Below, one piece after another: positions 1 through 64,000 of a DNA stretch of 64,000 bases (position 1 is its first letter; every line of letters starts with the position of its first letter). Both the position numbers and the translations under genes were made by a program. The DNA is taken from assembly GCA_001600175.1 (NCBI GenBank), contig BCJC01000006.1:1-64000 (forward strand), written 5' to 3'. The DNA is from Erythrobasidium yunnanense. Lineage: Eukaryota; Basidiomycota; Cystobasidiomycetes; Erythrobasidiales; Erythrobasidiaceae. The notes beneath the pieces are model-generated. The model ran no database searches and had not been told where the DNA came from. It saw nothing but the letters and a program-made list of their open reading frames with translations.

Positions 1-1178
1 TTCGACATTTCCTCTGAATAGGTTGGGTCCGTAGCCTCCATAACGAGGGTTGTCGTAATCCCAGAATCGATTCTGAGTACAGATCTTGCGTACAAGCTGG
101 AGAAAGCTTGCCGACGGGTCTTCAAGCAGGCCGCGTAGCTGCTGGAGAACATCTTCGAATACGTCCTTGATGCTATCGACTTTCGCATCGACCTTCTCCC
201 AGTCTTTATCTTTCTGCTTGATCGCTTCTTCATACTTCTTCCAGCCTTTCCCTGCGACATCAATCAGCTTCAAGACACGTTATTGCAACGCAGTCACCGA
301 CTCTCATCTCTGATTGTATAATCAGGCAAATCCTTATCTACACCAGTGCGCTCCATAGTACCTGTTGCCATGACTGGCACAAGATTATGCTCTGCAAGCA
401 TGGCTGTCACGTAAGGCACGAGAGTCTTTGACAGCTTCATCAACCTTTCCGCGTAAGGGCGCAGCTCGGCAACCAGCTCCAAAGATTTGTGCTTCAGATG
501 CACTCGCACACCATCTCGCTCATCGACGTATTGCGATAGAGGCAGCAAAGTCTGATGCTCCGGGCCAATTTCGACAGATTGGGACAGCAGACGCAAAAAC
601 TTGGCTTGAGGATGCTGAATTGCAATATCCTTTGCGAGGATAGACGTAGAGAAAGGATGAACCGTCTTCATCATTCCAGCGATAGGATCCACGACATGCA
701 GATTCCACAAAGCGCGGCGGACCTCCGACTTGATACCGTTGCTGATCTTGTCCCAGCCTGCTGCGCCATTCTTAAAGTAATCGTCGATGCGAAACTTCCC
801 TCGATCTGCCCACTTCGACTTGAGCCAAAGAGGCGAACCTTCAGACCATTCAGACATGACAAAGTTGAAAACCCTGTCCTCGAGAATCAGAGCAGACTTT
901 TTGGGAGAGTCGTCGGGACCATAATCTCGATAGTGCATGTTGACGACATCTGAAGCTAGGAGCGGAGGTACATAGTCCTTGGCGAGGTGTCTGACAATGG
1001 AGGCACCATATTTGATGAGAAATCTGTTCGGGTCGACCTTATCATCGAGAATCTCGTCGACATAGTTCAGGTCGGGATCGAGGATGTAGTCTACTAGGCG
1101 CTCGTGCCTCTCCAGGTAGAGCTGTCGCTGCTCTCCGTAGTCTGCAACGTCAGTATCGCTGCTGCCGATGAACTGCAT
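1..1178 (-). CDS. Unknown protein, 3' end beyond the window
   Basis: I do not recognise the family. The first exon runs from the ATG at 1178 (M-Q-F-I-G-S) and encodes about 292 residues. An intron at 252-301 (donor GTCGGT, acceptor TCGCAG) keeps the frame open into a second, lysine/glutamate-rich exon that leaves the window at base 1. The N-terminal part is charged and probably helical, with no signal peptide or membrane segment. Close to the left edge there is an aromatic/glycine stretch, NRFWDYDNPRYGGYGPN, which could serve as a search handle. The stop of the next gene on the same strand lies only 18 bp upstream of this ATG, so either the two transcripts overlap or my start is wrong. Length and open frame make it a real gene; function is unknown. 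Confidence 0.6.
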
Positions 1179-1196
1179 CTTGATATCGACACAAAG

Positions 1197-1600
1197 CTAA
1201 CCCTCCAACGCGACTGACAACGCTTCGCAAGCCTCTTTCAGCTTCTTGTTCGCAGCCATCATCTTCTCTAAACCCTTCATCTCGATAGTCTCTTCTTTCC
1301 CGGCAGCAATCTGAGCCTTCGTCTGTTCAGGGTTCCAGCTCAGCACTCGCGTCTCCCTGAGCAGTATGTTAGCTTCGAAAGAACTTACAGATGGTCATCT
1401 TACCTCTGCTCCTCCTCAGTGGGTACGTAGATCCTGCCCATGTTGGCCATGGCAGGTCGCGGCTTTCTCTTTGGGCCCCAATCGATCCTAGACAGCCTAC
1501 TGAGCAGCGTGGATAATAGCTAGTTACAGACGTACGAGTCTTCGTTAAAAGGCGAACTTGGGGCCTTGCGCTCGACTGCAGTAGATTCACTGTCGTCCAT
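1197..1600 (-). CDS. Small unknown charged protein (about 106 aa)
   Basis: Three exons (1536-1600, 1404-1499, 1197-1356) joined across GT-AG introns give exactly 107 codons including the stop. The start is M-D-D-S-E-S at 1600. The protein has an acidic Ser-rich N-terminus, a basic patch (GPKRKPRP), then a Glu/Lys-rich stretch likely to form one long helix or a short coiled coil (EEEQRETRVLSW, then KMMAANKKLKEACEAL). There is no signal peptide or membrane segment. I do not recognise the family. The exact codon sum over three exons supports the splice model. The next gene on the same strand starts 18 bp after the stop, which is unusually tight. PHO88 diverges 93 bp away on the other side. Confidence 0.5.
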
Positions 1601-1693
1601 TGAACGAAAGCAGACAGTACATGAATCTGTCCTTAAATTGAGAGTAATAGCCTTCGTATTTCGAAATGCATGTTTTGCCTTCACACCACAACC

Positions 1694-2460
1694 ATGAACG
1701 CCCAAGTCGCAACCTTAGTGCTCGGCCTAGCTCTGTCGCAAGGAGCAAAACGACTAGATCTTGATCGTCCTGGCATACTCTGGCCAATTCGCGGCGTCTA
1801 CGTCGTCGTCCAGCTCATCCAGCTGGCACTCTACCTCTATATCGCAGCCCAGGCAAGTCAATGCAAGTGAGACAAGGCGCATCTAACACGCTTCTACAGA
1901 TCCGAAAGAAGAAGGACAACACTCTCCTCAAATATGTAGAGCCAAAGCCGATGAGTGTAAGCGATTCGACCCAGCAGGGCGACCTCCGCTGACTTCGAAG
2001 CAGTCCGTCTCTGGCGAGCCGCCTATAGTCGTAACAACGACAGTACGCAATTACGACCTCCTAGAGACATCAAAGGCCATCCGTGGCCTCGCTACAGGCA
2101 TTGCCATGACCGGCTTTATGCATTTGTAGGCTGCTCCTGCCTTTTCGAGGCGACATCCGCTGATCCAATTGCAGCTGGTTCGGGTTCACGCAGCCTCTAC
2201 TTGTATCAAGTGTCACTGTCTGGATATCCTTGTGGAAGTCCAAAGTAGGCGTCCTTCCCGCGAGAATCCCAACTCCGCTAATTGCTATCCAGATTGTACG
2301 CATGCATTTACGCAACGAACAAGGCGCCGAGGACCTCAAGCGACCATTCGGTGCAGGTGTGGCAGGCAACTGGCTTACCGGAGCTGGCCCTTCAACAGAC
2401 AGAGCATCGATCGAAGCAGCAGAAAAGGCGAACCTATTGTACCGCGTGCCGGAGTACTAG
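1694..2460 (+). CDS. PHO88: Pho88/Snd3 family ER membrane protein
   Basis: Pho88 (Snd3) is an ER membrane protein of the SRP-independent targeting pathway, first described through phosphate transport. Five exons (1694-1852, 1900-1956, 2004-2125, 2175-2244, 2293-2460) sum to 192 codons, close to the usual ~190. Family landmarks are the start MNAQV, a hydrophobic segment at about 25-45, IRKKKDNTLLKYVEP after the first intron, TTTVRNYD, GFMHL, DLKRPF and the C-terminal TDRASIEAAEKA. The first intron begins with GC rather than GT (CAG|GCAAGT); the two nearby GT sites would shift the frame out of the conserved IRKKK sequence. The ATG at 1694 is preferred over non-ATG codons upstream because it begins exactly at the family N-terminus. 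Confidence 0.93.
1853..1899 (+). other. GC-AG intron in PHO88
   Basis: This intron has the donor CAG|GCAAGT and ends CTACAG. Only this junction keeps the frame between IAAQ and IRKKK, which are adjacent in Pho88 proteins. The donor matches the extended AG|GCAAGT consensus known for GC-AG introns. Confidence 0.8.
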
Positions 2461-2755
2461 GCGGCATCAATGAGACTATCCATCGAATACACTACTTTGA
2501 GTTCATGCTCAGTCCAGTGCTCGCTTGAATTTGCCCTCTGACGGCCTGCGCAGCCCGGAAGTGTTCTAATCAGCGTACGTTGACTTACACGTTCGCTTCA
2601 GCTTATCAGCCTCAGTCAGCTCACTTGATGAATCGCCTCATCCAGCAATTCGAGCCAGCACTCCACAGACGACTGATAATATCATTTACACGCGTTTGAC
2701 TTCCATGATACATACACTACCAAAGAGCACAGCACAACAACACATCACTACTATT

Positions 2756-3984
2756 CTAACTGAGTGCCTGCCGCAGCGCAGACAGCTTGCTTGCAGATAT
2801 CCTATCCGGGAACGTCACTTCCGCACGAACAATCAGATTCCCCTTCCCACTCTTGCTCGGCATACCCTCCCCTCGTACAATGATCTCCTGTCCTGGCTTT
2901 ATCGTCTTTCCCCCTGCTTCTGAATCAGGATAGGGCAGCTTGAACGAGACCGATCGACCATCTAGCGATTTGACAGTCTTCGTGGGAAGGACCGCAGCAG
3001 AAGAAGATGATGGACCAGTGAGAGCGTCAAGGAGCGGGACTTTGACGGTATAAACTAGATTATCTCCTTCACGCTTGAACCGGTCATGCGGCTTCTCCTC
3101 AACTGTAAAGACGATGGTCTGGCTGACGACATGTCCATTCTTGTTCTCTTCGTTCCCTGCCTCTGCGAAACGGATCTTTGTGCCGGCCTTCCAGCCTGGC
3201 TTGACCGTGATGGTTAGCGGTTTCTCCTCGGAACCCTGCAGAAACTGGTCAATTATTATCGCAAGTCGTATAACAGCAGACCTACCCCATTGACGAGTTT
3301 TCTTGTGAGCTTCAAACGCTTCGTCACCCCTGTGTACAGCTCTTCCAGCGTAAGAGCCAAAGGTTTGTTGATCTCGCTAGGCTGGGGTCGAGGTGACTGA
3401 GGTGCTGAGCGACGACCTGCGCCGCTTGTGAACCCAGAGAATCCATCGTCTCCATCCATGTCCATTCCCATACCGCCTGGCATGCCTCCAAAGCTCGAGA
3501 AACCTCCACGACTACCTCTTCCAGGCATTCCTCCCATCCCTGACATCCCAGGCATACCACCACCGCCTCCCATCTGTGAGAAGAGTGACGCAAAGATGTC
3601 GTTGGGATCGCTGGCTGAGAAATTGAAGCCTCCAGGTGCACCTCCGCCGAAGCTAGCGAAGGGGTTACCGCCAGAACCACCGGCAGAAGACGGAGGTGGA
3701 CCACCCTTTAAACCATCTTCTCCATAGACGTCGTAGATTTGGCGCTTGTCTTTGTCTGATAGCACCTCGTACGCCTCGCTGACCTCCTTGAACTTCTTGC
3801 TTGCTTCCTCTTGCTTGTCAGGATTGCGGTCTGGGTGCCACTTCAGAGCAAGCTTCTTGTATGCAGATTTGAGCTGGTCGTCCTTTGCGTCCTTCGAGAC
3901 GCCTAAAATGGAACTGTCAGGCGAAGTGTCAGCGACGTCAGATGAGGAGAGCAATCCTTGTACGCACTAATAGTCTTTGCCCAT
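2756..3984 (-). CDS. SIS1: Class II J-protein, Sis1/DNAJB1 type
   Basis: A cytosolic Hsp70 co-chaperone of the Sis1 type. A 17-nt coding first exon (MGKDYY) joins to SILGVSKDA, giving a J domain at residues 1-70 with the HPD motif in [13 protein letters not shown] Gly/Phe/Met-rich linker follows (about 80-200; [17 protein letters not shown], then Gly-Met repeats). Two beta-sandwich substrate-binding domains come next ([16 protein letters not shown], then [20 protein letters not shown]), ending in the dimerisation region. There is no cysteine zinc finger, which separates it from class I. Introns lie near 3905-3967 and 3243-3284. The start at 3984 is fixed by the MGKDYY N-terminus. Citrate synthase lies upstream on the same strand. 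Confidence 0.95.
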
Positions 3985-4221
3985 GCTTCTGTATTGTAGT
4001 AGATAAGAGTATGTAGGTTGAGGCGAGCAAAGCCCGGCTGTTTAGGGGTTTTATCACTTCGCTCGCTTGCACGGACAGATCGAGAAGGTTCGAGGAGGAA
4101 CCAGAACATGCAAGAAAAGACGAAACAGAGCAAGAATGGGGTTTCAATCTACTCATTATGCACATATCCTTCTAAAGCATTACTTGCACTCTGTCCCGGG
4201 CAGAACAACTCTACTTGACAT

Positions 4222-6172
4222 TTATACGCCGACTAGCTTGGCCAATACCTCAAGCGACATTGACTTGGGTCGCTCGATGGGCAGACCATAAGCTCTGTCC
4301 CATACCAATTGGGCAGAAGCCATAGCACGTGAGATACCGAAGATCACGGTGTAGTACTCGAACTGGGTCAGACCGTAGTGGTAAAGCAACATTCCGGATG
4401 CAGCATCGACGTTCTAAGTCGAGAAGACGTCAGAGCGTACTTGATAACATTCAGAGGGTACCAGAGCTTACGGGGAAGGGGTTCTTGGTCTTTCCGTGCT
4501 CAGTCAGGACACCTGGGGCGACCTCGAACAGCTGCAACGGTGGTCAGCAATGGAATACAAAGCCACGCAATTCAATACTCACAGCGTTGACAAGCTTGAC
4601 GATAGGGTCGTTGGCGACTTCCTTGTCGGCTACTGCGAACTCTCGAAGGGCAGCGAATCGAGGATCCTGGAGAAACACTCAGCGACAAATACTGAATACA
4701 GAGCTCGTTTAAGCTTACTGGCTTTCGGAGAACGGCGTGTCCGTATCCTGGTACTACACGTCCGCTCTTGAGGACAGACCAGACGTAGTCCTTGATGTTT
4801 TCGGGGCTGATGTTGTCGCCAACGGTCTTTTGCATATCGAGGATGAACTTGAGTACTTCCTGGTTGGCAAGACCGTGCAGAGGACCAGCAAGACCGGCTA
4901 GACCAGCAGAGTAGGAAAGCATTGGGTCGGTGAGGGCGGAACCGACCAGGTGAGTCGTGTGGGCAGAGACGTTTCCTCCTTCGTGATCAGCTGTGAAGAC
5001 ATGTCAGTCTATACTCGTAATTCGCTCATATGTGCGTATTCGCCTACTGTGCAGAGCATTGTAAAGACGGATGAGCTCGATGAATCCCTCCTTGTGTCCG
5101 AGACCGATCTGGTTGGCAAAGTTCCATGACAAATCCTTGCTCTTGTCAACGGCAGGAGCGGGGGCACCATCTTGGTAGACGTTTCTGTAGATACGGGCAG
5201 CGATGGGCCAGACCTTGGCGGACAGGTCGAGGACATCCTCTGCAGTGGTCTTCCAGTACTCGGACTTCTTGATGCCAGATGCGTAGGCCTTGGCGAACTT
5301 GGAGTCGTGGCTGTGGAAGATTGCTAGGTTCAGACAGGGAGACAGCGTATGCTTTCCCGGAAGCACTCACTTCAAGGCAGCCGTGGCCATGACGAACTGG
5401 GTCATTGGGTGAAGAGTCTTGGCTTTATACGAGCAATACATAAGTAAACTTGCTTCTGCAATCTCTTCGAGAACAGCTCACGGAAAGAATCGATGACTTT
5501 CTCGAGGTCTTTCGAGATGACGGATCGCTCGGCGAGCTCAGCGACGAGAGTGTCGGCCTGCTCTTGCGATGGGACCTTGCCAGTCACTGCATACCATCGA
5601 AAAGACATTTATTAGCGGTTACTTGACGGGCCGGCCCACTCAAGGAGCAGAACGGGTTGAGACCGCAACTCACAAAGGTAGAAGAGCATAGACTCTGGGA
5701 GCATCTGCTTGCCGCCTGGTGCTTTGGGAAGAGCTTCCTGGCATTCCGGGATGGTCTTTCCCCAAAATCTGATGCCCTCGTTTGCGTCGAGCACGGAAGG
5801 CTCCCAGAGCATGATCTTGAGGCCTCTCATACCACCAAAGACGTTCTCGACCTTGATCTCGCCGAGAGTCTTGTCTCCATGCTGGGATCTCAGCTTTTTG
5901 GCGAGTTCTTGTCGTTCCGGAATGACTTCGGACAGGACCTCAATGACGCCCTGAGCCAGCAAAAGGGAGTCAGCTACTCTATATCAGCACAAAGTGTTCG
6001 TTGTGATGCAATCACCTTCGAAGAAGCATATCTGACACCACTGGCGGACCTAGCGGAGAGACGAGCCTGCGGCGAGCGAGCAATCAGCATTGAGACATTC
6101 TGTCTAGCTGGATGCTCGCAGCAGACGTCTACTTACACCTGCTGTGAGGCTGCGAGCTGATAGACCGAGCAT
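4222..6172 (-). CDS. CIT1: Citrate synthase, mitochondrial
   Basis: Condenses oxaloacetate with acetyl-CoA in the mitochondrial matrix, the first step of the TCA cycle. The N-terminus ([12 protein letters not shown], then [17 protein letters not shown]) is rich in Arg/Ser and lacks acids, as expected of a presequence. Nine or so exons follow. Recognisable blocks are [39 protein letters not shown], the catalytic His regions [20 protein letters not shown] and [17 protein letters not shown], and the C-terminal [16 protein letters not shown]. The acceptor for the second intron is the GCTCAG before [14 protein letters not shown], since earlier AGs break the frame. Its start lies only 100 bp from the divergent TRM1 start. 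Confidence 0.96.
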
Positions 6173-6272
6173 GATGGGAGTGACGGTTTTGTGCGATAAA
6201 GGGGAGAAAGAGAAACAGAATTCAGAGAAAGTTGGACAAGGCTTGGAATAGAGGAGATTGCCGGAGACTTGC

Positions 6273-8705
6273 ATGCAAGCGACGAGACTGCTCATTCCCA
6301 GATATACATCACTGAATACACAGCTCGCACGCAATATCAGACAGGTCTCCATGCAGACTACATCTATTACCGGCAAGCCTATTCCTGCTGGATTCACTGT
6401 TCACAGAGAAGCTACTACAGAAGTCCTGGTAGAGAGCAGCAATCCCAAAGCAGTCTTCGTCAATCCAATCCAAGAGTTCAACAGGGATCTATCTATTGCT
6501 GCCATCAGAGCTTGGTCCGCGATTACAGATGACGAGAGAAGACTAGCATGGGAGAAGAAGCAGAGTAAACGTAACAACAACAATAACAACAGTCGTCCTG
6601 CAAAGCGAGCAAAGCATGAAGATGGCCAGAATGCTCAAGTAGGATACTCTTGAACGATGCAGCGTGATCTGGTAGATTGACAGTCTCAACAGGAAACAAG
6701 TACCGCGACATCAGCTCCTTCTTCTTCTTCTCCATCTTACAAGCCATACAAATTCACTCTCTTCGAAGGCCTGTCTGCAACTGGGTTGCGATCCATTCGA
6801 TACGCGAAGGAAATCCCTGCTCTTCGGTAAGCTCAAGACTATACTTCATGTTATTTTCACTCTGAAGAACATTTCTGTACGCAGATGGGTGCAGGCGAAT
6901 GATCTTTCCCCTCAAGCAGCCGCCAATATTCGTCTGAATGCAGATTGGAACGACCTAGGACCACCCAAGAGTGCAGATATTCCCAAAGATGACGAAGGTT
7001 CGGACGCCATGCAGAGCAATGGAATGTCTGACAAGCAGAAAGGAAAGGCGAGGGAGATACCGCTGGGGAAAATGCGTGTCAGCCAAGGCGATTGCTGGTG
7101 CGAAGAGCAAGATACGGATATCATGCGTAGACTGACCGTCAATGTGTGCTCAGTTCTGTTCTCTACGAACATCGTGGGGAGCAAGCACGTTTCGATGTAG
7201 TCGACCTGGACCCATATGGGACAGCATCGCCCTTCATCGATGGAGCAGTGCAGGCCGTTAATGATGGTGGTAAGTAGTCCTCTTGTCCTTCCATTTATGC
7301 TGCTCACACTAGGACGCAGGCCTTTTGTGCGTTACGTGTACAGATCTCGCGGTTCTCGCAGGCACGAATTACCCAGAGAAATGGTGGGCAATCCATTCCG
7401 GCAAGGAGAATATTTGATGACAGCTTTGCTAGCTTTTCGAATTATGGAGGTGTCCCAGTCAAGGCAGAATATACTCATGAAATGGTAGGTATTCGGTTAT
7501 ACGAGGTTACGACATCGCTAAGCTCGACAATAGGCGCTACGGATACTGCTCTTTACGCTGGCAACCTCAGCTGGACGGTACGGAAGATGCATAAAGCCTG
7601 TTCTTTCTCTATCTATCGACTACTACGTACGAGTCTTCGTGCGGGTGTACTCTTCGCCGATACAGGTCAAGAAGCTAGCCAGGTCAGTCGTTCTCAGCTG
7701 GCAAAGGCGATTCCGCTCATCTCGGATTTTGCAGCCAAAGCGCTCTGGTCTACGTATGCCATCAATGCCACAACTCGTACATACAGCCTCTCGGACGCGC
7801 AACAGAGAAAACGAATCAAGCCAAGGGGACAACTCAGACTCGCTACGGCTTCGCTTCTGGTCCGCCAGCTGGCCAGTCCTGCAGTCAATGTGATGGACCA
7901 TTTCATGTATGTTTATCAAGCTCGCTTTTGAAGCAAGCTGAACAGCTGCTCTCCTAGATATCCGGGCCGATGTGGAACGGCGAACTGCACGACAACGACT
8001 TCATAGATAGGATCCTTCGGCATATTGACACACCTGAAGCCAATTATGCAACTTACCAGCGAATTCGGGGCATGCTTACGATAGCCAGACATGTAAGCAA
8101 GTCTTCGATGAGAGGGTCCCGGTGCATGCAGCTCACGAGCCATTTCAGGAACTATCGGCCCCATTCTACTACATACCTTCCAAAGTCGCCAGTCTCTTTC
8201 ACGCAACGAGTCCGGCGTTGAACGACGTAGCTTCAGCGCTACTGAATGCGGGCTATCAAGTCTCCCGTTCGCATGCAGCGGCTGGGTCTGTCAAGACGGA
8301 TGCGCCAGGTGATTTCATCTTCGACATTATACGAGAATGGATCAAGACCAATCCCGTCAAGATGGCGAATGTGAAAGAAAACAGTCCAACCCGACATCTG
8401 CTGGACATACCGCAAAAGTAGGCATGAGTCGTTCTACATGTAGCACCTCGCTAATGATTGGGCATAGGCATGAAGTCAATCTAGACTACAACGCACAAGT
8501 TGAGACTGCCATGCTGTCGAATATTAAGCTTGTCCGGTACCAGCAGAATCCTACGGCTCATTGGGGACCGCAGAGCAAGGCCAGTGGAGGAAGTCTGAAC
8601 AAGCCTGTCCAGAACAAGCGGAAGGCAGATCATGGCGACGAAAAGATAGAAGCGGAGGAGGTCACCGATGATAGCCGGGACAAGCAGACGGCTCCTGCGT
8701 CATAA
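6273..8705 (+). CDS. TRM1: tRNA (guanine26-N2)-dimethyltransferase
   Basis: Methylates G26 of tRNAs, in nucleus and mitochondria in yeast. Split over about ten exons. The SAM-binding Rossmann region is visible as [33 protein letters not shown] and [18 protein letters not shown], and the catalytic region as [20 protein letters not shown]-terminal landmarks are [20 protein letters not shown], a cysteine pair region (CHQC, CSQCDGP) likely binding zinc, and a basic tail with NKRKAD that could be a nuclear signal. Two in-frame ATGs exist, at 6273 and 6351; the first adds 26 Arg-rich, acid-free residues resembling a mitochondrial presequence. Leaky use of both starts would mirror the dual targeting known for yeast Trm1, but that is inference. 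Confidence 0.94.
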
Positions 8706-9032
8706 GTTTACAGCTTATCCATAGCTCGAATACGTCTTGTAGGGAAGCTAGCTCTTCCGTGCTTTCCCCATCAGCAGCTAGCCCGTTGTACCTGCAACTC
8801 ACGTGTGAAGCAGATTTAGAAGTCGGTTATTGAGTCTGTCCATACACTTGTCCTTCTAGATCTACTGCCGTAGCTGCTTGATAGATGCGCGACCCTTTGA
8901 CGAGCTATCGGGACTTGACCGGCATTCTGTTCTTTCGATTGACCGACAGTCTTTACACTTCTACCAACTTCTTCTTGCTTGCCGATAACGCAGCCATCAT
9001 CATACACCCTCGAATAGTGTGGTCGACGTCTC
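8706..9032 (+). other. Intergenic region TRM1-DCP2
   Basis: This 327-bp gap between two same-strand genes holds the TRM1 3' UTR and the DCP2 promoter. I see no open frame with support, no RNA gene and no repeat in it. Confidence 0.5.
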
Positions 9033-11799
9033 ATGGCCAGCTCTTCTCACTTTCAGGCGCTCTCCCTTGAGCAGGTCCTCGAGGACTTGGGAAGGTGGGC
9101 TTGCTGCAGCTGCCCTGGACGGTATTTAATGGACGACAGTATAGTGACAACTTGTCTGCAGTCGCTTCATCGTCAATCTACCTCCGGAAGAATTGGAGTC
9201 TATCGAACGTATCTGTTTCCAGATAGAGCAAGCGCATTGGTATTACGAAGACTTCGTACGCCCGCAAGCTGGACATCTACCATCATTTCACCTACGCAAG
9301 TTCTGCGAGATCCTCTTCAGGACAAATCCTCTTCTTTCGCAAGTCGGCCTTTTGTCCTGCCAAGTTGGCAATGACGAGGACTGATTGTTCCTTCATTTGC
9401 AATATTCAGAGACCACGACCCTACGCAAGCGTACGAGCACTTTCTCAAATACAAAGAGAGAGTCCCTGTCTGCGGTGCAATCATCCTATCAGCGAACTGG
9501 GACAAATGCATTCTCGTGAAAGGCTGGAAGTCGGGTGCTTCTTGGAGCTTTCCCAGAGGGAAGATCAACCATGGAGAAGATGAAAGAGACTGTGCTGTTC
9601 GCGAAGTGTGCAGCCTTATTTCCAGCTTTGACGTAAGGCAAGACAGCTAACGGCTTGTTCCGCAGGTCTGGGAAGAGGTTGGATATGACATTTCTCCGCA
9701 TTTCAATCCAGACGTCTACCCTCACGAACCGGATTCACTCACCTGTCCTCCTCCATTACCGCCAGCCGAATATGCTGAAGACGACTGCATCGAAATCATG
9801 ATGAAGGAGCAGCGGATACGAATGTATATCGTATCTGGTGTATCGGAAGAGACAGAGTTCCAGACCAAGACACGCAAAGAGATTAGTGTAAGACGCCCAG
9901 CAGCTTGAGACGTGTCAAATGTCGCTAATGCTGTCACAGGCCATCGCATGGGCGCCTTTGGCTGATCTACCGACTTGGTCGAGAAAGGGGAAAGCATCCA
10001 AGAAAGATCTGAAATGCTATATGGTAACGCCATTCGTAGCGTGAGTCTGTCGAGTGTTTGTATCTGAAAGCGCTTACTCTTCACGTTGCAGTCCTCTTCG
10101 TGCATGGATAGCGCAGCACAAGCCAGGAAGCAGGAGCAAAAAGAAGAAACAAGGCAGATCATCAGCGAGAGCACCTATAGACGACTTCGATATAGAAAAG
10201 GAATTCTACGATGCATTGGCAGAACCGGAGGCACGGTATCAGGAAGACGCGGACGAAGATGGAATTGATCAGCAGGAAGATCTAGCGTCCCGCTCGCAGG
10301 CTTTACAAGCTTTGTTCTTTGGCACAGACAGCTCACCTACTCCTGCCAGCAAGCCTTTCGAGCCATCTACAACAGCCGCAACAAAGTCGCCCAAGACAGG
10401 CAATACGCCGACTTTCGCTGCACTTCCAGTACACGATGACTCCTACGGACAGTTCAGCAATCCCGAGAATAAGCACATTGCCGCAAGCAATACAGCGATA
10501 TCGCCGCCAGCATCGATCAACGGACTGTTCAGAAAGGCTCAACAAGCACCAGACAGAGAGTCGCTTCTGCGGATACTGCATAAAAGTGCCTTCGATGCCA
10601 ACCTTCAGCAACAATCCCAACCTGGTTCCAGAGAAGCAGGGTCTTCTGCTGGGCATACACCTACAGATGCTTTCACAGGCACTGCTGCGCCGTCCACTAT
10701 CCGCGGTCTCACACCCGGGAATCACGTCTTCTCGAATTTGGCGACTCCTTCATTTAGTGACTACCGAGAGTCAGCCTTGTCACCCTCTCAATTCCAATCG
10801 AGAACTTCAGAAGGCCCTGCCGGGAGCGTTCTTGAAAGCGCGCTGACGGAGACGGAGCGCGAGGATGCCAGAGGAGCTATTCTGCTTCAGTTGGCGTCAC
10901 AGCTAGGAGCTGGCCCTACGCCGCCATCGCCAGAAACCTCCGACGAGGAGTATACAGACGAAGATGACGATAGAGACGATGCGACTCCTCTGAATGACCT
11001 ATTAGCTATTTTCAAGGAACAGGTGGCTGCAGACGGTCGTGGGCAATTAGGGGAGATGAAGCTTACGCACGGAGTACTGAAGCGCTTGGAAGATGAGCAA
11101 ACGAGAAGGAAGCTCGAAGACGAAGATCGAGCCAGCAGGGCTCTAGAAGAGGCTATGCTGCGGAGTCAGATGCAGCAGCAAGCACATGGCCAGCTCAAGC
11201 GGAGTCAGAAGGATCCTACGGCAAGCGAGCACCAGACAAATTTACATAGCGGGATCGTACAGAGACACGTCCAAAGTCGAGAGCAGATCCTGCAGATTCT
11301 ACAACCTAGTCCTAAAAGTCCACCTCAGACCCAACCTACAGCTCAGCCCTTACAGCTGCAAGCGTCGAACGATGGTCGGGAGCAGCACAAATCACAACTG
11401 CTTGGTCTGTTCGCGAATGCTTCACCGATTCAGCCGCGGCGTGACGTCCCTGCACATACACTGCAATCAACGCAAAGCAATCCGCCCATGAACACGTTCC
11501 CGAATGGACTACATACCTCGCCGGTCCCTTCACAACAGAAGCAAGGCCACGCAGCTGGCTTGCTATCGCTCTTCAATGCAGCTTCTCCGGCTTCCAAGCC
11601 TTCTATTCCTAATGCTGCCAACCCAACTTACGCACAGCATCCACCTGAATTTGCAAATGGCGATAGACTGCGGCAGTTCAATAGCCTGGTTGCACAAGAT
11701 ACGTATGCTTACAGTAATTCTCAGCCAAATGTAGCAGGGGCAGGTGGAGACCTTGCAAGATTGTTTGCGAATGCTTCACTTCAGCAAAGAGCGCAGTAG
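9033..11799 (+). CDS. DCP2: mRNA decapping enzyme Dcp2
   Basis: Catalytic subunit of the Dcp1-Dcp2 decapping complex in cytoplasmic P-bodies. The N-terminal regulatory domain (box A) is seen as RFIVNLPPEELESIERICFQ and WYYEDFVRP. The Nudix domain follows with a complete Nudix box, GKINHGE...REVWEEVGYDI, which supplies the metal-binding glutamates. Box B is seen as PLRAWIAQHKPGSRSKKKK. The remaining ~550 residues are low in order, rich in Gln/Ser/Pro, with acidic patches and repeated short leucine helices: QALQALFFG, SLLRILHKSAF, DLLAIFKEQ, QILQILQPS, QLLGLFANASP, GLLSLFNAASP and DLARLFANASL. These resemble the helical leucine-rich motifs that recruit Edc3 in fungal Dcp2. Several introns lie in the first 1 kb; the tail is one exon. 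Confidence 0.95.
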
Positions 11800-12023
11800 G
11801 CTCCGTCATTGTACATTCATTCAGGGCCTTTGGTGTATTGTTCATTTGTGGGTCTACACATATTTACCTCCTCTTGTTGTCAACCTGCAGTCACTTGTAG
11901 CGTAGGATCATGTATGTGCTCATAGTACTATGTAGTGAAGGTTGACAGAGCAACTTGTTCGTTGGCAGATAAGGAAAGGTTGTGTAGCGTACAACAGGTA
12001 GAGTGCAACACTGTCCCTTCCTT

Positions 12024-13095
12024 CTATCGCTTTCGCTTCTCGCCTACATTCGCTGCACCATTTACAGTGTCTTCAGGCGCATCTGTTGTGCTATCATCGT
12101 CAATAGCACCAACATCTGCGTGTTCCGGCTGAGCATAAGTTATCAGACTCTCTAGCCTTTGCAGTTGAGCCTGTTGATGAGGAGAAACGGGTGCATTGAG
12201 AGGAAGACAACATCGAGATTACAGTCAACGTGGGACCTTCTAGTACGGATTGAACCTGCTTGAAGGTGTGACGAAATCTGGGCGTACCCTTCCTGCCGGA
12301 GTCAAGTCTTGCTCGGTATTATCGTCGTCTGGATCATTCGCAGACCGCAAGAGTTCGGCAAAGTCCTCTTCGCCTTTTGCAGCGTCTGCAAAGTTCCCTA
12401 GTCCGCCAGGCGCCGTGCTGTCGGTAGATGGGTGAAGCGCCGCGCATTTCGATAGTGCCGAGTATATCGTTTGGACTGAATGAAGAACAAGTCAAGTATC
12501 TGCTATTGAAGAAGATAACAGCCTGAACTCACCCGCAGCAGGATCATTAGGAAATATGCAAAACTCCTTTGTCTCGAGTAGCTCCTCCTCTGGCAAGTTG
12601 TCGTAGTCTGCTCCTTCATTCTCATCTAGCTGACAGTATATGCACGTCTGCTCTGGCGCATTTGTATTGTTGAGACCGCTGTCGCCGTTTATCGCTAGAG
12701 CTGCAGCTGGATGCCCTGCAGACGCTATTGGCTGTCTAGAGATGGCATGGAGTGAAAGAGTAGGATACGGAACAGAGAAGCCTTTGCTTGTCGACGGCAT
12801 AAAGAAGGTCAGAGAGCTACAGCGGAAACCACCAGACATATCAGCTTTTTTCTGCATTGATGCCCTTGTTCTCTGCAACTTACCCTTCAGTGACATAGAC
12901 GTCTCCAGTGGTAGTAGTATTAACTTCGAAGCCGTCCAATGCAGGCTCTAGCGTTATTCGAGCATCTTTCTCGAGGTGATGCAGAACTGGATCATGGGTG
13001 AAGTCGCCTGACGCTGGTGTCGTTGATTGGAACTGGTCAAGCTGTTCTCTTGTGATGTATGTAGGTGGAGCTATTATGAGCGTGATGGGTGCCAT
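12024..13095 (-). CDS. ICln/Lot5 family protein (methylosome/snRNP assembly type)
   Basis: ICln (CLNS1A) proteins have a PH-like fold and in animals chaperone Sm proteins to the PRMT5 methylosome. Landmarks are TGDVYVTEG, a strand pair ending GFSVPYPTLSLHAISRQP (typical ICln 'SL.YP.ISLHAVSRD'), IYCQLDENEGADYDNLPEEE, EFCIFPNDPAAVQTIYSAL followed by ALHP, then a long acidic segment. The last intron is inferred: joining LTPAGR to AQLQRLESLI restores the family's C-terminal helix, whereas reading on would stop after 15 residues. The tail ends in a basic EKRKR. The start is MAPITLIIAPP at 13095. Convergent with DCP2; divergent from the enoyl-CoA isomerase gene 200 bp away. Confidence 0.82.
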
Positions 13096-13295
13096 ATTCG
13101 AAGCAGTCGCTGTCTTCCAAAAGAGCAAAGAGCAGGCAGACAAGAGGATGGCAGTATTAGCGGCAGTGTTGCTGAGTCTTCACAAAGGACTTCATGAGTG
13201 TGAGAGATAGCATTAGGATGGTATCGCTCCGAAAGACAGAGTTCTTCATTTTCAACGTAAAGCACTTCTTACTTCATCACCACTTCCACGCAACT

Positions 13296-14500
13296 ATGAC
13301 GCTCTCCGGCAAGACTGACTTTCCTCTGTGCACTCTGTCCAAGTCTACAGCAGCTTCCTCTACCAAGACGACCATCTACACGCTCGAGTTGCACAACCGG
13401 TTAGTCGGGATCCAGCTGTGCCGTGCATTCATCGGAGACAAGGACTGAATGCTCTGTCTCTCACTCATAGACCAGACAACAGACTCACACCAGATTTTAT
13501 CAACAAATCGGTAGCGCCTGTCCTTCATTGAGATGCGAGTAACGGGCTTCAGGCTGAATCAACGACCTTGGCAGATCCTGCCTGCACTGGATGCAGTAGA
13601 AGAAGACTGGCGGGCACAGCAAGCCAAAGGCAGTATGTCACTCACACCATCACCCTGCGTCCCCTGCTGATGGTGCTCTCTCTAGGCGGAGGTACCTCTC
13701 ACCTTCACGTGATGCTCGTCTGGAGCACTGAAGACTTTCTTTTCCAGCTGCAGCACTTATTACATATGGACCTCGCGACGCTGATCGCTTCTACTCGAAT
13801 GGTCGGGTCTCCTGCATACATCAAAGATTCATTCGCTGACCGGCTATTGCAGGCCTCAATCTAGACTTAGCAAGAGCCACTCCGCTATTCTTTCCAAGAG
13901 TGCTCAATGCCCTTCTCTTACGCTTCCTCACCTTCCCAATTCCTACTATTGCTGCTCTGAACGGCCATGCCTTTGCTGGTGGGTTTACGCTTGCGCTTGC
14001 GCATGATTACCGAATCATGAAGAATGGAGATGGAAAGAAGCAAATCTGGTTGTGTATGAATGAGGTGGGCGACTGTCTAATCACTAAAGTGTAGGGGGGA
14101 AATACTGACTTTCAATACAGATCGACTTTGGTGCAAACGTATGTCAGGCATGCGGTCTCCTTATCTAGCTTACTGGCTGTGATTCTTTGTTCAGATCCCC
14201 ATGGGCATGATGGGTATCCTCAAGAGCAAGCTGCCACCCTCACCAACCGTCTACCGCAAAGTACTGCTCGAAGGCCAACGCATCGGCGCACCAGAAGCTC
14301 TCGCTCTAGGCATCGTAGACGATCTAGCATCTGATGGAGGCGGTGTAGTTGCGAAAGCGCACGAGTTGGCTGGGAAAATTGGTGGGAAAGCTTCTGCTGG
14401 AGCTTGGGGATTGATCAAGGCTGGTCTGTACAAAGATGCACTGTCAGATATGGCTTTGGATAGAGGCAATGACGGATTGGGTTTGAGTGCAAAGTTGTAA
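13296..14500 (+). CDS. Peroxisomal enoyl-CoA hydratase/isomerase family protein
   Basis: Crotonase-fold enzyme, probably a delta3-delta2-enoyl-CoA isomerase or hydratase for fatty-acid beta-oxidation. The crotonase core is visible as NRPDNRLTPDFI, AALITYGPRD, RFYSNGLNLDLA, the oxyanion-hole segment AALNGHAFAGGFTLALAHDYR and PMGMMGILKSKLPPS. The protein ends in S-A-K-L, where AKL is a good peroxisomal PTS1 signal. Seven or so introns are needed. The glycine-rich segment preceded by IPTIAALNGHAFAGG is typical of fungal and plant peroxisomal isomerase-like members. Substrate cannot be told from sequence. The start MTLSGKTDFP at 13296 is the first ATG in frame. Confidence 0.85.
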
Positions 14501-14563
14501 AGACCTCAACATCATATCTGTAATGGAATCTAGGTAATTGCATGGCATTGCATGGTTATCTAA

Positions 14564-14592
14564 AGGAGAGAAGAAAGAAAGAAAAGAAAGTG
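14564..14592 (+). repeat. Purine-rich simple sequence
   Basis: A (GAAA)n-like purine run lies in the 279-bp gap between the convergent isomerase and cysteine-rich genes; a run of T follows near 14708-14718. It is likely 3' UTR sequence, with no gene. Confidence 0.6.
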
Positions 14593-14779
14593 ATAATATT
14601 CTAGAAGCTACATGCCCGAGAGGATGGACTACTCTGACGGAAAACTTCTAGTCTAAACTCTAAGAGGCACTGCAGAAACGACTGGAAGTACTGAAAGAAT
14701 GTGGGTTGCGTTTTTTTTTGTTGAGATAGTCGTGAGATAGTGAAGAAGTATGAAGAAGAGTCTGATAGATGGAAACTCC

Positions 14780-15481
14780 TTAGATAGCTCTGTCGGCGAC
14801 AACAGCTCGGGCAGGGTCGACGATGACAGCTCGAGAGATGAACATCTCAACGTTGTAACCCTCTGGGACGGGATCCTGTCTGCCAATGTAGAGGCTGCTC
14901 TTCTTGCCTCGTCTGTGCTCGTGGGTCGAGGCTCTGGTCTTGCTTCGCTTGGCTTTAGGGGCATTGGAGGCGGAGGAAATGCAGGTACCGACAACTCCTA
15001 CGAGACCGCCGTTTGCGCAAGTGGTAGCTGGAGGATGGAAGTGGTCATACATCAGTAGTTGCCATGCTATTGTAGGTATACTGCAGCCTTACCTGGTGTG
15101 TTGCAGCCAACTAGGATCTGACCATGGGTGAAGGCCTCGTTCGTATTGCACAATGCGTCAACTCCTCCACATTTGCTATCTGATCCGCAGAAATTGAAGC
15201 AGTTGTCATCGCCATTGCAGTTGGCTCCGTTGTCGGCGCCTGAGAAGAAGTCAATTTAGAACAGTTGAAGCTGTTCGTCAAGCGAGAAAAAACTCACAGA
15301 ATCCGTTGGGAGCGCAGAATCCATTGACGAGGACAGATGATACTCGGTCTGCAATGATGTACTGGCATGGACTGTTGGTGACGGTGCAGGGAGTGCCGGC
15401 GGCGGTTTGGAAGGCCAGAACGGACGGGAAAAAAGGGAGGAGGACGCTGAGGATCATCATGATGGATACCTTTGAGATCAT
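14780..15481 (-). CDS. Secreted 12-cysteine protein, paralog A
   Basis: I do not recognise a named family. Three exons give about 192 residues. Residues 1-23 (MISKVSIMMILSVLLPFFPSVLA) are a clear signal peptide. The mature part holds 12 cysteines in about 95 residues (TPCTVTNSPCQYIIADR, NGFCAPNGFCADNGANCNGDDNC, FCGSDSKCGG, ILVGCNTP, GTCISS), suggesting a compact disulfide-bonded domain. A basic linker follows with a KR dibasic site (KAKRSKTRA, HEHRRGKK) and a short tail containing LYIGRQDPVPEGY. A paralog lies 7.5 kb away at 22977-23858. Introns fall at the same two positions in both. An upstream in-frame ATG at 15595 is possible, but would hide the signal peptide. It may be an effector or cell-wall protein; that is a guess. 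Confidence 0.75.
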
Positions 15482-16542
15482 CGTGTAGACTTTAAGATAC
15501 GTGTGCTGTCGTTTGCAAGTTTTACGAAAGATTTTAGCGAGAGTGGGTGGGATGGAAGAGAGGAAAGCAGAGGAGCGAGAAAATCTGTTGAGCATCGCTG
15601 GGTTGAGCCTTCCCTGCTTAGCTTCCGGAGATTGCGTGATAGTCCAACGTCATTCTAATTGAGTCGCGTCCTCCTCTCCCTCTGTTTGGGCACTGCATGA
15701 GACCCGGTCGGCGCTGATCTTGCAGGGACAGGCACAGGTACGGGTGACAAGCAGCGATCTGGCAGATCAGCATAGAGGGCAGAGCGTCCATCAGTGTTGC
15801 ATAAAGAGCCTGCATTAGTCTCGAAATTACGTTTGCCAGCATCAGGAGATACGGGAGAAGGGGATCTGCATTAAAGAAGCTGGCATTTCGAGGTGACAGT
15901 AAAGGAACTGGCCAGAATGACGACGGCGATACTGCCTGAGTGCCCTCCGACATTTGCGGATACTTCAGATTCAGAGTTGGTATGGTTCGCGAGTCCACTT
16001 CGAGGATATGCTTTGGAGTGTATGAACGGCAGCGTTGTTATGCGTCTTTGCATTACGAGATAGTAGAACAGGGACGTCTTTGAGTGGTTGCTAGGACTGG
16101 ATGGAGCGGGACTTTGGAGAGGAGAAGCTGGTGACATTGACCCCGTTTGACCATCACGAGTGCATCAACCTGGCGCATTCAGCGTAAGTCCACTGCTTCA
16201 TCTCCATCACTTGATGCATCTCAGACATAGAGAGGCCGTCTGCCAGGCCACAGGACGTGCAGCCTGGTGCAGACGTCGGCTCAAAGACCCAGCGAAGAAC
16301 TTTCCATTCTCGAGCACGGTGATGGGTGTTGACACTGGGCAGCTTCGTAGCTGGATTGGACATCAATTGTAGTCTTCTAGCACCATAAGCATTGCAATCA
16401 GTGGGGAATCTACACGTTGCAGCACTTCCTGCAATTCCTTCAAGACCGCTGATAACCTTCCGCCAACTTAAAAACCGACCGCCGGGAGAGTGATGAAAAT
16501 CGTATGAATCTCTAATTTGGACATGCCGGTTCGCTTGCACAG

Positions 16543-16548
16543 GCGGGG
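16543..16548 (+). promoter_or_regulatory. Possible Mig1/CreA carbon-repression site
   Basis: GCGGGG fits the SYGGRG consensus of CreA/Mig1 repressors and lies about 150 bp before the permease ATG. A single six-base match has weak statistical support; its position before a sugar permease is what makes it worth listing. Confidence 0.3.
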
Positions 16549-16596
16549 TAATGACTTTCCGTCGACGGGGGAATCCTGGATCTCCATATGCAAGTC

Positions 16597-16672
16597 TCGA
16601 TTTCTGTCTCTTTCTTTCCCTCTTCATCCTTGTCTTTCTGTCTTTCTCTCCCTACCTCCCTACTCCCACATC
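16597..16672 (+). promoter_or_regulatory. CT-rich promoter tract of the sugar permease
   Basis: A pyrimidine-rich stretch (TTTCTGTCTCTTTC and similar) ends about 25 bp before the ATG. Such tracts are common just upstream of strongly expressed fungal genes. No TATA box is evident. Confidence 0.5.
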
Positions 16673-16695
16673 CTTCCTATATCTCACAAGCTAAC

Positions 16696-18522
16696 ATGGA
16701 GGGCGACATCGAGAAGAAGCAACTCGGAGCTCAACTCGAGCATACCGAGCAGAAGGCATCCGATGACCTCAGCTACCGCCTTGGGGCCATCGAGGCCGAG
16801 AATGATGAGCACAACATGACTGTCATTGAGACGGTGAAGGCGTATCCTATGGCTTCATTTTGGGCTTTCGTTATGTCCTGCACTATTGTAGGTCGCGCCG
16901 GCTATTAGCGGAGGCGACAGCGTGCTGACATGTCCTGTCAATCCGGTTGAATAGATCATGGAATCCTACGACGTGTTCCTCATGGGAAACTTTGTCGCAC
17001 TTCCCTACTTTAAGGAAAAGTTCGGTATCTACGATCCTGTCGGTAACCAATGGGTCATCGAGACCAAATGGCAGTCTGCTCTTCAAGTCTCAGGACAGCT
17101 CGGTGCCCTGATTGGTGTCTTCCTCGCTGGTCCCCTTACCAGCCGTATCGGTTACCGCTGGGCAACTCTCACTGGACTCATGCTCTTGAACGGCTTCATC
17201 TTCGTATTCTTCTTCGCCGAATCGCTCGCCATCATGTTCCTCGCCCAAATTCTAGAGGGCATCCCCTGGGGTATCTTCATTGCGAACGCTCCAGCCTACT
17301 GCAGTGAAATCTGCCCCATCAAGCTCCGAGCTCCAGCAACGCAGATGCTTCAGATGTTCTGGGCTATCGGTAGTATCATTGTTGGTGCGGTCGCATATCA
17401 CTTCAACCCCGTGAGGAACAACGATGCATACAAGTGAGTCGCATTGCCCTTGTGAGGATATATACGCAGTCTGACGATCACATTGTAGAATCCCAATTGC
17501 TCTTCAATGGCTTTTCCCTACTCCTCTAGCCGTTCTCATCTTCTTCGCACCAGAATCTCCTTGGTGGTTGGTCAGAAAAGGCAAGTACGAGCAAGCCGAG
17601 AAATCCATTGTCCGCCTTGGTCGCAAGTCTCGAGTCAAGCCAGCCGAAGGTGTCGCAATGATGCGACGTGTCATTGAGCTCGAGAAGTCCGTCAAGAAGC
17701 CAAGCTACGTCGAGCTCTTCAAGGGCACCGATCTCCGCCGAACTCTCATCGTTTGTGGTGTCTACGCTGCACAAAATCTGTATGTCTTAACGACTGTCCC
17801 TGCCCTAACTCGCTTTTGCTAATCATTCGCCGCAGTACTGGAAACTTGATTGCCAACCAGGCTGTCTACTTCTTCCAGCAAGCTGGTGTCAGCGACAACC
17901 TTGCCTTCGCTTTGGGTCTCATCACTTCAGCCCTTCAGATGATCTTTGTTATGCTTTCCTGGATCCTCACCAGCTACTTCGGACGACGACCCATCTACTT
18001 GTGGGGTTCGGCGGTCAATACGCTTCTCCTCTTCTGCCTCGGTGTCGCAGGTTCGGTTGGTCGTTCGACGGCTGCGAACTTGGCCCAAGCTTCACTCGGA
18101 CTTATTGTATCTGTCCTCTTCACTCTTGGACCTGCGCCCGCTTCATGGGTCATCATTGGAGAGACTTCGGCCATCCGTCTCAGACCTCTCACAACCGGTA
18201 TCGGACGTGCTTCGTACTATATTGTCGAGATTCCGTGCATCTTCTGTAAGTCTACTGTCCTCCACTTCTTGGCACGTAGCAATTTTCGCTGACATGGTCT
18301 TTCGTAGTGGCTTCCTACATGCTCAACCCAACAGGCGGAAACTTGGGCGGAAAATGTGGTTACGTTTGGGGTGCGACTGGTTTCATCTGCTTGGTCGTCG
18401 CATACTTTGGCCTGCCTGAAATGAAAGGCCGATCGTACCGCGAGATTGACATCTTGTTCAAGCGCAAAGTCCCTGCTCGCCAATGGAAGAAGACAGAGCT
18501 CAGTATCGATGATGATGAGTAG
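16696..18522 (+). CDS. MFS sugar permease, maltose/alpha-glucoside type
   Basis: A 12-TM sugar:proton symporter of the plasma membrane. Five exons. After a soluble acidic N-terminus (MEGDIEKKQLGAQLEH), family signatures appear: IIMESYDVFLMGNFVALPYF, GQLGALIGVFLAGPLTSRIGYR, LEGIPWGIFIANAPAYCSEI, LRAPATQMLQMFWAIGSIIVG, PESPWWLVRKGKYEQAEKS, NQAVYFFQQAGVSDNLAFALG, SYFGRRPIYLWGS and FGLPEMKGRSYREIDILF. The ESPWWL and PExKGRSxxEID motifs place it with the MAL/alpha-glucoside permeases. Substrate is not settled by sequence; maltose, other alpha-glucosides or hexoses are possible. The short acidic C-terminus ends SIDDDE. The first intron (ATT|GTAGGT) separates TI from IMESYD. Confidence 0.92.
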
Positions 18523-18906
18523 ACGGGCAAAATTCAGCTCGCGTGTCCAGTATGTTCATAGAAACCTAGCTATTAGCCTCTCGAATGCTCAATTTAGGTC
18601 AAGCACATAGGGTTGTTGAATGTGAATGATAGCAAACGGAATATGTATCAGTAGTCCTTTGAAAAGATTGAGAGTAACGACCTCGAAATGCTCATATCGA
18701 TAGGACTGTGTTTTGATTCAGAGCCAGGCTTGAGGTTCAGTGCTTCTTCAGCAGGCAAGTACACGTCAGTGACACTAATACTGGAAGTGCACCTTGACTG
18801 TACCGGAGTGGGAGCGACATCGTTTCAAGGGGAGAGATCAGGATGGCTTTGAAGGATAGCGCATTCATCTCAGCGCAACTCTTACTCGCTTTGATCAAAC
18901 AAGGAC
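18523..18906 (+). other. Intergenic region
   Basis: This 384-bp gap holds the permease 3' UTR and the promoter of the J-protein gene. I see no gene or notable repeat. Confidence 0.5.
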
Positions 18907-20788
18907 ATGGTGGAATCAATAGAATTATATGACATCCTGTGAGTCGATGGCTTACTGAGCTTCAAGCAGGCCTGCTTGTGAAAATGCTGAAAGGGCTGAC
19001 GATGTTGGGCGACCGGACAGCGAGCTGGACCCAGGATGCTCAAGTTCAGACATAAAGAAGGCATATAGGAAGCTGGCGATGCAGCATCAGTAAGCCATTG
19101 TCCAAAGCTCGAATCGTCAAGTGCGAAGCTTGGTCATGGATCTCTGATACAGGCTGATGTTAACCATGCTTTTCCATCACTCCTTTCTTCTTCATTATCA
19201 TCCTACTCTCATGCAATACACCTCGTTTACAGCCCCGACAAGAACCCTGGCGCATCACACGAGAAATTCCAGGCTATTCAAGGTGCATACGAGATTCTCT
19301 CTGATCCGGAGCAACGAGAAACGTACGATCAGTATGGTCTATCTGGCGTCAACGGAGGTAACGGAATGGATGGAGAAGCTTTCGACGTGAATGATTTATT
19401 CGCGAGCATGTTTGGTGGACCACACGGTGGATTCGGCTTTTCGCATCACTCGCATTCACATTCCCATGATGGACACAAGCAACAGAAGAAGGCAAGAGGC
19501 GATGACCAGATCGTCGAGTTCAATGTTACTCTGGAAGACGCGTTCGCCGGCAAAGAGACAACAGTCGAGCTGGAGAAGGACATTGTCTGCACGTCTTGCA
19601 AAGGGTATGCGACCATATCGATGCGACTACGAACCTACTAAAGGTTGTGATCTGCAGTGTGGGCGGAAAGAAAGGCGTCAAGGCGAGAAAGTGCGGTGGA
19701 TGCAGCGGCAAGGTGCGTTAGCGGGGGGTTCTCGTATGAAAGACTTTGCTCATGATTTGACATATGTCTAGGGCATCGTTATGATGGAGCGTATGGTCGG
19801 ACCAGGCATGGTGGCCATGTCACAGACAGAATGTCCAGATTGCAAAGGTGAAGGCGAGACTTTCAAGTCGCAAGATAAGTAAGACTACACACCGTACCGT
19901 AAAGTTATTTTTGTTGGCTGATAGCAATGTTCCCCGCAGATGCAAGAAGTGCAAAGGGAAGAAGACTGTCAAGTCGAAGAACAGGGTTGGTGTCTACATT
20001 GAAAAGGGTGCAAGAGATGGCGATAAAGTTGTGCTACGAGGCGAAGGAGAGCAATATGTGAGCGTAGTGGCTATAGGGACCCTCATCCAGCAAGCTTATA
20101 TTACGCTTGCAGCCCGATCAAAAGCCTGGCGATGTCATCCTTATCCTATCAGTCGAAGATCATGATGCGTTTACGCTCGACAAGAAGAACAACAATCTCT
20201 TCACAGAAGTCACAATCACACTATCCGAGGCTCTTCTCGGCTTTGATCGCTTACTGCTCACGCACCTCGATGGACGTGGTATCCGCGTAAACCAGCCTGC
20301 GCCTGGGCAGCCCGGATACAAGGTCTTCAGTACTGGAGACGTGGTTAAAGTCGACGGTGAAGGGTTCCCGAAGCGCAAGAGCGCTATTCGAGGCGATCTC
20401 TTTATGAAGACTACCGTCACGATGCCTTCGAAGGATGAAATGGAAGCTCTGGCTACGAAACATGTAGCAGTGAGTTGAATAAGTGGCGATTTCGTTGAAC
20501 TTGTGCTGACGCTGCTCGTCATTGGCTTCAGTACCTTACAAAAGCGCTGCCTCCTAAACTTCCAGACGTCACAAATCCTGCGGTGACGGACGAAGTGGAG
20601 CTGGTGTCCGTAGTAAGCCGTCTAAGGCAATGCTTATCAAATGGCGCTGAAGCTTATTTGCGCAGGATGAATCCGAATGGAAGGACGACGACGATGACGA
20701 AGACGGCCCTTCACATAGCTATGGCACAAATGCTTCGTTCGACTATGGTTCCGACGGATCTCCTCAACCGCAATGTGCACATCAATGA
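18907..20788 (+). CDS. YDJ1: Class I J-protein, Ydj1/DNAJA type, with CaaX end
   Basis: Cytosolic Hsp40 partner of Hsp70. The J domain is spread over exons: MVESIELYDIL, an atypical insert (ADDVGRPDSELDPGCSSS) where most J-proteins have a 5-8 residue loop, then DIKKAYRKLAMQHHPDKNPG with the HPD motif. A Gly/Phe/His region follows (FGFSHHSHSHSHDGHK). The four zinc-finger repeats are CTSCKGVG, CGGCSGKG, CPDCKGEG and CKKCKGKK. The substrate-binding domain includes RVGVYIEKGARDGDKVVLRGE and FTEVTITLSEALLGFDR. The acidic tail ends C-A-H-Q, a CaaX box much like the CASQ of yeast Ydj1, predicting farnesylation and peripheral ER/perinuclear membrane association. The first intron's acceptor (GAAAG) is the only one that keeps the frame. 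Confidence 0.88.
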
Positions 20789-21054
20789 GGAACCCCTTAC
20801 AATCGTTCTCATCGTTTATTACCCATCGTTCTAAACCTCTTTTCTCCGCATCGTAGAAGTCTGTTAGAGGGTACGCTGTTGTTTGTATCCATGCTCAGCC
20901 TACTCATACAAGTGTAGCGATAGCCGAAAGTACTTTCCCTGCTCAACGCCAAGATGGTCTCGTCATCCCTTCGGGCTGTGTTGCCGATTGCAGCTTTCCT
21001 CTCTTCAAACCATTTGTCAAGTCAGGACAGTACATAGAAACACATACATACAAC

Positions 21055-22829
21055 ATGGGATTAGCAAGTAAAGTAGGCAGGCAGAGCGTCAAAAGCTATG
21101 TGCTCATGAGCTGACCTTGGTCGGACTTCCGGTAGCTCGCTGCAGCAAACGCAGCATCTGCTGGCGGTGCCGGTGCAGGCGCTCCTCCATCTCAAGCTCC
21201 TCCAAGTGCTGGATACGGTCAACCTCCTCCGACATCTCAGTCAAGCTATCCCGGTCAGCAGAGTCAGTCTGCGGGACCGCCTTCTTCTGGGCAGTACGGC
21301 GCACCGCCTGGACAGAGCTCGTACCCTGGTCAGCAGAGCCAATACGGCGCACCTCCTCAGCAACAGCAGGTAAATACGCATGCTGAGTCGGCCATGGAAG
21401 TCCGAAGCTGATGCGTTACATCGGACATAGTACGGTGCACCACCTGGGCAGCCCCCAAGACCTGCTGGAGGTCAGTACGGTGCTCCTCCTGGACCACCTC
21501 CTCAAGCTCCAGGCCAGCGTCCCACCTCGTACGGCCAAGCTCCTCAAGGATACGGAGCACCAGCTGGTCCACCTCCCGGCCAGCAACAATCGCAATACGG
21601 TCAGCAGTCTCAGTATGGCCAGCAATCTCAGTACGGTCAGCAGGGACCGCCAGGATATGGTCAACCTCCTCAGCAGCAGCAGCAGCAATACGGCGCCCCT
21701 CCCCATCAGCAGCACGGAGCTCCAGGTGCTGGCGGAGCTACTGGGGATGCTCGTTTCATCCTCCAGACTCTGCAGCAATGCGTACAAGAGCAGAAGATTT
21801 CCGCCTTCTACCCACCTGGATCCCTAGATCAGATCGCACAGAGAATTGCATCCACTGGTGTACTCAACAAGATCGCAACAGATTGGAGAATGCCAAAGGA
21901 GATTGCATCTGATCTTGCCAAGCTGGCTCTCTTCGACATTATACTCTATATCGACGACTCTGGCTCTATGGCTTTCGAGCAAGGCGGAGAACGTATCGAC
22001 GACATGAAGCTCATCCTGAGCAGAGTCGCGTCAGCTGCCTCCCTCTTTGACTCGGACGGTATCCAAGTAAGCCTGTTTCGCCTTCGACAGCTTACCGCAG
22101 ACTGACACGCTTCCTGTTAGGTCCGTTTTATGAACTCTAACGTCGATGGAGATGGTATTCGGGATGAGCAGAGTGCCAACGCCCTGGTGCAGAGAGTCAG
22201 GTTCTCTGGATTGACCCCTCTCGGAACCTCGCTCGACCGCAAGATTTTGCAGCCTCTCGTGCTGGGACCAGCTCGGTCTAATCAGCTACAGAAGCCCGTC
22301 CTCATCATCGCAATCACCGATGGTGCACCAGCTGGAGAAGATAGATATGCCATCGCAAAGGTCATCATAAATGCGAATCGCGAACTACAGAGAACCAGAT
22401 ATGGTCCGGACGCTTTGTCGTACCAGTTTGCGTAAGTGTTACTTACAGGCAAGAATCGAATGATGATCAAAGCTGACTATCGTACCACAGTCAAGTTGGT
22501 GATGACACGAAGGCTCAGGCATTCTTGGGAGAATTGGATAACCACCCCGAAATTGGAGAGTACGTCGTGCAATGATGCCAAGCTCATGTTCACCTGCATT
22601 GTATTGATCTGACCTGCTTTCTCCAGCCTCATCGACGTCACCTCGAACTACGAGCTCGAGTCTGCCGAGATGCAGCGCAAGACCGGACAAGAGCTGTCTC
22701 CCGAGCTTTGGTTGGTAAAGATGCTTTTAGGCGTAAGCACAATCCCTCGATATGAAGAGATTTGCAATCTGCTGACCTTTCGCTTGGACGCAGGGTATTG
22801 ACAATTCGTACGATTCTTTCGACGAGTAG
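21055..22829 (+). CDS. vWA-domain protein with Q/P/G/Y-rich N-terminus
   Basis: A tiny first exon (MGLASK) is followed by roughly 210 residues of low complexity rich in Gln, Pro, Gly, Tyr and Ser, with repeated QYGAPP and QQSQYG units. The second half is a von Willebrand A domain: FDIILYIDDSGSMAFEQGG carries the metal-ion (MIDAS) motif DxSxS, and VLIIAITDGAPAGEDRYAIA the later aspartate. It ends SYDSFDE. Such fungal vWA proteins are of unknown function. The N-terminus has prion-like composition, suggesting condensate formation or multivalent binding, which is inference. No signal peptide or membrane segment is seen. Introns near 21371-21430 and four more towards the 3' end. Confidence 0.82.
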
Positions 22830-22976
22830 ATTGTGCATCTTGCGCATCTCCTGTCACCGAGAATGTCCAGTCTCTTTTTGTAAGCCAGGCAAGCCGTATG
22901 GACCTAAGAAGAACCGATGTAACAGACAGAGAATACGTCAAGAACAGTTTCATGTATGCTAGAAAAAAGTTATAAT

Positions 22977-23858
22977 TCAATAGGCGCAATGCAATTTATA
23001 GCCCGCGTCATAAGCAGATGCGGCAGATGGGGCAGGCGACTGTAGTCAGCTTATTAGCTGTCAGAAGCGCATGGACTCACGTCGCATCGTTGAAGGAGCG
23101 CGAGGACGCCTTCACGAGCGTCGTATCCCTCTGGGACAGGCTCCTGTCTTGAAATGTATAGTGCTTTTCTGTTGCGTCTGCTCTCGTGGGTGGCAGCTCT
23201 AGTCTTGCTTCGCTTTGCCTTGGAGGCACCAGAGGCAGATGAGATGCAGGTGCCGACGACATTGTTGACACCTCCGTTGTTGCAGGTAGTAGCTACTCAA
23301 CAGAAGGTATGCAGTATCAGTATCATTCAATAGAAGGCTTAGCAGTGGAGCCTACCAGGAGTATTGCAGCCAACTAGGATCTGCCCATGAGTGAATGCCT
23401 CGCCAGAGTTGCACAAGGCGTCAACTCCACCACATTTGCCATCCGATCCGCAGAAGTCGTAGCAGTTATCATCTCCGTTGCAGTTGGCTCCGTTATCGGC
23501 GCCTGAAAAGAAGTCAAGTTAGAAATTTGTAAGTTTTTGGCCAAGTCAGAAGAAAAGGCAGTGGGAACTTACAGAATCCATTAGGAGCGCAGAAACCGTT
23601 GACCAGAACAGAAGATACTCGGTCTGCGATGATGTACTGGCATGGACTGTTGGTGACGGTGCAGGGAGTGCCAGCGGCGGTTTGGAAGGCCAGAACGGAC
23701 GAGCAAAGAGGGATGATAATTCTATGCTAGGATTTCAGTATCAGTAGCTGCGTTATAAAGTGAGCGACCGCGCAACGTGGCGAAAGCTAGATCCCGTTGA
23801 TGGGCAGATTTGGCAGACTGATGCCTTGTACTTCTCGTCGCTAACGTACAAATTTCAT
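22977..23858 (-). CDS. Secreted 12-cysteine protein, paralog B
   Basis: Paralog of 14780-15481. The 38 residues FQTAAG...CAPNGF are identical in the two, and the DNA there is nearly identical too, while other parts diverge. All 12 cysteines are conserved (NCNGDDNC, FCGSDGKCGG, ILVGCNTP, GTCISS), as is the basic linker KAKRSKTRA and the tail LYISRQEPVPEGY. The start is inferred: a 9-nt coding first exon (MKF) splices over an intron ending CCTAG to HRIIIPLCSSVLA, giving a short signal peptide; without it there is no ATG. The last exon is also inferred (GAC|GTGAGT to TACAG), ending at 22977; without splicing the stop would be at 23054. The gene begins 23 bp after the stop of the next gene on the same strand. 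Confidence 0.65.
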
Positions 23859-23881
23859 GCTCTTCCCCTAGATTTATTGTA

Positions 23882-24913
23882 TTATGAGAGCATTGTGATC
23901 CAGGAAAGAAGCAGGAACAGTAGGACCGCAGGGTATACAGCCAAGAACGCTCGAGAGTCTTCCAGCCGTGTTCCGCCCAGGAAGTTGACAGCGGCTATCG
24001 CATATGTCGTCAGCTATACACTGTAGAAAAGCTTATGCTTGAAGCTCACCGAAGACGCTCCATGCGAATCCGACCAGGCAGACTGGAATCCGAACCCATA
24101 GTATCCGGACGAAAGTAGCTATCAGGGCAGCGATATCCAGCGGGAAGAGGCAGTAGCCCAGCACACACAAGCTTTGTAGGAAGGAGCTGCAAAGACATCC
24201 GTGTCAACTCCAGTATTCGGATGCTAAGTTGCAGTCATGCTTACACCTTGCCGCCGAGCAGCTTGCAATTGAGCGTAACGACCACGCTTCCTACGCTGAC
24301 GATGACGAAGACGCCAGTGAAGACAGTAAGGGATTGGGCTGGCGGCGCGTCTAGCGAAAGAAGGATGGCCAATGTCAAGGTGAAGAGCAGAGGTCCCCAT
24401 AGATCCCAGTCGCGCAGAGCAGCATATTCTCGCCTTGGATGCAAAACTTGCAGCATTTTATTGTAGATGGCTTTCAGATCTCGAAGCTAATGAGCGATGC
24501 TATCAAGGTCAGCTTGCAGGTCCCGCTAGAGCGCGATAAGCTGGCAACTCGGAACGCACCAGACTCTCTCCCACACTTTCCTCAAGTGTATTTGCGCCTG
24601 TATAGCGCGTCTCTACGCTTATCCCGCCAATCTGCGTTCTCAGGGCTGACTTTGTTCCTGCAGCATTTCCCGTAGACCCAATCTTTCCAGACAAGCCTGC
24701 ATTGCTAGGCCTTGGAGACGGTGCACGGCCACCTCCTCCTGATCCAGATGATGGTCCTGTAGGTGGTGGTGCCAGACTTGCAGAAGCTCTGCCTTTGCCC
24801 TTTCCGCCGTCGAGCTGGCTGCTAGATATCGCGACCAAGTCATCCTCATCCGCTTCGATATCAGCATCAATGCTGTCGTTGCCCATGTTGACCGTCGAAT
24901 AGCCGCCAGACAT
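23882..24913 (-). CDS. Yip1-family Golgi membrane protein, YIPF6/Yip4-like
   Basis: Yip1-domain proteins sit in Golgi/ER membranes, contact Rab GTPases and act in vesicle traffic. The N-terminal ~115 residues are hydrophilic, acidic then Gly/Ser/Pro-rich (DIEADEDDLVAISSSQ). The Yip1 domain follows: LLRDLKAIYNKMLQVLHPR, RDWDLWGPLLFTLTLAILL, VFVIVSVGSVVVTLNCKLLG, SSFLQSLCVLGYCLFPLDIA, then three more membrane segments ending LLFLLLSWITMLS. The WDLWGPLL and NCKLLGGK motifs match the YIPF6/Yip4 branch. The start M-S-G-G-Y-S at 24913 is chosen over non-ATG codons upstream. Confidence 0.87.
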
Positions 24914-25628
24914 GCTGTGCTTCGGGAACAAGAAAGTGTGTTTCGATAGGGCACGAAGCAAAGAAAGGGGTTCCTGTCGCTGATACTCAAGCTGGGTCGG
25001 GTGAACAGGTTTCTGCTTCAGAAGAGATATGTCGAGCTAAGTAATGATAGCTTGCGACCTTGTTACAAAAGGGTTTAGAACGAGGTAAAAAGGGACAATT
25101 CTGCGTAGTAGCGACAATATACATCTGGGGTGTGAGAACGAAATGGATGAGGAGACGAAAGGTGATAAGTAAACTATTAAGCACGTAGTATGGAAAAGCC
25201 AGCCAACTGAAAAAATACGGGGTCGTGAAGATATACGTGAGAAAGAGATATGAAAAGATGGAAATAATAATGGGCTAGATAGAGACTAGCAACGAAGTTG
25301 TTCGAAAGGTCTGAGATCGTAGCAGCATGGAAAATCACTGCGAGAACTGAGGTTGCCGATGATATCTAGGTGCTGACTGAACGTGGGATATATTGGCTTC
25401 GTGAAGAGAGCCGGCCAGAGTACTGCCTTGCGGTACTGAGCGTGTTTCGTGAACTGAACTGAATGGATCGTAAGGGTTCACATTAAGTGTGAGCGGATCT
25501 AGGTGCCAGCAAGCAGATGGGTGAAAGAAAAGGGTTGGTAAAGGCGGAGAAGATCCTTAAATTTGATGAAGCCTGATGGAGGAGCGAAACATGCGTGATG
25601 CAGGTGGAAAGGAGACGGTGAATCCGAT
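24914..25628 (-). other. Intergenic region upstream of the Yip gene
   Basis: This 715-bp gap lies between the Yip-family start and the cyclin stop, both on the minus strand. It holds promoter and 3' UTR sequence. Short open frames exist but have no family similarity, and I see no RNA gene or repeat. Confidence 0.5.
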
Positions 25629-27956
25629 CTACTTCATGCTGAGTTCATGAGCTCGAGTTGCGCTCTCTAGTGTCGCTTTCGCCCATTGTCGTGCAAAGAT
25701 GCTTGCTTTCAAGTGCTTCTTTACGCTATACTTCTGATAGACAAATTTGTCTTCGAAGTCGTCGGCTGCGATAGCGGAGAGGACAAGGGAAGTGGGTTGT
25801 GCAAGTTGCGCTTCGGTGTGACGGGAGTAGAAGACGAAAGCGTCGTTCTGCGAGCAGACGTCATGTCAGATGATGTCTGAAAATGTCTTCAAGGCGGTAT
25901 AATGCTCACCCAGTCACCACCCAACATACGACGAGCGAGATACATTCCGACAGCAGAGATGGTCGAAGGCTTGCATCGCAGGAAACGATGGTCGAGCAGA
26001 GTGACTTCCATGAGGAACTTGGACAATGTTCGAGTCTGGACATCGTATTCGTCGGCCTTGCTGATTCGGCGCATCCAGCTGTAGGGCGAGCAGTAGTTTG
26101 AGATCTTGAAATCGAGGGACTGTTGAAAGTAAGACGGATCAGCCATGAGACATTAGAGAAGGAACGAGAAGCGGTCTCACTGCAAGGATGATTCGCTCTC
26201 CTTTCAGGATTTCCTCCCTCGAATAGTTGTTTTCGGTCATGTAGACGAATTCATCAACGCTGCATAGCACGATTCAGCACAATGTCGTTATCTTAGATAG
26301 GCTTGACCCACGAAGGCGCCATGATCTCCTCGTATTTAGCAGCAACAAACATAGCCGTGATACCGACAAGTTGGAGCTTGACGAGACTGACTACTCTGTT
26401 GCTTAGGAAGCGATCGACAATGTTGATTGTAATCCAGAGCGTCTCGGGAAGCATGTGGTAGCGCATGTGGACTTGGAGGAGCCAGTCGATGAGCGTAGCT
26501 CGCATGGGCCATTCGATCTCAGTTTGCGAATCCATGTAATTAGGGTTGGCCATCGAGTCGATCTGACAAACACATTAAAGTCAGTCGTAGATGCAGAAGA
26601 AAGAGAGAGAAGGATGCAAGCGCACCTCCAGCTCCTCCATGTATGCAAAGATCTCTTCCGAGTATTCAGCGACCATAGATGTATCCATCGCATCCGGCTT
26701 GTCCTCAAAGACCTCGAGAATCTCATTGACCTGTCTATCCGCTTCCTTCTGAGCCGAGTTTGTCAATGAAAGCCAATCGTTGGGATCTCTGACGAGTGCA
26801 GTAGGGTGTTCAGTCTTGATCTTCTTGTTGTTGAATTGGACGGCTTTGGGAGAGCGGATGTCTTGGACTTTGCGGGATTGAGCATCGTATTCGTCTTCAT
26901 ACTCGGGAATAGTGGCTGGTCGAGCATCGACTTGCATGCCTGGCTTCTCATCTTGTAGAACAGGATCGAGATCCAGCTCGAAAGACTCGTTGGAGGAATC
27001 ACCGAGTGAATCGGGTCCGCTTGTGTCCATGAGCTCATCCTGCCCTGCTACTGCCATGCTGACATCCTTCTTCTTCTCCTCAAATGCAATGCCTAGACCT
27101 TGTTGCGGGAGATCACCAGCAGAGTACGAGTCTCCTTCCACGACAGTGTCGAGAATCTCCTCGTCTTCTACCTTGAATGACCCAGTTCCGATACGAGGCG
27201 CACCAGGGGCAGCAGCGACAGTAGCATTATCAGAGTGAGTACGCGTACGTCTGTGTTCTGGAGCAGCGGCATGCAGGGAGGAGTGTGACGACTTTTGCGA
27301 GATGACAGAATGACGAGATGCAGCTGAAGTGGAGCGGGAGTGAGAAGTGGTAGAATTGTTTGAAACGGCTGCGGAGGATTTGGGTGCGAGAGGTTTGCTG
27401 CTCAGAGATGAAGCGGTGGATGAACGTAGGCGGGATGGCTTAGCATCCTTTGCTGCTCCATCTTTACCGCCAATGTTGCCAGGGAGCTGCGACGAAACCA
27501 TAGAGGTCAGTCAGTTAACTAATAAAAGGGATATACGTGTACACACCTTGTTGGCATTGCTAAGATCACCGAGCACTCTCCTCTGAACCCCGCCTGCCGC
27601 GACTTTGCCATTGTTGTTTTGATCAACGAGCTTGCTCTGTGGAATCCCCGAAGACTGCGAGATGGAACCCGACTTTGCTCTTGCCATGGTAGTATGAGCA
27701 TTCGCGTGAGTGGGGTTGAGTACTGCTCCTGACGAGGAAGCAGTCCTTGCGAGCATCGATGTTGGTCGTCCGAATGAATTTGTGGTGGTCTGTCCAGCAG
27801 TCGAGAGCACACTCTCATCCACGCTCATCGACTTGCCCAATGGAGCTCTTGAAGCTCTACGAGCTCTAGGCTGCGAAAATCAACCATACAGAATCAGCTC
27901 TCGGCTGATCCGCCAAACCACCACGACGAGCCTACTTTTGCAGCTTGCGAAGCCAT
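25629..27956 (-). CDS. B-type mitotic cyclin (Clb/Cdc13 type)
   Basis: Activating subunit of Cdk1 for mitosis. A first exon of seven codons (MASQAAK) splices to a long N-terminal region of about 370 residues, basic and Ser-rich. It contains a destruction box RRVLGDLSN (RxxLxxxxN) for APC/C recognition. A Ser/Ala-rich part and an acidic Asp/Glu-rich part follow. The cyclin box shows the signature MRATLIDWLLQVHMRYHMLP, then RFLSNRVVSLVKLQLVGITA, FVAAKYEEI and FVYMTENNY. The cyclin C-terminal domain includes FLMEVTLLDHRFLRCKPS. It ends RAHELSMK. Which of several fungal B cyclins it is cannot be told. Confidence 0.93.
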
Positions 27957-28608
27957 CCCTTATATATCTCCAGCTAGCTCTACTGTCTCACTACTGCTAT
28001 GTACTAAACCACGTCCGATTCTCTTGCTTCTTTCGCTCGCCGGATGGAGCGCGACCGATAAACAAGGCTGGCGGAGATGGATTGAACGAGTGAGGGACTG
28101 GCGCTGAGCTGTAGATGGACGTTTGCAGCAGGCTGATTGCTCGCTGTTTGCTGGTGGGATGGGTTGGGAGGAAAGAAGCAGTCTCCTCTGAAATGTTGAT
28201 TTTCCAGGAGGCAGCGGGCAAACAATGATCGAGGATTTTCGATCAGGCGCAAGCAAGGGGAGAGAGCAAGCAAGAGTCGCGTATTCACACTGTTGTCATC
28301 CCCCTCACTCTCACTCACCTACCTCACTCTCACTCTTCCACTGCTGTCCATCTGCTCCTCCTTCTCGGCAAGGGCATGAAGGAGAGTGCAATGACGGCAT
28401 GGAGAGAGGGAGGGAGAGGGGAGGACTAAGACAGCACACTAAGAAGAAGAGCAAGAAGAGGAAGAGAGGGCAAGCAGGCAGCAGCAGCAGCAGTGTTGTC
28501 CTCATGCTACAAGGCTACAAATACAGAGATACTCAGACACACGTGATCATTCATTTATCGTTCTGTCCTCTCCTCTAAGGAGCCTTCATTCATCCACCCC
28601 GTTTCACT
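27957..28608 (-). other. Cyclin promoter region with simple-sequence tracts
   Basis: This 652-bp gap lies upstream of the cyclin. It has a CACTCT/CTCAC-type tract at about 28299-28340, a purine-rich GA tract at 28399-28470 and a short CAG run at 28478-28492. Read on the cyclin strand, the purine tracts become pyrimidine-rich, as in many fungal promoters. No gene is supported. Confidence 0.55.
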
Positions 28609-29790
28609 CTACGACCTGACAAAGGACCTTCCAGAAGCCGTCTTTGTCTGCTTGTCCGTATTCTCCGGTTTGGCACGGTTGAGGATCTTCAAGAATTCAG
28701 CGACACGAGCACGCATGCGCGAGTGCATATACGCTTTCGAGCACTTGATGTGGTAGTGGAGATAGTCGCGGAACAGCTGGATCTGCGAGATGGTTCGCTG
28801 CGCTACGGCAGGTGATTGGAAGTGTCGTGGGAAGAGGACTGCCAGATTATCGCTCCTCAGACTTGACCTTTTCTACTATGGAAGTGAAGAAGGACCCACC
28901 AAATGTAACATATCCAATGCTCTCATCAGTCGAGAGGCCAGGGAGATGTCGCAGCTCCGAAGGTGGTTCTCGATGATTGTACAAGACTTGCGGCGCAGAT
29001 TGGATAGAAGGAAGACGGCGTGCATCGTAGAATTCTTGTAAGAAGACTTTCCCAAAGACTCGGTCGGTCTCTTCGCGGAACACGGTGCTGAAAATCACAG
29101 TCACTCGGTCGTCCGAGGGAATGACATAGATCGCCTCTTCCTCGCTGGCAAGCACGCAAGGGATACGTTAGCCGTATATCTTGGGCGTTGTGAGGATGTG
29201 AGAGGGGGGTAATCACCGATAATGCACGGCCATCAGGTTGTCGTTCTTGCTGGAGCCATCTTCGCGCGGTCCCGCCTGCTCGAGCTCCTTCTGTAATGCG
29301 AATGCACGCTCAAAGGGAGCAGCAATGGCGTTGCTGCCGATCTACTATCAGCGTCACATCTTTAAGTATGATAATGAGCGTGGAGTTACCGCTTCAGCAT
29401 GGCAGCCCTGCGGACAAAGTCCCTCTGCTCGTCGACGCTCTGGCTTCCCAGTCCCTCAGGGCCCATATCGAATTTGAGACTGACGTCCCAGCTATAGCTC
29501 GTTCCATCTGATCTGAGGGTGTTTCCCTCGCTCTGCGGCTGCAGGTACTCGCCGTACTCTTTGCGCAGGTTGTCGAGTGCCCCGTACGAGACGAGTTCTT
29601 TCCAGCATTGAGAGCGCATGCACATTGAGAGAAGCACGACGGATCGATTGCCCTTCTCCGGCGTCGAGAGGTGGTACGCTACACCGTCGAAATCGACAAA
29701 TAGCTGGTCCACATTGGTCGCTTTCTCTTGCCCGATACGCTCGAGAAGCAGCGTCTGAATAAGCGTGTTGGTATCTTCAAGTAGAATCAT
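28609..29790 (-). CDS. ARC35: Arp2/3 complex subunit 2 (ARPC2, p34)
   Basis: Core structural subunit of the actin-nucleating Arp2/3 complex at actin patches. Starts [12 protein letters not shown] at 29790. Landmarks are [76 protein letters not shown], and the highly conserved actin-facing C-terminal helix [20 protein letters not shown]. After that come [14 protein letters not shown] and GRSFVRS. Length (~320 aa) is normal. About four introns, at positions that keep the conserved blocks in frame. Confidence 0.95.
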
Positions 29791-29990
29791 CGTGTCTTCT
29801 TAAGTCGATGAAAGACGTTAGGTTGACGAAATAAGTCGGTGACCGGGCAAAGGGCAACCGCAGACAAGCACAGCCGAAATAAAGTCAAGATAGGATGCTA
29901 GCCAATCGATTCTTTTCAAGCTCCTTCTAAAGCTATCACAACGATGACACTAGTCCTATTATCCTTATCTACGTTGAAGAGCTCCATCAT

Positions 29991-30799
29991 CTATGCGGAC
30001 AGATCCGATGGGAACTTGCCCTGCTCGCGCTGCTCGTCCCATCGTGCGACCTGGAAACATTACATTGTCAGTCACATATCCTCATTGTGCTATGCAGACG
30101 TAGCTGCGTACCCATTCGTCTAAGTGAGGTAAGGCGGAGATGAGCGCATCAGCAATCTTGGATATTCTGGCAAGCGTATAAGGACGTACTAGGGCACAAG
30201 CTGTGGTAGGCTCTGTAGAACTAATCACAGATAGATGTTAGTATATTGCGATCAGACGATGCGGAAAGAAGACCGTCTCACCTGCTTGCATGGGGCAAAG
30301 TCGTCTCCCTTTGCGGCCGTGCATCGGAAGTAGTCTACGTACTGCGAGATATACACATAATCAGTCTTCCACGTCCTGGATGAGTGGCTGCAGCAGGATG
30401 GCGAAAGCGTACGTTCTGCCACTGCGAGAGAAAGCGGAGGGTCAGGCTGGATCAGACGTTCACAAAATGTGGCCAGGACATACGCAGTGCTTAGTTTGCT
30501 GTTTATAGTCATCGTAGATGAAGGTATGTCAGCTTGATCTTGATTGTTCGGCAGGCCGCTTCTTTCGCCCAGCTGAAGGCAGGATAGGCCAGCTCACGTT
30601 TGTGTTAGGGAATCTGGCGGCGTGAGGAGCATGTAAGTGGTGTTTGCAGAGTATTGTATTGAAGATCAAGCCCACCTTGCATCTATACATGGCAAGAACA
30701 CAGGGAAAGCGGTCAGCTCCAGCGCATTGGACCTCGAGATCTCCTAGCCCTACCGAATCCAGCTGTCTGCAGCACGTAGCCTTGTCCTTCGCTCGACAT
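29991..30799 (-). CDS. COX12: Cytochrome c oxidase subunit 6B (Cox12), nine exons
   Basis: Intermembrane-space subunit of complex IV with a twin CX9C/CX10C fold. The protein (83 aa) is assembled from nine exons: 30754-30799 (46 nt), 30676-30682 (7), 30598-30613 (16), 30484-30498 (15), 30413-30421 (9), 30282-30341 (60), 30190-30220 (31), 30112-30119 (8) and 29991-30050 (60). They total 252 nt, exactly 84 codons, all with GT-AG borders. The product reads [28 protein letters not shown], then KGDDFAPCKQ, SLCPNEW and ARWDEQREQGKFPSDLSA, matching Cox12 residue by residue. The cysteines [12 protein letters not shown] and PCK-FYRAYHSLC are in place. Divergent from PRP18 120 bp away. Confidence 0.9.
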
Positions 30800-30919
30800 T
30801 GTATGTATACTTTAGATGTATTGATTGAAGAAAAGGTCCTTTTTGATGGCGATTTCAGTGAGAGTGAGAGCAAGAGCATGGTTGATGTCTGATTCAAGAC
30901 TACTCCCTCTTGAAGTGCC

Positions 30920-32312
30920 ATGGATTTCCTCAAAGCTGAGATTGCAAAGCGTAAAGCAGACGATGACTCTACTACAGTACAACCAGCCAAGAAGCAGTAT
31001 ATGAGGAAGGGCGAGTTGGAGAGACTACGCAAGGACGAGGAGGAAGCAGCTTACAGGAAGAAGCAGGAGGAGAGAAAGAGGAAACTATATGAAGGGGCGA
31101 GGAAGGTGAGCTCATACACATTCATGAATGAAGCAAGTCCCCTTCTGACATTCTTTGGATCTCATGATGGATTGCAGGTCGCGGCTGCTGAAGACAAGGC
31201 CAACAAGTCATTGAAAGCACAGACGGATGCACTGGAAGAAGCAGCAGCAGCACAAGATGATGTCAACGGTCAATCTGGGAGTACCAGCAAGCTTGAATCA
31301 TCCAAACCCGAAGCATTCAACATCAGCAACACCGAAGCAGTACGCCGTTTAAGAGGCAAAGACCAGCCCATACGTCTATTCGGAGAGACAGACAAAGAAC
31401 GTCGACTACGGCTACGCGCACTGGAACTGATTGAGGAACGCACAGAAGGACAGAGGAACGACTTTATGAGAGCATTGGAGGGAATGGACAAGGGTTTAGA
31501 TCTGGAGGAACTGCAGAGGAGAACAGGCAGCAATCCAGTCATTGAGAAGCTGAAGAACAACACAACGAAAGAAGGATCAGCAACGCCTGGACCGGAAACA
31601 GATGGTGAAGGCGGTGAATCAGCGAGTGATGCAGCTACTCCGGGGACACCGGCTGTCAGTAAAGAAGATGAACCTGTCGACCTGTCGCTCGTAAAGAAGA
31701 ACCCCAATAAACTGTATCCTCAAATCTACTTTGGCATCAAGAAGGTCTTGAAAGAATGGGAAGCAAGCATGGCAGAACGGCCAGGTGGGCAGACACATCC
31801 AGTCCAGTCCTTTAGCGTACTTCACTTCGGATACTAATACCACTTGTGCCAACCGCAGACGCAGTCAAGCGCAGTACGCAGGGCAAGCTGGCAGCCGCGA
31901 CCCAGATGCAATCAGGCGAATACCTAAAGCCATTACTGAAACAGCTTCGAAAGAGAGATCTACAGCCAGACGTCCTGCTAGCAGTAGCAGAGATCGTACA
32001 CTACATGCAATTACGAGAATACCTGAAAGCAAACGATTCGTATCTGAGATTATCGATTGGAAACGCACCCTGGCCTATTGGAGTAACCATGGTTGGTATC
32101 CATGAACGTTCTGCAAGAGAGAAGATCTTCAGCAATTCAGTCGCACACGTCTTGAACGACGAGATCTCGAGGAAATACATCCAGAGTCTGAAGAGACTGC
32201 TCACTTTCGCACAAACGATACGGCCACCTGCAGATCTCAGTCAGAGGTAAGTCCATCCGACTCTGACAATTCTTGAAGCGCGCTGATATATAGCGTCCAC
32301 AGAATGGGCTAG
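30920..32312 (+). CDS. PRP18: Pre-mRNA splicing factor Prp18
   Basis: Second-step splicing factor of the U5 snRNP. Starts [16 protein letters not shown]; a coiled, charged N-terminus ([20 protein letters not shown]) is followed by the short PRP4-like motif [20 protein letters not shown]. The Prp18 domain follows: [20 protein letters not shown], then [19 protein letters not shown] (the conserved loop), [20 protein letters not shown] and [13 protein letters not shown]. It ends SQRMG, the last three residues coming from a 10-nt terminal exon after an intron. Four exons. A large load of introns in this genome makes such a factor expected. Confidence 0.94.
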
Positions 32313-32652
32313 CTTTCTAGGCAGAGGCCAACATGGGGATGGTCATCCCTACGAGTCGAGCGGTACCGGTAGCAAGCCAGTAGCATCGTCTCTTCGCTCA
32401 ATGTCTGCTCATCTATTTGATTCGCGCATCAATCGCGGTTCAGTCGGTTATTATGTCCATCCATGTTGTCTGTACTTGTCGGCTCTCACGCACACAGGTC
32501 TCTGCTCGTTCTTCATTTCTATAAAATACTTGGTTATACTACCATGCATATAGGATTTTGAACTTCTCCCGACATACATCTCTTTCGCTCAACTCGATTC
32601 CAGTATTATATCGGGTTGCGGCAGCTCTACATACGGAAGGAGCAACCATTCT
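32313..32652 (+). other. Intergenic region
   Basis: A 340-bp gap between PRP18 and the LRR-like gene, same strand. I see no supported gene. A first exon of the LRR-like gene could lie here but shows no clear ATG-donor pair. Confidence 0.4.
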
Positions 32653-33816
32653 ATGCCATGGCAAGGCCACGATACTCATCCATGGGCGATCTCTAGGACG
32701 CGCAATGCTGGTGCTGCTGGAGGAGTCACGAATCGCCTTGAAGTATCTCGGCTAGACGACAATCGCAATGCAGCTTCTTTCCGCACTCGACATCGGACAG
32801 GAGATGTACGAAGACTCATGCTGGAGTCAGCTACGAGCAGCAATAGTATAGCTGGGATGCAGTATGAGCTGGCTGAGGAGATCCAGGCTGAGACGCGGAG
32901 CAAGATGAGGACCGCTGGACCGATTCCTTACTCTTGGTGGAAAGCATCGCCTGGAATAGCTGTTACTGGACAAGCGAGAACGAGATCTCGCCAGTCGTCA
33001 TCGATTCAATCTGCAGGACGTACTGGGAAGGTTAAGGCAGGCAGCCTGAAGGAGGAGTGCCTGCTTGCGATACTATCAGATATGGCACAGGATGGAGATC
33101 TGCTGGATGAGGTGTTTTACCTGCCGTTTCACCTCAAAACCGCTTTGTTGGAATTGGCACCTCTGGCAGCACCTCTTACAGACAACATGCTGGATGCACT
33201 GTTACTGCCTCCTGAAGAGCCTGTTGTCGCTGTCACAGATGTGAGGGACGAATGGGACCTCGATACTGGAGCACTGGACAACCTGTCTCTGATAGACGCC
33301 CCAGAGTTACAGCTCACAAGCTTGAACTTAGCGTCAAGCACCGTCAGTATCGAGATAGTGCGCAGAATACTCCTCGTCAACCCATCAGTCCACGCTCGCG
33401 AGAAGACCACCCGGTTACTTCGTCTGAGACGTCTGGATCTCTCGCACAGCAAGCTAGCGATAACCTCATCTCTCCTCCTCATACTCGGAGCAGTCAAGCT
33501 ATCGCATATCCACCTCTCAGGCCTGCAATGCTCCCTCTTTTCACCGCTCGAATCGCTCGCAGCTGCTCTACCATCCCTCAAACACTTGGATCTCTCGCAA
33601 TCGACATGGCTTACGTGGGCGCACATCTCTGCGGTACCATGGGATACAGCATGGCGAGATCTAGAGACGCTCGTCGTGTCAAGTTGCGACAAGCTCACGC
33701 CGCAAGCTTCGTATCAGGATCCAGAATCGAGAGGCGGAGGCCCTCCTATCATTATGCAGATCCAGAGCATTGTAAGGGGAAAGGGAAAGAGAAAATGGCT
33801 AGACGTAGTTGCCTGA
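32653..33816 (+). CDS. Unknown protein with leucine-rich repeats
   Basis: A single open frame of 387 codons, unusual among these intron-rich neighbours. The N-terminal ~120 residues are basic and Ser/Arg-rich. A helical, Leu-rich part follows (LKEECLLAILSDMAQ, LPFHLKTALLELAPL). From about residue 215 there are LRR-like units: LQLTSLNLASSTVSIEIV, RLRRLDLSHSKLA, KLSHIHLSGLQCSLF, SLKHLDLSQSTWL and DLETLVVSSCDKL. The pattern resembles LRR modules of F-box/LRR proteins, but I see no F-box. Likely a protein-interaction scaffold; no specific function can be given. An upstream exon cannot be excluded. Confidence 0.6.
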   Translation: MPWQGHDTHPWAISRTRNAGAAGGVTNRLEVSRLDDNRNAASFRTRHRTGDVRRLMLESATSSNSIAGMQYELAEEIQAETRSKMRTAGPIPYSWWKASPGIAVTGQARTRSRQSSSIQSAGRTGKVKAGSLKEECLLAILSDMAQDGDLLDEVFYLPFHLKTALLELAPLAAPLTDNMLDALLLPPEEPVVAVTDVRDEWDLDTGALDNLSLIDAPELQLTSLNLASSTVSIEIVRRILLVNPSVHAREKTTRLLRLRRLDLSHSKLAITSSLLLILGAVKLSHIHLSGLQCSLFSPLESLAAALPSLKHLDLSQSTWLTWAHISAVPWDTAWRDLETLVVSSCDKLTPQASYQDPESRGGGPPIIMQIQSIVRGKGKRKWLDVVA

Positions 33817-34037
33817 GTGTATGCATCAGTCTAAGTGGTTCTGTAGCCAGTGCCCTGTTGTTGTCAGATTCGTCTCGCATTTGTAGTTGCTAGAAGTCGT
33901 TTGCCTAGCGAAAACGGATCTCACACAGGCTTACAACGTCCCCTCCACGCGCTCCAAGAGCATCTGATGAGTCTTCATCGGCATGATCTGCCTTTTTCTT
34001 TGCGTGCATGATATCTGCAAGCCTCTAAAGCTGATGA

Positions 34038-34869
34038 CTAGGGATGCCAGCCATGAAACAATACTTTGGCGGCAACTTCCTTCGCACCTTCCAAGATGCC
34101 GAAAGGAGTCATGATCGCGAAGAACACCACCTCCCCTGCAATATCCCTGCCACGTTCCAGTGCTTTTTCTGCGATTGTCGGTGTAGTCTTGGTGGACCAT
34201 GCAATGGGTCTTTGATCCAAATAGCCCAGGGAACCAAGTTTGATAATTTGGACATGGCCAGAGGCATCGACGGACCAATCGCATTCGTACCGAGCTTTGT
34301 TGAGTAGCTCTCGCTTAGTTTGATTGTTTGTTTGCCATCCGGGAAAGTCTCTAGCCAGTCCCTCAACTCTGTATTCTAGTCGCGTTACCGCCGGCGGAAG
34401 GGATGGATCTGGCTGGAGAGTCACATAGACTCCCTTGCGAGTTTTTACTATGTCTTGCAGAGCCACTGTGTCTATATAATATATCTTGGGTTTCTGCGCT
34501 TTGACGGGCTCCTTTGCGGACGTCTGAGCGGATGTCTGCTTAATGCAAAGTGGGCTTGATGTGTTGAATGTGGGCGAGGTTTTGTGCTTTCGCCTCACCA
34601 CTACCGATTGCCTTGTTGGTGCACTGAGATTAGACAATGCTCTTGGTCTACGCTCAACGCCAGGAAGTGAAGTCGAGCGATTCAGTCTGGGCTTGCTTGC
34701 AGGGTTCCATTCCAAGGATGCAGACGCCGGAGTCCGACACGCTTCAACCTGCGCGCAAGGATCGTAAGCCGAGCGATTGCCATCGCCAAGGTCCGCTTAC
34801 TGCTTGATCAACCGAAGCTCTTGGGCTGCTGCTGAGGCGTACTGGACGCTCATTTGAAACACGAGACAT
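34038..34869 (-). CDS. Unknown tandem family, member 1
   Basis: First of three related genes on the minus strand between 34.0 and 37.3 kb. Two exons: MSRVSNERPVRLSS...VDQA, then VEACRTPASAS onward; about 259 residues. The N-terminus is Ser/Arg-rich and disordered. The shared core is VALQDI, GVYVTLQPDPSLPPAVTR, ARDFPGWQTNNQTKRELLNK and ARYECDW, then HVQIIKLG. The C-terminus has KALERGRDIAG followed by a hydrophobic stretch (EVVFFAIMTPFGI) that may sit at a membrane. An in-frame ATG at 35121 would add 84 Arg/Ser-rich residues. I recognise no family, and no catalytic motif is evident. Confidence 0.6.
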
Positions 34870-35279
34870 GACTGGGTTGCGTGTTATCGTTGCAGATGGA
34901 TGAGATCGTAGGAAGCTACTTTGGGCTTCAGTGTTTATTCTGACGGAAAGGTCAACTCGTTGAACAGGGGAGAGGCAAGAGGTAGTGTGAGATGAGCGTG
35001 AACGAGCGATATTAGAGTGCAGTCGGGGGCGGATCCTTAGTGAGCGGTAGTGAAGGGGACCGAAGGAAAGGGAGAGTAGAAAAGACAGATTGTCTCTGCG
35101 AGTCGGAATGCTGTAGGACATGCTTAAGCTGAGAAGTATTGTTTGTTTGGCATAGCTAGGCTAGAATCAGCAGACTTGCAGCAAAATGCGTACGAGAGTG
35201 CCGTACATAACCCGAGAAGTTACAATCGCTGGCGCCTTCGTGAGCTATTGCTAGCGCCTTCAGCACGGTAAATTGAAGA

Positions 35280-35528
35280 CTAGGGTTGAAACATTTTGGC
35301 TACCAGAACTGAGAGGACGAAGGCGGTCCCCAGCTTGTCAATCGCCGACTCAGCCAACACGCGCATCTTGCCCGGTCGCCCTTTGGTCGTAGTTCTGAAG
35401 AGCGTCGCACCCGAATATTCCAAGCGGAAGGGCCTGATTATGCCAAGGGGCGTTCTCGTCCACTTGCAAACGAATCTGGCTTTCTTTAGTAGCTTTCTCT
35501 TTACCGAATTGTCTTCTGCCCAGTTGGG
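35280..35528 (-). pseudogene. Partial in-frame copy of the member-2 C-terminus
   Basis: Directly after the stop codon of member 2 and in the same reading frame lie 82 uninterrupted sense codons and a stop. They repeat the C-terminal half of member 2, beginning exactly at the shared PNW. Compare PNWVEDRSMKKTLLRRARF with PNWAEDNSVKRKLLKKARF, and FRTTPKRKK with FRTTTKGRP. The hydrophobic end is kept (TAFVLSVLVAKMFQP). The copy is clearly diverged, yet has no stop or frameshift, which is odd for a dead fragment. It may be an alternative last exon: a donor (TGG|GTAGAA) in member 2 and an acceptor (CCTAG|CCC) at the copy would join in frame. It has no start codon of its own at the N-terminus. Confidence 0.6.
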
Positions 35529-36209
35529 CTAGGCTTTGAACATGCTGACTACAACCTTCGAGAATAGAGCTGCGACTCCGACAGCGGTCCCCAGCTTCTC
35601 GCGCAGCTTCGTCTTTTTCCGCTTGGGCGTAGTTCTGAATATCATCTCACCTGCATAATATAACCGGTAGGGCTTGACTCTACCAGATGACGATCTCGTC
35701 GACATGCACATGAATCTAGCTCTCCTAAGAAGCGTCTTCTTCATTGACCTGTCTTCTACCCAGTTGGGAAAGTCCGATTCGAGTAGTCGAAGCCCCTTGG
35801 TCGACTCCTTCCCCAGCTCAATGGTGACAAGAGATCTTCCGCTGGTATCGCCTGGCCGAATAGTCAACGAGGTCCCATTAGAAGACTTTCGTATGTCTTC
35901 CAGCGGAAGCTTCCAATCTGTGATGACTATGCCAGAGCCGTCGCCGTCCGAAGAGGCGCTCTCGGTGTCTGAAGCTGTCGAGGAACGAGCTCGGCGGCTG
36001 TGATGGTAACTTTTGGCTGAAGACCGCCTGGCCCTTCGCGCATTCCGAGGTCTATAGCGCCCGCTCCACTGCATGGCAGAGTCGTGAGCCTAATCTTAAC
36101 CGGATCACGTAACTTGGCTTACCCTGGCTTCAGACATACTAATAGTGCGACTCGTGCCAGCAGAGCTTTCACTGGTCGAGGAGGAAAAGCTCGAATCCGA
36201 GGTCCACAT
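35529..36209 (-). CDS. Unknown tandem family, member 2
   Basis: Two exons: MWTSDSSFSSSTSESS...MSEAR, then WSGRYRPRNARRARRSS onward; about 208 residues. Ser-rich start, strongly basic Arg-rich stretch at about 30-60, acidic-Ser segment (ASDTESASSDGDGSG). The shared core is LPLEDIRKSSNGTSLTIR, RLLESDFPNWVEDRSMKKTL, RRARFMCMSTRS and FRTTPKRKKTKLREKLG, with a short hydrophobic end (AVGVAALFSKVVVSMFKA). Immediately followed in frame by the partial copy at 35280-35528. It lacks the PSLPP block of members 1 and 3, so it is the most diverged of the three. Confidence 0.6.
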
Positions 36210-36598
36210 AGTTTATACGGCTCGATGGGAGGGACGAGAGCGGTCGGTTGCTAGCTTAGGTTAGAGACTTTTCACTTGAATGAGACTGTAGTAGTAGCGT
36301 GCGGATAGGCAGCGTGGAATCTGCGCGCGAGCGAGGTTGGCATCAGACACAGCCATGACTTGAAAATTTGTTGAGGATTGCCAAAGGGGAGAGATCAATA
36401 GACAGCAGGCGAGAAGGCTGAAAGACGATCAGCTCATTGACAGGTCAGGAGTCATCTGCTCTGATACATATCATATTCTCGCAAGGTTGACGGAGCGTGC
36501 GTCGCCTGTATGACATCGTACAATCATCACCGCGAACGACGAGTACCGAGCGGTCCCGCTCCAAGGCCAACAGCATTCCGCAATCATGAAGACAGTTA
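36210..36598 (-). other. Intergenic region in the tandem cluster
   Basis: A 389-bp gap between members 2 and 3 holding member-3 downstream and member-2 promoter sequence. Nothing else is seen. An open frame on the plus strand at 36510-36758 is mainly antisense to the end of member 3. Confidence 0.4.
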
Positions 36599-37317
36599 CT
36601 ATGGGGGTTGCGCTGTTCCAGGGGAAATGGCCTCCGTGATCGCCAAGGCAGCCATTAAGGGAATCGCCGCTGCTAACAAAGCAGCGTTGCGACCCTTGTC
36701 CAATGCGTCCTGGGCCATACGTATCATTCGTTTCTTCGTCCTGCCAAGAAGTGGATAATCCGGATACGTGACTTTCACAATCTGGATGCCGTCAGAATAG
36801 AGAATTTACCAAACGTATACTCTGGCCTTGGCCAACAGGTCCTCTCTTACTTTGTTGTTCTTGCGCCAATTGTTGAAATCGATATCGAGCTGATGGACGT
36901 CAAGATAAGTCCGGGGGTTGTCTCTCAGCGTCACGGGGGGGGGGAGGGAAGGATTCAGTTGAAGAGTGACAGCTACACCTAGGGGGGTGTTGCATATATC
37001 TTGCAGAGGCAGCATGTGCGCGACTTGAATTTTGGGTATGGACGTCCTAGGAGAGGGAAGACTTTGAGATGATGGAGGCTTAGTACTCTTTGATGAATGA
37101 TTGGAGTGCGTTGTTGTCATAGATGAACTTCTGCCTCTCGACGCAGCTTGAGGACCTTGTCGAGCAGCATACTACGCAGAGGAGTCCGTAAGGTTCACCG
37201 AAAGCTGCGCGAGCACTCGCTTACCTGCTGCCTGCGCGAGGAATGGGAGCTGCGGCTTGTCTGAGCCGATCCCTTACTTGTGTTGCTGGAAGGACTGGAG
37301 TCCGAGTTGCTTGACAT
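36599..37317 (-). CDS. Unknown tandem family, member 3, with internal stop
   Basis: Two exons from MSSNSDSSPSSNTSKG at 37317; Ser-rich N-terminus, basic patch (SRRQQYAARQGPQAASRGR). The shared core is MLPLQDICNTPLGVAVTLQ, NPSLPPPVTL, IDFNNWRKNNKVREDLLAK and ARVYVW. A TAA at 36806-36808 then interrupts the frame, but homology to member 1 continues in the same frame: SDGIQIVKVTYP, a helix (AQDALDKGRNAALLAAA) and a stop at 36599. Either the copy is recently disabled or truncated (152 aa), or a 33-nt intron at 36782-36814 (GTTTGG...CTGAC...CCAG) removes the stop in frame. Thirty-three nt is short for this genome and GTTTGG is a poor donor. Confidence 0.5.
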
Positions 37318-37794
37318 GGTCCAGAGATGTAGCTTGTATGGAGTGGCTTAGCTTTTCTGTTTCGATTAACTGCCGAGCTTTTGGCACAGAAGAGAGTCAA
37401 CCAACGGGGAGCCAGTTGCGTAAAAGCGGACACTGGCAGCGGACACAGATACATAGGGTACAGCCTTTTGTCGGGGCAGACTTGGGGGGTCGTGAACGAA
37501 AGGAATACTGATAGCAGTGACGCATGCATGGGAGTAGTGGAGTGTTCGCGTGCCTTGGAATATCACGATTTGTGTCTTCCGTCGGGATGCCTCAGTGACA
37601 GTCGCAAGATTGATTGTCATTCTCTCCCGGATATCTTCTTTGGATGAGGATGTCAGAGTGAACATATGCTCTCGCATCTGTCGAAGGCCGTCTGCTTGAC
37701 CTCGTTGCGACCATCATCCAGCTTGTTCAAGTAGGAACGGAACAAAGCCTCGATAGGAAGAAGCTGAAAGGCCTCTCCAATATGTAGACGCATC
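37318..37794. other. Divergent intergenic region
   Basis: A 477-bp gap between member 3 (minus) and the lactonase-like gene (plus). Presumably shared promoter sequence; no supported gene or repeat. Confidence 0.4.
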
Positions 37795-38916
37795 ATGGTC
37801 AACATAACACGCGTGAATCTACTTCAACTGGCAACTTCCATACCCTATGCCGCTCAGATAGCCAATCTTCCGGGAACTGCTGGACCTTCCGTAGCGTTTG
37901 TCTCTTACAACGAGACTTTCGTGCAAGATATCGTTGGTCCTGATCCGTCATGGAGTCTGCTCAGCGAACAACCATACGAAGCCTTCCATGAAGCTGGAGT
38001 CTATCACAAACCGACAAACTCGGTGTACATCTCATCAAACTGGGCTGGCGATCCGAGTAATCCAATCAACATCACTATCTACAACTTAACAGACGAGACT
38101 ATATCTTCTACGCGGTACGACGGTCTTTTCGAAGCGAACGGCGGGACTGCATACTATGGCATAACCGGAGACGAGAATCTTCTGCTATTCGCGGATGAAG
38201 GAGACTTTACAGGACATTCAGCATTAGTCACAGTAGAACCTTCGACTGGCGAAGCACGACCGCTATTGAACAACTTCTTCAGCCGGAACTTTAGCTCGCT
38301 CAACGACGTTCGCGTGCACCCTAGCAATGGCCTGATCTACTTCACCGACTCCTTCTATGGCTCAGATCAAAACTTCAGACCGCCGCCCACTCTTCCTACC
38401 CAAGCATATACGTTTGACCCGAGAACAGGAGTCGTGAAAGTCATTGCAGACGGCTTCGTGCGAGCCAACGGAGTCGAGATTTCAGCAGATGGGAAGACCT
38501 TCTATGTGTCTGATACTGGGTACCAATTGGTGTCAAGGCAAGACCCGACTGCGCCAGCGTCGATCTATCAGTACGATATTCTCGATGATGGCACGCTAGG
38601 CCCACGAAGAATGTTTGCATATGTCGATAGTGGAGTGCCAGACGGTATCCATGTCGACACCAATGACAATGTATATTCAGGATGTGGAGACGGCGTCCAG
38701 GTAAGCCTGCTGATCTGGAAGGTATCGCTACTTCGCTGACAGCTGTCGCAGGTCTGGAACAAAGAAGGAACTCTGCTAGGGAAGTTTCAAATAGATAGCT
38801 CAGCGGCCAACTTTGCCTTCTTGCCAGGCGGCATGCTCATATTCAACGAGTACAGGCTGTACAAGGTGAATATTATTGCGGAAGGACGGGAGGTGAAGCG
38901 GGATTTTGGCCTATAG
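37795..38916 (+). CDS. SMP-30/gluconolactonase-family lactonase-like protein
   Basis: A six-bladed beta-propeller of the SMP-30/lactonohydrolase type, probably a calcium-dependent lactonase. Two exons with an intron near 38701-38751 (CAG|GTAAGC). Family features are LNDVRVHPSNGLIYFTDSFY, AYTFDPRTGVVKVIADGF, RANGVEISADGKTFYVSDTG (the metal-site Asn), GVPDGIHVDTNDNVYSGCGD (the metal-site Asp) and LLGKFQ. The N-terminus (MVNITRVNLLQLATSIPYAA) is weakly hydrophobic, and a signal peptide is not convincing. NxS/T sites are frequent (NITIYNLTDE, NFSSLN), which would suit a secreted protein. The substrate is unknown. Confidence 0.85.
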
Positions 38917-39054
38917 AAAGACCGTGCTTGTGAACAGACGTGTAATAGAGCGTGAATTCGTGAGACCGTGAAATCTGTAGGATGGAGAATCGAGTTCTTC
39001 CCTCTTTGTCATTGGACACAAGGTAGAAGCCATGTCGAGCGACCATGTAGCACA

Positions 39055-40937
39055 CTAGTCACTAGCGTCGTCCTCACTGTCGTCCTCGCTGTCATTTGCA
39101 GCGCCCTGCTTACCGTTATGGGGCTTTCCCTGCTTCTCCATCTTGGCTTTCTTCGGATCCTTCCTCGATCCCTTTCCCCCTCCAATTGAGCCGACAGACC
39201 GACTGACATCTTTCCTCTCGACAGGCTTCCTCCGTAGCTTCTTCTTTTCCTTTTGACTCGGCGCTTTCAAGGTAAGCATCCATGCCGGGACATCGCAGCC
39301 TGAGTTCCTCATAACATTGACAATGCTGCGCAAGTATGAAGCGTCGCTTTTGGTGAAGTAGGTCACTGCTCGTCCGCTTCGGCCAGCACGGCCAGTCCTG
39401 CCGATTCGATGGATGTATGATTGCACGCTTTGCGGAAAATCGTAGCTGTGAACGACGCTCAGCTAGATCAAGCACATAGAGCAGGATAACACTCACTTGA
39501 TGACTAGCTGGACCCCTCGGAAGTCTATGCCTCGGCTCATCACGTCTGTACAGACCAGCACCCAAATCTTGGCTTCCGCAAAGCGCTGCACTATCTTATC
39601 TCGATGTTCTTTCGTTCTTTCGGCATGCATAACATCGCTCTTGACATTATAAGCGACGAGCTCCTTGTTAAGATCCCTAGCCCGATCCACGCTCTGTACG
39701 AAGATCAAAGCTGGAGGAGCCAGGCCGCCCGACTTGATTAGATTCTTCAAGGCTAGTAGCTTTCCATCTTCGGTCCCTGCAAAGACGAGCTCTTGTGTGA
39801 TTGTCCGCGTTGCCGAGTCGCTTCCTCCAATAATCACGCGGATCATGTCGCTGCTCATGACGGTCTTTGCCAGTTCTTCGACTCCAGAAGGAATAGTCGC
39901 GCTCAGCATAGCCTTGCGCAGACTTGGATTCGTGCAAGCTGCTATGATCTCGTCTGTCTGGTTGACAAATCCTAGCTCGAACAGCCTGCGATGCGACTTG
40001 TCAGAGATCGCTTAAGTATGTAAGATGAAAGGGCGTACCGATCGGCTTCATCTAATACGAGATACTCAACGCTTGATATGTCTACGAATCCTTGTTTCAC
40101 AGCGTACACCAGCTTGAGGGGAGTTGTTATCAAGAGATCCGAAGTTTGCGCATCTCCTTCTGCATCCGTCTCGTTCTGCTCGCCGCTCTCTCCTTCGCCA
40201 AGAAGCGCTACCTTCCAAGATGTCCCTCTCTTCAGCTTTCCTGCTTCTGTATAGACTTGTCTAGCTAATTCCCGCGTAGGCTCAATCACCAAGCCTATAG
40301 GTCCTTTCTTCTTCTCACCACCTGTCGGTCTCGTGGCTTGTGACAAGGAAAGGAGGAAAAGAGGTAGAAGGAAGGATAGTGTCTTGCCTGAACCGGTGGG
40401 TGCACATGCCAGCAAATCTCTTCTAGAGTGGATTATCGAACATGCTTGCATTTGGATGGGACTCGGTTGAAGTACACTCATGAGTGCAAGTGATTCCAAA
40501 GCTTCGTCCGGCAGTCCAGGAAAGTCTGCAAAGGATGGCCAGAGATCTGGTACATCGTCACCAGTGCATCGAATTCGCAGGGATTTCCGCAGGGCCGAAG
40601 ACGATGGCGCATCTGCTGCAAGTATTAGTACTGCCTTGTGCAACAGTATGATCCAACTCACCAGCTACTGCAGAATTTGACCCGTCACGCTTTCGCTTTT
40701 TGCTATTTTTTGCGGTGGTTGCTGGATCATCGTCTGAATCGCCGTCCGATGGTTGATCTAGAGTTACTTTGCTCGTAGTTGCTTGAGATGTCTTAAAGCA
40801 ACCCAGTTATCAGCTTTGAGCTTTTCAGCGATTTTCCGGCTTTTATGCACCTGGAATGGATTGGCCTGTTTCGCCTGTTTGTTCTTGTTGAAGCGTGTGC
40901 CAGCTGTAAGAGCGCGGAAAGCACTTTGTGTATCCAT
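39055..40937 (-). CDS. ROK1: DEAD-box RNA helicase Rok1/DDX52
   Basis: Nucleolar helicase for 18S rRNA processing. Start MDTQSAFRALTAGTRFNKNK at 40937; a basic, Ser-rich N-terminus over two short exons. Helicase motifs in order: PSPIQMQACSII (Q), APTGSGKT (I), EPTRELA (Ia), TTPLKL (Ib), DEAD in VLDEADRLFELGFV (II), SATIPS (III), LIFVQSVDRARDLNKEL (IV), CTDVMSRGIDF (V) and YIHRIGRTGRAGRSG (VI). ASALRKS-like SSSALRKSL before the helicase core and VMRNSGCDVPAWM after it match Rok1. The tail is Lys/Gly-rich and ends acidic (DSEDDSEDDASD). Its start is 82 bp from the divergent DPM1 start. Confidence 0.95.
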
Positions 40938-41007
40938 GATCCTTTAAGGTCTTAGGTCTTGAATGTTTTGTTAGAAGATCAAGAAGTCAACCTTTGATGC
41001 TCCTTGA

Positions 41008-42091
<1,084 letters not shown>

Positions 42092-42139
42092 GGTTGCCAA
42101 ATGCTGGTGGAGCATGTTGTATAAGAAGGTTGGGGTAGA

Positions 42140-44270
42140 CTATCGCTTCGTCTTGAGCAGGCCTTGCATCATGTCGAAAGAGTTGCCATCGGGCTGTAGA
42201 TCGATATATTCGGGTAGAGGCGAGTCGTTGTCGAGATTGACCGTCCGCAGATAGCCATTCGAAGGGGCCAAGCCGACTATGCGGACTCTCTGTCCGGTCT
42301 CTTGTATTGTGACTTCCCGGTTGCTAGTTCCCAGTGTCAGTCTCGGTAATATGCGTGTGCTTTCTGAGGAACGGGACTCACCTATGAAGCCAGCGCTTTG
42401 TGTATAGGTCCGCGAAAGGAGCAAAGCTACCCTCGCTCTCGAAGACGGTCCACATATATTCGAATTGTGCAAGGATAGCCGCTAGCAGCTGCTCTTGGCT
42501 GATCACTGCCAATTGACTGCTTGTTTGTATGTTGTGTGACTCGATGAGGTCTCGCAGAGACGTAGTAGGGCTTGAATTTGTTGTGTTGATACCGCAACCT
42601 GGCGACTTTCGTCAGCTCGTGTGTCAGCTTATGGGACGGTGTCGTATCCTCACCTATGATGACTGTAAAATCACCCCCAGCGAAAGTCGAATTGACCAGG
42701 ATACCGCCAATCTTCTTCAGCCCTCCATTGCCTACCATATCCGCGTACAGGTCGTTCGGCCACTTCAGATGCAGACCGACGTCTCGATACCCTTCCATCG
42801 ACCGTACAGCTTCAATTACGCTCAGTCCGAACAAGTACTGGGCGAAGACTAGCTGTGGACCCAGAGCTTTTGGTACGCGCAATACTAGCGAGAATTGCAG
42901 ACAGCCAGGTGGGGAAAGCCAATTATTGCTTCCTCGCCCTCTGCCAGCTATTTGATGGGAGCCTACAAAGGTGAACCCCGATGGTAAGGCGGAAAGAAAA
43001 TGAGGATTCCTGATGGAATCGTCAGCTTGCGGCTCAAGGGAGGTACCCTGGCTACGTACTTGTCTAGCACGGTCTGGGTAGATGTGACGACTTCGCCATA
43101 CATGAGTTCTGAGCCGAAGCTCGGCTTGTATGTATACTTCAGCGCCTTTCGAGCTGCAGATAGCTGTGCGAAGTATGTCTGCAGATTGAAGATAGGTGTG
43201 ATAGACAGACTTGGAACGCTCTGCGAACAGACGACGATGTCTTGTCTCGTGTGCGAGGCAGGACTAACTCGACCGAATACAGCAGCGACATCGTCTTGCT
43301 TGTGGAAATGGAAGGTATTGCTTAGGTCTTGATGGCCTCCATCGCTCGACGCATTCGGTAGGGCCGCGAGCAAATCGTATGCCAGCTGTTCTGCATCAGA
43401 AGGCTCCAAAGCTGTCAGGAGCAAAGGTGTAGGATCCGTCGGTACTCTCGCCCTCTCTGGCACCTCGAGGTCCAGAAGGCGTAACGATGCTCTCAACAAG
43501 GCTGTACGGGGCTCTTCGCCGGTACTCGAGGGTGTTCGTGTAGTAGAAGCCATCGTTGACGGATGCTCCGGGTGCACACCCCATAATAACGCCTTGCCTT
43601 GCCCTCCTACTCTACACACGACACCTGCGGGTGGCCTTGTCTCCAGCTCTTCGTAGCGTGCTATGACCTGCACATTGCTGCTCTCTGCCTCCTCGAAATA
43701 TCCGCCTCCGTTGTAGTATATATCGAGCTTGCTCGGCCTGTCAGGCCAGACCTGGTCCCATATCGAGCCTTCCAGAGTGATGATAGCATCGCGCGCTCCA
43801 TCTTCGCTATCATAGACGAAGCCAGGGAATGCGGTACCCTTGCATGCTCCCGGAAAGAACTTGAGAGGTCTATCGCCAATGACTTCGAATCCTTCTCTTC
43901 CGCTTTCGAATTCGATTCGGTCGCTTGCAAAGTATGCTCCCGCACATAGTCCAAGGTATCTTCCACCTTGATTGCGGACCCAATCCGCTATCCTAGCGCA
44001 GCCTTGTTCTCCTAGGCTAGATAGGTATCCCAGGTCGCGCCCTCCAGGAAATGCCAACAAAGCACAGTTTGTGGTCCATGGATCACGTATCAAGCTTTCT
44101 GCAGATATGCTGAGGACGTCGTAGCGGGTAGAGAGAAGCTTGCCCAGAGCCGTCTTGAGGTGTAATAAGCATGACTGCGACACGCCGGGGCCAGAGAAGA
44201 CTAGAACGTTGATTCTGCTTGCATTGTTGTTCTTCACATGGTCATCATCTTGTGATGAGGGCTTCGACAT
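42140..44270 (-). CDS. BPL1: Biotin-protein ligase
   Basis: Biotinylates acetyl-CoA carboxylase and pyruvate carboxylase. Start MSKPSSQDDDHVKNN at 44270. The N-terminal domain has a glutamine-amidotransferase-like fold as in other fungal Bpl1 (VLVFSGPGVSQS, ALLAFPGGRDLGYL, GRYLGLCAGAYFAS). The catalytic domain follows after a linker: YGEVVTSTQTVLDKNPHFL, HQIAGRGRGSNNWLSPPGCL (biotinyl-AMP binding GRGRxxNxW), LHLKWPNDLYAD, KIGGILVNSTF, VIIGCGINTTNS and the C-terminal SH3-like EVTIQETGQRVRIVGLA. Four or so exons, with the first ~1.2 kb uninterrupted. Its start lies 65 bp from the divergent PS synthase start. Confidence 0.95.
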
Positions 44271-44335
44271 TCGGTCAAGCCAGAGCAAGCTGTTCCTCGG
44301 ATCTTTGTTGACTTCTGGATGAGCAAGCTATAAGG

Positions 44336-46246
44336 ATGGAGACGCGTCCACCTCTACGGACGATGTTATCTTCAACCAGTGAGGGAGAGCCTTTCAGCGC
44401 AGAAGATGACAGCGAGTCGACAATCCGCCAAGATGGAGAAAGAGCTGCCAGAAAGACAAGACAGACATCATCATCGACGATGAGATTGCAGCCTCTCGAG
44501 CTCGAGATGGATCCGACTGTTTCCTGGGCGTATAAACCTTCCTTCTTAACATGTCTGGGCCTTGCGACTGGAGCTATCCTACTTCTCGCTTATCATACTG
44601 AAAATCTTGTCGTGCCTCCGAAAGTCAGCATGCATTGTCTCACATTTTCCGAGGCCAAATCATCTGAGCAGAAGCTTTACAGGTCAAGAAGCAGTCTGGT
44701 CTCATAACAGCTGTTGCTGGCTTGTGCGTACAAATTACTTTGACACGTCGATGAAGTCTGATGATCTACGATCAGTCTACTCGTGGCCATCATCAATTTT
44801 CGCGACGGACCGTACAAGAGACCTCATCCTGCCTTCTGGAGTGAGTGTTGCTCTGAATATCGGAAGGAAGATCCTTAATGAATGCTGTACAGGAGCGGTC
44901 CTGGGCCTGAACGTTCTCTACTGCATGAGCTTGGTCTACCTGCTGTAAGCTTGACAAGGCTGTCTCTTGGGATCTCTGACTTGCTTTTGTTCAGCTGGCA
45001 AGATGACATACACGGCCGCGAAGTCATTCAATGGTTTGACCCATCGATAGTCGCACCACCGCTGGAAAGAGGGTACGGAGAAGATTGCTCCTTCACGGCA
45101 CATAATCTATACAATGCACTGGATCTCTTTGCCTTCGCACATCTCATCGGCTGGTTCGGCAAGGCTCTGATCTTACGAGACTTTTGGGTCTGCACCATCC
45201 TTTCCGTCATGTTTGAGGTGAGTCGACACTCAAGAATGAGTATGTGAGGGATGCTGATGCTCTGCTGCTAGATCACCGAGCTTTCTCTGAGCCATCAGCT
45301 GCCGGTATTCGCAGAGTGCGCCTGGGATAGAATAGGCTTGTGAGTTCTGACTCTATCGCTCTCGTGTACGAAGGTATTGAAGAATGATATACAGAGATAT
45401 CTGCATCTGCAATCTCGGCGGTACTATCTTAGGACTTATGGCTTGTCATTTCCTGGAGGTCACGGTAGGTCCTGCCACTTCACGACTGAGGCACACCTAA
45501 TTGTTTTATTCAAGCCTTTCTCATGGCGTGGACTTCGTACGCGGCGCTTTGGCAAGATCCTTCAGCCTCTTACGTGCGCATGACTGTTTCCTTTACTCTG
45601 AAATCGAGGCTGAAGTGCGTATTACAGCCCGATGGAATGGACACACTTCGAGTGGAAGAGCACGAAAAGGTTGCGAAACTATATCTCAGTCGTCACGCTT
45701 GTATCAGTCTTTCTGTTAAGCGAGCTCAACGTGTTCTACCTGAAGTTAGTGAATAAAGCTCTTTCCTTCAGCTTGTACTGACATGATGTATTTAGACAAC
45801 TCCTCTGGCTACCGGCCGAACATCCTATCGTCACTTTACGTTTGATGGCTGCCTTCGCGTGGGCACTGCCAGCAACAGCCGAATTCTACCACTATGTGAC
45901 CTTCAGCAAGCGCGTGAAGCGAATGGGCTCCCATGCCGCCATGTTGCTGTCAACAGTAGCTCTGGAAACGCTAGTCTCGCTGAAGTGGTCGACTGGGAAA
46001 TTCGAGAAACCAGCTCCGATGATCGTCAAGATCTTCTGGGTAGCATTTGTCATAGCATTGATTGTGTATCCTATCATCAAGTTCGGACTAGGAAGAGACC
46101 CTTCGACTGGAAAGATACGCTCTGGCAGAGCAACCCCTTCTGGCAGGAATACGCCGACAGGCCGTACTACGCCCACCTTGGCGAATATGAGTGGTAAATT
46201 GATGGATGAAGCATACTCTACATCTGTAGCAAGAAAGTATCAGTAG
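44336..46246 (+). CDS. Phosphatidylserine synthase, base-exchange (PTDSS) type
   Basis: Multi-pass ER/MAM enzyme exchanging serine for the head group of PC or PE. The N-terminus is soluble and Ser/Arg-rich (METRPPLRTML). The first membrane segment follows AYKPSFLTCLGLATG. Signature blocks: INFRDGPYKRPHPAFWRAVL, GLNVLYCMSLVYLL, WFDPSIVAPPLERGYGEDCS, ALDLFAFAHLIGWFGKALIL, RDFWVCTILSVMFEITELSL, HQLPVFAECAWDR and ICNLGGTILGLMACHFLEV. These match PTDSS1/2 and plant PSS1, not the CDP-DAG-dependent Cho1 enzyme. About ten exons. The C-terminus is Thr/Pro/Ser-rich (RATPSGRNTPTGRTTPT). Confidence 0.88.
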
Positions 46247-46308
46247 CAATCGCATAACATAGATCGACAAAGTAATCAAAGTCAATAATATCAAATCTAT
46301 CAGAGGCT

Positions 46309-46839
46309 CTACCAGATGCTGTACCAAGGACGAGTTTTAGGCTTCTGCTGCCCTGCTGGTGGTCTTAGACTTGTCGCGTACCAGACATTCGGATTGCGGC
46401 CATGTCTCCTGCATCGGATACCTGTTTCCTCAGCAAGTCTGTGCGCTAAAGATACCATGTCCACGTCTGATGTAGGATACCCTCGTGCTCGCATGTACTT
46501 CTTCAAAGTTTCTGTAGTTACTGGCTTGTGGTCCAGCTCACTCCCATTTACTGCTGACCAAGTCAAAGGGAGTGTTTCAGACCTAACATCAGGCTTGACA
46601 AATACGATATCTTGGCCGTCACGATGTCTGATTTTCAGTAGAGCTTCTGTCTTGGTAGGATATACCATCGTTGATGTTCGTGCCGGAGCGAGCATACAGT
46701 CTGCACTTTCAGCCGTATTCCCTCGTTCAGCGGCTGGCTGTAATGCGCTTTTGGTAGACTTGACAGCTGTAGTCGCGGGAGATCGCCTAGGCTGTGCGCC
46801 GCTAGGCATGAGAGGCGTAAAGCGATTTGGGCGGTACAT
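46309..46839 (-). CDS. Unknown intronless protein (176 aa)
   Basis: A single 176-codon open frame with ATG at 46839 (MYRPNRFTPLMPSGAQPRR). I recognise no family. The N-terminal ~60 residues are Ala/Ser/Thr/Arg-rich and disordered. The rest looks folded: ALLKIRHRDGQDIVFVK, TLPLTWSAVNGSE, TTETLKKYMRARGYPTSDV, SLAHRLAEETGIRCRRHGRN and NVWYATSLRPP. No signal peptide or membrane segment. Convergent with the PS synthase (62 bp between stops) and divergent from PRE7. A larger open frame on the opposite strand (46316-46894) is less likely, as its protein lacks any fold-like pattern. Confidence 0.5.
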   Translation of the reverse strand: MYRPNRFTPLMPSGAQPRRSPATTAVKSTKSALQPAAERGNTAESADCMLAPARTSTMVYPTKTEALLKIRHRDGQDIVFVKPDVRSETLPLTWSAVNGSELDHKPVTTETLKKYMRARGYPTSDVDMVSLAHRLAEETGIRCRRHGRNPNVWYATSLRPPAGQQKPKTRPWYSIW

Positions 46840-47134
46840 GCTATATCGATGTGAGTTGGCTTCAGGAGACGATGTGCGTCACGATAGGATATGAGGGACT
46901 CAATTTGCTGACCAAGGAGGGTCAGCCATGATAATAAGGGAAAGAGACATGGGATGCGTGAAAGGCAGGATGTAAGAGTATCAGATGTGTAGGTCGGGAG
47001 AAGCCAGCAGTATGTAGCATGAGCTACAAATATGTGGGATAAACATCAGATCAGTCCGAAATCAGAGTCGTGGTCCAGCTTGCGCGTCATCTTGCTTGCT
47101 TGTTCCTGCCAACTGTTTCTTCATCCATTTCAAG

Positions 47135-48226
47135 ATGGCCGCGCACGTCCTTGCATCGACATCTGAGCTGTCACTGGGAAATCCAGCAGCTGCTGCTCAC
47201 GGCGGGCCCACTATGCGTCGCTTCGACCCGTATGCCGTGAGTCGAGGCGGACCCAAGAAGGGAGCGATGCAACTTTCGATACAAAAGCTGACCATCTTGA
47301 TGTTGATGATGCTATCTAGGAGAATGGAGGTACCATCCTGGCAGTCTCCTCAAACGACTTTGTCATTGTCGGCGCAGACACTCGCCAGAGCGAAGGCTAC
47401 TCGATCCAGTCAAGATATACCCCCCGTCTGTTCCCTCTCACCAACACAGGGACTGTTATTGCAGTGCAAGGATGCATGGCGGATGCTCAGACATTCGTCA
47501 AGCGACTGCAGCAGCGATTGGAGGTGAGGCGGACATTAAGATAGCCAGGGAGCTTACACCGTTAGCTTTGGCGTCATCTATAGCAACAGCTGATGTTTTA
47601 CAAATCGTGTGATCAATGCACAGTGGTACGAGCACAATCACGGCAAAGAGATGGACCTCCCAGCAATTGCGCGTCTCGTCCAGCAAATGCTATACGGCAA
47701 GCGCTTCTTCCCATACTACACATACGTGATACGTGCGTCTGTTTTGGATCTGTATAGCCCTATATGAAGCTAAACTATGTCACTCCCCAGTTGGCGGCAT
47801 CGACCGAGACGGCACCGGCGCTGTATACTCATTCGACCCTGTAGGAAGCTACGAGAGAGAATCATGCAGAGCAGCTGGTGCAGCGCAGGAGCTCGTACAG
47901 CCTTTCCTAGATGCTCTCGTAGGTCACGGCTGCAGCTTAGCGAACGACCATAACTTTGGCTCATCTTCATTCGCTACAACCAGGTCAATGGCAAGAACCA
48001 GCTCACAGAAGATGGTCAACAAGCATATGTGCCAGGATCTCGCTCGAATCTGCCTTTAGATAGAGTACTCGGCCTCGTCACCGACGCTTTCACAGGAGCA
48101 ACAGAGCGAGAAATCTACGTCGGTGATATGATGGAGCTCTACGTCGTTCACGTAGAGAGGAATGAGGATGGATCAGTCAAGAAGATCCTGATGGGAACGA
48201 TAAGAAAGGCTTTAAAGGAAGATTAG
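47135..48226 (+). CDS. PRE7: Proteasome subunit beta type-1 (beta-6)
   Basis: Non-catalytic beta-6 subunit of the 20S core. Starts [35 protein letters not shown] is the start of the beta fold with Gly-Gly-Thr. Then come [97 protein letters not shown] and [20 protein letters not shown]. There are five or so introns. The ATG at 47135 is chosen because upstream in-frame codons are non-ATG. Confidence 0.94.
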
Positions 48227-48529
48227 CCTAAAGCGACTTCGCTAGTGTATGCAATTGTGGTGTCGTGCAATGTATCAAGTCAGACATCTGAAGAGCCAAG
48301 CCGGGGTTGTTGACAAGTTCTTGATTAATTACGCAGTATACAGCCCTTTCCCTGACATAGTAATTGCAGAAGCAACAGTCTACCAAGCCTTTTCCGCGAG
48401 TAGTCTACTAACTTCCTTGCAAACGAAGCAGAGTAACTAGCCTCATCGTTTGGACGAGACAGACTGTATGATCCAGCATAAAAGTAGTTCTTTCGCGAAA
48501 ATCGAAGAGTACGGAAGAATAGTAGTGCT
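48227..48529. other. Convergent 3' region PRE7-PCNA
   Basis: A 303-bp gap between two convergent stops, holding 3' UTRs only. Open frames that cross it from the PCNA side stop within introns of PCNA. Confidence 0.5.
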
Positions 48530-50092
48530 CTAGTCCTCGGCGACTGTAGAGTAAGGCATATATCAGTGCAATGCTTCGTCGAGCATATGTTCCGACTTAC
48601 TCTTGGGTGCGAGGTAGAACTTGACACTACCACCTTCCCACGCGTACTCGACCTATACACAAAAAGTTCAGCGAATGTTACTATAAGTATACGAACATTG
48701 TAATGTACCAATAGAGGCACATCGTTGCTCATCTGCAAGATGACAGCGTTTGATAGCGGTGTAGACTTTGCGAAGTTGTTGAGGTACTTGATAGAGAAGT
48801 TGAGGGAGACGGATTGCGTGACGGTGATAGCGACTTCTCTGTTGTCCTCTCCATCATCTCCCTTGGCGGCCTTCTTGCCTTTGCCTTTAGCAGCTGTTGC
48901 TCCCTTCTTGGTTGCTGCTTTGCCTTTGCTGCCCTTCTTCTTGGGCGCTTCGTCCTCGTCAGAACCTTCTTCCTGGTCCTCATCGGAACCCTCCTCTTCC
49001 TCATCTTCATCTTCGTCCTCCTCCTCGTCTCCAGACTCGATCTTGGGCTTTACGTCCTCATCGTCTTCCTCCATATCATCGTCATCCTTCTCCTTCTTTG
49101 CCTTCTTGCTCTTGAGCGAGCTTCCAGCTTCCTTCTTGACCTTTGTCTTTTCCTTCTTCTTTCCATTCGTATTGCCGAACTCGGTCGTGGGCTTCACAGT
49201 AACGCTTCCAGTTCCAATCTCTCCCTCGGCAGTGAACTTGACACCCTCTGGAGTAGCTTCAATCTTGACAGACTCGCCCAAGTCTTTCAGATCGCGCATG
49301 ATTTTGGCAAACTCGCCAGAGGGCATAGAGATACGCGCGTCGTAGTCGGTATCGGGAATACCAAGCTGCTCGCTGTCGATGTCCATGAGCTTGAGCTCGT
49401 ACTCTCCAATACGCGCAGCGCCTGTGTAACATAATTATCAGTCACATCGTCTTCTTCCGTGCCTGACATTCCTAACTCACGCTTTCCCTGGAACTGCAGG
49501 TTCAAAGTATCGGCATCCTCGTTTGCAGATAGCTTGCAGTTATCATCGTTGTTCGCACACTTGATAATCTTCTGGAGCGAGGCCAAGTTCATGCCCAAAG
49601 TCATGTCTCTGTCGCATCGATACTCGGAGAACGAGTCCTTCTCCAGGCTGAGCGAGACCAGAGCGACGTGCGAGTTGTCCATAGCTTGCAGTTTCTGTAT
49701 GTGAGTAATGCACCCATCGTTGCATTCGTGAAGAATACAGAAATGAGGGAAAAAGAGACGAAAACGCGTCAACATCGCTCGCTGTGCCATGCTCCCGGCT
49801 GACAGGTGAGCATATGCCTGAATACACACTACTTACGAGACCTGCATCGCTGCAGTCCAAGTTGGCGTCGGACACAAGCTCTTTGACGGCTGGATTTCGA
49901 CGAAAAGGACGCGCAGACAGATGGTCAGCGAAGACTGCAGGATCCTTGGTAAGAGGCCAGCATACAGTCGAGGATCTTCTTGAGCAATTCTGCTTTCTCG
50001 AGGGTTGCTTCCTAAACATTGATGAGGGATGGGTCAGGACCTCTCCCAGAGAAGGGTTCAGAAACCCGCTTCGACAAGGGACCTACAAACAT
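48530..50092 (-). CDS. POL30: PCNA sliding clamp with a large acidic/basic loop insert
   Basis: Homotrimeric DNA clamp of replication and repair. The first exon is just ATG TTT; then EATLEKAELLKKILDSVKEL, CSDAGLKLQAMDNSHVALVS, the centre-loop region SEYRCDRDMTLGMNLASL, and the interdomain connector EYELKLMDIDSEQLGIPDTD. Next are ISMPSGEFAKIMRDL and GVKFTAEGEIGTGSVTV. Instead of the usual ~12-residue loop, 118 codons (48835-49188) rich in Lys, Asp and Glu follow. The fold then resumes with VAITVTQSVSLNFSIKYLNN, TPLSNAVILQMSNDVPLL and VKFYLAPKIAED. All other parts have canonical length, so the insert, not the clamp, makes it ~370 rather than ~260 aa. A cell-cycle box lies upstream (50207-50212). 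Confidence 0.94.
48835..49188 (-). repeat. Low-complexity Lys/Asp/Glu segment inside PCNA
   Basis: Exactly 118 in-frame codons. The order is a Lys-rich part (KKKEKTKVKKEAG, KSKKAKKEKDDDD), a very acidic part (ESGDEEEDEDEDEEEEGSDE) and a second Lys/Ala/Gly part (KGSKGKAATKKGATAAKGKG) resembling histone-H1-like tails. No stop occurs and no plausible splice pair flanks it, so it should be translated. The DNA is a degenerate GAN/AAG repeat, suggesting expansion by slippage. Confidence 0.8.
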
Positions 50093-50438
50093 AGCGGCGC
50101 GTGTGTAGCGTTAAGACAGAAATCTGCAGGCAAGTGTGATGACTTGTACTTTGTTTTGTCGAAGTTGGCGAAAGAAGAGGTCCACGAAATACGCGCAGAG
50201 TCAGAGACGCGTCTTTGAGTGGCGATGACCGACACAAGGCAAACGATACGAGGTTTCGGAGCTGTGAGATTCAGTCTCACTGTTGGCATTGCTCTGCAAG
50301 TGCGCTTCGGGGCCGCTGGCCAGAAGGGGGAAATATCTGATAAAACAACAAATAGAAAGTATGAAGGTCCTGTCTAGCAGGGAAAGGTAGTAATCTCGTT
50401 ATCTAATCGTGGATAAACTGTTTGTCGTTATCTATCGT
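50093..50438 (-). other. PCNA promoter region
   Basis: A 346-bp gap between PCNA (5') and the GH5 gene (3'), both on the minus strand. It contains the cell-cycle box listed separately and no gene. Further ACGCG cores occur nearer the start. Confidence 0.5.
50207..50212 (-). promoter_or_regulatory. MluI cell-cycle box (MCB) before PCNA
   Basis: ACGCGT within the palindrome AGACGCGTCT, about 115 bp before the PCNA ATG. MBF/DSC1 uses this element for G1/S transcription of PCNA and other replication genes in yeasts. Partial ACGCG cores also appear at 50191-50195 (plus strand) and near 50100. Confidence 0.6.
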
Positions 50439-52121
50439 CTACTTGCTAACGAATTCGCGTACGAGCTGGTTGACTTTGCGTTTGTGTTGGCGAGTTCGCT
50501 TAGCGAACCGCTGTGTTGCAGTAGGTGCCGCTGGCAAGTCTAGTGCAGGAGCACTGCTCCTCTTCTGTTTCTTGGATTTGGTGTTATCGGCTGCTAGCGA
50601 TCGCTTGGACCAGTTGATAGCGCCAGTATCGTCTCCGTTGCCGATGACGCCCCAGCTCTCTTCGTCTGTCCAGACTTCGAAGTCGCTGGAGCCTTTGCCT
50701 GGCTTGGTGATCTCCCAATATAACCAGGGAATGCTGTACTGTTCGAGGGCTTCGGCAAAGTTCTTGATGATGGCAGCCTTGTTGGAGCCTAGAGCACCCC
50801 ATTCTTCGAACAAGAGGGTCTTGCCTTGGTCCCATGCTTTCTGTTGACCAACAGCTAGGGCAGCGGCAGTAGCCCAGGCATCGGTACCGTAGTCGTGTAC
50901 AGAGATAATATCGAGGTTGTCACAGCTGTATGCCCAGTCTGCGAGGGAGGTTTCGATTGTAATGCCGCCTCCGGTTGAGATGAGGATGCCAGATCCAGCT
51001 GGCAGGTTCTGCTTGATGCGTCCAGCTCGATCGCAACTCCACGAGGCAGAGACCAGATCCATATGACCCATAGGCTCGTTTTGTGCTTCCATGGCATAGA
51101 TAACGCTGTCGAGCTGAGCCCAAGTCTTGCCTCCCATGTATTCATTCTTGTGCTGCATGATGTCTGGGAAGGCGGATCATTAGCCATTGCAACGAACAGC
51201 AGATTATGTGAGTAACTTACGATCGATTCGCTTATCGAAGAAGGTCATAGCGCCATTGTCGGTGTAGAACACTGAAGCGTCGTAGATTTGCTGAACTCCC
51301 GAAGAGCCCCATTCTGCGATACCGTAGGTCTGGGCGTAGATGTCTGTATCCCAGAATCCGAGCTGGTATCGATCTCCGCAAGCAATGATGAGCTTGATGT
51401 TTCGCTGGGATGCTTCGTACATAAGGATGTCGATTCTCTTCAAGATGGAGTCATCGTATTTGCCGAGCTCGAAGGGTTCAAGATCCATGATTTCGGGGTT
51501 TCCGCTGTTCTTGTTGTTTGCGTAGACGTGGCCGATGAAGATTCGGAGGACAGACATGCCAGCGCTCTTCATGGCATCGAGAACAGCAATTCGATCGGAT
51601 TCTTCCAGTGCATAGAGAAAGTACGAGTTGGCGCCGAAGTAGAAACCGTTGAGATCGTTGGTGGATGCAGTTGGCGATGGTGCTGCAGATGAGGATGTTG
51701 TAGATGTGGGCGCGCGCGATCTTGTAGCAGAGCTCGAAGAAGTCGGTCTCGCTGCTGAAGAGGACGTTCGCGAGGAAGTTGCAGCGATGGTGCGCCTCTG
51801 AGTGGTGCTCGGACGAACACTTGAGGTAGATGCTTGAGAGGTGGTGACTGCAGCGCGAGCCCTGTAGATGGTGTTACTTGCAGTCGACTTCGAGGTGGAG
51901 GTGGCTTGTGTCGAGCAGTCGCATGAAATTGTGCCCTTCCCGACAGTGACGCACGATGTGCTTGCAGACGAGGCTGATGATGGTGCTCTAGCGTTGACGA
52001 GGGCTGTAGGCGTGCTCGAGCTCGACAGTGATGTCCTTGAGTTCGAAGGTGATGAGGGAGCTGCCGAGGTGAGGGCGATTGCTGTTGCCAGAACACTTGC
52101 AAAGTAGTTGAAGGATCGCAT
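50439..52121 (-). CDS. Secreted glycoside hydrolase, family 5 (mannanase-like)
   Basis: Extracellular beta-glycanase of GH5 type. Residues 1-20 (MRSFNYFASVLATAIALTSA) are a signal peptide. About 130 residues of Ser/Thr-rich, probably O-glycosylated linker follow. The (beta/alpha)8 barrel begins NGFYFGANSYFLYALEESDR, with SVLRIFIGHVYANN, the acid/base Glu in AMEAQNEPMGH, SVHDYGTDAW and the nucleophile Glu in LLFEEWGALGSNK, then PWLYWEITKPG. After the catalytic domain comes a basic tail with dibasic sites (KSKKQKRSS, RFAKRTRQHKRKV), uncommon for secreted GH5 enzymes. The layout resembles fungal beta-mannanase relatives; the substrate is not settled. One intron near 51161-51220. Confidence 0.87.
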
Positions 52122-52771
52122 GTTGATGGGAGAGGTCGCTTGAGATGTGAAGTTGTGACGATTGCAGACTGGCTGCCTTGGGTTCGAAGGTGTTTGCTGA
52201 CGTTAGCTCTTCACCAAGGATAGATAGTGGATACAGGTGGAGGGAGGAAGGAAAGAGCAGTGAGCGACGAGAAGCAGAAGTCATTCTTCATTGGTGAATT
52301 AGGCGACCTCCTCGCCCTGCCACGGCAGCCCCGCCAGCTTGAACGCAGCTCGGGCGCAGTTCCACGAGCCAATCTGTGTATACTGTGTATAAGCCATCTC
52401 ATCAAGGTTTCAAGCAGCTGGCCATCTTGTCTTTCCTGCGTGTCAGCATCAGTCAAAGCTGTCAAAAATGTCCTCTTCAGGCAACAATTCGGAGGTGGCT
52501 TGCTCCTGTTCCCGCCAGCCGAGCGAGACAGAGAAGGCGCTTGGAGCTTGTCTTTGTATGATATCTGATCATGATGCGAGTCTACTGCGGATATCAAGAA
52601 CGAAGTGCTGCGGAGTCCTCAGCTTTGACGGGCTGGCTTGAAACCTTGGCTTCTGAGTTCTTGGTCTGTCGAAGACGAAGGGAGCAGAACGGTTGACTAG
52701 AGTGCAAGACTCACTACACGATCAGAGTACTGCCTTGGACAACATACCGACTTGCGACCCGAATGCACAGT
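52122..52771 (-). other. GH5 promoter region
   Basis: A 650-bp gap upstream of the GH5 gene up to the stop of the APH-like gene. It has open frames on both strands, none with a family match, and no repeat. I read it as promoter and 3' UTR. Confidence 0.5.
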
Positions 52772-53959
52772 CTACTTCGAATCGAGCATCTCGATGCTTT
52801 CGCAGACCTTCTTCCACCATTCTTTCGCTAGATCCAGCTTTTGTCCACGAGGGCACACTTCAATTATGCATCTCATGTAGTTGGTTGCATCCCAAATGGC
52901 TTCCTGTTGCGGATGCTTCCACTCAGCGGCTGCCAAATACTCCTTTCCTCCTGGCTTTTCCCTCATCTGCTCTTTCCATATGTTATGCAGACGTTGCATC
53001 TCTGCAGTTGCATCGCTATCCCGTACGCAATTCCACAGGAAAGGGTGCGCTGCTTTGTCACCCAGAGGTGCAGGATAAATGGCTGAAAACTCCCAGTCGA
53101 TAATGCCACTGACTTTGCAAGACTCTGGGTCGATGAGAATGTTGCCGAAATGAAGATCGCGATGAGCCAAGCGGAGTGAAGTATCGTTGATGAGCAAAGA
53201 GCCCTTTTCCGAGGCCAAGTAGGCGATAGCCTTCCCTAATACCTGCCTGCCCTCTTCTCCCAGCCAAGCCAGAGAAGGGTGCACTTGAATGCTATGCAAC
53301 TGAACCCTGAAGCGGTCCGTGAGGTATTCAGACCATGTCGGGTAGCCAGGCTGACTGATATTGAGGGATGTGAACGACTCGCCCTTTGGCCAGTACTTCT
53401 GAATATCCGGGGCATGCCAAAAATGCTCCTCCACCGCTGGTCCAGCCTTAATGTACTGCGTCACATATCTACCGCTTCCGCATAGACCGCCAACGTGTTG
53501 GAATGGCTTGCTAGCCAGCTCAAGCAGATAGTCCGATATCTGACTGACAATATACTCCAACTGCTGATTTGACAGGTCCTTGTACACCTCAGTCACAGTC
53601 TTCCCTGGCACTCTTTGCTGAAGGATGTATTCATAACCAAGAGGGTTGTTGTAGGAAGAATCAGAATGAACGACACGGGGAACAGGAATGGCAGTGATAC
53701 TGCTCAGATGTGCGATCACTGCAGCTTCGTTCGCCGTCTTGATGCGAGGTATATGGTCGCCGGCAACTCGCAAAATCAAGTCCCTCCACTCGACATCCTC
53801 GGATCGAGGATCGAAGCTGATCGAGTAGACTCGATGATACTCTCCAAAACCATTCAATGGTGTGATGCTGCTCGCCGCCGGGAACCCGATGGACTGAAGA
53901 AGGGCGTTGATGACTGTGTCATCGTGTAGAGGTGGAAGGTATGCTATCGGCGTTCCCAT
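52772..53959 (-). CDS. Aminoglycoside phosphotransferase (APH)-fold kinase-like protein
   Basis: Intronless, about 395 residues from MGTPIAYLPPLHDD at 53959 (upstream in-frame codons are non-ATG). The APH kinase fold is shown by LILRVAGDHIPRIKTANEAA (Lys and Glu of the N-lobe), EYILQQRVPGKTV (hinge), the catalytic loop RLAHRDLHFGNILID (HxDxxxxN) and GIIDWEFSAIYP with the metal-binding Asp. Such genes are numerous in filamentous fungi and basidiomycetes, and most have unknown small-molecule substrates. It is unlikely to be true antibiotic resistance. Confidence 0.85.
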   Translation of the reverse strand: MGTPIAYLPPLHDDTVINALLQSIGFPAASSITPLNGFGEYHRVYSISFDPRSEDVEWRDLILRVAGDHIPRIKTANEAAVIAHLSSITAIPVPRVVHSDSSYNNPLGYEYILQQRVPGKTVTEVYKDLSNQQLEYIVSQISDYLLELASKPFQHVGGLCGSGRYVTQYIKAGPAVEEHFWHAPDIQKYWPKGESFTSLNISQPGYPTWSEYLTDRFRVQLHSIQVHPSLAWLGEEGRQVLGKAIAYLASEKGSLLINDTSLRLAHRDLHFGNILIDPESCKVSGIIDWEFSAIYPAPLGDKAAHPFLWNCVRDSDATAEMQRLHNIWKEQMREKPGGKEYLAAAEWKHPQQEAIWDATNYMRCIIEVCPRGQKLDLAKEWWKKVCESIEMLDSK

Positions 53960-54184
53960 ACCACGTTTCAAGAGGGAAGAGGGAAGTAGTTGGAGAGAAA
54001 GCAAAGGAACGCTTCTTGCCAAACATTGGGGTGCTCGGTCAACCGCTTCGATTGCCAAACAGCGACTCGCTTCCGGTTTCGAGTTCGTACACCAGTCTTG
54101 CTACAACGACATTTGCATGACTTGGCAAGAGAGACACGTACTAGACAAAGTCATGCTCGATACTTCTCGGTTGATGCAATGCTG

Positions 54185-56813
54185 CTACCGCCCAATCCTG
54201 CTCATTCGCATCTCTTTCATCATGAAGACAGCTTTTCGCGCATCATCCTTCATCTGGCGCTTAATGAAGAATCCTACTACCATCCTGAACAGCGGTCTAA
54301 GCTCGGTGGTCCAATCCCTCCCTTCTGCATTTTCCAGTCCGGCTTTCAGTGCAGCCCAGACTGCATCCTTACTCATTTCGCCCCACTTGAGATTGGCCCT
54401 GAGCAGAATATTTGCTGTCACTCCGTTCATTGGCATATCATGCTCTTCCGTCATCTGCTTCAAAGCTTTGACCACGCGATGATGCTGAGCAATCGGTCCA
54501 ATCGATCGCCAGTCAGCACGAGGCTTCGGTGCCGCCATGAGGAGGTGATTCAAGATAGTCGATGTGTGCGCACTTGCGGCTTTCCGCAAGCGCTCGTAAA
54601 CATCATACGCGTGACGGAGTCTCCCACCTTTGATGAGCACGCCGAACAGAATATTGTCGGTATCTGTAGTTGGCTCAATGCCCAGAACGTTGATAGCATC
54701 GGCGTGGTCCAGCAGGATGCGCCTGGACGAAACCTTGGTCTTCTCAGGCTGATTGGCATAATGCAAAAGCCGAGCATTCAGCAGGCGAACATGGAGCTGC
54801 TTCTTCTTCCCGTCCTCGAAGAGCTGCTCCCACACCACATCTGAAAGACCTTTCCAAGGTGACGACAGAAGAGCCGCTCTATGGTAGTCTGTGACATCGA
54901 AAGGCGGAATCTTGTTGTATATTGCCAGCGCTGTGATACCTTGTCGGTGAAACGACAGCTTGCGAAGAAACTCCGACAAGACTGCCTCTCCTAGATGTGC
55001 TGGGTTCTGAAGCGCCAAAACGAGAGACGCAGCCTCCTCGAGGTGGAGATGGTGTGCAAGAAGCTCGATGAACGGTACTAGGAGCTGCACCCTCTGTGGC
55101 TCGACGTATGTCTGAATGCGCTTCGCGAGACCTCCCGCGAACTTGGCGCATATGGCCACCAAGCGTTTACGTTCCGGTACCGGTAGAACGCTTTCTGGGC
55201 CGAGGTAGGTAGACAGCTCGTTCAGGACACTGATAGCGTGCCGAGAGTTGAGTCGGGCATCGTGAAGACAGTCGAGCGCGATATCTATCCTGTCCAGTCG
55301 TAGACTTGCAATTGCCAGTGCACGCAGGAGATCGGATCTGACGTTCTGACTTGGATCTCGTTTGCGAGATGCAGATGCGAGGCTGATCTCCGGGTTGGCA
55401 ACCTTTTCGGCATCCAATTTCAGTACTCTCGCAGCGTCTGAGATCGCTTCTTCTGCCCAAGTGAAATTAGATACTCCTTCTCTGGCGCCTTTTCGAGGCA
55501 CCGCTCGGAGGAAGCCTACGAGCATCACGCTATCCGGGATGCTGTACGTTTGATTCACTTGGTTCCCGAGTGTCTGCCGCCAAGCGGATATCATAGCACC
55601 TTGCTTGTGCAGTCTTGTGCGAATCTTCTCATCTCCTACATGATGCAGATGAAGCATTGCAGCAGCAATTTGTCGGTCTACCGGATAGCCGGAATTCAGA
55701 ATGGCCTGCATCTGGTTGAGGCACATTGCTGACGTTTGCTCCATCTCTTCAGTCGCCGATCGGTTCAATGCAGAAAGCGCCAGAACGCTCCTTGAAAACA
55801 GGAACCGCAGTGCCCGGTACGCCGGTAATTCCACATCTTCGAGCTCGACATCGCCAACAGCACCCATGTTGGACGAGTAGAGAGAATCCTTGTGCAGCAC
55901 TGCATGCAGGGTCCAGACTTTGGTGACACGAGATAGCGCATTGGGCCGATATGCTGGAGGGAGCTTGTCGGGCATATACTTGCCAATTTCGGCTAAGAAA
56001 TCCCGTATATCCTGTGGCTCTCGAATGATGAAGCTCCAGATATTTTGCAGTGATGGTGCATCTAGATTGAGCCAATCTCGAGTCGAGAACTTCCACAGTT
56101 CCACCAAGATAAGTTCGAATCGCCATAGGTGAACCAAGCTCCGACTCTTTGGAGTACTTCTACGAAATGATTCCTGCTTGACTGCCTCGCCCACCTGCTC
56201 TTCGTGTAGGCGCAAGTCCTGCAGGTCCTGCGGCACTATGTATTCCGATTGGCGAGCAGACAGTTGCAGAAGAGCAAGTCCAGTCTGCCATGCGCATTCG
56301 AGCATTTCCGGCGGCATGGCCTTCATTTTCGGGAAGATATGGTGCAGCAAATACTCAGCATACTGGGCTGATCCTGCTTCCAGCCAGGGCAAGGCGTGGG
56401 CCGGGAGGTTGGTCTCGCTAGCCCTAATTCGAGCTAGGAGCCTCCGTAGATGAGGGTAGACCAGTACCAGACCTTTTGCGGGCGTGAGATGCGCTGCAGG
56501 CAGCGTCTCTATGATGTCGGTGACCGCCCGAAGTTGGCTAAGGAGCCGCTTATGAGACCTGATGAGATTATTGACATTCGTTATGGGTGCTGTCTCGACA
56601 AGTTTCGACGTCGATGCTTTGGGTGTACGGTCGATTGCGACCGGCGGAAGAGCTACACGCTTCCGCTGCGGTCTAGACGGCGGTGCGATAGCTACAGATA
56701 ACACATCAGACCATGCTTTGTGGGTAGAAGGTGTTCTATGGGCCCACTTTGACTAAAGAAGCCATCAACAGCGTCCGGCTTTGACACCTGCGCTGGCTGA
56801 CGAAAGACGGCAT
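54185..56813 (-). CDS. PPR-like helical-repeat protein, probably mitochondrial
   Basis: A long alpha-helical protein, about 850 residues. An inferred first exon (MPSFVSQR at 56813, intron of about 52 nt ending CCCATAG) joins to RTPSTHKAWSDVL, giving an Arg/Ser-rich, acid-poor N-terminus that suits a mitochondrial presequence; the main open frame itself has no ATG at its 5' end. The body consists of helical pairs. Near the C-terminus units resemble pentatricopeptide repeats: LRHAYDVYERLRKAASAHTS, TILNHLLMAA, VVKALKQMTEEHDMPMNG, VTANILLRA and ARKAVFMMKEM. Likely an RNA-binding factor of mitochondrial gene expression. The call is by fold pattern; no ortholog is recognised. Confidence 0.65.
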
Positions 56814-57078
56814 TTGCAAGGGCTGTGACTGTCCTTGATAGAATGAGAGCTGCTTCTTCTTGCAGTAGAGGCCTGAGATCATAGACATAGATTCAGACCG
56901 GATTCTTCGGAGCGTAAGGCTCGATAGCAGGCAGACCTTTTTACTCTTGAGGCATGGTAGGCAGCTTGGAGCATCAACGAATCATCTGCAAACGCTTTAA
57001 CAGCTTGTCTTGAAGTTGAGTATCAGTTGTCGGGAAGAAACGAGCGCTCTTTCCTCAAGACTAAACGATCCAGAAATC

Positions 57079-57964
57079 ATGGAACAAAGACCCGGTCAAT
57101 CAAGGTCGCAGAGCCAGCCCAGTAGTGGAATACAAGGCATCACGCAAGTCTCTGTCATGGGACAGCTGCCTGCAGAGATACTTGACCAAGTTCTTCGACG
57201 ACTTCGAGGTCACGCCGAGCACGAATGCCAGTTTGAAATGCACGAAGACGTTCTGACAAGAGGTTCATTGCGTCTAGAGCTGATAGTTCGGATTAGGAGC
57301 TGATACCATGTCTCGCAAGGAACGTATGAAAGTGGAGCTCCTATGCGCGACGAAGATACTCTGCGAGTCCGAGGCCTGACATTGAATGGCAAGACAGAAT
57401 GGTGAGCCTCAAGAGAAAGAGGCTGTGCATCTGTCTCACAATTCGGACCAGGTCTCTGAATGCTCTTTCGAATCCTCTGCCGATTCGCGAGAATGATCAA
57501 GTTCTGATCCGAGGCATATCCCATACTCCTGTCGTAGAAGGCAATGCTGGTGCTTTCTCGGTGGCTCTGGGGTACTCCGAGTGAGCCATGTGCTCCAGAT
57601 CAGCGGAACTCAGGCTGAAGGAGCAATTATGACAGACGCAAGTTTGCGTTCAAGCGCAAGGGGCATCTGTTCACCTCTTCCGGCGGGCTGACACACATGC
57701 AGGTGTATCGACTTTGTGCTGTGCGAACATAGCGCTTTACGACGAGACGCTTAGGCTAACGACCGCTATTCTCAGGCAAACGACGCAGAAGAGTGCCTAG
57801 ACGCATCGCATTACGTTTTAGAAGTGATATCATGCACTGCGTTGAAGCCTGTACATTCATCAGGTGCTCCGGCTATGCAGAGCTTGAGGGAGCAAGCGAT
57901 TCAACGGACGTTGGAGGTGAAGAAGCTGCTGAAAGGCCTTGTTGACCTGGCGCGTGTAGAGTAG
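57079..57964 (+). CDS. MED18: Mediator subunit 18
   Basis: Head-module subunit of Mediator (Srb5). Starts MEQRPGQSRSQSQPSSG. Matches the Med18 beta-barrel: QVSVMGQLPAEILDQVLRRL, RGHAEHECQFEMHEDVLTR, then TYESGAPMRDEDTLRVRG, TEWSLNALSNPLPI, FSVALGYSERKFAFKRKGHL, TSSGGLTHMQVYR, HYVLEVISCTALKPV and EVKKLLKGLVDLARVE. The acceptor of the first intron is CGCAAG, since the earlier AGs all leave an in-frame TGA. KGHLF plus the V-Y-R strand is the best diagnostic. Length about 210 aa, normal for the family. Confidence 0.83.
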
Positions 57965-58038
57965 ACTGCTTCTAGTCATGGTTGCTCTGGATAGACAGTC
58001 GGGTACCTCGACTTGTACTTAGCCCAACTTGCTACTCC

Positions 58039-59882
58039 ATGCGAACATGGACAAACGCGTCAATATGGTTCGCGCATACGCTCTCGATAGTATACATAGC
58101 GTACAAAGTTAACAGTATCGTCCCTGAGCCGTACATGGTACTTTGATTTTCCTCGCAACCGGCGCGTAAACAGCTCCAAGTCTGACAATTGGCTTCCGCA
58201 GGACGAGATCTTCCATGTTACTCAAGCACAAGCATACTGTCAAGGCCGCTGGAACGACTGGGATCCCAAACTGACTACACCTCCAGGCTTGTGAGCTAGC
58301 CGGCAATTACCTATGCTTGCCTCAATATACTCATCAAGCCGGACAATCACACTAGATACCTTCCCTCTGCGGTTCTATCATACTACTTCAAGCTTCCCAT
58401 ATGTTCCATTGCCTTTCTGCGAGGCCTCAACGCTCTGCTGGGCATCAGTCTGCCGTTCCTGCTCAATGACCTACTGGCGACTATTTGCTTTGGCCAGAAA
58501 CGACCTAGATGGACATTAAGGCAAACATTCAAAGAAGCCGTCGTGATATCGGGCTTTCCGCTCGTCTTCTTCTTCAATTTCCTCTACTACACCGATGTCG
58601 CATCTTTGGTATCTGTCTTACTATGCTATCAGCAAGCGCTCAAGGGTAGACACGTATCCTCTGCTTTCGTAAGTATAGCTTCATGTTCTCAAACCTGGGC
58701 TGCACTCACTTCAGTCTTCCTTCAGCTTGGGCTGCTGTCCTTGTTCTTTCGGCAAACAAACATACTCTGGGTTGCTTTCGTGGCGTTCATATCCATCGAT
58801 ACTGCTTTAAAGCGCAGCTCATCCACTGGCGATCTTGCGAAACAGGGAGATTTGCAACATGCTCGACTCGGTAAATTTCAAAGGACTGGCTTACATTCGT
58901 TAGCTGAAGCCCTCTCTTTCAGTGGACATTCCAGTATCAATCTATACGTTGGCCAAGGCAGCTCTATTTGAGCCTGCGCTATGTCTGCGTGTCGGCGGAC
59001 CTTACCTTCCCGTAGCGGGTGCGTTCTTGGCTTTTCTACAATGGAATGGTGGCATTGTGCTAGGTCGGTCTACTTGTCCAGCGGACCAGATCTGAATCTG
59101 ACATTACACGATCAGGCGACAAGACCATGCACGTTGCAGTTCTGCACATACCGCAAATCTGCTACTTCTTGGTGTTCTCGGCAGCTTTCCTGCTACCAGT
59201 CTTAGCATCTCCTGTCACTGTCAAGGCAGCTTTCCTATCTATGTTCGGAAGTTTTCGGTATGTCTTGCTTCTTTCTTCATCTTGGACAGCGTACTGACAA
59301 GGTATATAGCCGAGCAATAACATTCTGTGCAGCATGCATCGCCATAGCATGGACAGTCAAGCACTTCACGTAAGTGACTTACTGTCACTTCCTTTACTTG
59401 ACTGAGCGTACCTTCGAACCAGTATTCAACATCCCTTCGTTATCGCAGATAATCGACACTATCCCTTCTATGTATGGCGAAAGATCTTGAACAGACATCC
59501 TCTAGCTCGATATGCGGTGATTCCAGCATATCCAGTAGCAGCTTCTTTGCTATATGCCGCTATAGGTAAGCCTCCGCAGCTAGAAGCAGATTCAAAGGCT
59601 AAGCAACGAGTCGCAGTGCGAGCAAGGACATGGGGTCTCCTGCCTCTGGTAGCTTTTACAGCTATAACAGCGATGACCCTCGTTCCCTCTCCCTTATTGG
59701 AGTTTCGGTACTTCATCGTACCATACATCATCCTCAGACTGCATCTTCGGCCTAGCACTCGGTCTCAGATAGTAGCAGAATATATTCTATATGCTAGCAT
59801 CAATGCGATCACTCTGTATTTGTTCCTGTATAGACCTTTTAGATGGCCCTCCGAAGCAGGCTGGCAGAGATTTATGTGGTAG
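58039..59882 (+). CDS. ALG10: Dol-P-Glc alpha-1,2-glucosyltransferase (Alg10/Die2)
   Basis: ER multi-pass enzyme that adds the last glucose to the N-glycan precursor. Starts [20 protein letters not shown] at 58039 (a first membrane segment). Signature lumenal loop: [36 protein letters not shown]. Further blocks are [52 protein letters not shown] and [19 protein letters not shown]. About seven exons. The 3' end of its transcript probably overlaps the start of the next gene, only 115 bp away. Confidence 0.93.
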
Positions 59883-59997
59883 ATTACCTTAGAGTATGGT
59901 ACAAGCATACATGTAAGGACAATTCTGTAATTCTACGATCTTGTCTTGCCGATCCAGGCACATTGCCGCTCCTTGGATGCGTGCCTACTCGGTTACT

Positions 59998-61505
59998 ATG
60001 TCCGTCAAGAAGCTTCGCGTGGGCTATGTGCCAGAAGTCAGTTCGCAAACACTATCATACGGAGCACAAGCTAAGATCGAGCTCGCAACAGCACTTCTCC
60101 TCACCAATCCTATGGCTCGGAGAGAAAGACTCCGGCATTGAGCTGGTCAGCTGTCCCAGTATGCTGCCACTCCTCTTCAAGAACATTTCAAAGCAGTGAA
60201 TGAACCTCTCCATGATGCCTAGGCGGTACTGGCCAGATGATCCAAGCCTTGAAAGAGGACAAGATCGACATTGTCCGTCCTGTCTAATCCTTCCAATCGC
60301 TTCCACTGAATAGCTAGTCATAGTCCATAGCTCTGACTGAGTCTCTCATCGCTGGAATCGTTCGCGGAGCTGCCGATTACAAGATAGTCGGACAGTATGT
60401 GTCATCACCTCTGAACTGGTACACCATCCTCCCTTTTCAGCTGCAGTATTCCACAGCTAATGTACAACATGCGGTAGGGCCGTGATCACTGGCAAAGACA
60501 CGAAATACAACTCGATTGCGGACCTGAGAGGACAGAAGATTGGCGTATCTCGGATGGGTTCTGGCTCGCAGATCTTTGCATCGTACATGGCTCTACAACA
60601 TAAATGGTTCTCTGACGAGCAGAAGCAGACTGTAGAGCCATTGGACTTCGAAGGTGTGCGCTATATCAAGACTCGATATTTTCTGGCTGACGTGAAAACG
60701 CAGTGCTGGACACTTTCAAGGTGAGCTAACACACTGTTACATCCAGACAAGGGCTAAGGGAACTATCAGAATCTGCGCGATGGAGTCAATGATGGTCGTG
60801 CAGCTGCTTTTCTATGGGAATGGTAGGTAAACGCTTCTGCGTAGCGTTTGGATATGCTGCTGATGAGACTGATAGGTTCACTACCAAGCCATGTAAGGTT
60901 GTCTGATTAGGCGTTGTGCCAGGAGCTGACAAGGTGCCATCTCGCAGATGTGGACTCAGGAGGTAGGTTATATGCTCTGTACCGTGTTCTGTCCTGTTCT
61001 TTCTGACTAAGTTACTTTATAGAATGCCGCTTCATCGGCAATGTTCTGGTGAGTGTAATTTCCATTCTTCGTTGACGAGAACAGGCTGAAGAGACAATTG
61101 GTAGACGCCCTGGCCGAGCTGGGCCATCGTAGCTACGCCTCAAACAGACAAGGAGAGTATTCAGAGATTCCTCGAGCGGCTCAATCTCGAAGTACAGGAC
61201 TTCAACTCGAAAGAGTCGCGTGAGAATGGAAAGAATATCGAGTTCATCAAGAAGACGCTGAACTACGAAGAGGCGGACATCAAAGAATGTGAGTGAGACT
61301 GACTCTTCGCTATGCGATCAGCTGAATAGAGTGCGTATATGCAGGGCTCAAGACGGTCGACTACCCATCGGATATCAGCGAGGTGAAGGAGTCTGTAGTT
61401 TTGGACACGCTGAAGATCTTGACTACGTCTGGAGTGGTGCAAGAGCCGGCAGAAGGGTGGAAGGTCGATACTTTTGTAGATACTGCTGTTGCGAAGGTTG
61501 TGTAG
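59998..61505 (+). CDS. Ca3427/NMT1-like periplasmic-binding-fold protein
   Basis: A fungal cytosolic protein with the fold of bacterial substrate-binding proteins (THI5/NMT1 and Ca3427 relatives). Starts MSVKKLRVGYVPE, then HFSSPILWLGEKDSGIELVS, CPSGTGQMIQALKEDKIDI, LTESLIAGIVRGAADYKIVG, YVSSPLNWAVITGKDTKYNS, DLRGQKIGVSRMGSGSQIFA, LDTFKNLRDGVNDGRAAAFL, WEWFTTKPYVDSG and YTPWPSWAIVAT. It ends with a helical tail and DTFVDTAVAKVV. About nine exons, some under 20 nt. The ligand is unknown; pyrimidine or amino-acid-like ligands are possible by family. It lacks the His-rich active site typical of the suicide enzyme Thi5, as far as I can see. Confidence 0.85.
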
Positions 61506-61596
61506 GGCATGTCAAGTTTCTTTCGCTATAACCGGACGTCAAGCCTGTGGCAAGATCATGATTTGGACAGGACAGCATGTCGCTTGTCCTTGCTTG

Positions 61597-61650
61597 CGCG
61601 CTCTTTCTTTTTCTTTCTTTCTCGTTCCCGTCTTTCTTTTCCTCGATCGG
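61597..61650 (+). promoter_or_regulatory. CT-rich tract upstream of RPS14
   Basis: A long TTTCTTTCTTTC-type pyrimidine tract lies about 100-150 bp before the RPS14 ATG; a GAGAGAGAGAGG tract follows nearer the start. Such tracts typically precede fungal ribosomal-protein genes. Confidence 0.55.
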
Positions 61651-61750
61651 GTTTGTCGGTTTTGCCCCTTTTTTGCCTTCCGAATTTTGCTTCGAGGGAG
61701 AGAGAGAGGAGAGAGGAGGGAGTGCAGAGACCAAGAACCCAACATCCAAC

Positions 61751-62653
61751 ATGGTGAGTTATCAGTACTGCATATGTACAATGTAAGAACATACATGCTG
61801 ACTATTCCATGCGATGTTTCCAGGCTCCCAAGAAAGGTCAGCATTCACAAGTCTCGACAATCACCAGCTTCAATGCAGGATGAAGCGGAAGGAGGAACAG
61901 CGTATTGATGGACAATCTGATACTATTCCAACAGGCGCAAAGGCTCCCGTAGCCCAAGAGAATGTATCTCTCGGCCCTCAGCTGCGAGAGGGAGAGCTCG
62001 TCTTCGGTCGGTCTCGATTACTGCAAGAATATACGGCAAGGCGACGGCATGCTGATATGATTGTGGATATACAGGCGTAGCCCACATCTTCGCTTCCTTC
62101 AATGACACCTTCGTCCACGTACGCCAGCCTTCACCTTCGATATCGCATCAGCCAAGATTCTAATGCTTTGACATTCTATGATACACTAGGTCACCGATCT
62201 GTCTGGCAAGGAAACCATCTCGAGAGTTACCGGAGGAATGAAGGTCAAGGCAGACAGAGACGAGTCGTCGTACGTTTCGCTATCCGCAAGATTATGGCAG
62301 GAAAGGATCATAAGCTAAAGGAGGATTGTTGATGCTGCAGCCCATACGCCGCTATGTTGGCAGCCCAGGACGTCGCTGCTCGATGCAAGGAAATCGGAAT
62401 CTCAGCACTACACATCAAGCTACGAGCGACCGGAGGTACCGGCACCAAAACACCTGGACCAGGCGCACAATCAGCTCTCCGAGCACTCGCCCGTGCTGGC
62501 ATGAGAATTGGAAGAATTGAGGTACGTTATCATCGCTTGGGCTGCTGAGCAGGAACCTTTAGCTAACAACTGAATGACCGCTGCCAGGACGTAACACCCA
62601 CACCTTCAGATACCACTCGCAGAAAGGGAGGTCGTCGCGGTAGACGTCTATAG
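61751..62653 (+). CDS. RPS14: 40S ribosomal protein S14 (uS11)
   Basis: Small-subunit protein of the platform. The first coding exon is only the ATG (ATG|GTGAGT), the second 13 nt; then [120 protein letters not shown] and [19 protein letters not shown]. The end is nearly invariant in eukaryotes. Seven exons within 0.9 kb. Early introns may house regulatory elements, as in yeast RPS14B, but I see no clear structure. Confidence 0.97.
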
Positions 62654-63014
62654 AGCAGTCGGGTCGTGTTGGCATTTTCTTTCGGTCCCCTCCTTTTCAG
62701 TGTATGCAGGGATATTCCTCCCTCTAAGGTCTATTTAGATCTGTCAGCCGCACAGGAAATACAAACCTTCTCGTTCTAAACTACATGAATACGCTGCCGC
62801 ACGTCTGCTAACGCATACATACCTATTTAACACTGTCACGTGTGAATGGAGAGCAAAGCAACACGGAGTTTCAAAGAAGGACCCTTGCGAGCAATCTGAC
62901 AGTCTTCTGGTATCCATATACATTTGTAACTGCTGTTCGCCAGCTTTCGCCGTAACTTTGCGACCTGTCTTCAATGACTCGCTTCGGTACCTTGCCTCTG
63001 CTCTTATCGCAAAC
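62654..63014 (+). other. Intergenic region RPS14-MES1
   Basis: A 361-bp gap with RPS14 3' UTR and the MES1 promoter. The open frame on the minus strand at 62744-63148 overlaps the first MES1 exon and is not supported. Confidence 0.5.
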
Positions 63015-64000
63015 ATGGCAGCATCCACCTCGGGGCCATCCACCATCAAGGCAGACGCGATACGAGCAGTTCTAGCGACGCCAGATGGAAAGATGTGAAG
63101 CCAAATTGTCGCCAAAGTACGGTCGAGGTTGGAGCTGATTTGCACCATGTCCGTATCGTCAGCCTGCCCAAGAAGGGAGAGAAGAACATCCTCATCACAT
63201 CTGCCCTTCCCTAGTCGGTCTTAAGCCCTTAAGATCCTACTGCCTGATCCCTTTACTGATCTGTCCAAACCTTTGACCTGAATGCAGCGTCAACAATGCC
63301 CCTCATCTGGGAAACCTTATTGGATCCACCATGTCTGCAGATGTGTTTGCGAGGTATAACAGGACGAGGAATAGAAGGACCCTCTATATCTGCGGGACCG
63401 ACGAATATGGCACAACGACCGAGAATAGAGCATTGAAGGATGGAGTGACGCCGAGAGAGCGTGAGTCGTATTCCTTCACTTACTGCTTAGCTATTGAGTA
63501 TGCTCTGACGCGACATGGCAGTCTGCGACAAGTATTACAAGATCCATAAAGATGCATACGACTGGTTCGAGATTGGCTTTGATTACTTTGGTCGCACAAG
63601 TACACCTCAACAGACAGAGTGAGTATCTTGTAACTGGGCAAGGGGGGATTCGGCCTGAGCAGAATACCAGAATCTGTCAAGACATCTTCCTGAAATTATA
63701 TAAGAACGGGCATTTGCAAGAAGACGTAGTGACGCAGCTATACTGCGAGAAGGACCAGAGGTGAGCTGAGTATGCTTTCGACCAAAGTGTATCGTTTCTG
63801 AAAGGCTTCACAGATTCTTAGCCGACCGATATGTCGAAGGAACATGTCCCAAGTGCGGGTACGATGATGCTCGAGGCGATCAATGTGACAAATGCACGAA
63901 TCCTCTCAACCCCATCGAACTCATCAAGCCACGCTGCGTTCTCTGCAACACCACCCCTATCACGAAAGAAACGTCACATCAGTCTATCCGTTTAGACGAA
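63015..64000 (+). CDS. MES1: Methionyl-tRNA synthetase, cytosolic, 3' end beyond the window
   Basis: Charges tRNA-Met. Start [20 protein letters not shown] at 63015; a first intron (AAGAT|GTGAAG to GTCAG) leads to [17 protein letters not shown], a second (CCCTA|GTCGGT to TGCAG) completes [20 protein letters not shown] with the class I HIGH motif as HLGN. Then [77 protein letters not shown] and [13 protein letters not shown] (the zinc knuckle). Only ~27 residues precede the catalytic domain, so the GST-like N-terminal domain of yeast Mes1 is absent. Exons continue past base 64000. Confidence 0.94.

What the first reader, a model, noticed from the sequence alone, without database searches (positions are those of the whole stretch)
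48835..49188. PCNA carries a 118-residue Lys/Asp/Glu-rich loop insertion
The clamp is canonical on both sides (GVKFTAEGEIGTGSVTV before, VAITVTQSVSLNFSIKYLNN after), but the loop that is about 12 residues in yeast and human PCNA (around human residues 185-195) is 118 codons here. The insert is open in frame, divisible by three, and has a basic-acidic-basic layout. A PCNA trimer would carry three such flexible charged arms. They could bind DNA, histones or partners, or carry modifications. The clamp surface is strongly constrained elsewhere, which makes tolerance of such an arm notable.
Basis: partly seen in the sequence, partly recalled or inferred. Interest (0 to 1): 0.85.

Follow-up and report, generated by a model that had tools for sequence, protein, structure and literature searches.

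The report
Armed DNA clamp lacking lysine 164
A basidiomycete fungus carries a DNA-replication clamp (PCNA) with a long, charged, floppy arm that many basidiomycete clamps share, and in this fungus and its closest relatives the clamp has also lost the lysine (K164) on which other organisms hang the ubiquitin and SUMO tags that steer DNA-damage tolerance.

Summary
On the minus strand, 48835-49188 is 118 open codons inside a 713-base coding exon of the only PCNA gene found in this 20.9-Mb genome. The spliced protein has 365 residues. The insert is not peculiar to this fungus: 222 of 234 PCNAs retrieved have at least 50 residues there, and the named ones that I saw are Basidiomycota. A >80-residue insertion at this loop is in print for Cryptococcus neoformans (PMC9225081). 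The arm is predicted disordered (on a relative) but keeps short motifs above chance: KKRK-type, psi-K-x-E (sumoylation-type) and (D/E)xKPx(V/I).

The surprise lies next door. Residue 164, the ubiquitin/SUMO lysine, is proline here (codon 49249-49251). In 23 of 237 aligned sequences it is S, P, A, T or E, and these form one clade; the other 214 have K. Rad5-, Rad6-, Ubc13-, Mms2- and Ubc9-like genes and a MIZ finger are present; I found no Rad18, which is inconclusive. Best reading: an old basidiomycete regulatory arm, in a lineage whose K164 switch was lost and perhaps moved to arm lysines. The move is inference.

The parts
48530..50092 (-). PCNA gene, coding span of seven exons: 50087-50092, 49966-50011, 49837-49889, 49481-49694, 48709-49421, 48601-48652, 48530-48543
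   Evidence: Spliced translation of 365 aa without stops, GT..AG introns; PCNA_C hits at both sides of the insert; phmmer to solved PCNAs
48709..49421 (-). exon 5, holds the arm and most of the C-terminal PCNA domain
   Evidence: PF02747, 1.2e-34, two stretches
48832..49191 (-). residues 184-303, replacing the 12-residue D2E2/back loop (human 184-195)
   Evidence: alignment with recalled human and yeast PCNA; disordered in the model of the close relative P0001
49087..49161 (-). first basic segment of the arm, residues 194-218
49123..49140 (-). VKKEAG: psi-K-x-E sumoylation-type motif, residues 201-206
   Evidence: motif enriched over local shuffles and over its reverse in the arms at large
48949..49086 (-). 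acidic segment, residues 219-264
49033..49062 (-). DEDVKPKIES, residues 227-236: conserved (D/E)V(K/Q)Px(V/I) motif
   Evidence: 22 of 22 arms of the K164-less clade, P0004 left out as a second gene call of P0001's contig
48859..48948 (-). second basic segment, residues 265-294
49249..49251 (-). codon CCA, Pro164, in place of the ubiquitin/SUMO acceptor Lys164
49342..49386 (-). start of the interdomain connector loop, MDIDSEQLGIPDTDY, L126 and I128 kept

Best explanation
This is the only PCNA found in a basidiomycete near Cyphobasidiales (Cystobasidiomycetes). Its core is ordinary. Its D2E2 loop carries a disordered arm of about 110 residues that most basidiomycete PCNAs retrieved also have. 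By hairpin parity (K164 sits in the turn between strands 157-162 and 167-172, the arm follows strand 177-182) the arm leaves the same face of the ring as residue 164. I propose that the arm is a modification and docking tail: basic blocks for nuclear import and contact with nucleic acid, an acidic middle, psi-K-x-E lysines that a Ubc9/MIZ-type system could sumoylate, and a conserved DEDVKPxV motif as a partner site. In this clade K164 was lost once and residue 164 then varied. The classical K164 ubiquitin/SUMO switch therefore cannot work on this PCNA. Most likely the arm's lysines carry what remains of that signalling. Shown by sequence: arm, its wide presence, motif conservation, K164 loss, one PCNA, matches to the E2s and a Rad5-like gene. 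Inferred: face of the ring, sumoylation, partner, replacement of K164.
For: Arm: 109 of the 120 PCNAs listed (of 629 matches) by a search scored on residues 1-183 only, hence not drawn by the insert, have at least 50 residues in the loop. Model of P0001: 198 residues at pLDDT 90 or more, arm blocks at 39-53; Foldseek to solved PCNAs, TM 0.94-0.97 over the target in the 50 rows shown. Motifs in 121 non-redundant arms (of 163) against shuffles within 15-residue blocks: KKRK-type 107 vs 11.7; psi-K-x-E 102 vs 30.8 while its reverse is 21 vs 31.0; psi-K-x-E followed by acidic residues 75 vs 15.1; (D/E)xKPx(V/I) 55 vs 2.1, its reverse 11 vs 2.0. K164: 214 of 237 have K; 23 have S13, P4, A3, T2, E1. 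With column 164 left out, these 23 are one clade, support 0.996, in a tree of 236 of 237. In the K164-less arms psi-K-x-E occurs in 14 of 15 non-redundant rows, mean 2.0 per arm, shuffle maximum 0.67; K164-bearing arms 119 of 145, mean 1.38. Own genome: matches to recalled yeast Rad6 (87% over 45 aa), Ubc13, Mms2 and Ubc9, one MIZ zinc finger, a Rad5-like HIRAN-SNF2-RING-helicase gene.
Against: No experiment shows that any arm lysine is modified. The window's own arm has only one psi-K-x-E site (VKKE), P0184 none. K164-bearing relatives have the motif too, so it did not arise to replace K164. The lysine number per arm is the same in both groups (23.4 and 23.4). KKRK-type motifs are mostly missing in the K164-less clade (present in 3 of 15), so the import role is weak here. 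The reverse of the KP motif also exceeds its shuffles (11 vs 2.0, maximum 9), so part of that enrichment is composition or shared descent; shuffles do not remove shared descent in any of these counts. The face of the ring was not measured on coordinates.
Confidence: 0.5

Rival explanations
1. The arm is only a nuclear-localisation and electrostatic tail, and K164 signalling was simply lost, with nothing moved to the arm.
For: KKRK-type motifs in 107 of 121 arms; Rad18 not found by three protein queries and by looking over RING and SAP places; residue 164 varies; in yeast pol30-K164R cells are only moderately damage-sensitive because recombination compensates (PMC8956578, passages).
Against: Ubc13, Mms2 and a Rad5-like gene are kept, though they may have other uses; KKRK motifs are rare in the K164-less clade; DEDVKPxV and psi-K-x-E are conserved there.
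Confidence: 0.33
2. Neutral low-complexity expansion: a loop that tolerates charged filler, with no function.
For: Arms range from 58 to 204 residues and differ much in sequence; composition is dominated by E, K and D.
Against: Ordered charge layout (acidic centre in 99%, basic late segment in 98% of 121 arms), directional enrichment of psi-K-x-E against its reverse, a motif in 22 of 22 arms of one clade.
Confidence: 0.12
3. The segment is a retained intron or exitron, removed in part of the mRNA, so that normal-length PCNA is also made.
For: Some deposited models lack it (Phakopsora P0124 with a 23-residue loop beside P0122 with 137; Punctularia P0142 with 20). Recalled, not seen in any call: a truncated form was reported for Coprinus cinereus PCNA.
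Against: Open in frame with exon-like codon use, no consensus donor inside (weak, since two of six real introns miss that consensus), conserved protein motifs.
Confidence: 0.05

Closest known systems
Cryptococcus neoformans PCNA (PMC9225081; section 4 whole, passages elsewhere)
   Same: Insertion of over 80 residues at the same back loop (yeast 183-195).
   Different: That paper reports K164 in all 15 species compared, C. neoformans included; the window's clade has lost it. In what I read, the insertion is said to be absent from the other species compared, and no phylum-wide arm or arm motif is described.
Coprinopsis cinerea (Coprinus cinereus) PCNA
   Same: Protein P0232 (368 aa) has the arm with IKKE, FKPDV and KKRK motifs. 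Recalled only: Hamada and colleagues, Eur J Biochem 2002, described a 107-residue insert in the D2E2 loop and a truncated second form; I saw nothing of that paper (searches did not list it).
   Different: K164 present; arm sequence differs.
Human and S. cerevisiae PCNA (sequences recalled)
   Same: Same core, connector loop residues L126 and I128, Y114, Y211, G178.
   Different: 12-residue loop; K164 present; yeast also has K127.
Cyphobasidiales sp. Tagirdzhanova-0007 PCNA (P0001) and Cystobasidiomycetes sp. EMM_F5 (P0003)
   Same: Nearest named relatives (92% identity over residues 1-183 for P0001); arm, DVKPx(V/I) motif, no K164.
   Different: Residue 164 is Ser and Thr, not Pro.

Membership tests
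PCNA (eukaryotic sliding clamp) | PCNA N- and C-terminal domains in one chain | tested here: met
   PF02747 on exon 5 at 1.2e-34; PF00705 and PF02747 on relative P0001; the whole spliced window protein retrieves annotated PCNAs. PF00705 was not run on the window protein itself
PCNA (eukaryotic sliding clamp) | Clamp fold | tested here: met
   Model of P0001, not of the window protein itself: TM 0.94-0.97 over solved PCNAs in the rows shown
PCNA (eukaryotic sliding clamp) | Connector loop and partner-binding residues | tested here: met
   L126, I128, Y114, Y211, K254 kept in the window protein
PCNA (eukaryotic sliding clamp) | Forms a trimeric ring on DNA | not testable with these tools
   No experiment; single-chain model only
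Basidiomycete PCNA with a charged back-loop arm | Insert of 50 or more residues at human 184-195, acidic centre, basic later segment | tested here: met
   120 residues in the window protein; same layout in most of 121 arms
Basidiomycete PCNA with a charged back-loop arm | KKRK-type basic motif in the arm | tested here: not met
   Window arm has KKK but no KKRK, KRKR or KRKK; also missing in 12 of 15 arms of its clade. It is my statistical trait, not a published definition
K164-switchable PCNA (Rad6-Rad18 / Ubc9-Siz1 target) | Lysine at position 164 | tested here: not met
   Pro164, codon CCA 49249-49251; 23 of 237 sequences lack K, all in this clade
K164-switchable PCNA (Rad6-Rad18 / Ubc9-Siz1 target) | Rad18 ligase in the genome | tested here: inconclusive
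   Not found with recalled yeast and human RAD18 or a recalled ascomycete-like RING stretch, nor seen among 36 RING and 5 SAP places; introns and divergence could hide it, and no fungal positive control was available

The most novel reading that the evidence does not exclude
A whole fungal clade has abandoned the K164 ubiquitin/SUMO switch of PCNA and runs post-replication tolerance through modifiable lysines and a conserved docking motif on three disordered arms that basidiomycetes had already evolved on the same face of the clamp.
Probability: 0.3. Interest if true: 0.87.

Novelty: new variant of a known kind. Interest (0 to 1): 0.72.

Why it matters
K164 is called highly conserved and central to DNA-damage tolerance (PMC9225081). 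A natural clade whose only PCNA found lacks it is a ready-made test of what the switch is for and whether it can be moved. The arm shows that one of the most constrained rings in biology carries a long tail across many mushrooms, rusts and basidiomycete yeasts, which work on human and budding-yeast PCNA cannot see.

Tried and rejected
Rejected: intron or reading error (open frame, codon use, relatives); second PCNA gene; PIP box inside the arm (0 of 121 arms, but 0 expected too); CK2-type sites as a signature (100 of 121 against 94.3 expected); structured domain in the arm. Structural RNA: no Rfam family reached its threshold anywhere in the window.

Led nowhere: literature on loss of K164 or on a basidiomycete-wide arm. 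All ten searches were seen as listings. I opened two papers only: PMC9225081 (section 4 and passages) and PMC8956578 (passages). The two papers that one search listed for PCNA, basidiomycete and K164 were not opened. The library lacks most subscription journals, so absence of a report is not shown. Rad18 stays open: no fungal genome other than the window's own could be searched as a control, so the sensitivity of the Rad18 searches is unknown.

Limits: the three protein searches list only the best 120 of 1476, 629 and 562 matches, so counts describe the nearest part of the family. I saw no Ustilaginomycotina by name in the lists. P0001 and P0004 are two gene calls of one contig; P0003 and P0189 have identical arms. 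P0040 (Toxocara) was misaligned at position 164 and set aside in the counts built on them; it aligns with K and a 13-residue loop, so my notebook line that all 120 hits are armed is wrong for it. One search dropped P0175.

Full report
What is there. The minus strand at 48530-50092 encodes PCNA in seven exons with GT..AG introns of 56-142 bases; the spliced protein has 365 residues and 39.9 kDa. Between flanks where recalled human and yeast PCNA have 12 residues, this protein has 120. Lysine codons in the insert are 23 AAG to 4 AAA; 20 of 2000 base shuffles stay open. None of the 7 sites with a consensus donor found in 48300-50700 lies in it, but two of the gene's own six introns miss that consensus too. 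The own genome (20.9 Mb, 10 contigs) gives PCNA_C hits only at this gene.

Who else has it. A search with the whole protein found 1476 matches; the listed 120 are, where named, basidiomycetes except a nematode entry (P0040, whose loop is short), with Cyphobasidiales sp. (P0001) first. To avoid favouring inserts, I searched again scoring residues 1-183 only: 109 of the 120 listed have 50 or more residues in the loop. The other 11 are Taphrina, an entry labelled as a bird, two Chytriomyces entries, three unnamed entries, and four basidiomycete models (Phakopsora P0124, Punctularia P0142, a partial Rhodotorula P0155, Grifola P0175). Phakopsora also has a model with a 137-residue loop (P0122), so some short ones may be annotation. 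Over three searches 222 of 234 proteins have the arm; the range is 58-204 residues and the median 118, the window's counted in. In print, a review notes an insertion of over 80 residues at this loop in C. neoformans (PMC9225081, section 4). From memory, a 2002 paper on Coprinus cinereus described such an insert; I could not see it, but the C. cinerea protein retrieved here has the arm (P0232). The arm is therefore a known curiosity in single species and, by these data, widespread in the phylum.

What the arm looks like. In the AlphaFold model of P0001, 198 of 373 residues have pLDDT 90 or more, and the arm's blocks of ten lie at 39-53 with no secondary structure; the core matches solved PCNAs. 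Composition is E 21%, K 20%, D 15%; the middle is acidic in 99% and the later part basic in 98% of 121 non-redundant arms. Against shuffles inside 15-residue blocks, KKRK-type motifs are in 107 arms (11.7 expected), psi-K-x-E in 102 (30.8 expected; its reverse 21 against 31.0), psi-K-x-E followed by acidic residues in 75 (15.1), and (D/E)xKPx(V/I) in 55 (2.1; its reverse 11 against 2.0). The reversed motifs are the useful control because they share composition and clustering: psi-K-x-E passes it clearly, the KP motif by five to one. Shared descent is not removed by any of these controls. The names 'import' and 'sumoylation' motif are recalled consensus patterns, not tests of function.

The unexpected part. 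Residue 164 of this protein is Pro, codon CCA at 49249-49251. A third search with exon 5 as query brought shorter gene pieces. In the alignment of 234 proteins with the window, human and yeast, 214 have K at 164 and 23 do not: S 13, P 4, A 3, T 2, E 1. The 23 include two gene calls of one contig and a few near-identical entries; 15 arms remain after redundancy removal. A tree without column 164 puts all 23 in one clade (support 0.996), with K-bearing P0193, P0194 and P0196 as sisters (0.81); an earlier tree with fewer sequences agreed (5 of 5, support 1.0). Among columns at least 97% uniform in the rest of the first 175 proteins, only 104, 164 and 206 differ in at least three of the six clade members then known, and of these only 164 varies within the clade. 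A sequencing error or alignment slip does not give this pattern: the GVKF that follows is intact in 21 of 23 rows and reads CVKF in the other two. Other functional residues are kept in the window protein: K168, G178, L126, I128, Y114, Y211. The review just cited found K164 in all 15 fungi it compared.

Arms of the K164-less clade. (D/E)V(K/Q)Px(V/I) is in 22 of 22 arms, often as DEDVKPxVKxE in an acidic run. Psi-K-x-E is in 14 of 15 non-redundant arms, mean 2.0, where the mean over local shuffles never exceeds 0.67; K-bearing arms have it in 119 of 145, mean 1.38. KKRK-type motifs fall from 132 of 145 to 3 of 15. Against my reading: the window's own arm has a single psi-K-x-E, P0184 has none, lysine numbers are equal in both groups, and the motif predates the loss of K164.

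The pathway. The own genome holds matches to recalled yeast Rad6, Ubc13, Mms2 and Ubc9, one MIZ finger, typical of SUMO ligases, seven Y-family polymerase places, and a Rad5-like gene with HIRAN, SNF2, RING (part) and helicase matches. In the stretch coding the RING of that gene the reading frame changes (L095); whether this is real, an intron not recognised or a sequence error is open. Rad18 was not found with recalled yeast and human proteins or a recalled ascomycete-like stretch. I looked over open frames at the 36 RING places (30 fetched by the search, 6) and the 5 SAP places and saw none with a RING, a UBZ-type finger and a SAP domain together. Recalled yeast and human RAD18 do score on RING and SAP models, but no fungal genome with known Rad18 could be searched, so this is not proof of absence.

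How it most likely works. K164 sits in the turn between strands 157-162 and 167-172 and the arm begins after strand 177-182; alternate turns of an antiparallel sheet point the same way, so arm and residue 164 should lie on the same face (inference). I propose that the arm is a regulatory tail that can be modified and can bind a partner, and that in this clade it, or nothing, took over from K164. In yeast, losing K164 is survivable because recombination compensates (PMC8956578, passages), so simple loss is a serious rival.

Verdict. The insert: real, conserved, known in single species. The K164-less clade: real by sequence, with no report among the listings of ten searches and the two papers opened (48, 74). 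The mechanism: open and testable.

Noticed in passing
L049 3575-3904 and L095 (own genome C5, about 1591.9-1593.2 kb): In the Rad5-like gene the reading frame changes inside the stretch that codes the RING finger; it may be real, an intron I did not recognise, or a sequence error.
   Followed up: partly
P0124 and P0122; P0142: Deposited basidiomycete PCNA models sometimes lack the arm, and for Phakopsora pachyrhizi both an armed and a short model exist; worth checking with RNA reads for mis-annotation or real alternative splicing.
   Followed up: no
P0133: A PCNA entry labelled as a bird has loop ends much like those of Tremellales (compare P0086), by eye; it may be a fungal contaminant whose model skips the arm.
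   Followed up: no
window residues 104 and 206 (human numbering): Besides 164, two other near-invariant PCNA columns are changed in all six clade members of the first alignment, E104Q and T206N.
   Followed up: no
window 49087-49098, minus strand: The arm contains once the 12-mer AAGAAGGAGAAG, which I recall as one border of the truncation reported for Coprinus PCNA mRNA; the recalled partner word is absent.
   Followed up: partly
P0193, P0194, P0196: The nearest K164-bearing relatives have shorter loops (79-93 residues) with psi-K-x-D rather than psi-K-x-E sites, by eye.
   Followed up: partly
window 50439-52121, minus strand: Next to PCNA lie open frames that look like a secreted glycoside hydrolase with a serine/threonine-rich N-terminal part; judged by eye from the frames.
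   Followed up: no
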